64,000 nt of DNA from Halomicrobium zhouii (GTDB lineage Archaea; Halobacteriota; Halobacteria; Halobacteriales; Haloarculaceae). The notes under the pieces were generated by a model, which worked only from the letters and a program-made list of their open reading frames with translations, was not told the origin of the DNA and searched no databases. The DNA lies in contig NZ_FOZK01000002.1 of assembly GCF_900114435.1 (NCBI RefSeq), positions 496,001-560,000 of the forward strand, written 5' to 3'. Position 1 is the stretch's first letter. Each line of letters opens with the position of its first letter. The position numbers were made by a program, and so were the translations under genes. Below, piece after piece: positions 1 through 64,000 of the stretch.

Positions 1-1
1 G

Positions 2-1555
2 TACGAGCGGACTGCCAGCGACCAGCGGTTCAGACTCGTCGTCCCCGCGAACGCGAGCATGCGCGACGCGCCCCGGTCGGTACTCGACTCGCTGGCCGAC
101 GCCTCGGACGCGCTGCGCGTCGGTGACCGCGACGACGAGGTGTTCGTCGTCGCCGCCCCGACCGACGGCGTCCAGTGGGGCGTCCGCGGCTACCAGACGG
201 GCGAATCCGACCTCTGGGTCCGCGACGTCGAACCGGTCGACAGCGCCGAGAACCCGTGGGTCCACGAGTACGTCCACACCCGCCAGGACTTCGCCCTCGA
301 CCCGGAGATGCGCTGGTTCCGCGAGGCCTCGGCCAGTTACTACGCGGCGCTGTTGACCTACGAGCAGGGACGCGTCCCCTACGACGCGTTCAGCCAGCGG
401 ATCGGCACCGGTGCGAACAGCTCCTACGCCGACGCCGTCCTCGCCAACCAGTCGACGTGGCAATCGGCTCCCGACTACGACAAGGGCGCGCTCGTCGCCG
501 GGCAACTGGACCGGCAGATTCGCAACACGCGCGACCAGGAACGGACGCTCCAGACGGTCGTCCAGGCGATGAACGCCGAATCGGGTCCGGTTTCGCTGTC
601 GGACTTCCTGGCGGCCCTCGGTGAACACGGCGACGACGAGATCGTTGACGCGGCCACCCGGTACGCCGAGGAGCCCGCGAACGTCACGATGTGGGACCAG
701 CCTGCACACGTCATGGCCTTCGGCGACCCACCCGCCCGCATCGGCTTCCAGCTCCCCGGCGACGGCAACGACGCAGCCTACCGGGTCGAGGGGAGCTACC
801 GGAACGCGACCATCGAGGCGAGTGACGGTCCAGTGGTCGTCGTGCCCGGCGAACGGCTCCGGGTCGGGACCGTGGTCGAGAACGCCGGCGGGCGGGCGGG
901 GAACTTCACCGCCCGGCTGGCAGTGAACGGGAGCGTCGTCGACCAGGCCAACGGCTCGGTCGCGCCCAACGAGACGGTCGTGCTGGGCCTGAACCACACG
1001 TTCGACGAGCCAGGGACGTACGAACTCGCGGTCGGGGGCGACGAACGGACCGTCGAGGTCAGAGAGCCCGCCGAGGGCCGGGTCACCGACGTCACGGTGA
1101 CCTCCCGGGAGGTGATGAAAGGCGAGTCCGTCCAGATGCGCGCCAGGGTCCAGAACGACGCTTCCGTCCCCGCCGAGACGTCGGTCGTGTTCCGCCGGGA
1201 CGACGGCCTGGCCGTCGCGGAGACGGTCCGTCTGGCCCCCGACTCCGCCGGCTGGGTCGACGCGAGCGTCCCGATGTCGCGGACCGGGGCCACGACCGTG
1301 CGCGTCGACGGTGCCGGGGAGGTGACAGTCGCCGTTCGCGCGCCCCCGGTGCAGACGACGGTCGGCGAGAACGCGACGGACTCGACCACCGACTCGCCCA
1401 CTACGGTGACGACCGCCACGCAGACCCACTCGAGGACGGCGACCCCGACCGACACGCCCGGCTCGACCAGTTCGGGGCTCGGCACTGAGGCGCTCGCGGT
1501 CACGCTGACGGTGGCGCTCGTCGCGACGCTGGCGGTGCTCCGCGAGCGCCGGTGA
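2..1555 (+). CDS. Surface gluzincin-like metallopeptidase with C-terminal anchor (5' end outside window)
   Basis: The frame is open from base 2, so the true start lies upstream of the window; the first internal ATG is at 59. An HEXXH zinc motif (HEYVH) is encoded at 263-277, and a candidate third ligand Glu follows 16 residues later at 323-325 (motif WFREASASYY), which is a gluzincin-like layout. Beta-rich regions of CARDB type follow. The protein ends in a Thr/Ser/Pro-rich stretch, one hydrophobic helix and a short basic tail (RERR). By inference the peptidase domain faces outside and is held by the C-terminal helix. The substrate is unknown. The next gene (thiD) converges on it. Confidence 0.7.
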   Translation, partial: YERTASDQRFRLVVPANASMRDAPRSVLDSLADASDALRVGDRDDEVFVVAAPTDGVQWGVRGYQTGESDLWVRDVEPVDSAENPWVHEYVHTRQDFALDPEMRWFREASASYYAALLTYEQGRVPYDAFSQRIGTGANSSYADAVLANQSTWQSAPDYDKGALVAGQLDRQIRNTRDQERTLQTVVQAMNAESGPVSLSDFLAALGEHGDDEIVDAATRYAEEPANVTMWDQPAHVMAFGDPPARIGFQLPGDGNDAAYRVEGSYRNATIEASDGPVVVVPGERLRVGTVVENAGGRAGNFTARLAVNGSVVDQANGSVAPNETVVLGLNHTFDEPGTYELAVGGDERTVEVREPAEGRVTDVTVTSREVMKGESVQMRARVQNDASVPAETSVVFRRDDGLAVAETVRLAPDSAGWVDASVPMSRTGATTVRVDGAGEVTVAVRAPPVQTTVGENATDSTTDSPTTVTTATQTHSRTATPTDTPGSTSSGLGTEALAVTLTVALVATLAVLRERR

Positions 1556-1582
1556 CGAGGCCCCTGGGACGGCGAACAGTCT

Positions 1583-1660
1583 TAGTGGTGGGTGTAACTT
1601 TTCACCGGTGTCGTCGGCCCAGTCGCGACGACAACCGGTACTCGATTACGACCACCACTA
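1583..1660. repeat. 78-bp palindromic hairpin element, copy 1
   Basis: The ends read TAGTGGTGG and CCACCACTA, an exact inverted repeat. A second inverted pair lies inside (ACCGGT-GTCGTCG against CGACGAC-AACCGGT), so the whole element can fold into one long hairpin. It sits between two convergent genes, where it could end transcription. A second copy is at 25942-26021. Confidence 0.7.
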
Positions 1661-3013
1661 TCAGTCCCGGTCCTCGACCGCGTCGAGCAGCCGTTCGGTC
1701 CGGTCGACGAGCGAGCCGGCGTCCGGCGCGAGCAGCGTGACTCCGGTCTCGTCTCGCGTCGGATCCACGACGGCGACGGGCGGGGCGTCGTCGTCAGCCG
1801 TGGCGTCGCTGACCCGCCGTGCGAGCGGTCGGTCCGTCCCGTCGGTGTCACCGACTTCGGCGGCTAGCTCGACGACTGGCTCGTCGAACTCGGCGAGCGC
1901 CCGGTCGAGCGCCGGAGAGCGACGGCACTCGAGTGCGAACCGGGTCGCCGGGGCCACCTCGCGGACGGCCAGGACCAGGGACGCGAGCCGACCGCCGGCT
2001 CCGAAGCGAACGCCGCGGTTGGGTCGCAGTCCGTCCCGCGTTCGACCGATGCCGCCCTCGACGGCCGCGACGTCCCGGGGCGATTCGGCGTAGGGCGTCG
2101 TGCCGGCGACGTTCGTCCCGTCGGCCGGAACCAGTGCTCTCGGCGCCCGGTCGACGAGCAGGCCGACGACGCGCTCGACGGCCTCGACGGTCTCGCCGCG
2201 GGCCGCCTCGTTCCGCGCCTCGACGAGGTGGTGGACCGACCCGGGTCCCTCGCCGACGTCGACGCCGTAGCGGACCGCCGCGGCCAGCAGGGAGACGCCG
2301 TCGCCCACGGCGCTCGGCAGGTCGTCGCCGTGGGCCAGTCGCGTCGCCACGGCGCTGGAGAGCGTACAGCCCGAGCCGTGGGTCGCGGTAGTGTCGACCC
2401 GGTCGTGCCGGAAGCTGTGGGTCGTCTCCTCGGTGACGAGCACGTCGACGACGTCGTCGCCGGGGACGTGCCCGCCCTTGACGAGCGCGGCGTCGGCGCC
2501 CATCCCGACCAGTGTCTCCCCGGCCTCCCGGGCGGCGTCGACGTCGGTCACTTCGACGCCTGTCAGCACCTCGGCCTCGTCGGCGTTGGGCGTCACGAGC
2601 GTCGCCGCGGCGACGAGGTCCTCGTAGGCCGACTCCGCCGCGGGTTCGAGCAGGCGGTCGCCCGACGCGGCGACCATCACCGGGTCGACGACGAGGTTCG
2701 GCAACCGGTCGGCGTACTCGACGACGGTCTCGACCACCTCGGTCCGGCCGAGCATCCCGGTCTTCACCGCGGCGACGTCGAAGTCAGAGAGGACAGCGTC
2801 GATCTGGGCCTCGATCTCGGGGATCGGGAGTCCGTGAGTCCCCTGGACGCCGCGCGTGTTCTGGGCCGTGACGCTCGTGATGGCGCTCGTCCCGAACGCG
2901 CCGCCGGCCTCGATGGTCTTCAGGTCTGCCTGTATCCCCGCGCCGCCGCCCGAGTCGCTCCCCGCGATCGTGAGAACGACCGGGGGCCGGACGGGTGCGG
3001 ATCGTCGTGTCAT
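1661..3013 (-). CDS. thiD: Bifunctional HMP/HMP-phosphate kinase fused to thiamine-phosphate synthase ThiN
   Basis: Thiamine biosynthesis, cytoplasmic. The N-terminal ~265 residues are a ribokinase-fold ThiD: the start ([17 protein letters not shown]) matches the family, and [11 protein letters not shown] near residue 230 is the ATP/anion-hole motif. ThiD phosphorylates hydroxymethylpyrimidine to its pyrophosphate. Residues ~275-450 fit the archaeal ThiN domain, which joins HMP-PP to the thiazole phosphate ([24 protein letters not shown] is recognisable in part). Such fusions are common in archaea. A separate thiE lies at 53126, so this genome carries two kinds of thiamine-phosphate synthase. 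Confidence 0.9.
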
Positions 3014-3139
3014 ACTGATCCTCTGGGACCACTGGGTGGTAAGCGGTGGTGGTTCTCTCCGGTGGCCGACGGTCCGGATCGGTCGTCGTCCGAGGGTTTA
3101 CACGCTCGAAGCCCCTAGCCCGTGTGCGGCCCTCCCACA

Positions 3140-3298
3140 ATGAGTGAGGACGAAAACACGGACGACGCCCAGTACGGCTTCTTCAAGACGGACGATGGGG
3201 ACACGGTCCTCTACGACCGGAACAACCCGGAAGCGTGGATCCAGTCGACGTTCTCGGTAGCGGTCGGCGCGACGGCCGAGACAGAGACGAGGGCTTGA
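3140..3298 (+). CDS. Small acidic protein, DUF7331-like (52 aa)
   Basis: This short frame encodes 52 residues beginning [15 protein letters not shown]. The core [19 protein letters not shown] and the following AWIQS resemble a small haloarchaeal family that I recall as DUF7331; the family number is from memory. There is no membrane segment or cysteine. A TATA-like GTTTACAC lies about 40 bases upstream. It is divergent from thiD and stands alone. Function unknown. Confidence 0.75.
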
Positions 3299-3382
3299 TC
3301 CGCAACCCGCGGTGAGCGACGAGACGGGACGGGCGCTGTGACCCGGTTCTCGACGACATTTTCCGGAACAGCCCGTGACCTG

Positions 3383-4324
3383 CTAGCCCAGCGCGATGAT
3401 CGTCACGCCGACGACGGCGAGGCCGGCGGCGACGAGACGGATCCGGAAGTGCTCCTCGCCCAGCAGCAGCCCGCCCAGCACGACCGCGACGACGGCCTGC
3501 GTGTTGACGATCGGTGAGGCGACGCTGGCCGGAAGCGCGCCGAAGGCGTACATAGCGACGTGGTTCGCCGTCGCGAGTAGCAGTCCGGTCGCGGCGAACT
3601 TCGGGAGGTCCCCGCGGACGTCGACGCGCACCTTCTCCGTCACCGTGGCGGTGCCACCGTCGGCTGCGGTCGACGACGAGTCGAGCGCCGCCGACGGCCA
3701 GTTCCGGGCCGCGATGGGGGCCAGCGAGGCGGTCAGCGTGGCGAACAGCACGACGACGAACGTCTGTGGCGGGACAGAGAGTTCCTGCATCAGCGTCCGC
3801 TTGCCGACGTCGACGACCGCGAAGGAGGCCGCGGAGGCCAGCGCGAACTGCGCCGGCCTGGCCGAGACCGCCCGTTGCAGCGGTTCGAGCAGTTCGCCGG
3901 GGCGGTAGTTCGCGACGTAGATGGCGATCGTCGCGACGACGACGCCGACTACCTGGAGCGTCGAGAGGTACTGGTCGAGCAGGAGGACCTCCAGCGGCAG
4001 GACGAACACCGGGATGACCTTGCTGATGGGGGCGACGTAGGAGACGGCGCCGACCGCGATGGCCCGGAAGAAGGTGAGGTTCCCCACCAGCGTGAACCCG
4101 ACCGTGGCCGCGAGGACGAGGACGCCGGTTCGACCGAAGCCGGCCGGGAAGAAGCTTCCGTCGACGGTCACCAGCGCGACCGGGACGTACCAGCCGAGCG
4201 CGAAGGCGAACGCGAGGAAGACGTACACCGTCGCCGGGTACGCGCTGAAGTACCGCTTGATCACGAAGAGGTAGCTCCCGAACAGGAACGCCGAGACGAC
4301 GGCGAACAGGAGGCCCAGAGACAC
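3383..4324 (-). CDS. EamA/DMT-superfamily membrane transporter
   Basis: A polytopic protein of 313 aa with about ten hydrophobic segments in two repeated halves, the usual architecture of drug/metabolite transporters. The halves are joined by a hydrophilic stretch around residues 185-215 that is longer than usual. The C-terminal half has the typical EamA ending (PIVNTQAVVAVVLGGLLLGE). I chose the GTG at 4324, which places the first membrane helix at the N-terminus; the open frame runs much further upstream, but only as antisense to the glycosidase gene. The substrate cannot be told from sequence. Confidence 0.8.
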   Translation of the reverse strand: MSLGLLFAVVSAFLFGSYLFVIKRYFSAYPATVYVFLAFAFALGWYVPVALVTVDGSFFPAGFGRTGVLVLAATVGFTLVGNLTFFRAIAVGAVSYVAPISKVIPVFVLPLEVLLLDQYLSTLQVVGVVVATIAIYVANYRPGELLEPLQRAVSARPAQFALASAASFAVVDVGKRTLMQELSVPPQTFVVVLFATLTASLAPIAARNWPSAALDSSSTAADGGTATVTEKVRVDVRGDLPKFAATGLLLATANHVAMYAFGALPASVASPIVNTQAVVAVVLGGLLLGEEHFRIRLVAAGLAVVGVTIIALG

Positions 4325-4639
4325 GACCGAACGTCTGCGATCGATCCTCAAGAGCGTCCCGTTTGGGGTGCCGTGTGCGGAACGGTGACGATCGACACTG
4401 TACGCCGGACGCGGGGAACCGGGCCACGGGAGCGCGTTCCGAGAGCGCGGGCCGGGTGCGCGCGAGAAGCTGGCAACCAGGTGACGAGCGACTGTGGCCG
4501 ATTCCTGTTCAGTTATCACGAACGGCTTCGCGCGATTTCGGAACGTTCGAGCGCGGCCGTTCGGTTCCGTGGAACGAAAAGTGGTAGTCGACTGAGAAAT
4601 CGCCGAAGGGTTTAGCACCTCAACCACGACGGGTCGGCT
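4325..4639. other. Divergent intergenic region, transporter / glycosidase
   Basis: 315 bases without a convincing gene. It should hold the promoters of both flanking divergent genes. On the glycosidase side a TATA-like GTTTAG (4611-4616) lies about 27 bases before the GTG start, as expected for a leaderless mRNA. No strong repeats or hairpins were noticed. Confidence 0.5.
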
Positions 4640-7000
4640 GTGACAGCGACGGACAACCCACCCTATCGCGACGCATCGCTGCCCGTCGAGCGGCGGGTCG
4701 ACGACCTCCTCGACCGAATGACCCTCGAGGAGAAGGTCGCCCAGCTGACCGCCGTGCCGGCCCGGTACATGGCGCTGGACGAGAGTGCTGCCGAGAGCGC
4801 CGTCCACCTGCTGGACGAGGACGGGAACATCAACCGCGACAACGCCCGCGAACTGATCGGGGACGGCGTAGGCCACTTCACTCGCCTCGGTGGCGGCGGT
4901 AGCCTCGAACCCGAACGGGCCGCCGAAGTGACCAACGAACTCCAGGAGATGGTCCAGGAGGAGACCCGCCTGGGCATCCCGGCGGTCCCCCACGAGGAGT
5001 GTCTGAGCGGCTACATGGGCCCCGACGGTACCACCTACCCGCAGGGCATCGGCCTGGCGAGCACGTGGAACCCCGACCTGGTCGAGGAGATGACCACGCG
5101 CATCCGCGAGCAGTTGCAGGCCATCGGCACCGTCCACGCGCTCTCGCCGGTGCTCGACGTCGGCCGCGACCCCCGCTGGGGCCGCACCGAGGAGACCTTC
5201 GGCGAGGACGAGTACCTCGTCGCGGAGATGGCCAGCGCGTACGTCCGCGGGCTCCAGGGCGAGGACCCCACCGAGGGCATCTCCGCGACGGTCAAGCACT
5301 TCGCCGGCCACGCCGTCGGCGAGGGTGCAAAGAACCGTTCGTCGGTCCAGATCGGCGAGCGTGAACTCCGCGAGGTCCATCTGTTCCCCTTCGAGGCGGC
5401 CATCCGCGAGACCGGCGCCGAGTCGGTGATGAACGCCTACCACGACATCGACGGCGTCCCCTGCGCGAAGGACCGCTCGCTCCTGACGGGCATCCTGCGC
5501 GAGGAGTGGGGCTTCGACGGCACCGTCGTCTCGGACTACTTCAGCGTCCGCTACCTCGACGACGAACACGGCGTCGCCGCCGACCACTACGAGGCCGGTA
5601 TCCAGGCCCTCGAGGCCGGCATGGACGTCGAACTCCCGCAGGTCGCCGCCTACGACAAGCTGGTCGACGCCGTCGAGAACGGCGACCTCGCCGAGGAGAC
5701 GGTCGACGTCGCCGCCCGGCGCGTCCTCCGCCAGAAGGTCGAGAAGGGCGTCCTCGACGACCCGTTCGTGGACGTCGATTCGGTCTCCGAGGAGTTCGGC
5801 CCCGACGCCGACCGCGACTATGCCCGCAAGCTCGGGCGCGAGTCCGTCACGCTCCTGAAGAACGCCGACGACCTGCTCCCGCTCGTGGGCGAGGAGGACG
5901 TCGCCGTCGTCGGCCCGAAAGCCGACACCCCCGAGGGCCAGCTGGGCGACTACGCCTACGCGGCCCACTACCCCGAGCGCGACGCGAACCGCGAGGTTGT
6001 CACGCCGCTCGACGCCCTCGAGGAGCGCCTGGGCGACCAGGTCACCTACGCCGAGGGCTGCACCACGACCGGGCCCGCGACGGAGGGCTTCGAGGACGCC
6101 GTCGCCGCCGCGGAGGACTCGGACGTCGCCGTCGCCTTCGTCGGCACCCGCTCGGCCATCGCCTTCAGCGATCCCGAGGCCGACATGGTCGAACAGCCGG
6201 ACGTCCCGACCAGCGGCGAGGGCGCGGACGTCACCGACCTCCAGCTCCCCGGCGTCCAGCAGGAGCTCGTCGAGGAACTTCACGACACGGACACGCCGCT
6301 CGTCGTCGTCCAGGTCACCGGCAAACCCCACGCCATCGAGTGGATCGACGACAACGTGCCTGCAATCCTCCAGGCCTGGCTCCCCGGCGAGGAGGGCGGC
6401 CACGGCATCGCCGACGTGCTGCTTGGCGACCACAACCCGAGCGGGCGACTCCCGCTCTCGGTGCCCAAGAACGTCGGCCAGCTGCCCGTCTACTACAGCC
6501 GCAAGCCCAACAGCCGGAACGAGAACCACGTCTACACGGACGAGGACCCGCTCTACCCGTTCGGCCACGGGCTGAGCTACACCGAGTTCGAGTACGGCGA
6601 GGTCTCCCTCTCGGAGACGGAGGTCGGCCCCGCCGACACCGTCACCGCCAGCGTCACCGTCGAGAACACGGGTGACGTGGCCGGCCACGAAGTCGTCCAG
6701 CTGTACACCCACCAGGACAACCCGAGCCTGGCCCGCCCGGTCCAGGAACTACGGGGCTTCGAGCGCGTCCACCTCGAACCCGGCGAGTCCGCGACCGTGA
6801 CCGTCACGCTCTCGACCGCGCAACTGGCCTTCCACGACACGGACATGGACCTGGTCGTCGAACCCGACACCTACGAGGTCCGCGTCGGCAGTTCCGCCGC
6901 CGACATCGAGTCGACCGCGACCTTCGACGTCGTCGGCGAGCGCTACGAGGTCCCCTCCAGCGGGCGCGCGTACTTCAGCGACTCCAGCGTCGAGGAGTAA
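4640..7000 (+). CDS. Glycoside hydrolase family 3 beta-glucosidase/xylosidase-type enzyme
   Basis: 786 aa with the full three-domain GH3 layout: an N-terminal TIM barrel (~1-340), an alpha/beta sandwich (~390-620) and a C-terminal fibronectin-III-like domain (~650-780). The nucleophile Asp is in GTVVSDYFSV. The substrate-binding KHFAGH motif and the RDPRWGRTEETFGED signature are present. There is no signal peptide, so it is probably cytoplasmic and acts on short imported oligosaccharides. The GTG start fits the TATA box at 4611. The exact sugar specificity (gluco, xylo or other) is not resolved by sequence alone. Confidence 0.92.
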   Translation: MTATDNPPYRDASLPVERRVDDLLDRMTLEEKVAQLTAVPARYMALDESAAESAVHLLDEDGNINRDNARELIGDGVGHFTRLGGGGSLEPERAAEVTNELQEMVQEETRLGIPAVPHEECLSGYMGPDGTTYPQGIGLASTWNPDLVEEMTTRIREQLQAIGTVHALSPVLDVGRDPRWGRTEETFGEDEYLVAEMASAYVRGLQGEDPTEGISATVKHFAGHAVGEGAKNRSSVQIGERELREVHLFPFEAAIRETGAESVMNAYHDIDGVPCAKDRSLLTGILREEWGFDGTVVSDYFSVRYLDDEHGVAADHYEAGIQALEAGMDVELPQVAAYDKLVDAVENGDLAEETVDVAARRVLRQKVEKGVLDDPFVDVDSVSEEFGPDADRDYARKLGRESVTLLKNADDLLPLVGEEDVAVVGPKADTPEGQLGDYAYAAHYPERDANREVVTPLDALEERLGDQVTYAEGCTTTGPATEGFEDAVAAAEDSDVAVAFVGTRSAIAFSDPEADMVEQPDVPTSGEGADVTDLQLPGVQQELVEELHDTDTPLVVVQVTGKPHAIEWIDDNVPAILQAWLPGEEGGHGIADVLLGDHNPSGRLPLSVPKNVGQLPVYYSRKPNSRNENHVYTDEDPLYPFGHGLSYTEFEYGEVSLSETEVGPADTVTASVTVENTGDVAGHEVVQLYTHQDNPSLARPVQELRGFERVHLEPGESATVTVTLSTAQLAFHDTDMDLVVEPDTYEVRVGSSAADIESTATFDVVGERYEVPSSGRAYFSDSSVEE

Positions 7001-7095
7001 TCAAATCTAGTCAGTCGATTTTCTTTCTTCGCAATTCGAATAGCGACAGCCACTGTTCGATAGCGACTGCGACAATTAGCGGTGGGTGGGACATC

Positions 7096-7190
7096 GAAAG
7101 GGGCCGACCGGTCGTCGAGCGAAAACCACCAAGCACGGCCGCAGGCCGCGCGCAGGTGCGTTCGGAGCCGACGAGCGGGAGGGGGCTTTC
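7096..7190. repeat. Left inverted-repeat arm flanking the frnE-like gene
   Basis: Bases 7096-7110 and 7172-7190 are exact reverse complements of 8190-8204 (15 bp) and 7992-8010 (19 bp). The two pairs are nested around the DsbA-family gene. Between them, 7131-7155 resembles the reverse complement of 8105-8120 (AAGCAC...GCAGGCCG). The motifs match the GAAAGCCC...CCCTTTCAGTCC layout of the elements at 41.2 and 50.8 kb. Confidence 0.7.
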
Positions 7191-7244
7191 GGGGCTGTTG
7201 CTGGAAGTGGTGTTCCCGTTAGTCGTGGCAACTCCAGTCTTAGT

Positions 7245-7877
7245 CTACACTCCTTCGACCAGTCGTTCGAACTGTTCGGGCGGAATCGCCCCTCTCGCGC
7301 TGTACTGGTCGTAGACGAACGTCGGGATACCGGTCACACCGGCGTCCTGGGCGGCGTCGAAGCGCTCGCGCAGGCGCTCGTCCCACTCGCTCGTGAGTGC
7401 CGAATCGACGACGCCCTCGTCCAGGTCGACGTCCACTACGAGGTCCCGCAGGACCTCGGGATCGCCGATGTCGAGGCCCTCCTGCCAGTGGGCGTCGAAG
7501 AGGCGCTCGTGGAGGCGGAGGAACGCCTCTTCACCGAGCTCTTCCCGAACGTACAGCGCCACCTGCTGGGCGTTCCAGGAGTCGACCTCCATCGAGGCCT
7601 CGACGTTCATCTCGACGTCGTACTCCTCTTTGAGCTGGCGGACGTTCTCGCGGGCCTTCTCGAAGTACTCCTCGTCCTTCCCGTCGTCGACGTCGCTGTC
7701 GATGCTCCCGTCGGGATTGCGCTTGTACCCGCGCAGGTCGTAGAGGTGCCACTGGACCTCGGGTGGGTCGTCTTTCGACTCGAGGTACTGTTCCATCGCC
7801 GCCTTGCCGAGGTAGCAAAAGGGACAGACGTAGTCCGAGAAGACGATCAGTTCGTCCTCCTGGGCCTGTGTGCTCAT
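7245..7877 (-). CDS. DsbA-family (FrnE-like) thiol oxidoreductase
   Basis: 210 aa, thioredoxin fold with a helical insertion. The active-site motif CPFC is at residues 18-21 (DYVCPFCYLGK), and the cis-proline loop VTGIPTF is near the C-terminus. Without a signal peptide it is cytoplasmic, like FrnE proteins that handle disulfides under oxidative stress. The physiological partner is unknown. The gene stands between two inverted-repeat arms (7096-7190 and 7992-8204), as if it were a cassette inside a repeat element. The neighbouring thioredoxin gene (8282-8614) has the same orientation but is separated by 400 bases of hairpins, so co-transcription is doubtful. Confidence 0.88.
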   Translation of the reverse strand: MSTQAQEDELIVFSDYVCPFCYLGKAAMEQYLESKDDPPEVQWHLYDLRGYKRNPDGSIDSDVDDGKDEEYFEKARENVRQLKEEYDVEMNVEASMEVDSWNAQQVALYVREELGEEAFLRLHERLFDAHWQEGLDIGDPEVLRDLVVDVDLDEGVVDSALTSEWDERLRERFDAAQDAGVTGIPTFVYDQYSARGAIPPEQFERLVEGV

Positions 7878-7991
7878 GGGCTTCGTTTTGGTCTGGGGCC
7901 TGAAAAGCTGTCACGTGACGCGCGGGTAACCGGGATGACGAGAGAGAATGAACTGCGACGGCGCTGCAGAATCAACCATCGAGAGCAGCTT

Positions 7992-8204
7992 GAAAGCCCC
8001 CTCCCGCTCGGATCGGGAGGCTCGCTGTCGTTCGAGAGAGCTTCGCTCTCTCGTGATGACGAAAGGCGCAAAGCGCCTTTCGAACCACGCTCCTCGGCCT
8101 GGCGGCCTGCGGTGCTTGCATCGCCTGCCTTCCCCGAGCGGAAGGTCGGCGGAGCCGACCTTCTATAACCTGGCGGCTGCGCCGCCAGGCGGTCGGCCCC
8201 TTTC
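7992..8204. repeat. Right inverted-repeat arm and hairpin cluster upstream of the frnE-like gene
   Basis: The arm begins with GAAAGCCCCCTCCCGCTCG (7992-8010) and ends with CGGTCGGCCCCTTTC (8190-8204), followed by AGTCC. Both are exact reverse complements of the left arm. Between them are four perfect short hairpins: 8033-8053, 8060-8082, 8141-8163 and 8169-8189, each with a small GC-rich loop. The 404-base gap 7878-8281 therefore holds repeat DNA rather than a gene. Confidence 0.75.
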
Positions 8205-8281
8205 AGTCCCGCCCGCTGCGGAAGTCAGTCGGCCGCAACATAGTGGTTAGTTCCCTCGCCTTCGAACCTCTGTGGTCGCTC

Positions 8282-8614
8282 CTACTCGCCGATTAACTCC
8301 AGCAGGTCGTCGGCCGGGACGAACCCGTCCTCTCGGGTGTCGACGAGGTCGCCGTCCTCGAAGTAGAGGAGTTTGGGGACCGAGCGGACGTCGTACTCCT
8401 CGACCAGCGGCGGGTCGTCGCGAGGATTCATCGTGGCGACGGCGACGTCGGCGCTGCGGGCGACGCCGCTCAGGACGGGCTCCATCGACTGGCAGATGCC
8501 GCAGCCGTCGGTGTAGAACTCCACGAGCACGCGGTCGTGGTTCGCGAGGAAGTCGTCGAGTTCGGTCTGCGAGTCGAGCGGGACAGGGCGGTCCAGTTCC
8601 TCGGCTGTTGTCAT
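8282..8614 (-). CDS. Thioredoxin-family protein
   Basis: 110 aa, single thioredoxin domain. The redox motif is CGIC (C38, C41) in FYTDGCGICQSMEP instead of the classical CGPC, and the cis-proline lies in VRSVPKLLYF. It is likely a cytoplasmic disulfide reductase; the Ile in the motif suggests a redox potential unlike classical thioredoxin. I prefer the ATG at 8614 because a TATA-like CTTTACCCC (reverse strand, about 8640) lies roughly 27 bases upstream; a TTG two codons earlier is less likely. Confidence 0.85.
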   Translation of the reverse strand: MTTAEELDRPVPLDSQTELDDFLANHDRVLVEFYTDGCGICQSMEPVLSGVARSADVAVATMNPRDDPPLVEEYDVRSVPKLLYFEDGDLVDTREDGFVPADDLLELIGE

Positions 8615-8650
8615 ACCCAATGGTAGGGGATCGAGCGGGGTAAAGCTGTC

Positions 8651-9433
8651 TCAGGCCGGGGTCGACGGCGTATCGGGGGTGGTGGTGGACTCGCCACCGT
8701 CGAGGTCGCCGGCGTCGCCGCGGAGGAGGTTGAACGCGCTGGCGAGGACGGCGAGTGTGTACAGCGACACCGGGATGGTGATGACCAGTTGCGCGACGCT
8801 GAGGACCGCCTGGCTGATGCCCGCGAACGCGACCACGAACGAACCGATGGTGAGGACTATCCACAGTGCGAAGCTCAGGCCGACGATGACCGCGCCGAGC
8901 GCGAACAGGGCGAACCGGTCCCCTTCGGTGAGCCGCCAGCTCTTGCGCATGGCCGCAACGAAGTTATCGCCCTCGACGACGATGAAGACCTGCATGAACG
9001 CCAGCGCGACCATCAGGAAGACGCCGGGGACGACGAGCAGGACCAGTCCGATGAACACTGCGATGCCGTAGACGATACCGCCGACGACGAGGTTCAGGAG
9101 CGCGAACAGGACGCCGCCGGTGAGGTGTTCGCTTCGGACGGACTGGCGCTCGTCGGCGACGAACGTCCGGATCGTGACGATGGGGAGGTACAGTAACAGG
9201 ACGCCAGATAGTGCGAGGAGAGCGCCGGCGACTGAGAGCGGGAGATCGAGCGCGAGCCCTGTGGCCCCCGTCATTGGGGCCCCATTCTGGGCGGCGTACG
9301 CTCGAATGGTGCTCATCACACTCACCAGGTAGACCCCGTTCACGACGAGGTACGCGGCGATCAGTATCGCGCCGGCCCTGCTGGCGGTCTTCGCGAATCC
9401 GTCTTTGAGCGCTGTTCCTATCGGGAGGGACAT
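8651..9433 (-). CDS. Polytopic membrane protein of unknown function (DUF7847-like)
   Basis: 260 aa with about six hydrophobic helices and a polar, acidic Ser/Thr/Pro tail. The region around VVEGDNFVAAMRKSWRLTEGDRF resembles the cytosolic loop of haloarchaeal membrane proteins related to the membrane domain of glycerophosphodiester phosphodiesterases; the DUF number is from memory. No catalytic motif was seen. The start chosen is the ATG at 9433, just before the first helix. It is divergent from mutS. Confidence 0.7.
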   Translation of the reverse strand: MSLPIGTALKDGFAKTASRAGAILIAAYLVVNGVYLVSVMSTIRAYAAQNGAPMTGATGLALDLPLSVAGALLALSGVLLLYLPIVTIRTFVADERQSVRSEHLTGGVLFALLNLVVGGIVYGIAVFIGLVLLVVPGVFLMVALAFMQVFIVVEGDNFVAAMRKSWRLTEGDRFALFALGAVIVGLSFALWIVLTIGSFVVAFAGISQAVLSVAQLVITIPVSLYTLAVLASAFNLLRGDAGDLDGGESTTTPDTPSTPA

Positions 9434-9578
9434 TGTACTACGGGGTCTATCGAGAGAGGGTTTGTACCTTCCTCCCGTTTTCTGACTCAGAAACTCGGCC
9501 GCACCCGGGCGCTGGGACGGCGGACGGTCCCCGACCGAGCCCAAAGGGTATTTGACCGACGGCCGCCCCAACCGAACC

Positions 9579-12293
9579 ATGGACGCGGCGCTGGGGCCAC
9601 CCGAGAAGATGGCCGAGAACGCCGACGAGCTGACGCCGATGATGAGCCAGTACTTCGAGCTCTGCGAGCGCTACGACGATTCGCTCGTCCTCTTTCAGGT
9701 CGGCGACTTTTATGAGGCGTTCGAGGCCGCAGCCGAAAAAGTCGCCCGCCTCTGTGAGATTACCCTCACCAAGCGGGAGGACTCGACGGGCCAGTACGCG
9801 ATGGCGGGCATCCCCATCGACAACGCCGAGAGCTACGTCGAGACGCTGCTGGACGCGGGCTACCGGGTCGCCGTCGCCGACCAGGTCGAGGACCCCGACG
9901 AGGTCAGCGGCGTGGTCGAGCGGGCTGTCACCCGGATCATCACTCCTGGCACACTCACTGAAGACGCCCTGCTCCGCTCGCCGGACAACAACTACGTCGC
10001 GGCGCTGACGACGGACTCCAGAAGATTCGGTCTCGCCCTGCTGGACGTCTCGACGGGCGACTTCTACGCGACGAGCGCGAACGACGTCGACGCTATCGCC
10101 GACGAGGTCGGTCGGTTCGCCCCCGCGGAGGCCATCGTCGGGCCGAACGTCGCGGGGGCCACCGACGCGGACGACGTCTTCGGCCCGGCGTGCATGGTGA
10201 CGCCGTACGACGAGCACGTCTTCGAGCGCGACGTGGCCGGCGAGCGCGTGGGGTCGTACTTCGGCGATCCCGACTCGCTGCTGGCCGACGACGTGGAGGT
10301 CCGGGCCTGCGGCGCGTTGCTGGAGTACGCTGAGTACACCCGCGGCGGCCAGAGCGGGACGGCAGACGAGATCGCGGAGACGGCGACCGGCCACGGCCGT
10401 CTCGACTACCTCAACCACCTCACGCGGTACGACCCGCGCGAGTACATGCTGCTCGACGCCGTCGCCCTCGACAGCCTCGAACTGTTCGAGCGCCGGTCGG
10501 TCCGGGGTCACGAGGGCCGCACGCTCGTGGACACGCTCGACGAGACCGCCTGCGCACTCGGACGCCGACAGCTCAACGACTGGATACGCCGGCCGCTGCT
10601 CGACGAGGAGCGGATCGAGGGCCGTCACGCGGCCGTCGAGGAACTCGTCGGCGACGTGCAGACGCGCGAGCGACTCCGTGACTTACTCACCGACGTCTAC
10701 GACCTGGAACGATTGATATCCAGGGTCTCGCGTGGTCGAGCGAACGCCCGCGACCTGCGCTCGCTGGCCGCGACGCTGGGCGTCGTGCCCGAGGTGAAGG
10801 CCGCTATCGCCGACGCCGAGAGCGACCTGCTCGCCGACCTCCACGAGACGCTCGACCCGCTCACCGCGGTCCGCGAGGAGATAGAGCACGCCATCCGCGA
10901 GGACCCGCCGCAGGAAGTGACGGAGGGCAACGTCGTCAAACCTGGCTACGACGAGACGCTGGACGACCTGCGCGAGACCGAGCGGTCGGGCAAGCAGTGG
11001 ATCGCCGACCTGCAGGCCGACGAACGCGAGCGCACCGGCATCGAATCGCTGAAGGTCGACCACCACGCCGTCCACGGCTACTACATCGAGGTGACCGACG
11101 CGAACGCCGACCTCGTGCCAGAGGACTACCAGCGCCGCCAGACCCTGAAGAACGCCGAGCGGTACGTGACGCCCGAACTCAAAGACCGGGAAGACGAAAT
11201 CTTCCGGGCCGAACAACGGGCCGACGACCGCGAGTACGAGCTATTTCGGCAGGTCCGGGACGACGTCGCCGCCGAGTCCGAGCGCGTCCAGGCGCTCGCC
11301 GACAGGCTGGCGACGCTGGACGTCCTGGTTGCCTTCGGCGAGGTGGCCGCGAACCACGACTACTGCCGGCCGTCGGTGGGCGGCGAGGCCATCGACGTCG
11401 AGGGCGGACGCCACCCCGTCGTCGAGCGCGCGGAGGACTCGTTCGTCCCGAACGACGCCCGGTTCACGCCCGACCAGCGTTTCGCGGTCATCACCGGTCC
11501 CAACATGAGCGGGAAGTCGACGTACATGCGCCAGGTCGCGCTGACCTGCGTGCTCGCGCAGGCCGGGAGCTTCGTCCCGGCGCGGTCGGCCGCCCTCCCC
11601 GTCGTCGACCGCGTGTTCACCCGCGTCGGTGCCAGCGACGACATCGCCGGCGGGCGCTCGACGTTCATGATCGAGATGACCGAGCTCGCTGACATCCTGT
11701 CGGGCGCCACCGAGGATTCGCTCATCCTGCTGGACGAGGTGGGGCGGGGAACCTCCACCGCTGACGGCCTGGCCATCGCCCGCGCCGTCACCGAGCACGT
11801 CCACGACGAGATCGGCGCCTACACCCTCTTCGCGACCCACCACCACGAGTTGACTGCGGCGGCCGACGACCTCACGGGCGTGTTCACGCTCCACTTCGAG
11901 ACGCGCCAGGTCGACGGCGAGGTGGTCTTCGAGCACCGGGTCGCACCGGGTGCGGCGGCCGCCTCTTACGGCGTCGAGGTGGCGAAGATGGCGGGCATCC
12001 CCGACGCCGTCGTCGACCGCTCGCGGACGCTACTGGACGACGAACGGGCCGCCGACTCGGTTTCCGACGCCGCCACTGTCGGTGGCGACCCGGCGACGAA
12101 CGGGCACGGCGTGACATCGGACCAGGAGAGCGCCGACTACGGGGCCAAGGACGAACCCGACGACCAGTCACCGGCCGCGCCGACGGACGACGCCCGTCTC
12201 TCCAAGGAACTCCGCGACCTCGACGTCGCGACGATGACACCGCTGGAGGCGATGAACGCGCTCGCGGAACTGAAAGAACGGGTCGACGACTGA
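9579..12293 (+). CDS. mutS: DNA mismatch repair protein MutS
   Basis: 904 aa, MutS1 type. The N-terminal mismatch-reading motif Phe-x-Glu is present in GDFYEAF. The core and clamp domains follow, then the ABC ATPase with Walker [10 protein letters not shown] and Walker [13 protein letters not shown], then a polar acidic linker and a short C-terminal helical dimerisation region. It recognises base mismatches and small loops. A TTG nine codons upstream is in frame, but the ATG at 9579 suits the TATA-like GGGTATTT at about 9547-9553. The adjacent nucS encodes the other known archaeal mismatch system. No mutL is visible here. Confidence 0.95.
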
Positions 12294-12330
12294 GAAGCGG
12301 CCGGGGGGCGAACTCCGACCCATCGGTCGC

Positions 12331-13071
12331 TCACTCGGCCGTCGGTTCGAGCGCGACGAACTCCATTCCCTTCTCGGCGAGGAGTTCGCGCGCCCGGTCG
12401 GTGATAGAAGGCGCGACGAGAATTCCACGAATCGCCGCGTCGTCGTGCAGGTCGCGTTCCAGCGCGCCGACGTAGCGGTCGACCTGGCCGACGGCGTCCG
12501 GGCCGACCCGGCGGCGCTTCAGTTCGACGACGACGGTCCGGCCGTCCGCGTCCTCGCCGTAGATGTCGACGGCGCCGGCTGGGGTGTTCCGTTCGGTCGA
12601 GAGCGGCGTGAACTCCGGTTCGACCAGGTCCGGGTCGTCGAGGATGCGCTGGCGGAGGTCCTCCTCGGTCCCAGTGAGCGAGAGGTCGGTCGGGTCGGTG
12701 ACGTCGAAGCTCGCGGCGTGAGTCACCTCCTCGAAGGTGACGGTCAGTTCCTCCTCCGGCGCAGGACGCTCGCTGCGGACGACGACGTGGCCCTCGTCGA
12801 GGAATACCTCGTGGTCGCATCCCGGCGGCTGCCAATTGACGGGCTGTTGCCCCTCGTCGGTGTGGACCAGCGCGGAGCCGTCGGGCTTCAGCATGACGTG
12901 GCGGTCGCCGGGACCGAGCGTGCTGGCCGCTCGTCCCTCGTAGTCGACGGTGCAGCGACCGAACAGCGTCACCATCGCGCCCCGGTCGAGGCCGCGCTGA
13001 GCGATAGCCTGCGCTTCCTCGGCCGTGGGGTGAGTGGTCGACTGAACCGGCGTGCCGTCGGCAGTCGTCAC
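12331..13071 (-). CDS. nucS: Mismatch-specific endonuclease NucS/EndoMS
   Basis: 246 aa. The C-terminal half has the PD-(D/E)XK nuclease core: D169 in GAVDIYGED, then E183 and K185 in VVVELKRRR. The N-terminal half is the beta-sandwich DNA-binding and dimerisation domain of NucS. In archaea and actinobacteria this enzyme makes double-strand cuts at mismatches and works with the sliding clamp. The tail ends ALEPTAE without an obvious PCNA-binding box. It converges on mutS with about 37 bases between the stops, bringing two mismatch pathways together. Confidence 0.93.
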   Translation of the reverse strand: MTTADGTPVQSTTHPTAEEAQAIAQRGLDRGAMVTLFGRCTVDYEGRAASTLGPGDRHVMLKPDGSALVHTDEGQQPVNWQPPGCDHEVFLDEGHVVVRSERPAPEEELTVTFEEVTHAASFDVTDPTDLSLTGTEEDLRQRILDDPDLVEPEFTPLSTERNTPAGAVDIYGEDADGRTVVVELKRRRVGPDAVGQVDRYVGALERDLHDDAAIRGILVAPSITDRARELLAEKGMEFVALEPTAE

Positions 13072-13083
13072 ACGACAGGATAG

Positions 13084-13635
13084 TCACCCGTCGCGTAAAA
13101 ATGACGCGTCGTCCGGCGGGTACAGCGTTCCCTGTACCGACAGCGCCCGGCGGAGCGTCGCTCGCGCCGACTCCGGAGTGAGCGTCCCGTCGGCGACGGC
13201 CGCCGAGAGCCGGGACCTGGTCTCGACGTACCAGCCCCGGAGCGTCTCGGGGTCGTCGTCCGGGTCGACCAGCACGAGGTCGTTTCCGACCCCCGTCGGG
13301 TCGAGCGAACAGACCAGGTAGGCCGTCGCCTCGAAAGACTGGGAGACGCGGACCAGTGATTCGTAGCTTCCGTCGACGGCATCGAGCACGTCGACAGCGC
13401 TCACTCCGACGTCGAGCGGGCGGGGGTCCACGCGCGTCGTGACCGGTGGCTCGTAGCCGTTCCGTCGCTCGACGCCGAGGTCGGTCGCGACGTCGTCCGT
13501 GTCGGAGGGAGGAGCGGGGCCGCCCAGCGGCGACGTCGGGCCGATGGCGGCGTCGAGGCGTTCTCCCCAGTGGGCGTAGCGGAGAGTGAACGTCCCGTCT
13601 GGCTGGCGGTAGGCGACGAGTGCACGGTGGCCCAT
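13084..13635 (-). CDS. Conserved haloarchaeal protein, DUF6735-like
   Basis: 183 aa, soluble. The N-terminus MGHRALVAYRQPDG and the following YAHWG motif are characteristic of a haloarchaeal family I recall as DUF6735. Length and ending (LYPPDDASFL) are consistent with that family. It lies 12 bases upstream of nucS on the same strand, so the two probably form an operon, which hints at a nucleic-acid or stress role. No catalytic motif is visible. Confidence 0.75.
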   Translation of the reverse strand: MGHRALVAYRQPDGTFTLRYAHWGERLDAAIGPTSPLGGPAPPSDTDDVATDLGVERRNGYEPPVTTRVDPRPLDVGVSAVDVLDAVDGSYESLVRVSQSFEATAYLVCSLDPTGVGNDLVLVDPDDDPETLRGWYVETRSRLSAAVADGTLTPESARATLRRALSVQGTLYPPDDASFLRDG

Positions 13636-13731
13636 CGGTGGGCGCCGCTGGCCCCCTCATCCGCCAAAAAGGTCGGCACGGATCCCTGGGGGCTGCCCGT
13701 TGGAAACCCGGGTCCCGCCCGGCGATTCACT

Positions 13732-14496
13732 CTATCGATCCTGACTTGCCGATCCGACCGTCGCCGCCGTCTCGTTCGCCTCGGACTCGGTTTCGGGGCG
13801 CTCGGGGAGCGTATCGTAGGTCCCGTCGTCGTCACCGTCTCGCCAGTGGCCGGCGACGAACTCGCCGTCGTAGGTGACGACGACGGTGTACTCGTCGGGC
13901 TGGGCGATGTGGATCGTGGCGTTGTACTGAATCTCTGGGTGGCACGTCGCCCCGGTCTCGGTCGGCGTCGGCGTGGGAGTGACTTCGGTCGAAGTGGCCG
14001 TTCCGTTGGATCCGGTCCCGTTACTCTCCGTCTCGTTTGCCGCCGTCGACGTGGGGGTCGGTGCTGCCGTCGTCTGATTCGCGCTGGACCCGTTCGTCGC
14101 AGTTCCGTTCACCGGTGTCGAGGTCGGGGTGGCTGTCTCGGGCCTCGGCGTCTCGGTCGGAGTCGCTTCCGGCGTCTCCGACGTTATCTCGAGGAGATAC
14201 CGCTGGGGACCGAACTCCTCGAAGGAGGCCGAAACCGTCGTGTCGTTGCTGGCGACCGGGAGCGACCGGTTGAGGACGAGCGCTTCGCCACCACTGATGT
14301 CCTCTCTGACCGCGGACCCGCTCGTCGTGTTCGGGTCGCCACAGTACACGTCGGTCGTCTCGAACGAGGCCAGCGTGGCGCCGCCGATGCCCTCGGAGTC
14401 GCCACCGAAGGCGGCCGGGAAGGAGAGCGCGAGGGCGACGGCGGCGCCGACCAGCACGAGGCCGAGGAACAGCACGAGGACGTGGTCGCTGTCCAT
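13732..14496 (-). CDS. Membrane-anchored extracellular protein with Thr/Pro/Asn-rich linker
   Basis: 254 aa. One N-terminal helix (residues 6-28) is followed by an external part. The central third is a low-complexity Thr/Pro/Ser/Asn region with many NxS/T sequons, as in haloarchaeal glycosylated surface linkers. A small folded region with one Cys follows (CHPEIQYNATIHI, with HWRDGDDDGTYD near the end). No family was recognised and no enzyme motif is visible. The gene stands alone between DUF6735 and the divergent aminopeptidase. Confidence 0.7.
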   Translation of the reverse strand: MDSDHVLVLFLGLVLVGAAVALALSFPAAFGGDSEGIGGATLASFETTDVYCGDPNTTSGSAVREDISGGEALVLNRSLPVASNDTTVSASFEEFGPQRYLLEITSETPEATPTETPRPETATPTSTPVNGTATNGSSANQTTAAPTPTSTAANETESNGTGSNGTATSTEVTPTPTPTETGATCHPEIQYNATIHIAQPDEYTVVVTYDGEFVAGHWRDGDDDGTYDTLPERPETESEANETAATVGSASQDR

Positions 14497-14593
14497 GTTC
14501 GCTAGCAGTCCGCGCGCCGGATAAGTACACGCACCGTACTGGGAGACGGGGCGGTGACGCTGGGGTTTTGACGCCGGCGACCGACGTCGTCGT

Positions 14594-15703
14594 ATGGACG
14601 AGCGAATCAGGGAACACGCCGAGGTACTGGTCGAGTGGAGCGCCCGCGTCGACCCGGGGGACGACGTCGTCCTCTCGGTGGGCGAGGGCGCTCACGACCT
14701 GGCCGTTGCCGTAGCCGAGCGACTGGGCGACCGGGGCGCGAACGTGGTGACTACGTACAGTTCCAGCGAGGTAACCCGCGCATACCTCCGGGCCCACGAG
14801 GGCGGGTTCGAGTCCGACCCGGACTACGAGCGAGCGCTCTACGAACGGGCGGACGTCGTCCTCGCGCTGAAAGGGACCAACAACACCGCCGGCGCGGCCG
14901 ACGTGCCCGCAGATCGCCGGCAGGCCTACTCGCGCGCCCGGCAGGGGATCCGTGAGGCGCGCCTGGACACCGACTGGGTGTCGACCCAGCACCCGACCAG
15001 GGCGATGGCCCAGCAGGCCGGGATGAGTTACGAGGCCTACCGGGAGTTCGTCTACGACGCCACGCTGCGGGACTGGGCGTCCCTCGCCGACGAGATGGCC
15101 CGGCTCAAGGACGTCTTCGACCACGGCAACGAAGTGCGTATCGTGCGCGAGAGCCCGAACGCAACGACCGACCTCTCGATGTCCATCGAGGGCCGGACCG
15201 CGGTCAACTCCGCCGCGTCGGTGGCCTACGACTCCCACAACCTTCCCTCGGGCGAGGTGTTCACCGCGCCCCACGCCACCGAGGGCGAGGTGACCTTCGA
15301 CGTCCCGATGACGGTCAACGGCTCCCAGGTCCGGGACGTCCGCCTCGTCTTCGAGGACGGGGTCGTCACCGACTACGAGGCCGCCCGTGGGGAGTCTGTC
15401 ATCGGGGACGTGCTGGATACCGACGACGGCGCGAAACGCCTGGGTGAACTCGGCGTCGGGATGAACCGCGGTATCGACCGCATCACCGACAACATCCTCT
15501 TCGACGAGAAGATGGGCGGGACGGTCCACCTGGCGCTGGGCCGGGCCTACGACGCCTGTCTCCCCGAGGGAGAGGCCGGCAACGACAGCGCCGTCCACGT
15601 CGACCTGATCACCGACCTGCGGGAGAACGGGCGCCTGCTCGTCGACGACGAACCAGTCCTGGTGAACGGCAAATTCCGGTGGGAGGACGGGTTCGAGGCC
15701 TGA
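14594..15703 (+). CDS. M29-family metallo-aminopeptidase
   Basis: 369 aa, the usual length of thermophilic-type (AmpS/PepS) aminopeptidases. Recognisable are the N-terminal Rossmann-like half and the C-terminal metal site: Glu in SGEVFTAPH, His in VHLALGRAYD, and the final His-x-Asp in AVHVDLI. These enzymes remove N-terminal residues using two divalent metal ions and work in cytoplasmic peptide recycling. It stands alone or leads a short run with the next gene, 43 bases downstream. Confidence 0.9.
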   Translation: MDERIREHAEVLVEWSARVDPGDDVVLSVGEGAHDLAVAVAERLGDRGANVVTTYSSSEVTRAYLRAHEGGFESDPDYERALYERADVVLALKGTNNTAGAADVPADRRQAYSRARQGIREARLDTDWVSTQHPTRAMAQQAGMSYEAYREFVYDATLRDWASLADEMARLKDVFDHGNEVRIVRESPNATTDLSMSIEGRTAVNSAASVAYDSHNLPSGEVFTAPHATEGEVTFDVPMTVNGSQVRDVRLVFEDGVVTDYEAARGESVIGDVLDTDDGAKRLGELGVGMNRGIDRITDNILFDEKMGGTVHLALGRAYDACLPEGEAGNDSAVHVDLITDLRENGRLLVDDEPVLVNGKFRWEDGFEA

Positions 15704-15746
15704 AGACTGGCCGAGCTTTTTCAGGAACCCACCCGACTCACCGCAC

Positions 15747-16163
15747 ATGTACGAGCAGTACGTCGGCGACGTCGTCTACGAGGAGACCCAGGCCCGGGAG
15801 GAGGGGTTCGACCTCACCGTCGCCAGCGTCCACGAGATCGTCGAACCCGGTCGCGTCGACTTCGGGGGCGGCGAACTCGAACCGGCCGAGACGACTCCCC
15901 ACGACAGCGAGAAACGAAATCCGGACGACGACTACGAGTGGTGGACGCTACGCGAGGGGCAGTACCTGGTCGAGTACAACGAGTCGCTGACCGGCGAGGC
16001 GACGGTGACGGTCCAGTCCCGGACTGAACTGCTCGAACGCGGCGTCTCGCATCCCACCCTGCGCGTCGACGAGTTGCCGCGGGTCCCGATTTCGGTGGGC
16101 GGCGCCGGGATCAGGATCAAGGAGAACGCGCGACTCTCGACCATCGTCGACGCCGAGACGTAG
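15747..16163 (+). CDS. dUTPase/dCTP-deaminase-fold protein
   Basis: 138 aa. The order of strands around [11 protein letters not shown], then [38 protein letters not shown] (seen in part), resembles the trimeric dUTPase/dCTP deaminase family. The usual strictly conserved catalytic motifs are weak, so this may be a non-catalytic or diverged relative. A TATA-like CTTTTTCAGG lies about 30 bases before the ATG. Any function in nucleotide hygiene is inferred from fold resemblance only. Confidence 0.55.
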
Positions 16164-16208
16164 CCGGAGACCGCGGCGCCGGAGGGGGCCGACGACGGTT
16201 CGACGGGC

Positions 16209-16215
16209 TTTTTAA
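16209..16215 (+). promoter_or_regulatory. TATA box of rps6e
   Basis: TTTTTAA is centred about 26 bases before the ATG at 16238, the spacing expected for a leaderless haloarchaeal transcript. Confidence 0.7.
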
Positions 16216-16237
16216 GCGCGGCCGGTACGGATCCCGT

Positions 16238-16627
16238 ATGGCAGAATTTACGGTCGCGGTCGCCGACCCCGAGAGCGGCCAGACGCACCAGCTAGACGTG
16301 GACGGACAGGACGCCAACCGCTTCATCGGCAAGGACATCGGCGAGGACGTCGACGGCGGCGCAGTCGGGCTCGACGGCTACACGCTGGAGATCTCCGGCG
16401 GCTCCGACGACGCAGGCCGACCGATGCGCGGCGACGTCCGCGGTTCGGACCTCAAGTCCATCCTCACCGACGGCGGCGTCGGCTTCAACCCCGAACGCGA
16501 CGGCGAGCGCAAGCGCATCACCGTCCGCGGCCGCGAGGTCAGCGACGCGACGGCCCAGATCAACGCCCGCATCAGCGCTCGCGGCGACGAGTCCGTCGAG
16601 GACCTGCTCGGCGGCGACGACGAGTAA
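16238..16627 (+). CDS. rps6e: 30S ribosomal protein S6e
   Basis: 129 aa. The start [18 protein letters not shown] and the signature [21 protein letters not shown] are typical of archaeal S6e, a small-subunit protein without a bacterial counterpart. Length is normal for archaea. Its TATA box sits 26 bases upstream. The next gene begins one base after its stop, so the pair is cotranscribed. Confidence 0.95.
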
Positions 16628-16628
16628 C

Positions 16629-17057
16629 GTGGCCGACCGCCTGCCGAGCGACCACGACGCCGTCGAGACCCACCGCGCGACGGTCTCGCAGGTCGGCCGA
16701 ATGGGTCGCCCGCAGGTCGCAGTCCCCGACTCCGTCGCGGTCGACGAGGGCGAGGTTTTTCGCGTCGTCCTGGACGGCGAGGAGTACCACGGCCGCGTCG
16801 AGACGACCCTCGACGGCGACCGGGTGATCCGCCGCGCCGCGGACAACGCCCGTCTCGTCCGCGAGGGCGAGGGTGAGAACCGCCTCGCCGAGTGGTTCGA
16901 CGGCGTCGACGTCGCCTTCGGCGACTCGGTCCACTTCGACGTCGTCACCGGGGGCCACAAGTACGGCCTCCGGTCGCCCGGCGAACGCGTCGTCTACACC
17001 GCGACGGACGGCCTGGACTCGTCGCTGGCGGACATCGCCCGCAACCTCGAGGAGTAG
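16629..17057 (+). CDS. Conserved haloarchaeal protein, DUF7112-like
   Basis: 142 aa with a GTG start directly after the rps6e stop (one base between). The sequence (SQVGRMGRPQVAVPD, GGHKYGLRSPGERVVY) matches a small haloarchaeal family I recall as DUF7112. Soluble and mostly beta by appearance. The tight coupling to a ribosomal gene suggests a translation-linked role, but nothing in the sequence proves it. Confidence 0.75.
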   Translation: MADRLPSDHDAVETHRATVSQVGRMGRPQVAVPDSVAVDEGEVFRVVLDGEEYHGRVETTLDGDRVIRRAADNARLVREGEGENRLAEWFDGVDVAFGDSVHFDVVTGGHKYGLRSPGERVVYTATDGLDSSLADIARNLEE

Positions 17058-17150
17058 CGACCCGTTATCGCCGCAGAATCGCGTTCTCTCGTTTGATACT
17101 CGCACGAAACGCTCAAGATTACCGCTGCTGTAGCTGATTCCATCGCCAGG

Positions 17151-18029
17151 ATGTCGGAGTCCATCATCGCTGATTTCGTCGGCAAATTCAACGCCGAGGT
17201 GCTGACGCGCGCCGAACCCGTCAAGGGCCGCGTCCTCCTCAGCCAGAAGCGACTGGTTCTCGCCGCCAAGGAAGACGACAAGCTGACGATCCCGCTCTCC
17301 AGCATCTTCGACGTCGCCGTCGGCCACATCCCGCCCGACCTCGGGGACTTCTTCGACTCGACGGTGACCGTCGCCTTCGAGCGCGGCAACGCCCGCCACG
17401 TCGCCGTCGTCGAGGCCGACGACGACAAGATCTCGAAATTCTCGACGGTGCTGTTCAAGGCCATCCTCAACGGCACCGAGACGACCGTCAAGGAACGCGC
17501 CCGCGTCGGTGGGCGGGTCACCAGCGAGGAGTACACCACCGCGAAGCTGTTCCTCAAGCCTGGTACGGTGGAGTTCCGCAGACCCGAGGGCTCCTTCGAG
17601 GTCTCGCTGAAGACCGTCACCGACTTCCAGCGCTCTACTCGCGAGATCGCGGGCTCGAACCGCCCGGCGCTGACCTTCCGACACATGAAAGACGGCACCG
17701 CGATCACCACCGAGGCCGCCCTGGCCTCGCCGCGGAAGATGGCCATCCTCGGTCGGTTCCTCCGCCTCGAGTACAGCGACCTCATGCAGGAACTCCAGGA
17801 CGTCGAACTCACCTCGGACAAGACGGAGATCCTCGTCGCCATGTACTCCACGGGCGACCTCGACGGGATGCCGCTGGCCAACATCGTCAGCGCCGAGGCC
17901 TCCGAAGTGACCATGCTCCTCCAGGACATGGAGGAGGAGGGACTCCTCCAGGACTCCGCCGACGGCCCGACACTCACGCCGACGGGTGAGGTCGTCGCCA
18001 GCCGGCACCTGGAGGACGTCAATGACTAA
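17151..18029 (+). CDS. cheF: CheF, archaellum-chemotaxis adaptor (copy 1)
   Basis: 292 aa, DUF439/CheF family. The typical start (FVGKFNAEVLTR, then RVLLSQKRLVLA) leads into a PH-like beta domain, and the C-terminal ~90 residues look like a winged helix (TEILVAMYSTGDLDGMPLANI). CheF proteins bind CheY-P on one side and archaellum components (ArlCDE) on the other, passing the signal to the motor. This copy is outside the che operon, separated from it by a methyltransferase gene and a hairpin cluster. A T-run terminator follows its stop. Confidence 0.9.
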   Translation: MSESIIADFVGKFNAEVLTRAEPVKGRVLLSQKRLVLAAKEDDKLTIPLSSIFDVAVGHIPPDLGDFFDSTVTVAFERGNARHVAVVEADDDKISKFSTVLFKAILNGTETTVKERARVGGRVTSEEYTTAKLFLKPGTVEFRRPEGSFEVSLKTVTDFQRSTREIAGSNRPALTFRHMKDGTAITTEAALASPRKMAILGRFLRLEYSDLMQELQDVELTSDKTEILVAMYSTGDLDGMPLANIVSAEASEVTMLLQDMEEEGLLQDSADGPTLTPTGEVVASRHLEDVND

Positions 18030-18033
18030 CGAC

Positions 18034-18040
18034 CTTTTTT
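18034..18040 (+). terminator. T-run terminator after cheF copy 1
   Basis: Seven T residues begin five bases after the cheF stop, a common archaeal termination signal. A cluster of six hairpins follows directly (18098-18283). Confidence 0.6.
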
Positions 18041-18097
18041 CGTGGGGGGAATCGCGCTCGCCTCCGGCGAGTGCTCAACCCCCCACAAAAAACGCCC

Positions 18098-18283
18098 TCA
18101 GACGCGCTTCGCGCGTCTGATGGGCTCGCAAGTGCGGAGCACTTGCGAACGTCGTCCTGCGGTCGCGGCGCGACCGCAGGGCTCGTCGGAGCGAAGCTCC
18201 GACGGCGATGAAAAAAGGCCGGACGTCTCGCTCACTTCGTTCGCTCGCGTCCGGTGAAACCGCGCTCGCTCCGCTCGCGCGGT
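18098..18283. repeat. Cluster of six short GC-rich hairpins
   Basis: Six perfect or near-perfect inverted repeats stand almost end to end: 18098-18120, 18126-18148, 18156-18180, 18184-18204, 18219-18254 and 18259-18283. Loops are short (TTC, GGAG, CGAAG and similar). The last hairpin runs into GCGGTATGCTTGGC, which recurs at 49081-49094. The region lies between convergent genes and has no credible coding frame. Confidence 0.8.
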
Positions 18284-18311
18284 ATGCTTGGCACTGACCG
18301 CAGAGACTTGT

Positions 18312-19067
18312 TCAGACCGACTTCTCCATCGTCCATACCTGCGTCGTATCCCCGTCCTCGATCGGTTCACCGTCGAAGCCGCCTGCCACGTCCCACGAGT
18401 CGAACGGGGAAATGCGGGCCAGGAGTTCCAGTTCGCGCTTCGGGAGGAAGGTCAGCTGGAGCCGTTCCTCGAACACCAGTTCCTCGTCCCGGTGGAGTTC
18501 GTTCTCGACGGAGAACCACTGTTCGACCTCGTCGGTGATCTGCGTCCGCGTCCGGAACGTGTGTGGTTCCCCGTCGAACTCGACGTCCTCGGACTGCCAC
18601 TCGCCGTATTCCTCGCAGACGAGGTCGAAGCTCGGGACGAAGACGTCGAAGACGAACTGACCACCGGGGGCGAGAGCGTCGTACACTGACTCCAGGGCGC
18701 CGAGCTGATCGTCGGCGGTGCGGAGGTGCTGCACGCTGTTGAAGGGGCAGTAGATCAGGTCGTACTCCCGGTCGACTGTGAATTCCGTCATGTCGGCCTG
18801 CCAGACCGACGGTTCGAGTCCCTCGTCGTCGACTTTCTCCCGGAGGACGTCGAGAACGTCAGAAGAGAGATCGATACCGTCGACGTCGACGCCGGCACGG
18901 AGCAGTTCCAGATAGACCCGGCCGGTGCCGCAGGCGAGTTCGAGAGCCGGACCGTCGACGGATTTCGCTCGTTCGCGGTAGAATCCGGCGTCGTCGCGGT
19001 CGGAGACAGACACCTGTCGGTCGTAGAGCCGTGCCGCGTCGCCTCGATAGCCGGTGTCGTCGGCCAT
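18312..19067 (-). CDS. Class I SAM-dependent methyltransferase
   Basis: 251 aa. Motif I is LELACGTGRVYLE, followed by GVDVDGIDLS (acidic residue binding the ribose) and YDLIYCPFNSVQHL, all in the order of a Rossmann-fold methyltransferase. The substrate is not evident; the acidic C-terminal half resembles small-molecule rather than rRNA enzymes. It sits between the two cheF genes on the same strand as the che operon but about 300 bases below its end. A link to chemotaxis is possible only by position. Confidence 0.82.
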   Translation of the reverse strand: MADDTGYRGDAARLYDRQVSVSDRDDAGFYRERAKSVDGPALELACGTGRVYLELLRAGVDVDGIDLSSDVLDVLREKVDDEGLEPSVWQADMTEFTVDREYDLIYCPFNSVQHLRTADDQLGALESVYDALAPGGQFVFDVFVPSFDLVCEEYGEWQSEDVEFDGEPHTFRTRTQITDEVEQWFSVENELHRDEELVFEERLQLTFLPKRELELLARISPFDSWDVAGGFDGEPIEDGDTTQVWTMEKSV

Positions 19068-19205
19068 GGCGAGTGCGTCGCGGACAGCCGCAAAAGCGTT
19101 TCTCCACGCGTGACACGCTGGGACACACTGCAGTGGGGCCGGTCCAGAACCAGCCTTCCGCGGATGAGTCGTTATTTATACTTGGATAGTGCGATCGAAA
19201 TTATC

Positions 19206-19364
19206 GTGACCGAAACACAGTTCGACCAGCTCCGTCGGATCCAGTTCCTGCTCGTCGTGCTGATTACGCTGGTTGCCGTAGATGTGGCTGGTCCGGTATT
19301 CGGCGTTCTGACGACGGCGTTCGTCGTTCTGCTGCTCGCAGTGGATCCGATGTTTACGTCGTAG
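19206..19364 (+). CDS. Small two-helix membrane protein (52 aa)
   Basis: The likely product is 52 aa from the GTG at 19206: a polar start (MTETQFDQLRRIQ) and two hydrophobic stretches covering most of the remainder. An in-frame ATG at 19164 would add 14 residues, but the sequence TTTATACTT at 19174-19182 looks like a TATA box placed 26-30 bases before the GTG, which argues for the shorter, leaderless form. It converges on the second cheF, with three bases between their stops. Function unknown. Confidence 0.6.
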   Translation: MTETQFDQLRRIQFLLVVLITLVAVDVAGPVFGVLTTAFVVLLLAVDPMFTS

Positions 19365-19367
19365 AAA

Positions 19368-20231
19368 CTACTGGTCGGCCATCGCGTCGCTCGCGACGGA
19401 CCGGCCACGGGCCTCTAGCTGGACCTCCTTCCGGACCCGCACGGCTTCCAGGATGTCGTTCTCGACGAGGCGCTGGAAGGTCTCCTCGACCTGGTCGACG
19501 TCCATGCCGACGAAGGATGGGATCTGGAACGGCGAGACGCCGGAGTACAGCGCCATCAGCACCTCGTTCTCGGCCTGGGAGAGGTCGACGTCGGTCTGGG
19601 TGGCGGCCTCGCCGCGGCGGACGAACGACTCCAGGACGGCGACGGTCTGGCCGCCGCCGGAGACGTGCGTCTCGACGCTGGTGCCGTCGATGGTATGTTC
19701 GACCTCGACGGCGCGCCGTTTCTTCCCGCGGACGGTCTTCTCGGCGCGCTCGACGGTCCCGACGTCGTCGACCAGCAGTTCGACGAACGTGCCGTTCGCG
19801 AGCGCCAGGTTGACGGCGTCGTCCTCGGTGGATAGTCGCCCCTTCTCCCAGCCCGTGTCCTGGACGACGCCGCCCTCGACGGCGGGGTGTTTGACGAGGA
19901 CGACGGACTGGTCCAGCATTGCGCTGTAGAGTTTCCGCTCGAACTCCTCGACGTCCCTGGGTGCGATCAGGGTGACGTTCGACCCGACCTGGAGGGAGAG
20001 ATACCCCGATACCTTGGCGATGGCCTCGTTGACGTTGGTGCCGGACTTGACGCCGCTGACCTCCGAGAGCGCGATGGTGCGCTTGCCCTCGTTGCTCACG
20101 AGGACGAGCCGTTTGTTCGAGAGGATCAGCCGGCCGTTCACCCAGTCGACCTCGTTGCGCTTGCGGCCGTCGACGACGACCTGGACGAACTTCCCGGTGG
20201 AGTCGGCGAGTTTCTGTTCCCCGTCGCTCAT
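19368..20231 (-). CDS. cheF: CheF, archaellum-chemotaxis adaptor (copy 2)
   Basis: 287 aa, same family as the gene at 17151: a PH-like N-terminal domain (GRLILSNKRLVLVS) and a C-terminal winged helix (SQAENEVLMALYSGVSPFQIP). The two copies are clearly diverged, as in Halobacterium, where two DUF439 proteins are encoded and act between CheY and the archaellum. It is the last gene of the minus-strand che operon, and its ATG overlaps the stop of the HEAT gene by four bases. I chose the start at 20231 from that overlap and from family length. Confidence 0.9.
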   Translation of the reverse strand: MSDGEQKLADSTGKFVQVVVDGRKRNEVDWVNGRLILSNKRLVLVSNEGKRTIALSEVSGVKSGTNVNEAIAKVSGYLSLQVGSNVTLIAPRDVEEFERKLYSAMLDQSVVLVKHPAVEGGVVQDTGWEKGRLSTEDDAVNLALANGTFVELLVDDVGTVERAEKTVRGKKRRAVEVEHTIDGTSVETHVSGGGQTVAVLESFVRRGEAATQTDVDLSQAENEVLMALYSGVSPFQIPSFVGMDVDQVEETFQRLVENDILEAVRVRKEVQLEARGRSVASDAMADQ

Positions 20232-21454
20232 CGGCGACCACCGAGTTTGGAGATGGCGGAGAACGCCCGCTTCCGGATCGTCTCGTGTTCGGTGTCGTCG
20301 ATGATGGCGTCCAGCGCTTCGCGGGAACGCTCTCCGCCGACCTTCCCGAGCGTGAAGATGGCCTGGGCACGTACCTCCGGGTCCCGGTCGCCGTCGGTGA
20401 CGATGTCGAGCAGCGGGTCCTCGACCTTCTCGCCACCGAGTTCGGCGAGGCTGGTCGCGGCGAACTGCCGGAGCATCTGGTCGTCCTCGCCGAGCGCCGT
20501 CACGAGGGCGTCGATGACGCGCCGTCGTTCCTCCTCGCCCGTGACGCGTCCGAGCAACCAGGCGGTGTTGCGCCGCTGGGCCTCCTGCGTGCTCTCTTCG
20601 AGAATCTCGACCAGCGGGACGACGACGCTGGCGTCGTCGGTCTGGGAGAGCTTCTCGACGACCGTCTCGCGGATGTCGTGGCTCCGCTCGGTCGGGACGT
20701 TCGACAGCAACTCGACGAGCGAGTACACCGCGGTTCGACGGACCGTCGGGGAGTCGTCGGTCAGTGCGGCCACCAGGTAGTCGACGGGGCGGTCGTTCTC
20801 GAAGCTGCCGAAGCCGCTTACGGCGATCTGGCGGACCCGGTCGCTGTCGTCCTGGTACAGCGGGAGCAGCGCCTGGAGCGCCTGGCGGTTGCCGATGCTT
20901 CCCAGCGCGTCGGCGGCCTCTCGCCGGACCTCGGCGGACCGGTCGGTCAGGAGCTCCTCCAGGGGACTCGTCGCCCGCGGATCGGCTATCTTGCCGCAGG
21001 CGCGGGCCGCACGCGCCCGGACCCGCGAGTCGGGGTCGTCGAAGCAGTCCGTCAGCTTGCCGACGGCCTCGGCCTGTTCGAGCTGGCCGAGCCCGTTCGC
21101 CGCGGCCATCCGCAGTTCCGGCACGTCGGCGCCGAGGGCCCTGACGAACGCCTTGGCCTTCACCCAGTCGGCGCCCTCCCGGTCGAAGTCGACGCCGGCC
21201 ACGTCGCCGATGAGCTGCTCGATGGCGTCGCCGCCGAGTTCGTCGAGGGAGTCGACCGCCTTCGCGGCGACGTCGTCGTTCTCGTCCTGGGCCGCCCGGA
21301 CGAGCGCGTTGACGACGTCTCGCCGGTCGTCGTGGTCGGGGAAGTTCCGCAGGAGTTCCGCGCCCCGGGCGCGCACCCGGTCGTTGTCGCTCTCGCGGAT
21401 CACGCGGATGAGTTCCTGGACGTCCCCGGTCCGTTCGAGTTCGTAGAGGCTCAT
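20228..21454 (-). CDS. HEAT-repeat protein of the chemotaxis operon
   Basis: 408 aa made almost wholly of HEAT/PBS-lyase repeats of about 30-35 residues (for example VRARAARACGKIADPRA and VRREAADALGSIGNRQA). Halobacterium has a HEAT protein in the same place that interacts with Che proteins and the two DUF439/CheF proteins; this is its probable equivalent. It should act as a scaffold linking CheY or CheD to CheF. The stop overlaps cheF and the start overlaps the cheR stop (ATGA in both cases), so translation is coupled. Confidence 0.88.
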   Translation of the reverse strand: MSLYELERTGDVQELIRVIRESDNDRVRARGAELLRNFPDHDDRRDVVNALVRAAQDENDDVAAKAVDSLDELGGDAIEQLIGDVAGVDFDREGADWVKAKAFVRALGADVPELRMAAANGLGQLEQAEAVGKLTDCFDDPDSRVRARAARACGKIADPRATSPLEELLTDRSAEVRREAADALGSIGNRQALQALLPLYQDDSDRVRQIAVSGFGSFENDRPVDYLVAALTDDSPTVRRTAVYSLVELLSNVPTERSHDIRETVVEKLSQTDDASVVVPLVEILEESTQEAQRRNTAWLLGRVTGEEERRRVIDALVTALGEDDQMLRQFAATSLAELGGEKVEDPLLDIVTDGDRDPEVRAQAIFTLGKVGGERSREALDAIIDDTEHETIRKRAFSAISKLGGRR

Positions 21455-22260
21455 GTTTTCCGGTAGATCCGGTGCTGTTTGTCCACCGCTTCGAAGGAGT
21501 CACGGCAGGCCGCCGGCAGCGTCTCGGTCATGCCGATCATGAGGTAGCCGCCCTCGCGAAGCGAGTCGCGGATGGTCTCGAAGATGGGGACCTTGTACTC
21601 CGAATCGATGTAGATCAGGAGGTTCCGGCAGAACACCAGATCGAAGTCCCGCTTGGGCTCGCCGCGGATGAGGTCGTGTTGCTCGAACTCGACCATCCGC
21701 CTGACCCGCTCGCGGACGGTGAAGGAGTCCTCGTCCCGGTCGATGTACTCGGCGTAGTCGTCGAGCGGTTCGAGCTCCTCCGCGATGTCCGTCGTCTTCG
21801 ACGTCTCGTAGCTGGCCGCCCGGGCCTCCCGCAGGATGTCGGCGTTGATGTCCGTCCCGAGTATGGAAATTCGGCTGGCGTCGATCTGGGGGTCGTCCAG
21901 CGCGAGCATCGCGGCGGAGTACGGTTCGCGGCCGTCCGCCGCGGGGGCGCTCCAGAGTTTGACGCTCCGGTGCTCGTCGGTGAGTTCTCGCAACACTGGT
22001 CGGAGGTGCTCCCAGGCATCCGGGTTCCGGAAGAAGCCGGTGACGTTGATCGATAGCGAGTCCAGGAGCTCCTCGTGTTCGCCCTCGTCGCGTTCGAGCA
22101 ATCGCTGGTAGGTCGCGTAGGAGTCGCTGTTCGTCCGGCGCATCCGCGCGGTGATGCGCCTGTCGAGGTACGCGTCGTTGTAGAAGTCCGACTGGAACTC
22201 CAGTTCGGACTCGATGTAGCCCAGCAGTTTCCGGAACGTGCGGTCGTCGTCCGCGCTCAT
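21451..22260 (-). CDS. cheR: Chemotaxis protein methyltransferase CheR
   Basis: 269 aa. The N-terminal helical domain includes RITARMRRTNSDSY and SLSINVTGFFRNPDAW. The SAM-binding domain has LWSAPAADGREPYSAAM and SILGTDINADIL, followed by FDLVFCRNLLIYID. CheR methylates glutamates of chemoreceptors, opposing CheB. The usual CS(A/T)GEEPYS loop reads SAPAADGREPYS here, with Ala-Pro-Ala at the usual Cys-Ala/Ser-Gly positions. The ATGA overlap with cheA couples translation. Confidence 0.93.
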   Translation of the reverse strand: MSADDDRTFRKLLGYIESELEFQSDFYNDAYLDRRITARMRRTNSDSYATYQRLLERDEGEHEELLDSLSINVTGFFRNPDAWEHLRPVLRELTDEHRSVKLWSAPAADGREPYSAAMLALDDPQIDASRISILGTDINADILREARAASYETSKTTDIAEELEPLDDYAEYIDRDEDSFTVRERVRRMVEFEQHDLIRGEPKRDFDLVFCRNLLIYIDSEYKVPIFETIRDSLREGGYLMIGMTETLPAACRDSFEAVDKQHRIYRKT

Positions 22261-24269
22261 AGGGTAACCACGTCGAGGATGTGGACGATGTTGCCGTCGC
22301 CGAGCACCGCCGTCCCGGAGAGCCCGGCCGTCCCGCTGAGGATCCCTTCCAGTGGCTTGACGACGACCTCTTCCTGACTGTTGACGGAGTCGCAGTGGAG
22401 CGCCACCTGGCGCTCGGACTCTCGAACCCGGACGAGCATGCCGTCCCCGTTCTTCGTCTCGCCGGGGACGTCGAACGTCTCGCCGAGCTGGATGATCGGG
22501 TAGATCTCGTCGTTGTGCTTGATGACCTCGCGGCCGTTGACGTGCTTGACGTCGTTCGAGCGGGTGATCTCGTCGACGTTCTTCAGCGGGATGCCGTACT
22601 CCTCGTCGCCGACCTGGACGAACAGCACCTTCACGATGGCCATCGTCACGGGGAGCCGGAGCGACACCGTCGTCCCCTCGCCGGGCGTCGAGTCGACGCT
22701 GACCGACCCGTCGAGCTGCGTGACGGTGTCGTGGACGACGTCCATCCCGACGCCGCGACCGCTGGTGTCGGTGATCTCCTCGGCCGTCGAAAAGCCGGGG
22801 TGGAACACGAGGTCGTAGATGGCCGAGTCGCTCATGGTCTCCAGTTCGTCCGCCGACCGGACGCCCTTCTCGATGGCCTTGGCCTCGATGGCCTCCACAT
22901 CGAGACCCGCGCCGTCGTCGGCCACCTCGATGATGACGTGGTCGCGTTCGCGCGACGCACGAAGTTCGATCTGGCCGGTTCGGGGCTTGCCCGCGGCCTC
23001 ACGCTCCGCTGGCGATTCGATCCCGTGGTCGACCGAGTTCCGCAGGATGTGCATCAACGGGTCGGAGATCTCGGTGAGGATCGTCCGGTCGAGTTCGATG
23101 TCCTCGCCCTCGATGGTGAACTCGATCTCCTTGTCCAGCTCGCGCGAGAGGTCCCGGACCAGTCGCGGGAACTTCCCAACGACCTTCTTCAGCGGGATGA
23201 GTCGCATGTCCATCACCGTGTTCTGGAGGTTCGCGGTGATCTTGTCGAGTTCGTTGAGGTTCTCGCCGGCGGCCGTCAGGTCGTCCTCGTCGATGGCCCG
23301 CCGGAGCTTGATCCGGCTGGTGACGAGTTGTTCGACCAGGCCGTGGAGGTCGTCGAGCTGGTCGACGTCCACGCGGACGGACTTGATCTCGTCGACCTTG
23401 TGGTCCGCGGTGGCGTCGGCGTCGGCAGTTCCGGTGTCAGCGTCGGCGCTGTCGGACTGCTGGGCCGCGACGTCGTCGGTGACGTCGGTCACGTCGAAGG
23501 ATTCGATCTTCCCGACCTCGTCGAGGACCGCGGCGGCGGTGTCCGCGTCCTCGGCCGCGACGAAGCAGGCGAACTCGTCGTCGAACTCGCCGTTCTCGAC
23601 GGCTTCTCGGTCGGGCGAACAGGCCAGAATTTCGAGTGAGTCTTCGATCCCTTCGAGCGCGAGCATCGAGTCGACGCCGGCCATCTCCGAGTCACCGATG
23701 TCGACGGACGCCCGGACGACCCGGCCGTCCACGCTCTCGGGATCGATGGCCGGCAACGCGTCGGCGTCGACGGTGTCGCCGGTCTCACCAGACGCCGAGT
23801 CGGCCGACCCCGCGTCGGCTGTGTCGCCGCCGGCGGTGACGCCGCCGGTCGTGTCGATCTCTGCCGCGTCGTCTCCCTCGACGGCCTCGACGCCCTCGTC
23901 GAGGACGGTCCGGAGTTCGGCGACGATCGGGTCCGTGTCGACGTCGGCCTCGCCCTCGTCCTCGATGCCGGAGACGATGGCTTCGATCTGGTCGACGCCG
24001 GCGAAGATCAGGTCCATCACCTCGGGCGTGACTGCCATCTGGTCCTGGCGCATCTCGTCGAGCAGGTCCTCGATGGCGTGGGCCAGGTCGGCCCCGTCGT
24101 CGAAGCCCATCGCCCCGAAGTTCCCCTTGAGGGTGTGGGCCCGCCGGAAGATGTCCTCCATCGCCTCGGTGTCCGACGGATCGGACTCGAGATCGAGCAG
24201 GGAGTTGTTCAACGCCGTGATCGCCTCTTCGCTCTCGCGGATAAACGCGTCTAGATACTGGTCGTCCAT
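22257..24269 (-). CDS. cheA: Chemotaxis histidine kinase CheA
   Basis: 670 aa with the standard domains. P1 has the phospho-accepting H45 in FRRAHTLKGNFGAMG. An acidic Ala/Asp/Thr-rich linker and a possible P2 follow. The P3 dimerisation helices are near DDLHGLVEQLVTSR. The P4 ATPase shows the N box LRNSVDHGIES, DDGAGLD and GRGVGMDVV, and P5 is CheW-like at the C-terminus (VGDEEYGIPLKNVDEITR). It phosphorylates CheY and CheB in response to receptors. It sits two bases after cheB. Confidence 0.96.
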   Translation of the reverse strand: MDDQYLDAFIRESEEAITALNNSLLDLESDPSDTEAMEDIFRRAHTLKGNFGAMGFDDGADLAHAIEDLLDEMRQDQMAVTPEVMDLIFAGVDQIEAIVSGIEDEGEADVDTDPIVAELRTVLDEGVEAVEGDDAAEIDTTGGVTAGGDTADAGSADSASGETGDTVDADALPAIDPESVDGRVVRASVDIGDSEMAGVDSMLALEGIEDSLEILACSPDREAVENGEFDDEFACFVAAEDADTAAAVLDEVGKIESFDVTDVTDDVAAQQSDSADADTGTADADATADHKVDEIKSVRVDVDQLDDLHGLVEQLVTSRIKLRRAIDEDDLTAAGENLNELDKITANLQNTVMDMRLIPLKKVVGKFPRLVRDLSRELDKEIEFTIEGEDIELDRTILTEISDPLMHILRNSVDHGIESPAEREAAGKPRTGQIELRASRERDHVIIEVADDGAGLDVEAIEAKAIEKGVRSADELETMSDSAIYDLVFHPGFSTAEEITDTSGRGVGMDVVHDTVTQLDGSVSVDSTPGEGTTVSLRLPVTMAIVKVLFVQVGDEEYGIPLKNVDEITRSNDVKHVNGREVIKHNDEIYPIIQLGETFDVPGETKNGDGMLVRVRESERQVALHCDSVNSQEEVVVKPLEGILSGTAGLSGTAVLGDGNIVHILDVVTL

Positions 24270-24271
24270 GG

Positions 24272-25327
24272 TCAGGTTACCTCCCGCGTGATCGCGTCGA
24301 CGACGCCCGCGGAGACGTCACCGATGGGCAGGACGCTGTCGACACAGCCCGTCTCGACGGCCCGTTTCGGCATGCCGTAGACGGCGGACGTGGCCTCGTC
24401 CTGGGCCACCGTGTGCCCGCCGGTCTCCTTGATCCGACAGATCCCGTCGGCGCCGTCCTCGCCCATGCCGGTGAGGATCACGCCGACGAGCACGTCGTCG
24501 ACGGTCGCCGCCGCCGTCTCCATCGTCACGTCGACGGCCGGCCGGACGCTGTTGACCGGCGGGTCGTCGGTGAGTTTGACGCGAAGTCGGCCGTTCCGGT
24601 AGTTCTTCACGCGCATGTGGCTGTCGCCGGCGGCGACGAGCGCCTCGCCGCCGCCGATCCGGGCCCCGTCGGTCGCCTCGCGGACGTCGTACGCACTCCG
24701 GGCGTCGATGCGCTCGGCGAACCGCCCGGTGAACCCCTCGGGCATGTGCTGGACGACGAGGACCCGCAGGTCCGCGTCCAGCGGCAGTTCCGAGAGCACG
24801 CGCTCGACCATCTTCGGTCCGCCCGTCGAGGAGCCGATGATGACCGTCGGGTCGGCCGCGTACGATGCGGCGGTGCCGGTCTCGGCGTGCGACCGGGACT
24901 CGTCCCCGTGACTTCGGGCGACGTCGACCTGGGCGACCGTCGTCACGATCTCGACGAGCTGGTCTCTCAGGCGCGACATCTCCATCGACACCTCGCCGCC
25001 GGGCTTGGTGAAGAAGTCCACTGCCCCCTTGTCGAGGGCCTCGAACGTCACGTCGGCGTTCTCGTCGGTGTGGGCCGACAGCATCACGACCGGCGTCGGG
25101 GAGTCGGCCATGATCCGTTCGACCGCCTCGATGCCGTTCATCTCCGGCATCTCGACGTCCATCGTGACGACGTCCGGTCGGTGGTCCCTGACGGCGTCGA
25201 CGGCCTCCCGGCCGTTGCGCGCCTCGGCGACGACCTCGAGGCCGCCCGTCTCGAGGATGTCCGAGATGACGCTCCGCATGAAGTGGGAGTCGTCTGCGAC
25301 GACGACGCTGGTACGACCACCGGTCAT
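24272..25327 (-). CDS. cheB: Receptor methylesterase / response regulator CheB
   Basis: 351 aa. The N-terminal receiver has D12, D13 and phospho-acceptor D57 (VVTMDVEMPEMNG). The C-terminal esterase has Ser in IIGSSTGGPK, His in VVQHMPEGFTGRF and Asp in GMGEDGADG. It removes methyl groups from receptors when phosphorylated by CheA. It is the first gene of the minus-strand operon; a TATA-like CTTTATTTC (reverse strand, about 25411-25420) lies upstream. A GTG two codons earlier (25333) is an alternative start. Confidence 0.95.
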   Translation of the reverse strand: MTGGRTSVVVADDSHFMRSVISDILETGGLEVVAEARNGREAVDAVRDHRPDVVTMDVEMPEMNGIEAVERIMADSPTPVVMLSAHTDENADVTFEALDKGAVDFFTKPGGEVSMEMSRLRDQLVEIVTTVAQVDVARSHGDESRSHAETGTAASYAADPTVIIGSSTGGPKMVERVLSELPLDADLRVLVVQHMPEGFTGRFAERIDARSAYDVREATDGARIGGGEALVAAGDSHMRVKNYRNGRLRVKLTDDPPVNSVRPAVDVTMETAAATVDDVLVGVILTGMGEDGADGICRIKETGGHTVAQDEATSAVYGMPKRAVETGCVDSVLPIGDVSAGVVDAITREVT

Positions 25328-25515
25328 CGTCACCGACGACCCCCAGTGAGCACGGTCGACCGGACGGTCCTGGACGGATGCATTCGTACACCGAAGTCGG
25401 TCGGGGAACCGAAATAAAGACTCCGCCTACGTAATCAACTTTGATAGTCCGGAAGCCATCTTTAAGTCTCCCTGCGGGCTCTCCTCGGTACAGCAATCGA
25501 GCGGTTCAGGATACC

Positions 25516-25941
25516 ATGTCAGGAACGAAGGGCCAGGTGCTCGAATTCGAACTGGGCGAGGAAACGTACTGCGTCAGCATCGACTACGTCACCGAGATCG
25601 TCGACGTCGGCGACCTGACGCAGGTACCGAACGCACCGAAACACGTCGAGGGCGTGATGGACCTGCGCGGGCGGACGACGTCCATCGTCAATCCGAAGAC
25701 GATCTTCGACATCGACGGGGACGGCGCCGAACAGCGCGTCGTCGTCTTCGACCCCTCTATCGTCGCCGACCAGTCCGCCGCAGGCTGGCTCGTCGACGAG
25801 GTTTACCAGGTCGTCCAGGTCGACCCCGAGAACGTCGACGCCTCGCCCGGCCAGGGGAGCGGCGGATCGATACGCGGCGTCGTCAAGCGGGACGACGAGT
25901 TCGTCATCTGGGTCGACCCCGCGGCGGTTCACGCCGCCTGA
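25516..25941 (+). CDS. cheW: Chemotaxis coupling protein CheW
   Basis: 141 aa. A single CheW domain (LEFELGEETYCVSIDYVTEIVD, VPNAPKHVEGVMDLRGRTTSIVNP) joins receptors to CheA. The start at 25516 fits the family; a longer reading from 25441 would run into the upstream TATA-like TTTAAG (25461-25466). It diverges from cheB, so one shared region controls both che transcripts. The stop codon is directly followed by the hairpin element at 25942. Confidence 0.95.
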   Translation: MSGTKGQVLEFELGEETYCVSIDYVTEIVDVGDLTQVPNAPKHVEGVMDLRGRTTSIVNPKTIFDIDGDGAEQRVVVFDPSIVADQSAAGWLVDEVYQVVQVDPENVDASPGQGSGGSIRGVVKRDDEFVIWVDPAAVHAA

Positions 25942-26021
25942 TAGTGGTGGTTGTAAGCCCGTACCGGCGTTCGACGTGGCCGGTGCCGGCGAACGCCGGT
26001 AAAAAGTTACAACCACCACTA
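25942..26021. repeat. 80-bp palindromic hairpin element, copy 2
   Basis: The ends TAGTGGTGGTTGTAA and TTACAACCACCACTA form a 15-bp exact inverted repeat. An inner exact pair (TACCGGCGTTCG against CGAACGCCGGTA) completes a near-continuous stem. The element begins on the base after the cheW stop and separates cheW from the KaiC-like gene. Same family as 1583-1660, with the same ends and length but different inner sequence. Confidence 0.8.
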
Positions 26022-26150
26022 TGACTGTCTGATCCGCCGGCTCCGCCCGCGAACGCGCGACTCACCGCGTCCGACCATGAACAAGACTTTTTAACTCACC
26101 CGACACACCTCTACGCAATCCCCGAGTTGCGCGCTGTTACCGATTCAACT

Positions 26151-26876
26151 ATGATAGAGCTCACAAAGACCGGCATCGACGGCCTCGACGAAATTCTCAA
26201 CGGCGGTATCGTGAAGAACTCGACGACCCTGGTCAGCGGGAACCCCGGTGCCGGGAAGTCGATCCTCGGCCTCCAGTTCATCTACAACGGCGTCGACCAG
26301 TTCGACGAGAAGGGCATCTACCTCTCCTTCGAGGAGAACGAGAAGGACCTGCGCGAGGCCGCCGAATCGATCGGCTTCGACAAGTGGCCAGACTACGTCG
26401 AGAGCGGCGACATCAAGGTGTACGACAAGCAAGTGCTCCTCCGCGAGAACGACTTTTCCTCCTCGCTGGAACTCCTGCTCGACGACCTCGAGGACGACGA
26501 GTACGACCGGCTCGTGCTCGATTCGCTCGCGATGTTCGAACTGTTCTTCGAGACCGAGCGGGAGAAGCGCACCTACCTGCTGAAGTTCACCGACATCCTC
26601 CGGGAGAACGAGCTGACGACGCTGATGACCAACGAGCAGGGCGCCGTCTTCCCCGATACCGAGATCGGTCTGGAGAACTACCTCACCGACGGCAACATCT
26701 ACCTCATCCAGACGCCGACGGACTCGGGCGTCAACCGCTACCTCTGGGTGGCGAAGATGCGCAAGCAGAACATCGAGACGGACATCTACCCGATGGAGAT
26801 CGACTGGGGCGGCATCAACGTCCACGAGAACGCGAGCGCCTTCTCCATGATGGGTGAGGGCGACTCTCCGATATAG
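26151..26876 (+). CDS. KaiC-like RecA-superfamily ATPase
   Basis: 241 aa, one KaiC/RadA-type domain. Walker A is GNPGAGKSILG, a catalytic Glu pair lies in YLSFEENEKDL, and the Walker B strand is YDRLVLDSLAMFELFF. Such single-domain proteins resemble ArlH but lack its diagnostic context. Lying between cheW and the archaellin gene, it may regulate archaellum expression or assembly; this is inference. A TATA-like ACTTTTTAAC (26084-26094) is about 60 bases upstream, leaving a short leader. Confidence 0.85.
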   Translation: MIELTKTGIDGLDEILNGGIVKNSTTLVSGNPGAGKSILGLQFIYNGVDQFDEKGIYLSFEENEKDLREAAESIGFDKWPDYVESGDIKVYDKQVLLRENDFSSSLELLLDDLEDDEYDRLVLDSLAMFELFFETEREKRTYLLKFTDILRENELTTLMTNEQGAVFPDTEIGLENYLTDGNIYLIQTPTDSGVNRYLWVAKMRKQNIETDIYPMEIDWGGINVHENASAFSMMGEGDSPI

Positions 26877-26995
26877 GGTCTCTAACCGGTTATTAATTGG
26901 AAAAACGGGACGTATCGGTCTCCTAATCTGGCCATGGGAAGGACTCGCGCCGAAGCGGCCATCCGCCAGTATCGGGCGGTATCACCGGCGATAGC

Positions 26996-27001
26996 TTTAT
27001 A
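26996..27001 (+). promoter_or_regulatory. TATA box of the winged-helix regulator
   Basis: TTTATA lies 29-34 bases before the ATG at 27030, consistent with a leaderless transcript. The AT-rich stretch 27009-27020 lies between box and start and could bind a regulator. Confidence 0.6.
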
Positions 27002-27029
27002 GTAGACAGAATATATCATTTGATAACCG

Positions 27030-27365
27030 ATGGCTTCAGTGGATATTTTGCAAACGCTCGGGAACAAATACAGTGCCGAGATTCTCGACGCCACGGACGA
27101 GCCAGCCTCCGCCCAGGAACTCAGCGACGAACTCGGCATCCCGATCGCCACGTGTTACCGACGCATCGACGAGCTCACGGAACACGACCTCCTGGAACTG
27201 CACGACAACATCCTCTCGGACGACCGCCGGCGGATCAAGGTGTACCGACGGAACGTCGAGGAGGTCCGCGTCGACTTCGACGAGGAGCTGACGGTCCACA
27301 TCGAGGAACGGACGGAAGTGACGAACAAGCTCGACGAGGCCTGGCGGACCCTCTCCGAGAGCTAA
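27030..27365 (+). CDS. Winged-helix (ArsR-like) transcriptional regulator in the archaellum locus
   Basis: 111 aa. The helix-turn-helix runs through ILDATDEPASAQELSDELGIPIATCYRRIDELTEHDLLEL, seen in part, with a wing after it, and a C-terminal helical region likely used for dimerisation. Its place just before the archaellin gene makes it a candidate activator of archaellum genes, comparable to EarA of methanogens. That is inference from position and fold; I could not align it. It has its own promoter. Confidence 0.8.
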   Translation: MASVDILQTLGNKYSAEILDATDEPASAQELSDELGIPIATCYRRIDELTEHDLLELHDNILSDDRRRIKVYRRNVEEVRVDFDEELTVHIEERTEVTNKLDEAWRTLSES

Positions 27366-27642
27366 GCAGCCGCTCACGGCACCCGTATCGGGCGCTTGAG
27401 GAGGCTGGCACTCTCCAGGATATCCACCTCGCATCGTTTTTCATCTCTCCTCGCTCGTTTCTCGCGCGCGTACGCGCGGAAACTACATAAAATAAACAAG
27501 GACAATCGTGCCACGTCGGCAAGGCCGTCCCACCTCCGCCGGGTGAGTTTTCGACCCGCCCGAACGGAACCCTGTCTCCGATTATCACGCGGGATATTTT
27601 CGAGGGTGGATTTAATACTGGTAGTTCGAAACCAACTATTCA
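27366..27642. other. Intergenic region before the DUF7521-like gene
   Basis: 277 bases with no credible gene. There is a palindromic CGCGCGTACGCGCG at about 27464-27477 and, near the end, a TATA-like TTTAATAC (27611-27618) some 26 bases before the next ATG, which points to a leaderless mRNA. Confidence 0.5.
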
Positions 27643-27924
27643 ATGCCGATGATAGAAACGCTCTACGCGATATCCACGCTCGTCTTCGTCGTGGCGGGCC
27701 TCACGATGGTGGGGATGGCGATGCGGGCCTACGTCCAGACGTCTCGCCGCGCTATGTTGCACCTCTCGCTGGGCTTCTCGCTGGCCGTCGCCGGGGCGGC
27801 CGCGACCATGATCAGCGCGTTCATCACCGACTTCGACGGGGCCCGATCCCTGCTGTTCGTCAACAGCGGGCTCACGACCTTCGGGTACCTCTTCGTGATG
27901 TACAGCCTCGTCACGTACGACTGA
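27643..27924 (+). CDS. Small three-helix membrane protein, DUF7521-like
   Basis: 93 aa with three hydrophobic helices (about 5-25, 36-57 and 67-88) and short loops. I recall a haloarchaeal family DUF7521 with this pattern. Such proteins often occur near winged-helix genes, and here it lies downstream of one, which suggests a membrane partner for the regulator. The start may be the first or third codon (MPM). No catalytic residues. Confidence 0.7.
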   Translation: MPMIETLYAISTLVFVVAGLTMVGMAMRAYVQTSRRAMLHLSLGFSLAVAGAAATMISAFITDFDGARSLLFVNSGLTTFGYLFVMYSLVTYD

Positions 27925-28074
27925 CTCTCGTCGACCGAACCGTCTCGACCTGACACAGCCAGACAGCCCGCCCCCTTCTCAGATATCGATCTTCGGAACG
28001 ACAGAACCAGCCAATTCTGAATGGCTGTTTGAGACGTTCTATCGTCTATTATCGCTCGCTGATCCAAAGTTGGA

Positions 28075-28085
28075 CACCACCACTA
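28075..28085. repeat. Solo half of the TAGTGGTGG hairpin element
   Basis: The sequence CACCACCACTA upstream of the archaellin gene matches one end of the elements at 1583 and 25942. No partner half was found in the preceding 150 bases, so it is either a remnant or a chance match. Confidence 0.35.
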
Positions 28086-28191
28086 TTTGTTATCATCCTC
28101 AATAACTGGCCAGATACCCTTATTAGGGGAAAGTAGAGAGTTGATAGCAGAGTCCGGACGGCATCGCGCCCCGGACGCATACGAGATAACC

Positions 28192-28809
28192 ATGTTCGAG
28201 AAAATCGCAAACAACGAAGACCGAGGTCAGGTCGGTATCGGCACCCTCATCGTGTTCATCGCGATGGTGCTGGTCGCCGCGATCGCCGCGGGCGTCCTCA
28301 TCAATACCGCCGGCTTCCTCCAGAGTAGCGCAGAAGAAACAGGCCAGCAGTCCAGTTCGCAGGTCACTGACCGGCTGCAGGTCGTGAGTACTGTTGGGTC
28401 AGTTGCTGACAATAGCGGCGACCCCGTCATCTCCGAAGTCGAGATCACTGTCAAACGTGCTCCCGGTGCCGATAACGTTGACCTCGAAACTACCATCGCT
28501 CAGTGGGTCGACAGCTCTTCTACGGCCGACCTGACCTGGGACGAAACCACTTCTGGTAATTACGACGCAGCTACGAACTTCACGAGTAGTACGTTCCAGG
28601 ACGACGACAGCTCTATCAGCGAGAGTAACGTCCTAAACGACCCTGCTGACCGTGCGGTGCTCACCTTCAGCGCGGCAGACATCTCGAGCCCCGGTATCGA
28701 CGAGGGTGAGACGGTCACCATCAAGCTGAACACCCAGTCCGGTGGTACGACCACCGCGACCATCAGCGCACCCGAGACGCTCTCCGGCAAGTCCACGGTC
28801 GCGCTGTAA
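28192..28809 (+). CDS. arlA: Archaellin (archaellum filament protein)
   Basis: 205 aa. A class III signal peptide is clear: [12 protein letters not shown], cleaved by prepilin peptidase before [15 protein letters not shown], the hydrophobic N-terminal helix that packs in the filament core. The rest is an acidic Ser/Thr/Asp-rich outer domain with few NxS/T sites (for example NFTS). This is the only archaellin in the window. The 267-base upstream region 27925-28191 holds a small inverted repeat (AGCCA...TGGCT) and the half element at 28075. A T-rich terminator follows, so it is expressed separately as a major product. Confidence 0.96.
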
Positions 28810-28822
28810 ACTGACGCCGCAG

Positions 28823-28836
28823 CTTTTCCGTTTTTT
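28823..28836 (+). terminator. T-rich terminator after archaellin
   Basis: Four T and then six T residues, interrupted by CCG, occur 14 bases after the archaellin stop. This suits the need to insulate a highly expressed gene. Confidence 0.6.
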
Positions 28837-28883
28837 CACGTCACCCGATAGCACCAGCTGTAGCGCGCTCGAACGGGCGACGG

Positions 28884-28890
28884 AATTATA
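28884..28890 (+). promoter_or_regulatory. TATA box of the DUF7500-like gene
   Basis: AATTATA lies about 28 bases before the ATG at 28915, supporting that start and a leaderless transcript. Confidence 0.6.
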
Positions 28891-28914
28891 GCGGTGTATC
28901 ACACACTGTAAGGC

Positions 28915-29475
28915 ATGGCATCAGGGGAGGACAAACCGAACCCGGAGGATGGCCGCATCCTCTCCCCCGAAGAGCTCGACATCGACGACGACGAGCACGT
29001 CGAGCAGATCGACGACGGGCGGTACGTCGTCTCCCCGAACGTCCGGACCGACTCGACGGCGTCGGTCTCCCAGTCCGACCAGTCGCCCGACCGACCACGG
29101 GACGAATCCAGGACGCGGCCGGAGTTCACCGACACGTCGGTCCACCAGTGGCTCCACGAGAATCTCGAGGACACCAACTCGCAGTACGGCTTCGACGTCA
29201 CGGCGAAGTTCGACGGGACGGTGAGCCAGCAGCAGCTGGTCTCGAACGACATCGTCACCGTCTTCGAGAGCCTGATGCTGTGGTACGCGCGCCAGGTCGA
29301 CGCCGACACGCCGGTCGAGGAGGTGCTCGGTATCCTCCTCAGCGAGTCCAACGTTCCCGTGAAGTATCCGCCTTCTAGCGTTCAGAGTCTCGTCCGGACC
29401 GAGGGCCTCTCCCCCGAGGACTCCATCGCCGACCTCCTCGCGGCAGTCGGGGAGGACGGCGGTGTTCAACGCTGA
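28915..29475 (+). CDS. Conserved haloarchaeal protein, DUF7500-like
   Basis: 186 aa, very acidic and soluble. The N-terminal segment GRILSPEELDIDDDE followed by YVVSPN is typical of a haloarchaeal family I recall as DUF7500. The C-terminal half is helical and looks folded (TSVHQWLHENLED, LMLWYARQVDADTP). In this window it sits between archaellin and the chemotaxis genes, so a motility role is plausible. No enzyme motif seen. Confidence 0.72.
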   Translation: MASGEDKPNPEDGRILSPEELDIDDDEHVEQIDDGRYVVSPNVRTDSTASVSQSDQSPDRPRDESRTRPEFTDTSVHQWLHENLEDTNSQYGFDVTAKFDGTVSQQQLVSNDIVTVFESLMLWYARQVDADTPVEEVLGILLSESNVPVKYPPSSVQSLVRTEGLSPEDSIADLLAAVGEDGGVQR

Positions 29476-29523
29476 GAATTGGGGCCGAACCTTTTAGCGC
29501 GTCTCCGGGTACCCTCTGACAAG

Positions 29524-30027
29524 ATGGCGAGTTTGCGGAGCCTGGAGTGGGGTGTGGTCGGCCTGATCGTCCTCGCGCTCGTCGCGTCGAGCGCCGGGCT
29601 CGGGAGCGACGGCGTGGCCAGCGTCACTACGGCCGGGACGACGTCGGCAGTCGTGGGCGACGGAACGGCGGAAGTTTCGGTAGTATCGCTGCCAGGCGAG
29701 CGTCTGCGAATCGACGACGGCCGGTTCGGGACTGGTGTACAGTACCTCCGGATCCCCAACATCCGTATTCGTGTTGACGACGTCGACGGCGACCCGCGGC
29801 TCGTCTACCGCGTCGAGCTACCGGCGCTGGACGTCGACGAGGCGACGACGAAGTCCCTCACTGACCGGGACGGCCAGACGGTCACGGTCCGGGGCGTCGA
29901 CCAGGCGTTCGATCCCGGCGACGTCACGGCTGACCGGTACGACGCGAGGGTCACCGTCAGGGTCCAGAGCTTCGAGGTCGACGAGACGGTCGCCTCGGTA
30001 AACGAAAGCGTGGCGGTGGAGCGATGA
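29524..30027 (+). CDS. Exported or membrane-anchored protein of unknown function
   Basis: 167 aa. An N-terminal hydrophobic segment (WGVVGLIVLALVASSAGLG) precedes a beta-rich extracellular part. A TATA-like TTTTAG at 29492-29497 lies 27-32 bases before the ATG at 29524, which is why I prefer this start to the GTG-like reading at 29479. It is followed 23 bases later by a large membrane protein, so the two probably form an operon. No family recognised. Confidence 0.7.
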   Translation: MASLRSLEWGVVGLIVLALVASSAGLGSDGVASVTTAGTTSAVVGDGTAEVSVVSLPGERLRIDDGRFGTGVQYLRIPNIRIRVDDVDGDPRLVYRVELPALDVDEATTKSLTDRDGQTVTVRGVDQAFDPGDVTADRYDARVTVRVQSFEVDETVASVNESVAVER

Positions 30028-30049
30028 TCGGCGTCGTGGTGGTGGCACG

Positions 30050-32095
30050 ATGACCGACGTCGTAGCGGCAGTCGACCGGCATCTTGCGGACGAGCGCGAC
30101 TGGCCTTCGTTCGCACACGACGTCGGCCGCGTCGCGTTCGGCGACCGGACCGGACTGGCGCTCTGGCTCGGGATGGTCCTCGCCCTGGGGCTGACCTGGC
30201 GCGTCGGCTTCTTCATCTCTGATTCGTACGCCATCGCGAACGCCCTGTTCAACGTCGCCGACGGCCGCCTGGCGATCACCGAGATCCAGTACTCGCTGAC
30301 GCTGGGCTCCCAGCCCGGTCTGCACGAGTCCGGGGGTCGGCTCTACGGCCGGAACTACGGGCAGGTCTTCCTGGCGCTGCCGGTGGTCTGGGCACTCCAG
30401 GCGGCGACCGTTCTCGCACCGTTACATCTCGTCCTGGCCGCTGGCTGGAGTCTGTCTGTCCTCGCGCTCGCTCGTCAGGTCGCGACGCTCCTCGACCGGC
30501 CGAGCGTGCGAGGCGTCGGAATCGTGGTGGCGCTCGCGGCGTTCGGCGTGAACGTCCTCTCGCCCACGCCGCTCCACCCGGACCTGCTCCACCTGGTCGC
30601 ATTGCAACTGAGCACGCTCCTGGCGGCCGCCTTCGGCGGCGTCCTGTTCTACCGGCTCGTCGGGGTGTTCCACCACCGGCGCGTGGCCGTCGCCGCAGGC
30701 GTCGCCGTCGTACTGGCCTTCCCCATCGGCTTCTGGGCGTCCATCCCCAAGCGCCACGTCCTGGTGGCGACGCTGCTGATCGGGTCGGTGTTCTGTTTCG
30801 CCCGGAGTCGCCAGGCAACCGGGCGGCGAGCCGACGTCGCCCTCGCGAGCGCGTACGTGTTCGTCTCCCTGGTCGCCTGGGTCCACGCGTTCGAGGGCCT
30901 CTTCGCGTTGCTTGCGCTCGGAACCGTCGACCTGCTCACTGGCGGGATCCGAGACCGGAAGCAACTCGCCGTCATCGCCTGTGGACTGATCGTCGGTCTC
31001 GCGCCGATGTTCATCACCAACCTCCTCATCGCGGGGAACCCGCTCGAACCGCCACGGATGCTGCCGAACCAGGGATCCGGTGGCGTCGAGCTGGCACCGT
31101 CTGGTGAGGTGCTCTCCACCGGTGGTGGGGGCGGCACATCGGGTGGTGGCAGCGGAGATCTGCTGGGCTCAGGTGGCGGAGGCGGGGGGAGTGAGGCAGG
31201 GGGCAGTGGTGGCTCCGGCGACGGCGACAGTTCGGGCGGCGGTGGCGGAAACCCACTCAGCGTTCTCGCTCCACTGCTGGCGCCGTTACTCGGCCCGCTC
31301 CAGGGTGCCGTCGACAATATCGGTTTCATCCTCGGGTTCGTCGTGTTGACGGTCAAATCCGGCCTTGCGGTCCTGTCGGAACCGGACCGCCTCTGGCACG
31401 TCTTCGGCCGGAGCGGCCGAATCCCCGGACTTAGGCACTGGATAAACCACCACGAGATGATCGACCTCACGGTCCTCGAGAGCGCGCCGCTGCTGGGTGG
31501 TCTCCTCGCGCTCCCCGCGGTGGTCTATCGGTCCGTCGTGGACCGGTCCGCGGAACGCAAGATTCCGCTGCCCTGGACGCTCTCGCCCCGCCGGCAGACG
31601 GACCTGCTCGTCGTCGCGCTCGGCGTGTTGCTGACGGTTATCTACCTGTCGCGGTTGCCGCTCTTCTCGATGATAACTGTCCGTTACATCGTCTACGCGT
31701 TGCCGTTCGGGCTGTACGGGGTCGTCAGGCTCCCGCCGGTCCACGAGGCGATAGCGCAGGCACCGAGACGGACCGGTGGGACGTACGTAGTGACGGTCGT
31801 CGGCGGTACCGCGGCGATCGTGGGTGTCCTCGCGTTCGCGGACGTCGCCGTCGGCGAGGCGATGCAGTTCCACGCGCTCGTCAACCTGGGAGCCGCTGGT
31901 CTCCTCGCGCTGACGGTTGGCGCCCGGGCATTCGTGCCGGTTCGGGTCCGGAGCAGGTGGGTGGCGACTGCTCTGGGCGTCACCGCAGGCGCGACGACGG
32001 CGTTCCTCTTCCTGGCGGGGGTCGAGTACTTCCAGTATGGCCAGTACGCGCTCGGTATCGCCCGGGAACTCTCGACAGCGGTCCCGCTGTTCTGA
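30050..32095 (+). CDS. Large polytopic membrane protein with Gly/Ser-rich insert (GT-C-like)
   Basis: 681 aa. About seven hydrophobic helices lie in the first ~330 residues and about six after residue ~420. An early loop (SDSYAIANALFNVADGRLAI, then YGRNYGQVFLALP) resembles the lumenal loop of GT-C glycosyltransferases. Between the halves, residues ~355-405 form a Gly/Ser-rich low-complexity stretch, which is unusual inside a membrane protein. It might act on surface glycans or archaellin glycosylation, but that is inferred only from topology and neighbours. I recognise no firm family. Confidence 0.6.
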   Translation: MTDVVAAVDRHLADERDWPSFAHDVGRVAFGDRTGLALWLGMVLALGLTWRVGFFISDSYAIANALFNVADGRLAITEIQYSLTLGSQPGLHESGGRLYGRNYGQVFLALPVVWALQAATVLAPLHLVLAAGWSLSVLALARQVATLLDRPSVRGVGIVVALAAFGVNVLSPTPLHPDLLHLVALQLSTLLAAAFGGVLFYRLVGVFHHRRVAVAAGVAVVLAFPIGFWASIPKRHVLVATLLIGSVFCFARSRQATGRRADVALASAYVFVSLVAWVHAFEGLFALLALGTVDLLTGGIRDRKQLAVIACGLIVGLAPMFITNLLIAGNPLEPPRMLPNQGSGGVELAPSGEVLSTGGGGGTSGGGSGDLLGSGGGGGGSEAGGSGGSGDGDSSGGGGGNPLSVLAPLLAPLLGPLQGAVDNIGFILGFVVLTVKSGLAVLSEPDRLWHVFGRSGRIPGLRHWINHHEMIDLTVLESAPLLGGLLALPAVVYRSVVDRSAERKIPLPWTLSPRRQTDLLVVALGVLLTVIYLSRLPLFSMITVRYIVYALPFGLYGVVRLPPVHEAIAQAPRRTGGTYVVTVVGGTAAIVGVLAFADVAVGEAMQFHALVNLGAAGLLALTVGARAFVPVRVRSRWVATALGVTAGATTAFLFLAGVEYFQYGQYALGIARELSTAVPLF

Positions 32096-32164
32096 ACGGG
32101 CCTGGTGTGGCCCGTTCGCCGCCGCCGTCGATCGAATATCAGCGCCGATAATTTAGAGGAAGAG

Positions 32165-32170
32165 TTTATC
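32165..32170 (+). promoter_or_regulatory. TATA-like box of cheY
   Basis: TTTATC lies about 35 bases before the cheY ATG at 32203, giving a very short leader. It would drive cheY-cheC-cheD. Confidence 0.5.
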
Positions 32171-32202
32171 TGGATGATCACGGTATCCGATTAGTGATAG
32201 GC

Positions 32203-32562
32203 ATGCCAGAGGTACTGATCGCGGACGATTCGGAGTTTATGCGCAATCTCCTCCGGGAGATTCTCGAAGAGGACCACACCATCGTCGGAGAGGTCGAGAA
32301 CGGCGTCGAGGCCGTCGAGGTGTACAAAGAACAGACGCCTGACCTGGTGATGATGGACATCGTGATGCCCATCCGGGACGGCATCGAGGCCACCGACGAC
32401 ATCAAGAGTTCCAACCCCGACGCCAACGTCATCATGTGCACGAGCGTCGGGCAGGAAGAGAAGATGAAGGAGGCGGTCCGGGCCGGCGCCGACGGCTACA
32501 TCACCAAGCCCTTCCAGAAACCCAGTGTGATAGAGGCCATCGAGGACGTCGTCCCTTCGTGA
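32203..32562 (+). CDS. cheY: Chemotaxis response regulator CheY
   Basis: 119 aa, a single receiver domain. D8 and D9 bind Mg, D52 (LVMMDIVMP) is phosphorylated by CheA, T80 and K102 (YITKPF) complete the switch. In archaea CheY-P binds CheF, which contacts the archaellum motor. The next gene starts one base after its stop. The ATG at 32203 gives the family length; a GTG three codons upstream is less likely. Confidence 0.95.
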   Translation: MPEVLIADDSEFMRNLLREILEEDHTIVGEVENGVEAVEVYKEQTPDLVMMDIVMPIRDGIEATDDIKSSNPDANVIMCTSVGQEEKMKEAVRAGADGYITKPFQKPSVIEAIEDVVPS

Positions 32563-32563
32563 G

Positions 32564-33778
32564 ATGAGAGTCGACATCCAATCGCTGGGGACGTTCAACC
32601 AGCTCGCACACGAGGGGGCCACGCAGGCGACCGAGTCGCTGTCGCAGTTGACTGGTATCGACGCCGTCGTGGACATCACGAAGATCACGCTGATGAGCCG
32701 CGCCGACGTCGGCGAGGAACTGGGAGACGACGAGTTCGTCGGCGTCCAGTTCGACTTCGACGGCGCGCTGCAGGGCCAGACGGTGCTGGTGTTCGAGTCC
32801 GGTTCGGTCGGGACGCTGATCGAAGCACTCGTCCCCGGCGGCGCCGACGGCGAGATGGCCCGGAGTGGCGTCGCGGAGATCGGCAACATCATGATGAGCG
32901 GGTTCATCGACGGCTGGGCCGACTACCTGGAGGCGACTATCGACCACAGCCCGCCCCAGTACATCGAACGGACTGGTGCCGACGTCCTTCCCGAGCCGCC
33001 CGCGAACGAGGATGGCGAACAGATCTTCGTGTTCAAATCGTCCATCGAGTGGGTCGGGGAGTCGGTGAGCTTCTACATCTACATGCTGCCGGAGTACGAC
33101 CCGCTGGCGGGCCTGATGAGCGAACTCGGTGACCCCGGGCAAGACGCCATCCCCGTGGACAAGCTCGAAGTGTTCAACGACATGACCACGCAGGGAACGG
33201 AGAAGGCAGCCCAGAACGTGGAGATGATGACGGGCATCGAGACGACGGCGGAGGTCACCCAGATCAGTTTCGCGGCCATCGAGGACGTCCCCAGACAGAT
33301 CGGGACGGAGACGTACGTCGGGACGGTCGTCGAGTTCACCGGGACCCCCAGCGGCTACCTGATGGTGCTGTTCGACGAGGTGTCGGCGCGGAACGTCGCC
33401 GACGCGCTCATGCCGACCGACGCCGAGGGGACGGACCTCACCGAAGCACACAAGTCGGCCATCGAAGAACTAGGAAATATCATGACAAGTGGGTTCGTCG
33501 ACGGCTGGGCCAACGTCCTCCAGACGTCAGTCGAACACACGCCCCCGGAACTGGTCCACGACATGGGCCGGGCCATCGTCGACCCGCTCGCGGCCCAGGT
33601 CGGCCAGCACCAGGAACACGCGTTCATCATCGACTCGACGATGAAGACCGACGAGATCGAGTTCCAGAGCGAGATCCACGCGCTCCCGAACGAGGCCGAA
33701 CTGCGGGCTGCCCTGGAGGCCCTCGACGTCGACCGCGCAGACGAGACAGAGGCGGACGCCGAACAGCTCTTCAAATGA
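32564..33778 (+). CDS. cheC: CheC-family CheY-P phosphatase with two CheC domains
   Basis: 404 aa, about twice a normal CheC. Each half carries one intact phosphatase motif: E105-x-x-N108 in GVAEIGNIMMSGFIDGW, and ELGN in AIEELGNIMTSGFVDGW. The first helix motif of each half is degenerate (AHEGATQATES and MTTQGTEKAAQNV lack the Glu/Asn pair), so each domain should have one active site rather than two. CheC dephosphorylates CheY-P and binds CheD. The stop overlaps the cheD start. Confidence 0.9.
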   Translation: MRVDIQSLGTFNQLAHEGATQATESLSQLTGIDAVVDITKITLMSRADVGEELGDDEFVGVQFDFDGALQGQTVLVFESGSVGTLIEALVPGGADGEMARSGVAEIGNIMMSGFIDGWADYLEATIDHSPPQYIERTGADVLPEPPANEDGEQIFVFKSSIEWVGESVSFYIYMLPEYDPLAGLMSELGDPGQDAIPVDKLEVFNDMTTQGTEKAAQNVEMMTGIETTAEVTQISFAAIEDVPRQIGTETYVGTVVEFTGTPSGYLMVLFDEVSARNVADALMPTDAEGTDLTEAHKSAIEELGNIMTSGFVDGWANVLQTSVEHTPPELVHDMGRAIVDPLAAQVGQHQEHAFIIDSTMKTDEIEFQSEIHALPNEAELRAALEALDVDRADETEADAEQLFK

Positions 33779-34296
33779 TGAAGGTATACGACGGGAGTAC
33801 CACCGGTGGAAGCACCGAGATGCCGGCCGAGCAGAAGAAGGTCGGCATCGCGGAGTTCGAGGTGACCACCAGCGGGGCCGTGCTGACCACCAGCGGGCTC
33901 GGATCGTGTATCGGCGTCGCGCTGTACGACGGGACGGCCGAGGTCGCCGGGCTCGTCCACGTCATGTTGCCGACTGCAGAGAACACCGACGGGAACCGGG
34001 CGAAGTTCGCCGACACGGGCGTCGAGGTGCTCGTCGAGGCGATGGAGGACCGCGGCGCCGACCGCCGTCGCATCACGGCGAAGGTCGCTGGCGGGAGCGA
34101 CATGCTCGACTTCTCGGAGAACGGCTCCTCCATCGGGTCCCGGAACCTCGATAGCGTCCGGGAGACGCTCGCGACGTTTTCGATCCCGATCGAGGGCGAG
34201 GACGTCGGCGGCGACCACGGCCGCTCGCTCAAACTCGAGGCGGCCACGGGCGACCTGGTCGTCAAGAGTGCGAGCCAGGACTCGACCACGCTGTAG
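33775..34296 (+). CDS. cheD: Receptor glutamine deamidase CheD
   Basis: 173 aa. The catalytic Cys is C45 in GLGSCIGVALYD and His is H62 in AGLVHVMLP. CheD deamidates receptor glutamines and is held by CheC. The N-terminal ~20 residues (GSTTGGSTEMP) look disordered. The ATG overlaps the cheC stop (ATGATG gives two possible starts one codon apart), showing translational coupling. Confidence 0.93.
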   Translation: MMKVYDGSTTGGSTEMPAEQKKVGIAEFEVTTSGAVLTTSGLGSCIGVALYDGTAEVAGLVHVMLPTAENTDGNRAKFADTGVEVLVEAMEDRGADRRRITAKVAGGSDMLDFSENGSSIGSRNLDSVRETLATFSIPIEGEDVGGDHGRSLKLEAATGDLVVKSASQDSTTL

Positions 34297-34568
34297 CCGC
34301 TGAGAATCCTGGCTGGCGGGGATTCCGTAGGACGACTCTTCGTCTCGGCTGTAACGCTCCTGCAAGGTCTACCGGGCGCGGCCGCTCCCGATGGTGCCGG
34401 TTTCTCTCGACGATTCGGTACGGCCCGCGTTTCAGAGCGGCCGGATGCCGTCCGTCTGCCGCCCGTCAGACCCATCAGGGATAGTTGATGAATATCCGGC
34501 GAGTATATTATCAGGATTGATACGACGGCCGGAATGTTGAAGGGTAGGAGGTAGCATTGTAGTGGATA
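34297..34568. other. Promoter region of the arl operon
   Basis: 272 bases without a gene. A TATA-like AGTATATTA (34502-34510) lies about 60 bases before the arlCDE ATG, and a Shine-Dalgarno-like GGAGGT (34547-34552) is 16 bases before it. A leadered mRNA is therefore likely here, unlike most genes in the window. Confidence 0.55.
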
Positions 34569-36083
34569 ATGAGTAGTACCGCGATTGTCCCGGCACTACA
34601 GGTGGCTGTCCCCGGGGGGACCGCTATCGCGCCCGCCATTATCATCTTGCTAACGAGCGGGCTCGTCGGGATGAGTATCAAGAACATGTTCGACTCCATC
34701 CTCTCCGACGAGGACGACGGCGACGCTGCCGGCGGGGACGAGATGGCCGACGGCGGTGGGCTGATGGCCGAAGACGGCGACGGCGACGACGACTTCGGCG
34801 ACCTCGGCGGTCTCGGTGGCGACGAGGGTGGAGACGAGCTGGACGGCTTCGGCGGTGACGAGTTCGGCGACATGGACGACGCGGCCGGCGCGGACACCGA
34901 CGAACTCGAACACCGCCTCGACGAACTGGAGAACGAGGTCGGGTCGCTGTCCTCGACGGTCAGCACGGTCCGGACGGAGAACGAGCAGATCAGCGAGTCC
35001 GTCGACGAAGTCCAGGAGAACGTGCGGAAACTGCTGGACATCTACGAGATGGTCACTCGCGGTGTGAACCCCTTCGCCGACGACATCGAGGCCGGGATGG
35101 GCGGCGGCATGGGCGGGGAGAGTTCCTTCGGCCTCTTCGACGACGGCGACGACGGCGGGAACGAGGAGGAGGACATCGACGACGGCATCGCCAACGCCGA
35201 CGCCGAGGGCTTCTTCGACGAGGACCTGGTCGAGGACGACGCCGACGCCGGCGACAGCGTCGACGACATGTTCGGCGACGACGGCGGCGACGACGCCTTC
35301 GAGGACGACGGCGGCAGCTTCGACGAGGAGTTCGAGGACGACTTCGACGACGACGGCGGCGACGGCGGCGACGGCGGCAAGTCGTTCCAGGAGCTCAAGG
35401 ACGAGTACGACTCCGGCGACGCCGAGTGGGCAGACGGCGAAGCCCCCGACGACGAGGGTGGCGACGACTTCGACGATGGCCTCGAGGGCGACGAGCTGTT
35501 CGAGGAGGACGACTTCGAGGACGAGAGCGACGACGACGGCCTGGAAGGCGACGAACTGTTCGAGGACGACGGCTTCGAGGACGAGGAGTTCGGCGACGTC
35601 GTCGACGAATCGACGGCCGACGACGAGCCGACCGCGCCAGAAGCGGAACCGGGCGCTGGCACCGACCAGCCCAGCGCGACGGACCAGTCGGCCGAGACGG
35701 CGACCGAATCGGAGACCGCTGCTACGGCGGATTCGGCCGCGACTGACGGCGGGAAGCCCTACCTCGCCACGCTGCCGTCGGGCTTCGCCAGCGACCTCAT
35801 CGTCGTCGAGTGGCTGGAGTTCCTGCTCCAGCAGGCCGGCCACCGCGAGGCCGCCCGCGCCATCGACTACTACGAGACGATCGACTGGATCGACGAGGAC
35901 GTCGCGGCCGACCTGCAGGAGGTCCTGCGCGGCTTCGACGACGTGGGCGGCGGCGACGGCGGCCTGACCATCGACCACCACACACGCAGTCTCCAGTACA
36001 TCAGCCAGCTCGACGACGACAGCGGCCAGGCGGTCGCCCTGTCGAAACTCGTGGGTGGAGGTGCCGATGGGCTTCAGCGTTAG
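34569..36083 (+). CDS. arlCDE: ArlC/D/E fusion protein of the archaellum cytosolic ring
   Basis: 504 aa. A hydrophobic N-terminal segment (PAIIILLTSGLVGMSIKNMF) is followed by an ArlC-type coiled coil (~115-170, ELEHRLDELENEVGSL). A long linker (~190-390) is almost only Asp, Glu, Gly and Ser. The C-terminal ArlD/E domain (~395-495) includes FASDLIVVEWLEFLLQQAG. ArlC, D and E form the ring that surrounds ArlH/ArlI and receives CheY-P/CheF. No separate arlD or arlE gene is visible. It is the first gene of the arl operon, and arlF overlaps its 3' end. Confidence 0.92.
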   Translation: MSSTAIVPALQVAVPGGTAIAPAIIILLTSGLVGMSIKNMFDSILSDEDDGDAAGGDEMADGGGLMAEDGDGDDDFGDLGGLGGDEGGDELDGFGGDEFGDMDDAAGADTDELEHRLDELENEVGSLSSTVSTVRTENEQISESVDEVQENVRKLLDIYEMVTRGVNPFADDIEAGMGGGMGGESSFGLFDDGDDGGNEEEDIDDGIANADAEGFFDEDLVEDDADAGDSVDDMFGDDGGDDAFEDDGGSFDEEFEDDFDDDGGDGGDGGKSFQELKDEYDSGDAEWADGEAPDDEGGDDFDDGLEGDELFEEDDFEDESDDDGLEGDELFEDDGFEDEEFGDVVDESTADDEPTAPEAEPGAGTDQPSATDQSAETATESETAATADSAATDGGKPYLATLPSGFASDLIVVEWLEFLLQQAGHREAARAIDYYETIDWIDEDVAADLQEVLRGFDDVGGGDGGLTIDHHTRSLQYISQLDDDSGQAVALSKLVGGGADGLQR

Positions 36084-36507
36084 CGGCTCGGCGGCGATCA
36101 TCTTCGCGGCGATGTTCGTCGGCTTCGGCATGTTCCACTCGGCCACCGTCAACGGGTTCGAGACGGTCTCGGACGCCCAGGAAGACCGGACCGACCGGAC
36201 CCTGGTCCAGCAGAACACGGAGATCGAGATCTGGTCGGCCACCTGGGACAGCGGGGCCGGCGAGCTCACGGTTCGCGCGAACAACACCGGATCGACGGAG
36301 CTGTCGGTCGACGACGTCGACCTGCTGGCGGACAACGCCTACGTCAGCGGGTACGCCACGTCGGTCGACGGGGACGGTGCGACGAACCTCTGGCTCTCCC
36401 AGGAGACCCTGGCGATCACCGTGACGAGCCTCGACAGCGACCCGGGCCGGATCAAGCTGGTCACCGGGCCCGGCGTGTCCGCGACGCGAACGACGGAGGT
36501 GGCCTGA
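36067..36507 (+). CDS. arlF: Archaellum stator protein ArlF
   Basis: 146 aa: one N-terminal membrane helix (SAAIIFAAMFVGFGMFHSATV) and an external beta domain. ArlF binds the S-layer and with ArlG forms the stator. The ATG at 36067 overlaps the arlCDE stop by 17 bases; a GTG at 36055 is also possible. Confidence 0.9.
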   Translation: MGFSVSGSAAIIFAAMFVGFGMFHSATVNGFETVSDAQEDRTDRTLVQQNTEIEIWSATWDSGAGELTVRANNTGSTELSVDDVDLLADNAYVSGYATSVDGDGATNLWLSQETLAITVTSLDSDPGRIKLVTGPGVSATRTTEVA

Positions 36508-36508
36508 C

Positions 36509-36958
36509 GTGGCGAGCGTCTCCGCCTCCCACCTGATCCTGTTCATCGCGAGCATGGTCATCGCCGCCAGCGTCGCCGGCGTGTTCACCGACACGGTCGG
36601 GCGCCTCGGACAGGCGATATCCGACCAGGGTCTGGACGTCTCCGAGAACGTCCGGACCGACGTCGAGATCATCTCCGACGCCGGCAGCGACGCCGTCTAC
36701 GACGACGCGACCGGCAACATCACGCTCCACGTCAAAAACACCGGTTCGGAGACGTTACCGCCGCGGGCGGACCGGATCGACCTGTTCGTCAACGGCGTCT
36801 TCGAGACGGACGCCGAGGCGACGCTGATCGGGGGCGGCGACCAGTGGCGCCCCGGCGACGTGGTGCGACTCGACATCGACCACCCGCTCGACAGCGGCGA
36901 CCACCGGGTGAAGCTGATCGTCAACGCGGACGAGGAGGTGTTTAAATTCCGAACATGA
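36509..36958 (+). CDS. arlG: Archaellum stator protein ArlG
   Basis: 149 aa with a GTG start one base after the arlF stop. A hydrophobic N-terminal helix ([20 protein letters not shown]) is followed by an archaellin-like beta-sandwich ([18 protein letters not shown]). ArlG forms a filament capped by ArlF and anchors the motor in the envelope. The stop overlaps the arlH ATG. Confidence 0.9.
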
Positions 36959-37716
36959 GTGTCGCACGCAACGACCTGTTCTCGCTCGGACTGGACGACC
37001 ACGACCGACTGAACGCCGAACTCGGCGGCGGTATCCCGCCGGGGAGCATCATCCTCGTCGAGGGTGACTACGGAGCCGGGAAGTCGGCCATCAGCCAGCG
37101 GTTCGCCTACGGCCTCTGCGAGGAGGGCAACGACGTGACGATGCTCTCGACGGAGCTGACCGTCGGGAGCTTCCTCGACCAGATGCACTCGCTGTCCTAC
37201 GACGTCGTCGACCACGTCCTCAACGAGAATCTGCTCTTCCTCCACGCCGACATCGGCGACGGAAACACCTTCTCGGGCACCGAGGAGGAGGGTGAACGGA
37301 AACAGCTCCTCAAGCGGCTGATGGAGGCCAAGGTGATGTGGGAGTCGGACGTTATCATCGTCGACACGTTCGACTCCATCCTCCGGAACGACCCCAAGTT
37401 CGAGGCGCTGGTCCGGCAGAACGACGAGCGCCAGGCGGCCCTGGAGATCATCTCCTTTTTCAGGGACATCATCTCGCGGGGCAAGTGCGTGATGCTCACC
37501 GTCGACCCGTCGACGCTGGCCGAAGAGGCCATCGGGCCGTTCCGGGCCATCGCCGACGTCTTCCTCGAACTGGAGATGGTGGAGGTGGGCAACGACGTTC
37601 GCCGGCAGATCAGCGTCAAGCGCTTCGCCGGCATGGGCGAACAGGTCGGAGACAGCGTCGGATACTCCGTTCGCTCGGGGACCGGCATCGTCATCGAATC
37701 ACGGAGTGTGGCCTGA
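36955..37716 (+). CDS. arlH: Archaellum regulatory ATPase ArlH
   Basis: 253 aa, KaiC-like fold. Walker A is [12 protein letters not shown] and Walker [12 protein letters not shown]. ArlH binds ATP, autophosphorylates in some archaea, and controls ArlI assembly. It overlaps arlG by four bases and arlI by one (TGATG). Length is normal for the family. Confidence 0.94.
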
Positions 37717-39389
37717 TGACGGACCACGGACGACCGAAACCGTCGGACGAACTGCGGCAGGTGGCCGCGCGGCGCCCGCACCTGCGGGACCACCTCAAGA
37801 AGTTCAAACAGATCACCGGCGAGTTCCCCAAGTACATCGAGGAGGCCGACAGCAAGTACGAGTCCCACCGGCCGAACGTCCTCTATCCGGTCGGTGGCCC
37901 GATCTACTGTCACATCTACGGCGACCTGGGCCAGGAGATGAAGTACTACGCCATCGAACCGGAGCTGGACCAGGACGAGCAGGTCGTCTTCCAGAAGGTC
38001 CGCAACAAGCTGCTGGAGAAGTCGGTGACGAAGGCCGCCCCCCAGAGTGAGGCCGAGTACGACGACCGCATCGAGGAACTGCTCCAGGACTCGACGAAGG
38101 TCCGCGAGGAGAGCGGCAACAGCGGCGTCCTCACCCGGCTCGCCAACCTGGGCGCCGTCGGTAAGGTGGAGGTCGACGAGCGCACCTACGAGAACATCCT
38201 CTACCGGCTCAACCGCGACATCGTCGGCCTCGGCCCGCTGGAACCGGTGATGCGCGACCCGGCGAACGAGGACATCCACGTCATCGGCCGCCAGGAGTGC
38301 CACGTCGACCACGAGGTGTACGGCATGCTGGAGACCACCGTCGAGTGGCCCAGCGACCAGGCCTTCGACCAGTGGCTCCGGAACATGGGCGAACGCATCG
38401 GCGACCCCGTCTCCGACTCCGACCCCATCGTCGACTCGACCCTGCCCGACGGCTCGCGTCTCAGCCTGATCTACTCCGACGACGTCTCGCTGAAGGGGCC
38501 CTCCCTGACTATTCGCCAGGGCGTCGAGACGCCGCTCTCCATCTTCCAGATTACCAAGTGGATGACGCTCTCGCCGGAACTGGCGGCGTACCTCTGGCTC
38601 TGCCTGGAGAACGAGCAGACGGTGTTCGTCGTCGGGGAGACGGCCTCGGGGAAGACGACGACGCTGAACTCCATCATGTCGTTCATCCCCTCGGACTCGA
38701 AGATATACACCGCGGAGGACACCGCCGAGGTGCTGCCGCCCCACAACACCTGGCAGCAACTGCTGACCCGGGAGGGCGAGGACGAGGGGACCAGCGTCGA
38801 CATGTTCGACCTCGTCGCCGCCGCACTCCGGTCCCGTCCAGACTACATCATCGTGGGTGAGGTCCGTGGCGAGGAAGGTCGCATGGCGTTCCAGGCGGCC
38901 CAGACTGGCCACCCGGTCATGCTGACGTTCCACGCGAGCGACATCGTCTCGATGATCCAGCGCTTCACCGGCGAACCGATCAACGTCCCCGAGACGTTCA
39001 TGGACGTCGCCGACGTCGCGCTGTTCCAGAACCGCGTCAAGCAGGGCGACAAGGTCCTGCGCCGCGTCACCTCGGTCCAGGAGATCGAGGGCTACTCCAA
39101 GGAGATGGACGGGGTCGTCACCCGCCAGGCGTTCTACTGGGACCCCGTCGAGGACGAGATCGTCTTCCAGGGGATGAACAACTCCTTCGTCCTCGAAGAG
39201 CAGATCGCGACGCTGCTGGGCTACGAGGACACGCGTGACATCTACAACGAGTTGCAGTTCCGCGCGAGCATCATCGAGCGGGCCATCCAGGAGAACATCC
39301 TCGGCTACCACGAGGTGAACGAGCTCATCGAGAACTTCCAGCGGGACGGCGTCGAGGGCCTCCCGTTCACCATCGCCAGACCCGACTGA
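37716..39389 (+). CDS. arlI: Archaellum motor ATPase ArlI
   Basis: 557 aa, type II/IV secretion ATPase family. Walker A VVGETASGKTTTL lies at about residues 303-315, Walker B with the Asp and His boxes in IIVGEVRGEEGRMAFQAAQTGH at about 376. The N-terminal ~200 residues hold the family-specific domain. The hexamer drives filament assembly and then rotation. The start at 37716 overlaps the last base of the arlH stop. Confidence 0.95.
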   Translation: MTDHGRPKPSDELRQVAARRPHLRDHLKKFKQITGEFPKYIEEADSKYESHRPNVLYPVGGPIYCHIYGDLGQEMKYYAIEPELDQDEQVVFQKVRNKLLEKSVTKAAPQSEAEYDDRIEELLQDSTKVREESGNSGVLTRLANLGAVGKVEVDERTYENILYRLNRDIVGLGPLEPVMRDPANEDIHVIGRQECHVDHEVYGMLETTVEWPSDQAFDQWLRNMGERIGDPVSDSDPIVDSTLPDGSRLSLIYSDDVSLKGPSLTIRQGVETPLSIFQITKWMTLSPELAAYLWLCLENEQTVFVVGETASGKTTTLNSIMSFIPSDSKIYTAEDTAEVLPPHNTWQQLLTREGEDEGTSVDMFDLVAAALRSRPDYIIVGEVRGEEGRMAFQAAQTGHPVMLTFHASDIVSMIQRFTGEPINVPETFMDVADVALFQNRVKQGDKVLRRVTSVQEIEGYSKEMDGVVTRQAFYWDPVEDEIVFQGMNNSFVLEEQIATLLGYEDTRDIYNELQFRASIIERAIQENILGYHEVNELIENFQRDGVEGLPFTIARPD

Positions 39390-39391
39390 CG

Positions 39392-41140
39392 ATGGCGTCG
39401 AGCCAGGCCGATAACAGACTCCCGACGACGATCACCGAGACGATAGCCTCGCTCGTCGACTCCTACGGGAAGATGCACATCCCCCTGGAGCGATATCTCT
39501 TCTTCATCCTGCTCCCGTCGGGGGTGTTCTTCGCCCTCTCGGTGGTCGTGGCGGCGCTCGTGGACCTGCCGCTGATGATCCGGCTCCCCATTCCATTGCT
39601 GGGCTTCCTGGCGATGGGGACCGCCGTCATCTACCCGAAGATACTGCTCTCACAGCGGCGCCAGCAGCTGAACGACCGGTTCCACCTCATGGTGACCCAC
39701 ATGACGGTCCTGGCGACGACGAAGATCGACCGGATGGAGGTGTTCCGCACGCTTGCCCGCGAGGAGGAGTACGGCGAACTGGCGAACGAGATGCACCGCA
39801 TCGTCCAGCTGGTCGACACCTGGAACCAGAGCCTCGACGACGCCTGTCGCCGCCGCGCCAAGGAGGTCCCCTCCGACGCCGTCTCGGACTTCTTCGACCG
39901 CCTGGGGTACACCCTCGGCGCCGGCCAGTCACTGGAGGACTACCTCGTCGGCGAGCAAGAGCAGATCATCCAGAACTACTCGACGGTGTACGAGGGGACC
40001 ATGGACAACCTGGAGGTGATGAAGGACCTCTACCTGTCGATGGTCCTCTCGATGACGTTCGCGCTCGTGTTCGCCGTCGTCCTCCCCGTCCTGACGGGGA
40101 CGAACCCGACGATGACCGTCAGCGCCGTCATCGTGATGTACATCTTCGTCCAGTCGGGTTTCTACCTCGCCATCCGGTCGATGGCCCCCTACGACCCGCT
40201 GTGGTTCCACCCCGAGAAGTACCCCTCGCCCGCCCAGGAGCGCATCGACAAGGCGACCTACGTCGGCCTGGGGCTGTGTGCCGTCCTCGCGTTCGTCTCC
40301 ATCGGCGGCATGTTCGGGCTCTCGCCGCTGACGCTGGAGCACGTCTTCTTCTTCATGGACGACGTCCCCATCCCGCTCCATCCGGTCGTCCCCATCACGC
40401 CGCTGTTGATCCCCGGCATCGTCGTCCGCCAGGAGGAACAGCGGATCAAGAGCCGCGACGACGAGTTCCCGAGCTTCATCCGCGCGCTGGGGGCGACGGA
40501 AGGCGCCAAGCAGTCGACGACGTCGAAGGTGTTGAAGTCACTCCGGAAGAAGGACTTCGGCCCGCTGACGGAGAACCTCGACCACCTCTACAAGCGACTC
40601 AACATGCGGATCGAGCCCGAGGGCGCGTGGCGGTACTTTACCGCCGACTGCCGCTCGTACCTCATCCAGACGTTCTCGGAGATGTACCTCGTCGGGCGCT
40701 CGATGGGTGGCTCGCCCAAGATGCTCGGCGAACTCATCGCCAAGAACATGAGCGAGGTGCAACAGCTCCGGAAACAGCGCCAGCAGGCGACGGTCCAGCT
40801 CGTCGGGCTCCTCTACGGTATCACCGCCGCCTCGACGTTCGCCTTCTTCATCGGTCTCCAGGTCGTCAACATCCTCTCTGAGATGACGCTGGGCCTCGAC
40901 TCCACTGCCAACTTCGACGCCGGGTCGCTCATCCACACCGAGGTGTACAACATCCCCCTCATCGAGTTCCTGCTGGTCGTCATCATCATGTTCGGCGCGA
41001 TGCTGTCGGCCCTGATGATCCGGACCGTCGACGGCGGCCACAAGCTCAACACCTACATCCACTTCGTCCTGCTCGCCTGGATCGGCGCGGTCATCTCGAT
41101 CATGACGAAGTGGCTGGTCACGCAGTTCCTCGCGATCTGA
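39392..41140 (+). CDS. arlJ: Archaellum membrane platform protein ArlJ
   Basis: 582 aa with about nine membrane helices in two T2SSF-like blocks. Cytoplasmic basic loops between them (for example KSLRKKDFGPLTENL) should contact ArlI. It starts two bases after arlI and is the last gene of the operon. ArlJ is the only polytopic protein of the machine and is expected to be essential for filament export. The following 615 bases hold a repeat element and no gene. Confidence 0.94.
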   Translation: MASSQADNRLPTTITETIASLVDSYGKMHIPLERYLFFILLPSGVFFALSVVVAALVDLPLMIRLPIPLLGFLAMGTAVIYPKILLSQRRQQLNDRFHLMVTHMTVLATTKIDRMEVFRTLAREEEYGELANEMHRIVQLVDTWNQSLDDACRRRAKEVPSDAVSDFFDRLGYTLGAGQSLEDYLVGEQEQIIQNYSTVYEGTMDNLEVMKDLYLSMVLSMTFALVFAVVLPVLTGTNPTMTVSAVIVMYIFVQSGFYLAIRSMAPYDPLWFHPEKYPSPAQERIDKATYVGLGLCAVLAFVSIGGMFGLSPLTLEHVFFFMDDVPIPLHPVVPITPLLIPGIVVRQEEQRIKSRDDEFPSFIRALGATEGAKQSTTSKVLKSLRKKDFGPLTENLDHLYKRLNMRIEPEGAWRYFTADCRSYLIQTFSEMYLVGRSMGGSPKMLGELIAKNMSEVQQLRKQRQQATVQLVGLLYGITAASTFAFFIGLQVVNILSEMTLGLDSTANFDAGSLIHTEVYNIPLIEFLLVVIIMFGAMLSALMIRTVDGGHKLNTYIHFVLLAWIGAVISIMTKWLVTQFLAI

Positions 41141-41236
41141 CCGACTTCGGGTGGATTCTGTTCGATCAGTTCGTCTGTGAATTGCTCGAGTGGTTCTCGG
41201 TTAAGCTAGTGAAAAGAACAGCGACAACACGACCCG

Positions 41237-41630
41237 GAAAGCCCTCGGCGCGCTCCGGTCCCGCGGCCCACCTGCGCTCCTCGCTGCGCTCCGGTGCTTG
41301 GTGGACCGGGGTTCCCGGACCGCACCTCGCCCTTTCAGTCCTCCGAGGCCCGCACAGCACCGCAGCCCCGCCCTCCCCCTGGTCGCGGCATAAACGCCGC
41401 TTCCGGCCGGGCGGTTGCGGAGCGGTCAGGAAGCGTGACCCGGAGCGGACGCGACGGGTCCGGGGAGGTGTGGGGAGTCAATCGTGAGCGCGTTTTATCG
41501 CGCGAGCGAGGCTGGACCTGGCGGACTGAAAGGGCGAGGTGCGGTCGCGTGGGCTGAGACGGGCCCTATCCGAGCGACGGAGGAGCGAGGATATCCCGCG
41601 CAGCCCGCGTCGAGCGCGCCGAGGGCTTTC
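41237..41630. repeat. 394-bp nested-palindrome element, copy A
   Basis: The outer ends 41237-41255 and 41612-41630 are a 19-bp exact inverted repeat (starting GAAAGCCCTCGG). An inner pair, 41321-41341 and 41523-41543, is a 21-bp exact inverted repeat containing CCCTTTCAGTCC. The centre carries a 27-base core (41411-41437) that is also in copy B at 50.8 kb. Frames crossing it are low-complexity and unconvincing. No transposase and no obvious flanking target duplication were seen. Confidence 0.85.
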
Positions 41631-41755
41631 GACGTGTTCGCGGTAGCGTCAGTCACGTCTCTCTGAACACAGCCGAACGATACGTAGCTCACCTACACTG
41701 ATCGCATCCACACTCCCGAAGAAAATCGCACTGTCAGACCGTCTCGATACCCTGG

Positions 41756-41986
41756 TCACCGGCGCTGGGCGTCGGCCGTCGTGTCGTGGGCGGTCGGGTC
41801 GTTGCCCATCCAGAGCGCGATGGCGCCGATGCCGGCGAGGATGGCGAGGGCGGCCGTCAGCCCGACGGTGAGTGGCCACTCCAGGGCCGCCATCGATTCA
41901 CCGATCGCCAGCAACCCGAGGATGATGAATCCCAGGAGCGAGAACCAGCCGAACCAGCCGATGTGGTTGTCAGTGTTGGTGGACAT
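41756..41986 (-). CDS. Small two-helix membrane protein (76 aa)
   Basis: Starts MSTNTDNHIGWFGWFS, then two hydrophobic helices (about 12-30 and 38-58) and a polar tail. A longer reading from 42034 adds 16 residues unlike a leader. Haloarchaea have many such small membrane proteins. Function unknown, no close neighbours. Confidence 0.6.
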   Translation of the reverse strand: MSTNTDNHIGWFGWFSLLGFIILGLLAIGESMAALEWPLTVGLTAALAILAGIGAIALWMGNDPTAHDTTADAQRR

Positions 41987-42140
41987 TGCGGGTGGCAGTT
42001 GGGGCCGCAGGCCCATATATTGTCGGATAGTCAACTATTCGACCACTGTCCGGCGGTCTCTGGGTCGGTGTCGGCGAGTAGCCGGACGCCAGCGGCGTGG
42101 AACTGATCATCGCGGCCGCGCCCCGCGTTTCGAACCGGAC

Positions 42141-42470
42141 TCACTCGTCGCCCGACGACCGCCGGACCGATTCGAGCACGACTCCTTCCTCGAACTCGCC
42201 GCGTTCGGCCGCTTTCGCCCGACGGATATCCGCGAGTTCTGTCGACGAGGACCCGCAGGCCTCGGCGAGTGCGTCGACCACTGCCAGCACGTCCGCGAGC
42301 TCTTCGACGTCGCCGCTCTCGTGGAACTCCGCCACTTCCTCGTCCAGTTTGTCCTGGAGGCGCTCGCGGTACGCCTCACCTTCGACGACGCGGGTCACCG
42401 GCTCGTCGCCGTCGGCCCGGATCAGCTCTGGAATCCCGTCGCGGACGAGTTTGTCGTACGTCTCGCGCAT
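42141..42470 (-). CDS. MazG-like nucleotide pyrophosphohydrolase
   Basis: 109 aa, all-alpha NTP-PPase superfamily. The start ETYDKLVRDGIPELI is typical of a phosphoribosyl-ATP pyrophosphohydrolase-like group of house-cleaning enzymes. The metal site is in KLDEEVAEFHES and EELADVLAVVDAL (ExxE...ExxD pattern). It would hydrolyse non-canonical NTPs to NMP and PPi. The ATG at 42470 is preferred over one eight codons upstream because it starts at the conserved region. Confidence 0.85.
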   Translation of the reverse strand: MRETYDKLVRDGIPELIRADGDEPVTRVVEGEAYRERLQDKLDEEVAEFHESGDVEELADVLAVVDALAEACGSSSTELADIRRAKAAERGEFEEGVVLESVRRSSGDE

Positions 42471-42561
42471 ACGGGCCAGTCGCCGTCCCGCCACATCTGT
42501 CGTTCGGTCGACTGTTTCCGAGCCGCAAGGCTAAGGCCCGTTCGCGGGAGACACCTCATCC

Positions 42562-43797
42562 ATGGCACTGGGACGAATCGTCGCGATACTGCTTGGCAGC
42601 AAACTCCGCGTGGTCGCGGTGGGCCTCGGACTGCTCGTCGCCGTCGCCGGGGCCGGCGCGGCCGCGGGGATTCTCGGGGCGCCGAGCGTCGCCGGCATTG
42701 AGAACCACTTCGGCGACGTGAACGAGACGACCACCGACGTCCACACCGACATCGTCGTGTCCAACCCCAACCCCGTCGGCGTGCAACTCGGCGGGACGAC
42801 GGTCGACTACGCCGTCGAGATGAACGGCATCACGATGGCCACGGGCACCAAGGCGGGCGTCGGCGTCGAGACGGGCAACTCCACCGTCAACGCCACCTCG
42901 CGCCTCCACAACGACCGGATCCCCGAGTGGTGGGTGAGCCACCTCCAGAACGGGGAGACGACGGCGCTGACCGTCGACGCCGACGTCCACTCCTCGATGG
43001 TCGGCCAGTCCTTCGGGGCGCCGTCGGTCGAGCGCGAGATAGAGACGGACATCAGTTCCTCGTTCGACTCGACGGAGACTCAGCCGATCGACGCGAACCA
43101 GCCGCTCGTGAGCGACCCCGTGCTCTACCTCAACGAGACCGAGGGCGAGTGGGGCGAGGTGACCGAGGCGGAGACGCCCATCGTGATGGCGTTCACTCTC
43201 TACAACCCGAAGGACTACCCCATCAGCGCCTCTTCCATCGGCTACGACGTCACGATGAATGGCCTGGCCGTCGGCGAGGGCCAGACTGACCGCTCGGTCA
43301 CTATCCCGCCGGGCGAGACGCGGACCATCGAGGCGACGACGGTCATCGACAACGGCCTCCTCGACGAGTGGTGGGTCTCCCACCTCGAACGCAACCAGGT
43401 CACCGACCTGGAGATCCAGTTCTACGCCCGCTTCGACCTCTCGGCGGCCGGTGCCGGTGATATCCGCGTCCCGCTCGACAGCGTGACCCACGAGATCGAG
43501 ACCGACATGTTCGGCAACAAGGACGAGTATCCGACCGGCAGTGCCGAGAACGCCAGCGCCAGTGACGGCGACGCGTCCAGCGACGCCGGGGGCGAGGAGT
43601 CCACGCGGACGCCGACGCCGGACGGAACGGACGGCGACTCGACGGCGACCGACGACGGCGACATCCTCTCCGGCGGTGACGACGAGACCGAACCCGGCTC
43701 CGCATCGCCGACGTCGACGGCGACGGAGACGCCGACCGAGACGGACACTGCGACCGACGACGGTGGGGACGGCGGCGTCCTCGGCGTCACGTTCTGA
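42562..43797 (+). CDS. LEA14/WHy-domain surface protein with two repeats
   Basis: 411 aa. An N-terminal helix (LRVVAVGLGLLVAVAGAGAA) leads into two LEA14-like WHy domains. Each contains an NP motif in a strand (VVSNPNPVGVQL and FTLYNPKDYPIS) and a WWVSHL segment repeated at the domain ends. The last ~80 residues are Ser/Thr/Glu/Asp-rich and end without an anchor. WHy proteins protect against water stress. It is probably N-terminally anchored, with the repeats outside. Confidence 0.85.
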   Translation: MALGRIVAILLGSKLRVVAVGLGLLVAVAGAGAAAGILGAPSVAGIENHFGDVNETTTDVHTDIVVSNPNPVGVQLGGTTVDYAVEMNGITMATGTKAGVGVETGNSTVNATSRLHNDRIPEWWVSHLQNGETTALTVDADVHSSMVGQSFGAPSVEREIETDISSSFDSTETQPIDANQPLVSDPVLYLNETEGEWGEVTEAETPIVMAFTLYNPKDYPISASSIGYDVTMNGLAVGEGQTDRSVTIPPGETRTIEATTVIDNGLLDEWWVSHLERNQVTDLEIQFYARFDLSAAGAGDIRVPLDSVTHEIETDMFGNKDEYPTGSAENASASDGDASSDAGGEESTRTPTPDGTDGDSTATDDGDILSGGDDETEPGSASPTSTATETPTETDTATDDGGDGGVLGVTF

Positions 43798-43932
43798 CTG
43801 GTCCGCCGTCACGCTCTGACCGGTCCGCCGTCACGCTCTGACGGGTCCACCCGACGTCCTCCGACCAGTCTCCCGCTGCCCGCGCCCGCCCGAGCCGCGA
43901 AACTTTTCACTGCGTCCGTGTTTCTCTCCGGT

Positions 43933-44367
43933 ATGAGCAAACGCGAGGAGTTTCTCGCCGGGGAGCGCGTCGAGGACATCGCCTTCTTCCTCCACGAGGA
44001 CAGCGTCGGCAACGTCGACGCCCTCTCGGAGTACGCCGAACAGGTCGGGGACGGCCTCGTCCTCGTACTGGACGGCGACCAGGGCCGCAGCGCGTTCCAG
44101 TCCGCGACCGGGCTGGACCCGATGGCGCTGGCCAAGCGGGCGATGGGCACCGACGGTGAGATCGACCGGGACCTGACCGGCGGCGTCTGTCCGAACGCCG
44201 ACGGGGAGTCCGCCGAGGACCACGTCGTCAAGTTCGTCTTCGCCTTCGCCGAGGAACAGAACGAGGAGGTCGGCGGTATCTACGAGCGAGGCGACGTCGT
44301 CCACTCGTACGCGGTGTGTACCTGCGGCGAGGCCTACTCGGAGAAGTGGGTCGTCGGCGAGGAGTGA
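43933..44367 (+). CDS. Conserved haloarchaeal protein, DUF5807-like
   Basis: 144 aa, soluble, acidic. The start MSKREEFLAGERVEDIAFFL and the C-terminal CTCGEAYSEKWVV resemble a family I recall as DUF5807. Three Cys (one in GVCPNADGE, two in CTCG) might bind a metal. A TATA-like ACTTTTCAC at about 43902 is 27 bases before the ATG, which fixes the start. Confidence 0.75.
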   Translation: MSKREEFLAGERVEDIAFFLHEDSVGNVDALSEYAEQVGDGLVLVLDGDQGRSAFQSATGLDPMALAKRAMGTDGEIDRDLTGGVCPNADGESAEDHVVKFVFAFAEEQNEEVGGIYERGDVVHSYAVCTCGEAYSEKWVVGEE

Positions 44368-44506
44368 GGAAAGCCACGAGCAACGTCGGCGTTACGACGT
44401 GGCAAGTACAGGACAACCTTATCTCCGAGCGGTGCGCTCTGTCGTCGCTTTCCGTCCCAGTATCCCGGTGGTAACAATCACTCCGGCAGCGTAACTGTCG
44501 AGTGAC

Positions 44507-46018
44507 ATGTCCGCCAGTGCCAGGTGGGACGGCTTCAGCGGCGCGCTTATCCTGTGGACCGTCCTCGGGCTCCTGGCAGTCTTGCTCATCCTAGTCGGCC
44601 TCGCGTTCGAGGCACTCTCGCTGACCTGGGACGCGGACGTCAGCCCTGCGCTCGCCGGGGTCTCCCTCGTGCTCCTCGCGTACCTCCTCGTCGCGCTGGC
44701 GTGGGGTCTCCAGGTCCTCGCTCGCTACCGTTCCCGACCTCGGCCGTACAAGCGTCACCGCGTCCTCGAGCAGGAACTGACCGGGCTGATCGAGACGTAC
44801 CGCTGTGACCTCGACGTCTATCGGGTGAAAGTCAAGCTGATCGACGACGAGAAGACCCGGGAGCGACTCTCCCGTCGGCTCGACGGGCTCGAGCGACTGC
44901 TCGTCCCAGACGAAGACCAGGCGGCCCCCCGCGACGGTCGTGACCGGCGGTGGGGCGACGCGAGTTCGCAGGTGGCGAACCACCAGTACCTCGCGGCGTT
45001 CCGCTCGATCTACCGATACGAACGGGGGCTGATCACGCTCGCCAAGGCCCTCGACGACGCGGGGGCTGAACCGGAGCGGAGCTACCTCACGGAGATCGTC
45101 GACCAGTACCGGGACCAGGCTGTGCAGTACCCCGACCGCGACGGCCGACGACGGCTCGTGAACCTTCTGCGTATCTCCAGCGACGACCCCGGGGCCACCG
45201 GCAGCATCTCCCCCTACCTGCGGGCCGCCAGACGCCTCCACCGGTACTACGAGGAGCGCCTCGCCGAACAGTTGAAGATGAAGCGGTTACTCGGGCGGTT
45301 ACTCGGTGTCTTCGGGTTCCTCTTCGGGCTGGCCGTCACCGTGCCCATCGCACTCGTCGTGCTGGTCGTGCTCGCCCCGACGCTCCTCGTCAACTCCGGC
45401 GTCGCGCCGACGCTCGGTACGGAACTGGTCGCGTTCGTCGGCGACGTCGCGAGCGTCGTCGGTCCCACCGTCGACTCTGGCGTACCGACCTTCGACACGC
45501 CGACCGGTGAGACGGTGACGGTCGTCCAGAACGGGACCGTCCGGGAGTTCGACGGGGCGACCGGGCCCGGCGGACGGACGGCCGTGGTCGTCTCCCCGAC
45601 GCCGTCGACGCTCGCGTCCACCGCCGCCCGCCTGCTCTGGTTCCCCGTCGCGGCGGCACTGGGCGTCCTCGGTGCGACGATGAACCTCGTCTGGCGGTCG
45701 GGTTCGGAGGCGGGGTTCTTCGACGTGAACCTCGAACTGGGACGGCTCACCGTCCCCGACGACGTCTTACTCGAGGAGTTCGTCCGGGTCAGACTCCTCT
45801 GGGGCGGTATCGCCGCGGTACTTCTGACGCTGTTCCTCGGTCTCCAGGAGAACACCCAGCTGCCCGCGTCCCTCCTGTTCCTGACTGCCTTCTTCGCCGG
45901 ATTCTCGGAGCAGTTCCTCAAGGAGGGACTCGACAAGTTCCAGAAGTCCACGCTCGAACGCGTCGAGACACGGGTCCGACTTCCCGACGACGACCAGTGC
46001 ACGCCGCCGCCGGAGTAG
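44507..46018 (+). CDS. Six-helix membrane protein of unknown function
   Basis: 503 aa. Two helices (about 14-36 and 45-68), a cytosolic basic and helical region (~75-255), a helix pair around 260-300, an external beta loop with sequons (~300-360), then three more helices ending before residue ~480. The cytosolic part has dispersed Arg/Asp and helical repeats (ARRLHRYYEERLAEQ). No known family recognised. It converges with cetZ, 35 bases apart. Confidence 0.6.
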   Translation: MSASARWDGFSGALILWTVLGLLAVLLILVGLAFEALSLTWDADVSPALAGVSLVLLAYLLVALAWGLQVLARYRSRPRPYKRHRVLEQELTGLIETYRCDLDVYRVKVKLIDDEKTRERLSRRLDGLERLLVPDEDQAAPRDGRDRRWGDASSQVANHQYLAAFRSIYRYERGLITLAKALDDAGAEPERSYLTEIVDQYRDQAVQYPDRDGRRRLVNLLRISSDDPGATGSISPYLRAARRLHRYYEERLAEQLKMKRLLGRLLGVFGFLFGLAVTVPIALVVLVVLAPTLLVNSGVAPTLGTELVAFVGDVASVVGPTVDSGVPTFDTPTGETVTVVQNGTVREFDGATGPGGRTAVVVSPTPSTLASTAARLLWFPVAAALGVLGATMNLVWRSGSEAGFFDVNLELGRLTVPDDVLLEEFVRVRLLWGGIAAVLLTLFLGLQENTQLPASLLFLTAFFAGFSEQFLKEGLDKFQKSTLERVETRVRLPDDDQCTPPPE

Positions 46019-46053
46019 GTTCCCGCGGATCGGGCACCGACGGCGCGTTTCGC

Positions 46054-47247
46054 TCAGAACAGCGACGTGAGTTCTTCGGCGCCGTCGTGGACGAGTTGCT
46101 GGAGGTTCTCCTCGCTCCGGGCGTCGCGCTGTGCGATGTTGTCCTGTGCCTCGATAGCGACCTGCTGGAGTTCCTTGAACCGGGGGACGTGGTGGACGCC
46201 GGAGAGCAGGACCAGGCTCGCGACGGTGTCCGACGACGGGAGGGGGTAGTCGCCGCCGCGGACCTCCATCGACCCGGTCTCCTCCTCGAGCCACTGGCGG
46301 CCCCGCTCGATGCCCTTTCGGTCGAGGTGTTCCGGCGGGCCGCCGACGACCACGAGCGACTTCTCCGCGCCCTGAATATCACACGGGAGCGTGAGCCGAC
46401 CGAGCGCGGCCTTGCGGACCAGCGCCGTGATGCGGTTGGTCGTGTTCGCGCTGTCGAGGCCATCGTCGCTGCCGCGGTCGCTCAGCCGGTCACTGCCCAC
46501 GCGCGCGAGCAACCCGCCCTGTGCCGACCGCTCGACGTCCTCGGCGGCGTAGCCCACCGTGGAGACGCCGCCGCCCGAGAGCGTGTTGATGATCTCCGAG
46601 GAGTCGACGACGCTCTCGGCCACTTCGGCGTTGCCGTCGACCTCGCCCGCCGCGAACAGCATCCCGAAGCGGGTGGCTATCTCCTCGTTTATCGCCTCGA
46701 AGCCGCCGCGCATCGACTCGCCGGTCTTGCGCCAGGCGTCGTTGTCGAACACGAGGAGGTTGTCCACCTCGCGGACGAACGTCTGGAACGAGCGCGCGGC
46801 GTTGAGGGTGTAGATGCCGCCCTCGTCCTGCCCGGGGAGGATACCCAGGCCGTACACCGGCTCGGTGTAGATGTGCTTGAGGTGCTTGGCCAGCACCGGT
46901 GCGCCGCCGCTGCCGGTGCCCCCGCCGAGGCCGGCCACGACGAGGAACGCGTCGACCTCGTGGACCGGAATGTCGTCGAGGGCGCCCTGAATCTCGTCGA
47001 GGTCCGCCTCGGCTATCTCGGCGCCGAGTTCGTTGTCCGCGCCGACGCCGTGGCCCTTCACGCGCGACTGCCCGATCAGGACCCGGTTGTCCTCGGGGAC
47101 GTGCTCCAGCCCCTGGAGGTCGACCGACGCGGTGTTGACCGCGACGGGGTCGGTGAAGACGTCCACCCCGGTCCGCTGCTCGTACTCGACGAATCGGTCG
47201 ACGATCTTTCCGCCTGCCTGCCCGAAGCCGATGAGTGCCAGTTTCAT
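46054..47247 (-). CDS. cetZ: CetZ tubulin-superfamily cytoskeletal GTPase
   Basis: 397 aa. The N-terminus MKLALIGFGQAGGKIVDRF and the GTP-binding signature GLGGGTGSGGAP are those of CetZ, the archaeal FtsZ/tubulin relative. The T7 catalytic loop is not as clear but an acidic region lies at the usual place. CetZ1 controls cell shape, and rod formation with motility in Haloferax; this is the only one here. The C-terminal end (VHDGAEELTSLF) lacks the FtsZ-type tail. Divided promoter region 47248-47516 is shared with no other start. Confidence 0.93.
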   Translation of the reverse strand: MKLALIGFGQAGGKIVDRFVEYEQRTGVDVFTDPVAVNTASVDLQGLEHVPEDNRVLIGQSRVKGHGVGADNELGAEIAEADLDEIQGALDDIPVHEVDAFLVVAGLGGGTGSGGAPVLAKHLKHIYTEPVYGLGILPGQDEGGIYTLNAARSFQTFVREVDNLLVFDNDAWRKTGESMRGGFEAINEEIATRFGMLFAAGEVDGNAEVAESVVDSSEIINTLSGGGVSTVGYAAEDVERSAQGGLLARVGSDRLSDRGSDDGLDSANTTNRITALVRKAALGRLTLPCDIQGAEKSLVVVGGPPEHLDRKGIERGRQWLEEETGSMEVRGGDYPLPSSDTVASLVLLSGVHHVPRFKELQQVAIEAQDNIAQRDARSEENLQQLVHDGAEELTSLF

Positions 47248-47516
47248 GGTTGGAAGTTCCGGGGGCGCGTTCGCGCTCGACCCCTCGTCGTGTGGTGAGG
47301 AATCCCGAACTCACCGTCGACAGCCCCCGCGTCACTCCGTCCGACGCGCTACCTGGGCATTGTTATCCACTCTCTTACCGGCTTACTCCAGCTATTCATC
47401 ACACCATCACCGAGAATAGTACAGACCTTGTGCCACGTGGAGTCTGCTACCGTCCCATTGATTCACACGTCACAGTCACGCACCGCGGTGGGCGGGGCAG
47501 ACGCCGTGGTTCGAGG

Positions 47517-48734
47517 TTACGGCGCCGGCGCCCGCTCGGTCACGCTGTTGCCCGCCTCGTCGGTGACGGTCAGTTCGACGACGTCTTTCCACCAGGAGAG
47601 CGTGTCGAGCTCGTGACGGCCCTCGGCCGTCGTGCCCGAGACGTCGGAAGTGGCACTATCGAGCGTCCTGCCGGCGTAGCTACGGAGCGTCGATTCGACC
47701 GTGGCGAGGTCACCGTCCGCGTCAGAGACGGCCCACTCGACGTCGGGGTCGTTGCCGAAACCCTCCTCCGAGACGTCGAACGTGTCGATGGTAGGCCCGG
47801 TCTCGGTGGGCGGTTCGGGCGGGGTCTCGGTTGGCGACTCGGTATCGGTCGGCGACCCGGTCTCGGTCTCCGTCGGGGTGTCCGTCGGTGACGTCGTTTC
47901 GGTCGGGGTCTCCGTGGGCGTGCCGTCGTCTCCCCCGGAGACGTAGTTGTCGACGATCGCTTGCACGCACCCGGTGCTCGCCTTGTACGAGGTGTGGCCA
48001 ACGACCGAATCGCTCACGTCGACGTCGACGTAGTTCGACGGCAGTGCCCCCGCCGAACAGCTCGCGGGCCCGCTACCGAGGCGGGCGATGCCGTCGTTCG
48101 TCGAGTAGTAGTTCCCGACGGACTCGGCGGCGCTCTCGATGGCGTCGTGAAACCCCGACCCCTCGCAGGGTGCGTCGGACGCCGCGTACGAGCCTATCGT
48201 GTCGGCGTTGGCCACCGTGAAACGACCCTCCGCCCCGGCGAGGAACTCGAAGGTGACGATGCCCCCCATCGAGTGGCCCAGGACGCGGACCGTCGTCCCG
48301 GGGTTCTCCTTGAGGTACGCCGCCATCCAGTCGGCGAAGACGCCGCCCTGGTCGCGCGCGTTCGTCAGTGCGCCGATGGGGCCACCGCTGTCGTCCCAGG
48401 TCACGGCCGTCACCGTCTCGGTGTTCCCGACCTCCCGCAGCGTTCCCTGTAGCCGCCTGGCCCCGGTGACGCTGAACGACGAGGCCGAGTAGCCGTGGAC
48501 GTTGAAGACGACCTCGTCCTCTCCCTGTGGCGCGGCCGCGACCGGCGGCACGCCGTCCCGCAGGTCCAGTTCGCGTATCTCGTCGGAGTCGGCTGCGCCC
48601 GGGCTCGTCGCCGCGCGGAGCCCGACGGCGCTACCGACGGCTATCCCGGCGTTTTTGAGCAGGTCCCGCCGCGAACGGCCCTCTGACGATTCCCCATTTC
48701 CCCTGTCGCCGTCGTCGTTTCGGTACGCTACCAT
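47517..48734 (-). CDS. Tat-exported alpha/beta hydrolase with C-terminal beta domain
   Basis: 405 aa. A twin-arginine signal (SRRDLLKNAGIAVGSAVGL) precedes a hydrolase domain with nucleophile elbow GHSMGG. Later residues include VGHTSYK, likely carrying the catalytic His. A Thr/Pro/Glu-rich linker (~265-315) follows, then a small beta-sandwich (~320-405). Probably a secreted esterase or lipase; the substrate is unknown. The start at 48734 gives a somewhat long but normal Tat n-region. Confidence 0.85.
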   Translation of the reverse strand: MVAYRNDDGDRGNGESSEGRSRRDLLKNAGIAVGSAVGLRAATSPGAADSDEIRELDLRDGVPPVAAAPQGEDEVVFNVHGYSASSFSVTGARRLQGTLREVGNTETVTAVTWDDSGGPIGALTNARDQGGVFADWMAAYLKENPGTTVRVLGHSMGGIVTFEFLAGAEGRFTVANADTIGSYAASDAPCEGSGFHDAIESAAESVGNYYSTNDGIARLGSGPASCSAGALPSNYVDVDVSDSVVGHTSYKASTGCVQAIVDNYVSGGDDGTPTETPTETTSPTDTPTETETGSPTDTESPTETPPEPPTETGPTIDTFDVSEEGFGNDPDVEWAVSDADGDLATVESTLRSYAGRTLDSATSDVSGTTAEGRHELDTLSWWKDVVELTVTDEAGNSVTERAPAP

Positions 48735-48861
48735 GTGTTCTCGACCGCTCGTCGGAGCGGTGTGGCCGTTGTTTGGCGGCGGTTGTGATTATTATTACAC
48801 TGTTAATGTCACTCAATAAAGGGGCGGATCACTCCCGACGGCACTGACAGTATACTCGGTA

Positions 48862-48963
48862 TCGCTCTGTATCGACACCTTCCTCCGCTTCCTCCGGTTC
48901 GAGCCGGAGGAAGGCGTCGACTATCGCCTGTTTCGCCACCGCACCGCGCGTCGACCAGTGGTG
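48862..48963 (-). pseudogene. Remnant of the 3' end of a DHH phosphoesterase gene
   Basis: 102 bases encode HHWSTRGAVAKQAIVDAFLR and the following LEPEE...GVDTER, matching the C-terminal 33 residues of the intact gene just upstream (49097-49195) with only a two-residue difference (AEE for D in the acidic stretch). Most codons differ silently. The reading frame runs on (YRVYCQC) after where the intact gene stops. No start or catalytic part is present. Confidence 0.8.
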
Positions 48964-49037
48964 CGCAACCACCTTTTTCTTCGTCGGGTCGCTCGCCCCG
49001 TTCGCGACCACTCCTCGAAAAACGTGGGCGAAAAAGA

Positions 49038-49085
49038 CGCGAACGGCGCAGCCGTTCGCGGGAAACCGCTCGCTTCGCTCGCGGT
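49038..49085. repeat. Two GC-rich hairpins between the two DHH 3' ends
   Basis: 49038-49060 and 49065-49085 are perfect hairpins. The second is followed by GCGGTATGCTTGGC (49081-49094), the same sequence that ends the cluster at 18259-18291. Both copies also share GAAACCGC before the last hairpin. Confidence 0.7.
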
Positions 49086-49093
49086 ATGCTTGG

Positions 49094-50185
49094 CTATCGC
49101 TCGGTGTCGACGCCCTCGTCCTCTTCGGGTTCCAGCCGAAGAAACGCGTCGACGATGGCTTGCTTCGCAACGGCTCCCCGAGTCGACCAGTGGTGGGCGT
49201 AGTCGAGCATGTCGTCGTAGATGTCGGGCTTGCAGCCGGCGGCGCGGGGATGGCCGCCGCCGTTGACCTGCCCGGCCACCTCGTGGGCGCGCTCGAAGTT
49301 CTCGGTGCCGCGGATGGAGGCCGAGCCGGCGGGCTTGACGATGACGGCGGCGTCGGCGCCCTGCTCGCGGAGCGCCTCGGCGACCTCGTTCTGGGAGCAA
49401 CGGCCGTAGGTGACGCCGACGGTCCACTCGCCGACGTCGCGGAGTTCGGCGCGCTGGACGGCCTTCTCGATGAGCGCTTCCTTCTCGACGCGCTTCTCGG
49501 CGAGGAACTCGTGGATCTCCGCGGAGAGGTCCGGACCGTGTTCGAGGACGGACTCGATGTACTCCTCGGGTTCGGACCAGTACGAGAGGTCCGCCAGGTC
49601 GTCGCTGCGCTCGTCCTCGCGGATCCACAGGTCGTGGTCGCGGGTGACGGCGGCGAGTTCGGCAAACTGCTCGCTGAATTCGTGGTCCAGTTCCGCGAGC
49701 ACGACGTCGGCGGTACACACCTCGTCGGAGTCGCCGACGACGCGTTCGACGCCCTGGTCGTCGACGAACTCTGCGAGTTCGGGGTCCCACTGGTGGTGGT
49801 CGTACCACCGAACGTCTTCGACGCGGTCGACCAGGTCCGGCAGCGCCGCGACGTCGTACTCGCTGTCGGGACACAGGTCACAGACCACGACGGTCGCGTC
49901 GGGTTCGGCGTACTCGGCGGCCCACTCCAGGCTCTCCTCGATCTCGTGCGGTCCGGCGGGGACGAGTTGTCCCTCGCCGAAGGCCTCGCGGACCAGCGCG
50001 ACGCAGGCCAGGCCGTCCGAATCTGGGTCGGCGATGACCACGACGCCCGCGTCCGTTAGCGACTCCGCCGCTTCGCGTTCGGCTTCCTCTTCCTCGACCG
50101 AGTCGGGCGTGAAAAAGCCCGCGCCGGGGAGGATCGACTTCCGCTCGATAGAGAGGCGCTCGTCGTCGATGAGCCAGTCGTCCAT
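49094..50185 (-). CDS. DHH-family phosphoesterase (RecJ-like)
   Basis: 363 aa. The DHH domain shows DPDSDGLAC (a DHD-type motif with Ser), DLCPDSEYD and the family motif WYDHHQWDP. The C-terminal DHHA1 domain has NGGGHPRAAG. Archaeal members are nanoRNases or single-strand exonucleases related to RecJ/GAN. Length is as expected. The first ~35 residues are an extra acidic lead. A second, diverged copy of its 3' end lies 130 bases downstream. The start at 50185 is the ATG MDDWLIDDERLS. Confidence 0.9.
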   Translation of the reverse strand: MDDWLIDDERLSIERKSILPGAGFFTPDSVEEEEAEREAAESLTDAGVVVIADPDSDGLACVALVREAFGEGQLVPAGPHEIEESLEWAAEYAEPDATVVVCDLCPDSEYDVAALPDLVDRVEDVRWYDHHQWDPELAEFVDDQGVERVVGDSDEVCTADVVLAELDHEFSEQFAELAAVTRDHDLWIREDERSDDLADLSYWSEPEEYIESVLEHGPDLSAEIHEFLAEKRVEKEALIEKAVQRAELRDVGEWTVGVTYGRCSQNEVAEALREQGADAAVIVKPAGSASIRGTENFERAHEVAGQVNGGGHPRAAGCKPDIYDDMLDYAHHWSTRGAVAKQAIVDAFLRLEPEEDEGVDTER

Positions 50186-50246
50186 ACGCCGACGAACGGC
50201 GCGGTGGCAATGAAGCCTCGGAATGACGGTCGATGCGGGAGGCTCC

Positions 50247-50702
50247 TCACTCCTCCGCGGCGGCGCCTTCCAGCTGTCGAACGGTCAGCACGGGCGGCCC
50301 GGACCGTCGGACGACGCCCTCGGCGACGCTCCCCAGCAAAAATCCGTGGTCGTCGTGGCGCCCGCGCGTGCCCGTGACGACGACGTCGGCCTCCTGGTCG
50401 GTGGCGTACTGGCAAATCTCGTCGACGGGGTCGCCCTCGCGGACGGCCGTGACGACGTCGCCCTTCTCGGCCGTCTCGTCTGCCGTCTCGCGAACGAACG
50501 TCAGCGCACGCCCGCCAGCGGTCGCCAGCGCGCGTTCGAGGTCGTCCCTGACCTCGTCGGGCGAGGCCGCCACCTCGCCGGCGTCGACGACATAGAGGGC
50601 GTGGACCGACGCGTCGAACCGCTCGGCCAGGTCCAGGGCCGCCTCCACGGCCCGTTTGGCGCTGGCCGACCCGTCCGTCGCGATGAGTACCGTCTCGAAC
50701 AT
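50247..50702 (-). CDS. Universal stress protein, UspA family
   Basis: 151 aa. The start MFETVLIATDGSASAKRAVE and the ATP-binding loop VTGTRGRHDDHGFLLGSVAE followed by VLTVR are the UspA signature (GxxGx9GS). A single domain that probably binds ATP. Haloarchaea carry many copies; the specific stress is unknown. It is upstream of the DHH gene on the same strand, 61 bases away. Confidence 0.9.
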   Translation of the reverse strand: MFETVLIATDGSASAKRAVEAALDLAERFDASVHALYVVDAGEVAASPDEVRDDLERALATAGGRALTFVRETADETAEKGDVVTAVREGDPVDEICQYATDQEADVVVTGTRGRHDDHGFLLGSVAEGVVRRSGPPVLTVRQLEGAAAEE

Positions 50703-50832
50703 GCAGGAGGGTTGCGCGGGACCCGGCTTAAACTCCCGGGAGAACGCTCGGGAGTCTCTGGTGTGTGGAGCGGGAAGGTTCTCGCTGTAGCGGTTCGGAT
50801 CTCCGCAGGGACGGCAACAGACGATAACACCT

Positions 50833-51263
50833 CGAAAGCCTCGGCGTGCTCGACTCGCGCGAACCCGCTGCGCGCCTCACTCCGTTCGGTGCTTGCGGGT
50901 TCGGGCTTCGCCGAGCCCACCTCGCCCTTTCAGTCCTCCAGGACTCTATTGCTCGCGCCACGGAGGCGCTCGCGATTACAACCACCAGACCTCCCCGGTC
51001 GCGCCTTGCTCACGGCTGGCGCCGTTCGCGGTGAGGTGGCGCTGACGCGCCACCCTCGCGGCGCGACACGCTTCCTGACCGCTCCGCAACCGCATGGCCG
51101 GGAGCGCGTTTCATCGCGCGACCAGGGGAAGGGCAGGGCTGCGGTGCGGTTTCCTGGAGGACTGAAAGGGCGAGGCGGGCTCCGGGAACCCCGGACCGAT
51201 AAGCACCGCAGCGTAGCGAGGAGCGCAGTCGGTTCGCGGGACCGGAGCGCGCCGAGGGCTTTC
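50833..51263. repeat. 431-bp nested-palindrome element, copy B
   Basis: In inverted orientation to copy A. The outer ends (50833-50852 and 51243-51263) are near-perfect inverted repeats of the GAAAGCCCTCGGCG type. The inner pair 50913-50942 and 51153-51182 matches at 29 of 30 positions and contains CCCTTTCAGTCC. The core 51067-51093 equals the reverse complement of 41411-41437 over 27 bases. The gap 50703-51370 has no other recognisable content. Confidence 0.85.
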
Positions 51264-51370
51264 TGGGTGTCGTCGTTCATCGTTCCGACTTCAGCGAGTG
51301 TTCAGAACTATCATCGAAACGCCGCTCTAGAGAAACGATCAGATCGACGAACCCTCTTCCCCCGAAGATT

Positions 51371-51754
51371 TCACACGAATGGAACGCCGACGACGCCCCA
51401 GTCGCCCAGGAGCGGGGCGAGGAAGAACCGGGCGACCAGCACCGAGACCCAGGCGACGAAGGCGATGGCGGCGGCCTCCACCCAGTCGGTGTCGTACTGG
51501 ACGGCGATGACCGTGAGGTAGACGGCCAGTCCCAGGAGGGTCCCGAGGATGCTGCCGATGTGGAACGGAATCCAGCCGACGACGAGCGTCGCGACCAGCC
51601 AGCCGAGCGCGCCGAACACCGCCGTCCACACGGCGGTCCGGAAGTCGCCCTTGCCGACGACGAGCTGGGCGGCGACGAAGATGGCCAGCCCGCCGACGAG
51701 CAGGCCGACGACGAACGTCACTATCGAGCCGAGTACTGTCGCGATAATTTCCAT
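51371..51754 (-). CDS. Four-helix membrane protein of unknown function
   Basis: 127 aa, about four hydrophobic helices covering nearly the whole chain with short loops (GKGDFRT, YDTDW). Resembles many small haloarchaeal membrane proteins without assigned role. No catalytic residues. It lies alone between repeat element B and the AEC transporter gene. Confidence 0.65.
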   Translation of the reverse strand: MEIIATVLGSIVTFVVGLLVGGLAIFVAAQLVVGKGDFRTAVWTAVFGALGWLVATLVVGWIPFHIGSILGTLLGLAVYLTVIAVQYDTDWVEAAAIAFVAWVSVLVARFFLAPLLGDWGVVGVPFV

Positions 51755-51821
51755 GTAGATACGTGCGCGGGCCAGCTATACGAAACTATGGACTGGCGAC
51801 TGCCCATCGCAACTGGGCCGG

Positions 51822-52730
51822 TCACACCAGCAACTGGAGCGCGACGCCGAGCGTGCCCACCGAGACGACGGTGGTCGCGAAGACGGCGACGGAGGCGAAC
51901 TCCGCGTCGCCGCCGAGTTCGCTCGCGTAGATGAACGTCGAGACGGCGGTGGGGGCGCCGAACATGACGACCGCGGCGTTGCGGGTGAGCGGGTCCGCCC
52001 CGAGCGCCGTGAACGCGACGAAGGCGAAGACGGGCATCAGGAACACCTTGAGGCCGACGACGCCGCCCAGCGCCTGCCAGTCCGAGTCGGGCATGCGCAT
52101 CTCCAGGGCCGAGCCGACGAGGACGAGCGCGAGTGGGAGGGCCAGGTCGGAGAGCCAGCCCAGTCCGGTCTGGGCCGCATCGGGCACCGACAGCGAGTAG
52201 ACGGAGGCGATCAAGCCGAGCGCGAGGGCGATCAGGACGGGGTTGGTCGCGAGGCTCCGGAGTTCGCTACCCAGGGAGGCCTCCGCGTCGTTCATCGAGA
52301 CGAGCAGGAGGACGGTGAGGGGCACCTGCGTCAGCGCGCCGATGCCGAGGATGATGCTCCCTCGGCCCGCCGCGGCGCTGCCGAGCGTGACGGCCACGAG
52401 CGGCAGCCCCAGGAAGCCGAAGTTGCTGTGGTAGGACTGCACCATCGCGATGCTCCGGGTCGAGCGCGGGTCGGTCCGGCGGTGGACCAGCCAGCTGGCC
52501 CCGACGACGGCGAACAGGACGACCCACAGCCCCGCGAGCAGTTCCGGCGACAGTAGCGTTCCCAGCGGCTGGTCGTACGTCGAGAGGAAGATCAGCGCAG
52601 GGAGCGTCACGTAGAAGGCGACGGCGTTGAGCCGATCCCGCCGGGTCGCCTCCAGCAGTCCGACGTGGCGGGCGGCCAGACCGACGGCCAGCAACGAGAG
52701 CATGTAGAGAAGGCGGACGCCCAGATCCAT
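51822..52730 (-). CDS. AEC-family (auxin efflux carrier-like) transporter
   Basis: 302 aa, ten hydrophobic helices in two five-helix halves. The motif QSYHSNFGFLGLPLV in the fourth helix is typical of the AEC/PIN-like family, as is the C-terminal GAPTAVSTFIYASELGG. Members move organic acids or other small anions out of the cell. The ATG at 52730 begins just before helix one. Substrate unknown. Confidence 0.87.
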   Translation of the reverse strand: MDLGVRLLYMLSLLAVGLAARHVGLLEATRRDRLNAVAFYVTLPALIFLSTYDQPLGTLLSPELLAGLWVVLFAVVGASWLVHRRTDPRSTRSIAMVQSYHSNFGFLGLPLVAVTLGSAAAGRGSIILGIGALTQVPLTVLLLVSMNDAEASLGSELRSLATNPVLIALALGLIASVYSLSVPDAAQTGLGWLSDLALPLALVLVGSALEMRMPDSDWQALGGVVGLKVFLMPVFAFVAFTALGADPLTRNAAVVMFGAPTAVSTFIYASELGGDAEFASVAVFATTVVSVGTLGVALQLLV

Positions 52731-52848
52731 GTGCTCCCATCTGGGAGTCCCGGTCTTGTCCCTTGCCCTTCCGTCCGGATCCGGTCGGCCAGTTGAGGAG
52801 TTCCCGCCTGCCTCCCCGCTTTTCCCGCTCGCGCCCCTACTGGCGGGT

Positions 52849-53058
52849 ATGCCCGCGCGACGTGACCGCGACGACGCCGTCGCCGACCAGCTCGAACGCG
52901 TCGCCAGTTTGGTCCGCGACGGCGAGGCGACCATCTACGGCTACGACGTCGAGTACGACCCCATCCCCCACGAGTCGGGTTCGATCTCGTATCCCGGCGG
53001 CTGGCTCGAGTTCCGCATCGAACACGACGACGACGAGCAGGTCCGCCGCGAGGAGTGA
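52849..53058 (+). CDS. Small acidic protein of unknown function (69 aa)
   Basis: Starts MPARRDRDDAVADQLERVAS with a helical first half and a beta-like second half (ATIYGYDVEYD, GGWLEFRIEHDDDEQ). Highly acidic, soluble. Lies 67 bases before thiE, so may be in its operon. No family recognised; codon choice is normal for the window. Confidence 0.6.
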   Translation: MPARRDRDDAVADQLERVASLVRDGEATIYGYDVEYDPIPHESGSISYPGGWLEFRIEHDDDEQVRREE

Positions 53059-53125
53059 CCCTCTCGACCACGGAAGCGAGCCGCCGAAGCGCAAGAGTGA
53101 GAACCCGGCCCGCCGACCCCTCGCT

Positions 53126-53770
53126 ATGGTCGACTGGTCCGTCTACCTCGTCACCGAGCAGCGCGCCTCGGCCGGCCGCTCGACGCCCGAAATCGTCGCA
53201 AGCGCCCTCGACGGCGGCGTCGGTGTCGTCCAGCTCCGCGACAAGGCCCTGCCGGTCCGCGACCGACTCGCCGTCGGTCGTGAGGTCAGGGAACTCACCC
53301 GCGACGCCGGCGTCCCGCTGATCGTCAACGACCGCGTCGACCTGGCCCAGGCCATCGACGCCGACGGCGTCCACCTCGGCGACGACGACCTGCCGGTCGA
53401 AGTCGCTCGTGAGATTCTCGGCGAGGACGCCATCATCGGCCGCTCGGCGTCGTTCGTCGAGGACGCCATCGCCGCCGAGGGCACCGGCGCGGACTACCTC
53501 GGCGTCGGGTCCGTCTACGCCACCGAGTCGAAAGCGGACGTCCCCGACGACGAGTACGCCGTCGGACCGGAGCGCGTGCGCGCCATCGCCGACGCCGTCT
53601 CGATTCCCGTCGTCGGCATCGGCGGAATCACCGCCGACAACGCCGCCGAAGTCGCGGCCGCCGGCGCCGACGGCGTGGCGGTCATCTCGGCGATCACGAA
53701 GGCGGAAGATCCCGAAACGGCGACAGTGGCGTTGCGAGACGCCGTCGACGGCGGGCGAAACCGGGAGTGA
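53126..53770 (+). CDS. thiE: Thiamine-phosphate synthase ThiE
   Basis: 214 aa, TIM barrel. Recognisable motifs are VGVVQLRDKALP, VPLIVNDRVDLA, ADGVHLGDDDLPV, IGRSASFVEDA, DYLGVGSVYATESK and VVGIGGITADNAAEV, all typical of ThiE. It couples HMP-PP and thiazole phosphate to thiamine phosphate, the same reaction as the ThiN domain of the thiD gene at 1661. The start at 53126 gives the family length. Confidence 0.95.
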   Translation: MVDWSVYLVTEQRASAGRSTPEIVASALDGGVGVVQLRDKALPVRDRLAVGREVRELTRDAGVPLIVNDRVDLAQAIDADGVHLGDDDLPVEVAREILGEDAIIGRSASFVEDAIAAEGTGADYLGVGSVYATESKADVPDDEYAVGPERVRAIADAVSIPVVGIGGITADNAAEVAAAGADGVAVISAITKAEDPETATVALRDAVDGGRNRE

Positions 53771-53817
53771 GTCGCCGAGGTCTCGGTCGATCAGGAGATG
53801 TCCCTATCCGATACGCC

Positions 53818-54174
53818 TCACTCGCGGTTCTCGCGCGGATCGACCGCATGTTCCTGCCACTCGTCGTAATCGAACGACCCGGCCTCGTGACTCACCGCGA
53901 CGACCTCTGCGTGTTTCGCCGACGAATCGAGACCACGGACGTGATCGCTGACTCGCCAGTAGGTTCCTTTGAGGTCGACTCGACCGCTCTCTCTAAGCCG
54001 TACTAACGCCGGTCCGACGGAGTCGCTAGCGACTCCCGTCTCTTTCGCGATTTCCGACTGGGTGAACGCCTCGTCTGCGTGCCCCTCGAGATAGGTGAGG
54101 ATTTCGTGCGCGTTCGGCCCCGACTCCGGACCGTCGTCGTCGAGTTCGTCGAATCGGTCCGTGCTAATTGGCAT
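53818..54174 (-). CDS. Winged-helix regulator (MarR-like, possibly antitoxin-type)
   Basis: 118 aa. A helix-turn-helix is clear in FTQSEIAKETGVASDSVGPALVRLRESGRVD. The start MPISTDRFDELDDDGPESG and C-terminal FDYDEWQEHAVDP look like a haloarchaeal family often paired with a toxin gene, as far as I recall. No toxin gene follows it here. It diverges from the fic gene, so it could regulate it. DNA target unknown. Confidence 0.72.
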   Translation of the reverse strand: MPISTDRFDELDDDGPESGPNAHEILTYLEGHADEAFTQSEIAKETGVASDSVGPALVRLRESGRVDLKGTYWRVSDHVRGLDSSAKHAEVVAVSHEAGSFDYDEWQEHAVDPRENRE

Positions 54175-54250
54175 GGGCTGGCTATGTCATTCGTGTTTGC
54201 CGTCCTAAGCGATTTTGTTACTTCGAGATGACGGCTATTCGCCTGACGGC

Positions 54251-54386
54251 TAACTACGAGCCCGCGGATCACCCGACTGGTGAGACTTCGGCCCGCAGAT
54301 CTAACTTCTACCGTCGCCAACTCACCCACAGTTAACCAAAGGCCGAAACGGTTAACTAACAAGCCGTCCAGCGGACTCGTAGTTAG
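54251..54386. promoter_or_regulatory. Nested inverted repeats ahead of the fic gene
   Basis: Bases 54251-54261 (CTAACTACGAG) pair with 54376-54386 (CTCGTAGTTAG), the latter abutting the ATG at 54387. Inside, 54330-54337 (AGTTAACC) pairs with 54350-54357 (GGTTAACT). Such arrangements are typical of operators for a dimeric repressor; GTTAAC and TAACTA motifs recur across the region. Confidence 0.6.
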
Positions 54387-55526
54387 ATGGACCCCGCCGA
54401 CTTCACTGCAGGACCGGGCCGCATCGACGACCACGAGGGCTTGCCCTGTTACACGCCGGCGAGCCTGCCGCCGGACCTCGAGTACACCGAGGACCTGCTC
54501 GCCGTCTACGGCGACGCCCAGTACGCACTCGGCCGGCTGGCCACGCTGGCCCGGGACATCGACAACCCGAACCTGCTCATCGCACCCTTCGTCCACCGCG
54601 AGGCGGCGATGAGTTCCCAGGTCGAGGGGACGAACGTCACCATCTCGGACATCTACCAGCACGAGGTGGGCGCCGAGCCCAGCCGGTCGGCGGCGGAACT
54701 CGACGACGTCCGCGAGGCGTACAACTACGTCGACGCGGTGACCCAGGGGTTCGAGAGACTCGACGACGGCGGGTCTATCGAGGTAGACCTGATCTGTGAC
54801 CTCCACGAGACGCTGATGGGGTCGGTCCGCGGCGGCGAGGAGCGACCCGGCGAACTACGAGAGGTCCCCGTCTACATCGGTGCCCGCGACGGCACCCCCG
54901 AGGACGCCAACTTCATCCCGGCGAACCCGGACCTGGTGCCCCTCCTGCTCGACCAGCTCTTTTCCTACGTCGGCCGCGGTGAGTACCCGCCGCTGATCGA
55001 CGTCGCGCTGACCCACTACCAGTTCGAGACCATCCACCCGTTCCGCGACGGCAACGGCCGGATGGGGCGGCTGCTCATCATGCTCCAGCTGTACGATTCG
55101 GGCCTGCTGCCGGGGCCGTACCTCTACCTGTCGGCCTACTTCAAGCGCTTCGGCGACCAGTACCGCGAGAAGCTCCTGGCGGTGAGCCAGGACGGCGCCT
55201 GGGAGGAGTGGATCACCTTCGTCCTCGACGCCATCGCCGAGCAGGCCATCGACGGCTACGACTGCGGCATCGAACTGACCGAGTTGCGCGAGGAGTACCG
55301 CGAGCAGTTCCCGAGTTCGCCGACGGCGCGGGCGCTCGTCGACTACTGCTTCGAACAGCCCTACCTCACCGGCCCGCGCGCCGTCGAGGCCACGGGCCGC
55401 TCGAAGCCCGCCGTCTACGACGCCATCGAGAAGCTGGAGTCGGCGGGCATCGTCGAGGAGACGACCGGCAAGCAGCGCAACAAGGTTTACGAGGCGCCCG
55501 AGATACTGGCCGTCGTGCAGGGGTGA
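54387..55526 (+). CDS. Fic/DOC-family AMPylase-like protein
   Basis: 379 aa. The catalytic motif HPFRDGNGRMGR is intact (HxFxDGNGRxxR), with His as general base. The N-terminal inhibitory helix motif is SSQVEGTN, of the (S/T)xxxE(G/N) type, so the active site should be self-blocked until released (class II). A C-terminal winged helix (ATGRSKPAVYDAIEKLESAGIV) suggests DNA binding and autoregulation. Fic enzymes transfer AMP to target side chains; the target is unknown. Strong inverted repeats precede the start. Confidence 0.92.
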   Translation: MDPADFTAGPGRIDDHEGLPCYTPASLPPDLEYTEDLLAVYGDAQYALGRLATLARDIDNPNLLIAPFVHREAAMSSQVEGTNVTISDIYQHEVGAEPSRSAAELDDVREAYNYVDAVTQGFERLDDGGSIEVDLICDLHETLMGSVRGGEERPGELREVPVYIGARDGTPEDANFIPANPDLVPLLLDQLFSYVGRGEYPPLIDVALTHYQFETIHPFRDGNGRMGRLLIMLQLYDSGLLPGPYLYLSAYFKRFGDQYREKLLAVSQDGAWEEWITFVLDAIAEQAIDGYDCGIELTELREEYREQFPSSPTARALVDYCFEQPYLTGPRAVEATGRSKPAVYDAIEKLESAGIVEETTGKQRNKVYEAPEILAVVQG

Positions 55527-55554
55527 ACACGGCGGGCGTCACAGTCCGGATGCG

Positions 55555-56163
55555 CTAGGGAAGCACCGACTGGGCTTCGAGCGTGACCGTCACGTCGGGA
55601 GCGAAGTCGGTCCAGTCACCGCCCTCCGGGTCCGTTCCCGGTGGGGCGTATCGCAGGATGTGCTCCTCGAATTTGGCCCGGAGCCGATACGTTCCGGGCT
55701 GGATCAGGCCGTCGCCGTGGAGGACGTACCGTTCGGTGACCGACTCGTCGGCAGGGATCGGACGGACGAGCGGTTCCTGGGAGACGCTCATCCCGCTGGG
55801 CTTTACCTCGATGCGGTCGGTCTCGCCGTACCGGTCCGAGAGGAGGCGCGTATCGACGGGCCCGTGTTCCGTCTCCGTTTCGACGGCCAGGACCCCGAGC
55901 GGCCAGACGCCGGTGTTGCGCACGGCGACGGCGTCGTCCCCTCCGTTCCGTAGCGTAAACGACAGGGCACCGGGGCTATCGACGGTGATGGACGGGCTCT
56001 CGACGGCGACGTCCAGCGAGAGCGGGTGGTCCGCAGGCGACGCGCCCGAGGCGCCGGTCACCTGGTACTCCGTCTCACCACCGATACAGCCGGCGAGCCC
56101 CGCGAGTGCTCCGGCGGCGCCGGCGAGGTAGGCGCGACGTCGCATCGGCGTCCGGTCGTCCAT
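55555..56163 (-). CDS. Probable lipoprotein linked to an ABC system
   Basis: 202 aa. A signal with RRRAYLAGAAGALAGLAGC forms a Tat-like start and lipobox (LAGC) near residue 26. The rest is a beta-rich external domain with no recognisable family. Its ATG overlaps the stop of the ATPase gene by one base, so it belongs to this ABC operon, perhaps as an accessory surface subunit. Confidence 0.75.
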   Translation of the reverse strand: MDDRTPMRRRAYLAGAAGALAGLAGCIGGETEYQVTGASGASPADHPLSLDVAVESPSITVDSPGALSFTLRNGGDDAVAVRNTGVWPLGVLAVETETEHGPVDTRLLSDRYGETDRIEVKPSGMSVSQEPLVRPIPADESVTERYVLHGDGLIQPGTYRLRAKFEEHILRYAPPGTDPEGGDWTDFAPDVTVTLEAQSVLP

Positions 56164-56957
56164 CACTGCACACCTCCTTCGGGAGCGTCCCCGGCGATGG
56201 AAGCAGACTCGTCCCGTGGCGCAGCCGAACGGACGCCGTCCTCGGTCAGTTCGACGAACACGTCCTCGACCGCCGCGTCCGCGTCGAGGTCGAGCCGCTC
56301 GCGGAACCCGGCGAGCGTCCCCTCGTCGACGAGCGTTCCGTGGTGGAGGATGCCGAGCCGGTCGCAGACGAGTTCGACCTGGCCGAGGACGTGGCTGGAG
56401 AAGAAGACGGTCGCGCCGCGGTCGGTCTCCTCGGCGACGACGTCGCGGACGAGGGCGACGCCGTGGGGGTCCAGCCCGGTGAACGGCTCGTCGAGTATCA
56501 GCAGGTCGGGGTCGCCGACCAGGGCCATCGCGAGTGCGAGCCGCTGTTCCATCCCCTGCGAGAACTCCCCGGCCGGCCGGTCGACGGCGTCGCTCAGGCC
56601 GACGCGCGTCAGCAGCGCCTCGGGGTCGTCGTCGCTCCGCTTGGTATCGATCACCAGGCGGAGGTGGCGCCGCGCCGAGAGGTCGTCGTACGTGTCGTAG
56701 CGGTCCGGGAGGATGCCGACGCGGTCGTGGAGCGCGACCACGTCGTCCCAGGGGTCCAGCCCGAGGACGGTCGCGCTCCCGTCGGTCGGCCGGACGTAGT
56801 TCAGCAGCAGGTTGATCGTCGTCGACTTGCCCGCACCGTTGGGTCCGAGGAACCCGTACACTTCGCCAGACTCGACGGTGAGGTCGAGGCCGTCGAGGGC
56901 GACTGTCGACCCGTATCGTTTGGTCAGTCCGTCGGTCTCGATGGCCGGCGTCGTCAC
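56163..56957 (-). CDS. ABC transporter ATP-binding protein
   Basis: 264 aa. Walker A GPNGAGKSTT, signature FSQGMEQRLALA (LSGGQ position) and Walker B LLILDEPFTGLDP. The C-terminal ~50 residues match the tail of ABC-2-type export ATPases. Overlaps the permease gene (56954) by four bases. It would power the permease; the cargo is unknown. Confidence 0.92.
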   Translation of the reverse strand: MTTPAIETDGLTKRYGSTVALDGLDLTVESGEVYGFLGPNGAGKSTTINLLLNYVRPTDGSATVLGLDPWDDVVALHDRVGILPDRYDTYDDLSARRHLRLVIDTKRSDDDPEALLTRVGLSDAVDRPAGEFSQGMEQRLALAMALVGDPDLLILDEPFTGLDPHGVALVRDVVAEETDRGATVFFSSHVLGQVELVCDRLGILHHGTLVDEGTLAGFRERLDLDADAAVEDVFVELTEDGVRSAAPRDESASIAGDAPEGGVQ

Positions 56958-57880
56958 GCCAGGTCACCCCGTTCGAAGCGGTACCGGGCGAGCCAGAGGG
57001 GGACCACCAGCCACGCCAGCAGGACGACGACACCACCGACCTCGTGGAGGGAGAGCGGGACCGACGCCCCGGTGAACGCAGTCTCGACCACGTAGCCGTT
57101 GACGCTGTGTCCGGTCGCGACCTTGGTCGCGACGGTAGTGAACAGCTCACCCCCGTTCCCTGCCCCCAGAATCCAGTTCGTCAGCGTCAGGTAGGCCCGG
57201 TCCGGCGAGAGCCGGAGGAGGCCGAACAGCAGGGCGTCCGCGGGCGGGTCGTAGGGATTGACGGCGCGCCCGGTCAGGGACGAGTACGCTGCGACGGCGA
57301 GTTGCGACCACAGCAGGACGAACGCCAGGAAGTAGCCGACGACGACGCCGCTGGCGCGGACGGAGCTCGTCGTCACTGCCGAGACGGCCGTCGCGATGGC
57401 CACGAGGACGGCGAGGTAGAGGAACGTCGCCAGCAGGACGCCGAGGAACGCGAGCGGCGAGAACAGCCCGTAGCGGAACGCGCCCACGCCGCCCAGCAGG
57501 ACCGCCGGGACGGTCACCGGGAGGACGAAGCCGGCGGTCCGGCCGACGGTCTTGGCGACGAGGACGTCGGTCCTGGTCAGGGGCAACCCGAGGGCGAACT
57601 TCAGGCTGCCCGACGTTCGCTCGCCGACGACCGACCCGTAGCTCAGGACGAGCACGCCCAGCGGGACGAGCGTCGTGACGCCGACCTGGACGAACCCGAC
57701 GCTCATCGACGGGCCGAGGTGCTCCCAGCCCAGGTACGTCGGTCGCCAGCCGAAGACGAACACGAAGACGGCGAGGAGCCAGGTGCCTTTCGAGGTGAGG
57801 ACGGTGCGCGCCTCCTTGCGCGCGAGCGGAACCCACCGGGGGAGGGACGAAAGCGGGAGGGCGGCGAGCGGGCGGGACAT
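56954..57880 (-). CDS. ABC-2-type transporter permease
   Basis: 308 aa with six or more helices. The early SLPRWVPLARKEARTVLTSKG is the usual amphipathic start of NosY/ABC-2-type permeases, and SYGSVVGERTSGSLKFALGLPL is the characteristic coupling region. Pairs with the ATPase downstream. The ATG at 57880 was chosen over longer readings, which lack membrane character. A TATA-like TAAATCTATTTT (reverse strand) lies near 57905. Confidence 0.87.
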   Translation of the reverse strand: MSRPLAALPLSSLPRWVPLARKEARTVLTSKGTWLLAVFVFVFGWRPTYLGWEHLGPSMSVGFVQVGVTTLVPLGVLVLSYGSVVGERTSGSLKFALGLPLTRTDVLVAKTVGRTAGFVLPVTVPAVLLGGVGAFRYGLFSPLAFLGVLLATFLYLAVLVAIATAVSAVTTSSVRASGVVVGYFLAFVLLWSQLAVAAYSSLTGRAVNPYDPPADALLFGLLRLSPDRAYLTLTNWILGAGNGGELFTTVATKVATGHSVNGYVVETAFTGASVPLSLHEVGGVVVLLAWLVVPLWLARYRFERGDLA

Positions 57881-58049
57881 GGACGGCCGTGCGGAGGTAA
57901 TGAAAATAGATTTACCGATCGGGATTGCGCACGAAACCCTCCGTCTGGTGCACGACGTTCGTGGCGGACGTCGCTGCGACGAGACCGGCGTCCCGAGTGC
58001 CCTGTTCGGGCGACACCGCGACCGAACGGGTTTCCAAGAGATTATGTAC

Positions 58050-58067
58050 ACTGACTCGATAGTCAGT
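58050..58067. promoter_or_regulatory. 18-bp dyad ahead of the ABC exporter gene
   Basis: ACTGACT-CGAT-AGTCAGT is a perfect 7-bp inverted repeat with a 4-base spacer, placed between a TATA-like ATTATGTAC (58041-58049) and the ATG at 58072. Placement over the transcription start suggests a repressor site. Confidence 0.6.
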
Positions 58068-58071
58068 CTCC

Positions 58072-60018
58072 ATGGCCGCCGACGAGGAGACGCCGTTCGA
58101 CCGGTACCGCCAGCGCATCGATAGACCGCTGGTCCGGCTCTTCAGAGAGTACGGGCTCGAACGAAAGCGCTGGTTGATCGTCGGCCTGTTCGCCAACCTC
58201 GTCGCCCAGGCCGCGTCGCTGCTCCCGCCGGTGGTGCTCGGCGCGGCCATCGACGCCGTGTTCGGCGAGAGCGACACGGCCTACCAGCTCCCGCTCGTCC
58301 CGACGTCGTTGCTCCCCCAGCAGCAGGTCGAGCAGTTCTGGTTCTCAGTGATCCTCATCGCCGGCGCCTTCCTGACGACGGCGGTGTTCACCTGGATATA
58401 CGGCGTCGTCGCCAACTTCTTCGCCCACGGCGTGATGCACAACGTCCGCTCGGACAGCTTCGAGAAGATGATCCGGCTGGACGCCGCCTTCTTCGACGAC
58501 AAGCAGACCGGCGAGGTGATGTCCATCCTCTCGAACGACGCCTCGAACCTCGAACTGTTCCTCGACGACGCGCTGATGAACGGCGTCCGACTGGTCGTGA
58601 TGGTGTTCGGTATCGCCGCTATCCTCTTCCTGCTGAATCCCCAGCTCGCCGTGGTCACGCTCCTCGGGCTCCCGCTGATGGTCGCCTTTACCTGGTGGTT
58701 CATGCGCGTCATCGAGCCCCGGTACGAGGACCGCCAGTCCGCCGTCGCGACGTTCAACACCCGCATCGAGAACGGGATCAGCGGCGTCGAACTCGCCAAG
58801 GCCACCTCCAGCGAGGAGTACGAGTCCGGCCGCGTCCGGGACGCCTCGCGGGGCGTCTTCGAGTCCATCATGGAGGTGCTGAAACTCGCGTACTTCTACC
58901 GGCCCGGGATGGAACTGCTCGCCGGCCTCTCCTTCGCCATCACCTTCGTCGTCGGGGGCTACTGGCTGCTCGCCGACGGATTTGGCCCCTTCACGAGCGA
59001 ACTCAGCGTCGGGGTCTTCATCACGTTCGTGTTCATGACCCAGCGGTTCGTCTCGCCCCTGGCCGAAGTCTCCAGCATCGTCGACCAGGTCCAGAACGCC
59101 CGCGTCTCGGCCTCGCGCGTCTTCGGCCTGTACGATATTCCAGTCCGTATCGAGGATTCTGAGGACGCCGTTCCCCTCGAAAGTCCGGCGGGCCACGTCG
59201 AGTACGAGGACGTCTCCTTCGCCTACCCGGACTTCCTGGCCCGCGCCGAGGGCGAGGACGACCGGACGGCGGCGGCGACCGGGACGGCCCAGGCTGACGG
59301 TGGGGCCGTCCTCGAATCGACCGGCGACGAGGCGGAGTACGTCATCGAGGACGTCTCCGTCGAGGCCCAGCCCGGCGAGACGGTCGCCTTCGTCGGCTCG
59401 ACCGGTGCCGGCAAGTCGACGCTGTGTCGCCTGCTGCTGCGACTGTACGACCTCAACGAGGGCGCGGTGCGCGTCGACGGAACGGACGTCCGGGAGATCG
59501 AACTGGCGAGTCTGCGGACCCACGTCGGCTACGTCTCCCAGGACGCCTTCCTCTTCGACGGCACCATCGGCGACAACATCCGCTACGGCCGCTTCGAGGC
59601 GAGCATGGACGACGTGCGCGACGCCGCCCGTGCCGCGGAGGCCCACGAGTTCATCTCCGAACTCCCCGAGGGCTACGACACCCGCGTCGGCGAGCGTGGC
59701 GTGAAACTCTCTGGCGGGCAGCGCCAGCGCATCGCCATCGCCCGCGTCGTCCTGCAGGACCCCGCGATTCTGGTGCTGGACGAGGCGACGAGCGACGTCG
59801 ACACCGACACCGAACAGCGCATCCAGTCGTCGCTCGACGCACTCACCGAGGACCGGACCACGTTCGTCGTCGCCCACCGCCTCTCGACGGTGGTCGGGGC
59901 CGACCAGATCGTCGTCCTCGAGGACGGCCAGGTCGTCGAGCGCGGCGCCCACGAGGAACTCGTCGACAGCGGTGGCCGCTACGCCGAACTCTGGGGCGCT
60001 CAGACCGGCGGACACTGA
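58072..60018 (+). CDS. ABC exporter, fused membrane and ATPase domains
   Basis: 648 aa. Six N-terminal helices (~35-340) of the type I exporter fold, then the ATPase: Walker A GSTGAGKSTLC, signature LSGGQRQRIAIARV and Walker B ILVLDEATSDVD. A hydrophilic insert (~390-425) separates the domains and is longer than usual. Works as a homodimer or with a partner; moves drugs, lipids or peptides outward. A strong dyad precedes the start, consistent with induction by a repressor-bound ligand. Confidence 0.93.
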   Translation: MAADEETPFDRYRQRIDRPLVRLFREYGLERKRWLIVGLFANLVAQAASLLPPVVLGAAIDAVFGESDTAYQLPLVPTSLLPQQQVEQFWFSVILIAGAFLTTAVFTWIYGVVANFFAHGVMHNVRSDSFEKMIRLDAAFFDDKQTGEVMSILSNDASNLELFLDDALMNGVRLVVMVFGIAAILFLLNPQLAVVTLLGLPLMVAFTWWFMRVIEPRYEDRQSAVATFNTRIENGISGVELAKATSSEEYESGRVRDASRGVFESIMEVLKLAYFYRPGMELLAGLSFAITFVVGGYWLLADGFGPFTSELSVGVFITFVFMTQRFVSPLAEVSSIVDQVQNARVSASRVFGLYDIPVRIEDSEDAVPLESPAGHVEYEDVSFAYPDFLARAEGEDDRTAAATGTAQADGGAVLESTGDEAEYVIEDVSVEAQPGETVAFVGSTGAGKSTLCRLLLRLYDLNEGAVRVDGTDVREIELASLRTHVGYVSQDAFLFDGTIGDNIRYGRFEASMDDVRDAARAAEAHEFISELPEGYDTRVGERGVKLSGGQRQRIAIARVVLQDPAILVLDEATSDVDTDTEQRIQSSLDALTEDRTTFVVAHRLSTVVGADQIVVLEDGQVVERGAHEELVDSGGRYAELWGAQTGGH

Positions 60019-60055
60019 CCGTGGCCGCTCCCGCAGACGTCGCCCGGCCGCCCGC

Positions 60056-60583
60056 TCAACCGGCCAGCGCCGGGGACCGCTCTTTCACCGTCGCGTAGCC
60101 CGCGCCGAGGACGGCGCCGTAGACGACGTGGCCGGCGGCGAAGACGCCCGCCGGAACGAGGCCGCCGAACGAGGGGCCGGAGACGAGGGCGAGCTGTTCC
60201 GCCGCCGCGTTCGCGACCCACGGTAACTCGAAGATGAACGGGAGGATCGAGATGGAGACGGCGGCGATGGTTATTCCGTAGGTTATCCCGAGGAGGGTGT
60301 ACTCCCGGACGCCGAACTCCGCGATGAAGCCCTGGACCGCGGGGTAGGCCACGATGACGGCGAACAGCGCCCCGTAGACGGCGGCGATGGCCAGGTGGAC
60401 GACCCAGCCGACGGCGACCGACGAGACGCCTGCGATGGTAGCCAGCACCGGCAGCAGGTCCGTGCCGAACTGGAGCAGGAACCCCATCGGCAGGCCGGCG
60501 GCGAACCCACTGACGAGACCGGCACCGACGGCGCGGGCCTCCAGGCCCAGCAGGCCGCGCTCTTCGGCGCGGGCGTGGTCCAT
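60056..60583 (-). CDS. Membrane protein of unknown function
   Basis: 175 aa, about five helices (for example SVAVGWVVHLAIAAVYGALF and YTLLGITYGITIAAVSISI). The His pair in the helices (VVHLAI and AGHVVYG) and acidic N-terminus are notable. No assigned family. It stands alone between the ABC exporter and the divergent SDR gene. Confidence 0.6.
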   Translation of the reverse strand: MDHARAEERGLLGLEARAVGAGLVSGFAAGLPMGFLLQFGTDLLPVLATIAGVSSVAVGWVVHLAIAAVYGALFAVIVAYPAVQGFIAEFGVREYTLLGITYGITIAAVSISILPFIFELPWVANAAAEQLALVSGPSFGGLVPAGVFAAGHVVYGAVLGAGYATVKERSPALAG

Positions 60584-60672
60584 CGGCCGGCGCTTGGGCC
60601 GTCGGGGGCAAAAACGGGCTGCCTGCGATGGCAGCCCGAGGGGACAGAGCCGGTAGTTTTCTCACCCGTCGA

Positions 60673-60686
60673 ACCGAACGTTCGGT
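60673..60686. promoter_or_regulatory. 14-bp perfect palindrome ahead of the SDR gene
   Basis: ACCGAACGTTCGGT ends two bases before the ATG at 60689, and CGA flanks it on both sides. A possible operator for a homodimeric regulator; it could also be chance in GC-rich DNA. Confidence 0.4.
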
Positions 60687-60688
60687 CG

Positions 60689-61627
60689 ATGAGCGACGAC
60701 TGGACTGCCGACGACGTGCCGGCGATGGACGGGGAGGTCGTGATAGTGACCGGCGCCAACAGCGGCATCGGCTACGAGGCGGCGCGAGTGTTCGCCGACC
60801 GAGGAGCGACGGTCGTCATGGCCTGTCGGTCCGTCGACCGGGGCGAGCGCGCGGCCGGCGAGATACGGGCAGACGTCCCCGACGCCGACCTGGACGTCCG
60901 GGAGTGTGACCTGGGCGACCTGTCCGCCGTCACCGACTTCGCGAACGTGTTTACGGACGACTACGACGAACTACGCGTCCTCTGTAACAACGCCGGCGTG
61001 ATGGCCATCCCCCGGTCGGAGACGGCCGACGGCTTCGAGACCCAGTTCGGCGTGAACCACCTCGGCCACTTCGCGCTGACGGGCCACCTGCTCGACGCGC
61101 TCGCCGACACGCCGGGTGAGTCCCGCGTCGTCACCCAGTCTAGCGGTGTCCACGAGCGGGGAACGATAGACTTCGAGGACCTCCAACACGAGAAATCCTA
61201 CGACAAGTGGGCGGCTTACGCCCAGAGCAAGCTGGCGAACGTGCTGTTCGGCTACGAACTCGACGACCGCCTGGGCGAACACGGCGTCGACGGCGTCACC
61301 AGCGTCGTCTGCCACCCCGGCTACGCCGACACCAACCTCCAGATTCGGACCGGCGAGGCCTCGGGGTCGACGCTCCGGCTCTGGGCGATGAAAGCTGCCA
61401 ACTACGTCTTCGCCCAGCCAGCCGAGATGGGGGCGCTGCCGATGCTGTTCGCCGCAACGTCCGAGGAGGTCATCGGTGGCGAGTACGTCGGTCCGGTCGG
61501 CCTGTTCGACATGCGCGGCCACCCCGGCTTCCAGCGCTCGAGCGAGGAGTCCTACGACCAGGCCGTCGCCGAACGGCTCTGGGACGTCTCGGAAGATCTG
61601 ACCGGCGTCGCGTACGACTTCGGGTGA
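60689..61627 (+). CDS. Short-chain dehydrogenase/reductase
   Basis: 312 aa. Cofactor motif TGANSGIGYEAARVF, NNAGVM, and active-site YAQSK (Tyr and Lys) after the Ser in SSGVHERG. Close to the retinol-dehydrogenase/WW-domain oxidoreductase-like subgroup by motif order. Acts on an unknown alcohol or ketone with NAD(P). The start at 60689 follows a perfect 14-bp palindrome. Confidence 0.9.
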   Translation: MSDDWTADDVPAMDGEVVIVTGANSGIGYEAARVFADRGATVVMACRSVDRGERAAGEIRADVPDADLDVRECDLGDLSAVTDFANVFTDDYDELRVLCNNAGVMAIPRSETADGFETQFGVNHLGHFALTGHLLDALADTPGESRVVTQSSGVHERGTIDFEDLQHEKSYDKWAAYAQSKLANVLFGYELDDRLGEHGVDGVTSVVCHPGYADTNLQIRTGEASGSTLRLWAMKAANYVFAQPAEMGALPMLFAATSEEVIGGEYVGPVGLFDMRGHPGFQRSSEESYDQAVAERLWDVSEDLTGVAYDFG

Positions 61628-61655
61628 CCGTCTGGCCGACGAACGGGCAGGCCCC

Positions 61656-61961
61656 TCAGTACTCCGGCGGGACGTAGAGGTTCAGCGACTCGAACGGTTC
61701 GTCGCCGTCGGTCGCCAGTTCGTGGGTCTCGCCGGCCTCGATGACGACGAGGTCGCCAGCGGTGATCGAGACGGGTTCCCCGTCGACAGTCGCCGTGGCC
61801 GCCCCGGAGACCGCGTAGAGCCACTGGTCGCTCTCCCGGTGGTAGTTGTCGGGCCCGCCAGTCGACTGACCGGGATCGAGCGTCATCACGGCCGCCTGGG
61901 CGTCGCTGGTCGTCAGCAGCACGTCGAACCAGTCGTCGGATTCGAGGGTCGTTCGTTTCAC
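61656..61961 (-). CDS. Cupin-domain protein
   Basis: 101 aa from a GTG at 61961. The double-stranded beta-helix motifs appear as HRESDQWLYAVSG and VVIEAGETHELATDGDEPF, keeping two His and a Glu-like set for a metal. A TATA-like AAATTCATTG (reverse strand, about 61990) is placed for a leaderless GTG start. An earlier ATG at 62081 would add 40 residues unlike any cupin. Role unknown. Confidence 0.78.
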   Translation of the reverse strand: MKRTTLESDDWFDVLLTTSDAQAAVMTLDPGQSTGGPDNYHRESDQWLYAVSGAATATVDGEPVSITAGDLVVIEAGETHELATDGDEPFESLNLYVPPEY

Positions 61962-62086
61962 GCTGGTCGGTTCGTGCCGCGTTGGGCAATGAATTTCGGG
62001 TCCCAGGTCCGACGGCCCGTCGGTGCCACCCGGCGACCGGACCAGTCCCGAATAATTGACGTACCCCGGCGGCGCAGTCACCGCCG

Positions 62087-62566
62087 ATGAACGAACGCGG
62101 GCACGTCGAAAACGCCGTCCTGTTGAGCGTCGGCATCGCGGTCATCCTCGAAGGTGAACTGGCGATCCCGACTGTCGAGGCGCTCCTCGCCGTCGGCGTC
62201 CCGGTCACGCTCGGTGCACTCTTTCCCGACATCGACACCAGCTTCGGGACCCACCGCAAGACCTTCCACAACCTCGCGACCCTCGGGGCGTTCGTCGCTT
62301 TCCCCGTCTTCTTCGGTAACCTCCACTACGTCTGGATCGGTGTCGCGACCCACTACGTGCTGGACATGCTGGGCAACATCCGCGGGATGGCCCTGTTCTA
62401 CCCCTACCCCGAGGAGTACGACATCCCGGTGGGCGTGGCCGTCTCCAGCAAGTGGTCGGACGCGGTCACCCTCGCGGTCACGGCGTTCGAACTGGCCGTC
62501 ATCGCGGCCGTCGTCCACTACGACCTCCACCAGCCAGTGCTGGAGGCGGTGGCGCCGTACGTCTGA
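62087..62566 (+). CDS. Membrane-bound metal-dependent hydrolase (YdjM/DUF457-like)
   Basis: 159 aa, about four helices. The metal motif FPDID followed by HRKTFHN and a later THYVLDMLGN is the DUF457/YdjM pattern. This family is thought to hydrolyse phospholipids or related substrates. It stands alone, and its ATG follows the start-proximal region of the cupin gene. Confidence 0.85.
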   Translation: MNERGHVENAVLLSVGIAVILEGELAIPTVEALLAVGVPVTLGALFPDIDTSFGTHRKTFHNLATLGAFVAFPVFFGNLHYVWIGVATHYVLDMLGNIRGMALFYPYPEEYDIPVGVAVSSKWSDAVTLAVTAFELAVIAAVVHYDLHQPVLEAVAPYV

Positions 62567-62600
62567 GGCGCGGAGCGCCGGCACTGCTCTGGGCCGGCCG

Positions 62601-62672
62601 TCACTGGTCGACGCTGACCGACGCCGGCCGCCGCTGGCCGACGCCGGCCGGCGCTGGTCGACGTCGGGTCGG
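62601..62672. repeat. Short imperfect tandem GC-rich repeats
   Basis: Three imperfect units resemble GCTGGCCGACGCCGGCC. The tract lies between two convergent genes and could form overlapping hairpins. Confidence 0.5.
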
Positions 62673-62739
62673 CGGAAAAGGGACGTCCGGTCGACAGTGA
62701 CCGGACTGGATCACGGCAGGTCGGCGGGTCGGTGACGGC

Positions 62740-63942
62740 TCAGAAGTCGCCGTTGACGACGTCCGAAACGCGCTGGCGGTCGAACAGTTCTCCGTCGTGG
62801 TCGTACAGGGTCGCGGCGAGGCGCTCGGTGACCACGAGGTTGGTGATCGGCCCCTGGTACAGCGGCCCGGCCTGGTAGACGTCGCCGTTCTGGACGGCGG
62901 TGAGGTCGCCGGCGACGTCGTGGTCCTGCATGTACGAGACGACGGTGTCACGGAACTCGTCGGCGGTCTTCGTCTCCTGGCCACGGAGGAGGAGGGCTGG
63001 CGGGTCGACCTCCAGTAGCGTCTCGTAGTCGATGGCGCCCCGGCTGGTGTGGAAGTCCTTGACGTCCGTCTCCGCGAGGGCGTCTTTCACGCCGAGGTCG
63101 CGGAGGTGTTTGAAGCTCGTCCCCGGACCGATCGTGTAGGGGTAGAACGTCTCGGGCTGGTCGCCGGCGCCCCAGACGACCGCCGCCGACGGTCGCTCGC
63201 TGCGTGTGGGCACGACCGGCGCGAGCGCGTTCTGGAACTCCTCGTGGACCGACTCGAACGCCTCGTAGCGGTCGGTCTCCTGGAACACCGCTGCGAGTTT
63301 CTCGAAGGCCTCCATGAGGGAGTAATAGCGGTACTCGCTGTGCCAGGTGTACCCCGTCGAGAAGATGCTGTTGCCGAAGAACGGGCCGATCTGTTCGCTC
63401 ACCTCGTCGACGTCGGTCTGATCCCAGCCGTCGAAGCGGTTCTGCAGGAAGTTGGGGTCGATTATGTGAACGTCGCCGTCGAGTTCGTAGAACTGCTCCT
63501 TGCCCACGCTGCCCTGCTGGGAGAGCGTCGCCATGTTGCTCTTGTCGACGCTGACGTCCGGAATCTCGTCGTAGTAGTGGGTGTGGTACCGACTCGGCAG
63601 CCAGAGGCCTTTCGGGGGCTCCTGTCCGAGTGCGATGCCCATGTCCGCCCAGCTTCCGTTGTTAGCGACCCACGTCTCGGGCACCGACTCGAAGGTCACC
63701 TCGCCCATCGGCTCGATGGCGACCGAGTAGCTCGACTCCGCCGCCGTCGTGGTCTCCGACGGCGTGCCCGAGTCGGTCCCGGACGTGCCGTCCGTCTCGT
63801 TCTCCGCGTTCATCTCGGTCTCTCCATCCGTCGACCGGGCGCCGCTCTCGTCCTGGCTACAGCCCGCGAGTCCGCCGACGGCTGCCAGGGCGGCGCTGGT
63901 CCGGAGTACGTTCCGTCTAGTCCGTCGCGTGTCGTCGCTCAT
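62740..63942 (-). CDS. Siderophore/cobalamin-type ABC substrate-binding lipoprotein
   Basis: 400 aa. A twin-arginine motif (RRTRRNVLR) and lipobox (GGLAGC) mark a Tat-exported lipoprotein. An acidic Ser/Thr linker is followed by two lobes typical of periplasmic-binding proteins of the FepB/BtuF type (IEPMGEVTFESVPETWV and later VVWGAGDQPETFYPYT). A DtxR-like operator overlaps its promoter, so it is probably iron-repressed and captures Fe-siderophores. The permease and ATPase are not in the window. ATG at 63942 preferred to GTG at 63945. Confidence 0.88.
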   Translation of the reverse strand: MSDDTRRTRRNVLRTSAALAAVGGLAGCSQDESGARSTDGETEMNAENETDGTSGTDSGTPSETTTAAESSYSVAIEPMGEVTFESVPETWVANNGSWADMGIALGQEPPKGLWLPSRYHTHYYDEIPDVSVDKSNMATLSQQGSVGKEQFYELDGDVHIIDPNFLQNRFDGWDQTDVDEVSEQIGPFFGNSIFSTGYTWHSEYRYYSLMEAFEKLAAVFQETDRYEAFESVHEEFQNALAPVVPTRSERPSAAVVWGAGDQPETFYPYTIGPGTSFKHLRDLGVKDALAETDVKDFHTSRGAIDYETLLEVDPPALLLRGQETKTADEFRDTVVSYMQDHDVAGDLTAVQNGDVYQAGPLYQGPITNLVVTERLAATLYDHDGELFDRQRVSDVVNGDF

Positions 63943-63947
63943 CACAA

Positions 63948-63963
63948 TTTAGGTTCGCCTAAA
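63948..63963. promoter_or_regulatory. DtxR-like iron operator
   Basis: TTTAGG-TTCG-CCTAAA is a 16-bp perfect inverted repeat six bases before the ATG at 63942. It matches the core of DtxR/IdeR boxes (TTAGGnnnnCCTAA). A TATA-like TTTTACAA on the reverse strand lies just behind it at about 63966-63973. Confidence 0.7.
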
Positions 63964-64000
63964 ATTGTAAAACAGTGTCGATCCGGACCACGTCGACGCG

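Follow-up and report, generated by a model that had tools for sequence, protein, structure and literature searches.

A doublet hairpin element of Halomicrobium zhouii as a probable old member of a haloarchaea-wide, IS6-type MITE family with an RNA-structured module

Introduction

Two copies of a non-coding, palindromic element are found in a 64,000-nucleotide stretch of the Halomicrobium zhouii genome, the whole of which is called the window here, and they raise the question of whether such a repeat is a mobile element, a structured RNA, or both. MITEs are usually viewed as passive ends with filler between them. The two loci are probably old copies of an IS6-type MITE family that is spread across the haloarchaea and carries an RNA-structured module, an overall reading in which we have fairly good, though not full, confidence. 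An internal hairpin whose one-strand fold is kept by compensation throughout an archaeal order, together with a sense bias, suggests a selfish element with an RNA function that allows it to live between transcribed genes. The host group is genetically tractable, so the idea of an RNA function can be tested there.

Layout of the two window copies

Copy A (41237-41630, 394 nt) and copy B (50833-51263, about 431 nt) were confirmed at these positions and are inverted relative to each other (Table 1). The layout described in an earlier note on this DNA, with outer GAAAGCCCTCGG ends and inner CCCTTTCAGTCC pairs, is present in both copies, the one exception being the left end of copy B, which is short of one C. 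The 27-base core, also claimed to be shared, is indeed identical, the stretch in copy A being the exact reverse complement of that in copy B. Exact pairing is borne out for the 19-nt outer arms of copy A, which are 100% complementary; the inner arms are 86% complementary over 36 nt in copy A and over 57 nt in copy B. A size of approximately 400 bp holds for the stretch originally quoted, but the conserved part reaches ~60-75 nt further on both sides.

Copy A is flanked by an archaellum FlaJ-like gene (39392-41140, T2SSF) on one side and by a small convergent reading frame on the other. The neighbours of copy B are a universal stress protein gene (50247-50702, minus strand) and a reading frame at 51371-51754. 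Elsewhere in the window, the family is represented by one weakly scoring single unit (Table 1), and an isolated CCCTTTCAGTCC at 8198-8209, beside a hairpin-rich stretch, is probably a decayed single unit.

Table 1. Positions of the family's features in the window.
Feature	Position	Strand	Basis
Copy A left outer flank (X), conserved among paralogues	41173..41236	.	paralogue alignment and consensus; start approximate
Copy A left hairpin unit (alpha type), folding strand outward	41237..41341	-	cmsearch R1 111.7 bits, E 5e-23
Copy A core spacer between units, 181 nt	41342..41522	.	
27-base core motif of copy A, identical in copy B	41411..41437	+	
Copy A right hairpin unit, outward	41523..41630	+	cmsearch R1 59.1 bits, E 8e-11
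Copy A right outer flank (Y), conserved among paralogues	41631..41705	.	paralogue alignment and consensus; end approximate
Copy B outer flank, low-coordinate side	50775..50833	.	alignment; start approximate
Copy B left hairpin unit, outward	50834..50936	-	cmsearch R1 104.4 bits, E 2.5e-21
Copy B core spacer, 222 nt	50937..51158	.	sequence and unit limits from cmsearch
27-base core motif of copy B, identical to copy A	51067..51093	-	
Copy B right hairpin unit, outward	51159..51263	+	cmsearch R1 113.8 bits, E 1.7e-23
Copy B outer flank, high-coordinate side	51264..51335	.	alignment; end approximate
Single unit of this family, weak	7091..7190	+	cmsearch R1 29.3 bits, E 6e-4

The hairpin within each arm

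Each arm forms its own hairpin, a unit of roughly 105 nt that reads 5'-GGACTGAAAGGGCGAGG...CCGAGGGCTTTC-3'. When 52 arms were analysed by RNAalifold and by pair counting, 26 pairs were obtained, 15 of which show two-sided changes, with 97.4% of the cells paired. In the shuffle-based statistics, which are inflated by the kinship of paralogues, covariation in these arms amounts to 0.412, compared to 0.143 in shuffled and at most 0.042 in slid alignments. The corresponding values for 36 units from other loci, mostly of other genera, are 0.481, 0.132, and at most 0.064, with two-sided changes at 20 pairs, in an alignment that was fitted to the model. Four adjacent stem pairs within the arm are matched at 75-97%, versus 47-80% after shuffling, and after the stem is slid by a single base, the pairing, otherwise 0.845, is no higher than 0.48. 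More than 10 distinct stem sequences are seen, each accompanied by its own complement in the arm.

The strand on which the fold is maintained could be deduced from the distribution of G.U-type cells, which number 87 on the outward strand versus 12 on the inward strand. Further sets gave counts of 53 versus 4 and 27 versus 3 for the outward and the other strand. The fold is therefore that of a single strand reading outward from the core. Two internal loops contain tandem G-A that is near-invariant on both strands (G14 A15/G99 A100 and G28 A29/G85 A86, numbered by the first sequence of unit alignment A1). In sequence, these loops are reminiscent of sheared-GA or kink-turn-like motifs, which could be recognised by an RNA-binding protein.

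No covariation was detected between the arms that belong to a copy, the value being even negative. Arms of the same copy are less alike than arms taken from different copies (z -6), and none of the 76 doublets is of the alpha/alpha type (P 8e-6), an absence that is perhaps caused by the instability of long perfect palindromes. The proposal of a selected fold is supported by compensatory change within each arm, but not by the two arms together, between which covariation is absent and pairing is avoided.

Distribution and gene context

The element is present twice inside the window, as the earlier note had it, but not genome-wide; with one copy as a query, at least 40 places are matched in the window genome (G000). 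The motif CCCTTTCAGTCC (B motif) occurs there 141 times in exact form (67+74), compared to 0 for a reversed-pattern control. A total of 76 complete two-arm copies was collected, 46 from the window genome and 30 from its sister, the Halobacteria archaeon HArc-gm2 (G006), which we take to belong in Halapricum. Among the genome contigs searched, a 23-mer of the 27-base core is found outside the window genome only in HArc-gm2. The half-element model reaches far more widely: of 117 genomes drawn from the whole order, 81 are matched, many of them with 20-30 scored matches, in a patchy distribution that leaves 36 without a match. No match to the model was obtained in about 100 genomes from elsewhere in the phylum, and a search of phages, plasmids, and viral contigs yielded two weak plasmid arms and otherwise no matches. 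The family is absent from Rfam, where no match attained the gathering score and sub-threshold matches were unrelated, and among the haloarchaeal papers listed by literature searches, neither the A, B, and TIR strings nor a specific description of the family was found.

As judged with a crude gene caller, none of the 76 complete copies overlaps a predicted gene; 23 copies are flanked by a convergent, 31 by a co-directional, and 19 by a divergent gene pair. Tandem 51-nt modules are present at the ends of some copies. Every one of the 31 close pairs in 374 kb of the window genome and 400 kb of HArc-gm2 is outward-facing, and 12 single units occur in addition; one inward-facing pair (L081) is known elsewhere. 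Single units between co-directional genes (n=24) are sense in 21 cases and antisense in 3 (p 0.0003), an orientation bias that depends on the same home-made gene caller.

Several candidate roles and partners were rejected. A pure 3'-end terminator is at odds with the copies that sit between divergent genes. The interior of the long-spaced pair L081, considered as an autonomous partner, consists of ordinary genes. When other genes bounded by Y were sought in the window genome, the new Y match that was inspected proved to be another copy of the family. A link to RAYT or TnpB was discarded as well, the PF01797 (Y1) and TnpB genes of the window genome having no flanking unit pairs.

IS6-type ends and target duplications in relatives

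In relatives, the unit-bearing elements are bounded by a terminal inverted repeat (TIR) of ~17-18 bp, GGYRGTGTTCAGATAAG and its complement, which is common to a 0.7-kb IS6-family insertion sequence. Elements with this TIR occur in G001, G002, G003, G005, G007, G012, G078, and G098. An exact 8-bp target duplication (TSD) accompanies 17 of 27 elements, and 3 more agree at 7 of 8 positions, whereas random pairs gave 1 in 5000. Congeners of the window species (G001, G002, G003, and G005) are among the genomes with both TIR and TSD. Single-unit elements are mostly 216-228 bp long and doublet elements mostly 307-374 bp. Three elements of 687 bp (measured between TGTTCAG cores) in G098 have the same TIR together with TSDs, and these encode an IS6-family transposase (NF033587 transpos_IS6, E 2e-59; PF13610). 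Intact IS6 copies are found in G004 and G098, and one frameshifted copy with related ends is present in the window genome. The earlier statement that no transposase is near is correct for the surroundings of the two copies, but relatives do have matching IS6 transposases, and a broken one lies in the window genome itself.

Just inside the left end of the IS6 element of G098 (L233 175-260) lies GGATTGAAAGGTGAGGCGG, which is very like the 5' end of the unit, GGACTGAAAGGGCGAGGCGG; given this likeness, the unit may have been derived from the leader of the insertion sequence. A 120-bp derivative in G007 (L240, G007:C1:2314132-2314251) keeps the TIRs and the two feet of the unit, and has lost the hairpin and shows no target duplication.

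Old copies in the window lineage

Most copies, both window copies included, are located at orthologous positions in the window genome and HArc-gm2, and therefore recent movement there is not supported. Presence and absence differ at 4 sites, two of which resemble insertion or clean loss, while two keep outer arms or remnants and resemble internal deletions. The same gene pair without the copy-A element is found in G004. Target duplications in the two genomes were seen at 0 of 24 aligned ends, and a count over all offsets gave 27 chance 8-mers, compared to 28.8 in shuffled sequences. Exact TGTTCAGATAAG is absent from both genomes. The possibility that the X and Y ends are IS6 ends was rejected, since their profiles match nothing in the end sequences of the relatives.

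The window copies would belong to the MITE family by the homology of their units. They are old, and we infer that they were mobilised by IS6; the missing target duplication is expected for old insertions. The idea of a mobile element is supported by the TIRs and exact 8-bp duplications of relatives, but not by the window species' own copies, which have no target duplication.

Proposed mechanism and alternative explanations

An IS6-type transposase acting in trans presumably moves the MITEs, whose module is present singly or as an outward doublet with a spacer of small or large size (181 and 222 nt in the window). IS6-type DDE transposition is not known to require an internal hairpin. Because of this, and because single units are mostly sense relative to their neighbouring genes, the hairpin fold appears to matter in RNA, namely in read-through transcripts. 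A doublet would offer one sense unit whichever the direction of transcription, and may in this way make insertions tolerable to the host. Tentatively, and at rather less than even odds, the hairpin could serve in read-through transcripts as a functional RNA module, for example in processing, stability, or termination, that makes intergenic insertions tolerated, with the outward doublet as its orientation-independent form. In the window lineage, the family appears to have spread before the split from HArc-gm2 and then to have decayed, whereby ends would have diverged, target duplications been lost, and arms recombined, been inverted, and gained extra hairpins.

The fold could instead be selected at the level of DNA, if the elements were REP- or REPIN-like inverted palindromic doublets that a REP-associated Y1 (HUH) transposase mobilises as single-stranded hairpins. 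The inverted doublets with a spacer, the singlets, the extragenic location, and the high copy number are all shared with REPINs (PMC3116915). However, the units of ~105 nt far exceed the length of a REP, TIRs shared with a DDE transposase and target duplications fit a MITE rather than a REPIN, and the Y1 transposases of the window genome mostly adjoin IS605-type tnpB, none being located within an A/B motif pair, which makes this origin quite improbable. It is harder still to believe that no fold was selected and that the arms were kept alike passively, through template switching, gene conversion, or inversion. Arm duplications and interior inversions relative to the flanks do happen, but a passive process should not leave arms of one copy less alike than those of different copies, nor eliminate alpha/alpha doublets, and the G.U asymmetry requires a strand-specific process.

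Order-wide covariation with one-strand G.U asymmetry, the sense bias of single units, and the conserved tandem-GA internal loops would also suit a host-serving family of regulatory or housekeeping ncRNA genes, or a 3'-UTR or terminator element, with mobile features that are secondary. This explanation is given some weight and is nonetheless considered unlikely, in view of the patchiness across the order, the inconsistent gene context, the transposon ends and duplications on the elements, and the lack of an Rfam match.

Comparison with known systems

Transcribed MITEs of bacteria, such as ERIC, NEMIS/Correia, and BOX, are intergenic, palindromic, and modular, and RNA-level effects have been reported for them. 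The present family, likened to them by description, differs in its hosts and in an order-wide covarying unit arranged in outward doublets, which is specific to it. With archaeal IS6 MITEs, the elements of the relatives have in common a TIR of ~17-18 bp shared with an IS6-family element and 8-bp TSDs; differences are that each of the elements described here carries one or two covarying hairpin units, and that the window lineage has longer cores and different ends. IS6 elements generate 8-bp duplications, and the family listing includes two MITEs with lengths of 227 and 336 bp (PMC7986276), a range into which the single-unit and most doublet elements fall. IS6-family MITEs have been named MITEBth2 and MITEHarch3, the latter being the haloarchaeal one, in ISfinder (PMC6807381); the likeness to MITEHarch3 is one of size, and identity with it is a lead only.

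The RAYT-associated REPINs and BIMEs are similar in their inverted hairpin doublets, variable spacer, singlets, extragenic position, and many copies (PMC3116915), and different in that the present family has units of ~105 nt, IS6-type TIRs and 8-bp TSDs in relatives, and no RAYT association. PATEs of Haloquadratum walsbyi are likewise transposase-free palindromic repeats in a haloarchaeon (PMC3119063). They are IS605-related, however, and are devoid of ITRs and target duplications, in contrast to the IS6-related TIRs and 8-bp duplications in relatives here.

Rearrangements at the elements

Between the window genome and HArc-gm2, two pairs of loci (L010/L114 and L023/L116) have conserved flanks around an element interior that is inverted, and one HArc-gm2 copy (L119) joins the flanks of two copies of the window genome (L087 and L029), as the endpoint of a chromosomal rearrangement. 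The elements therefore act as recombination sites, and they mark breakpoints and inversions in these genomes. In G001, two inverted copies that are 15 kb apart (L294, G001:C1:317919, and L299, G001:C1:332970) have swapped 8-bp duplications, AGCCCAGC/CTGGCGAA and GCTGGGCT/TTCGCCAG, which is a signature of inversion through recombination between copies. The element at the FlaJ locus of HArc-gm2 (L123 3357-4210) is swollen by extra small hairpins, tandem duplicates included, and the same 60-nt insert is found in both of its arms in the same direct orientation. In another copy (L095 1074-1183), it is on the opposite strand that the interior of the left-arm hairpin fits the model, as though this interior had been flipped within its feet.
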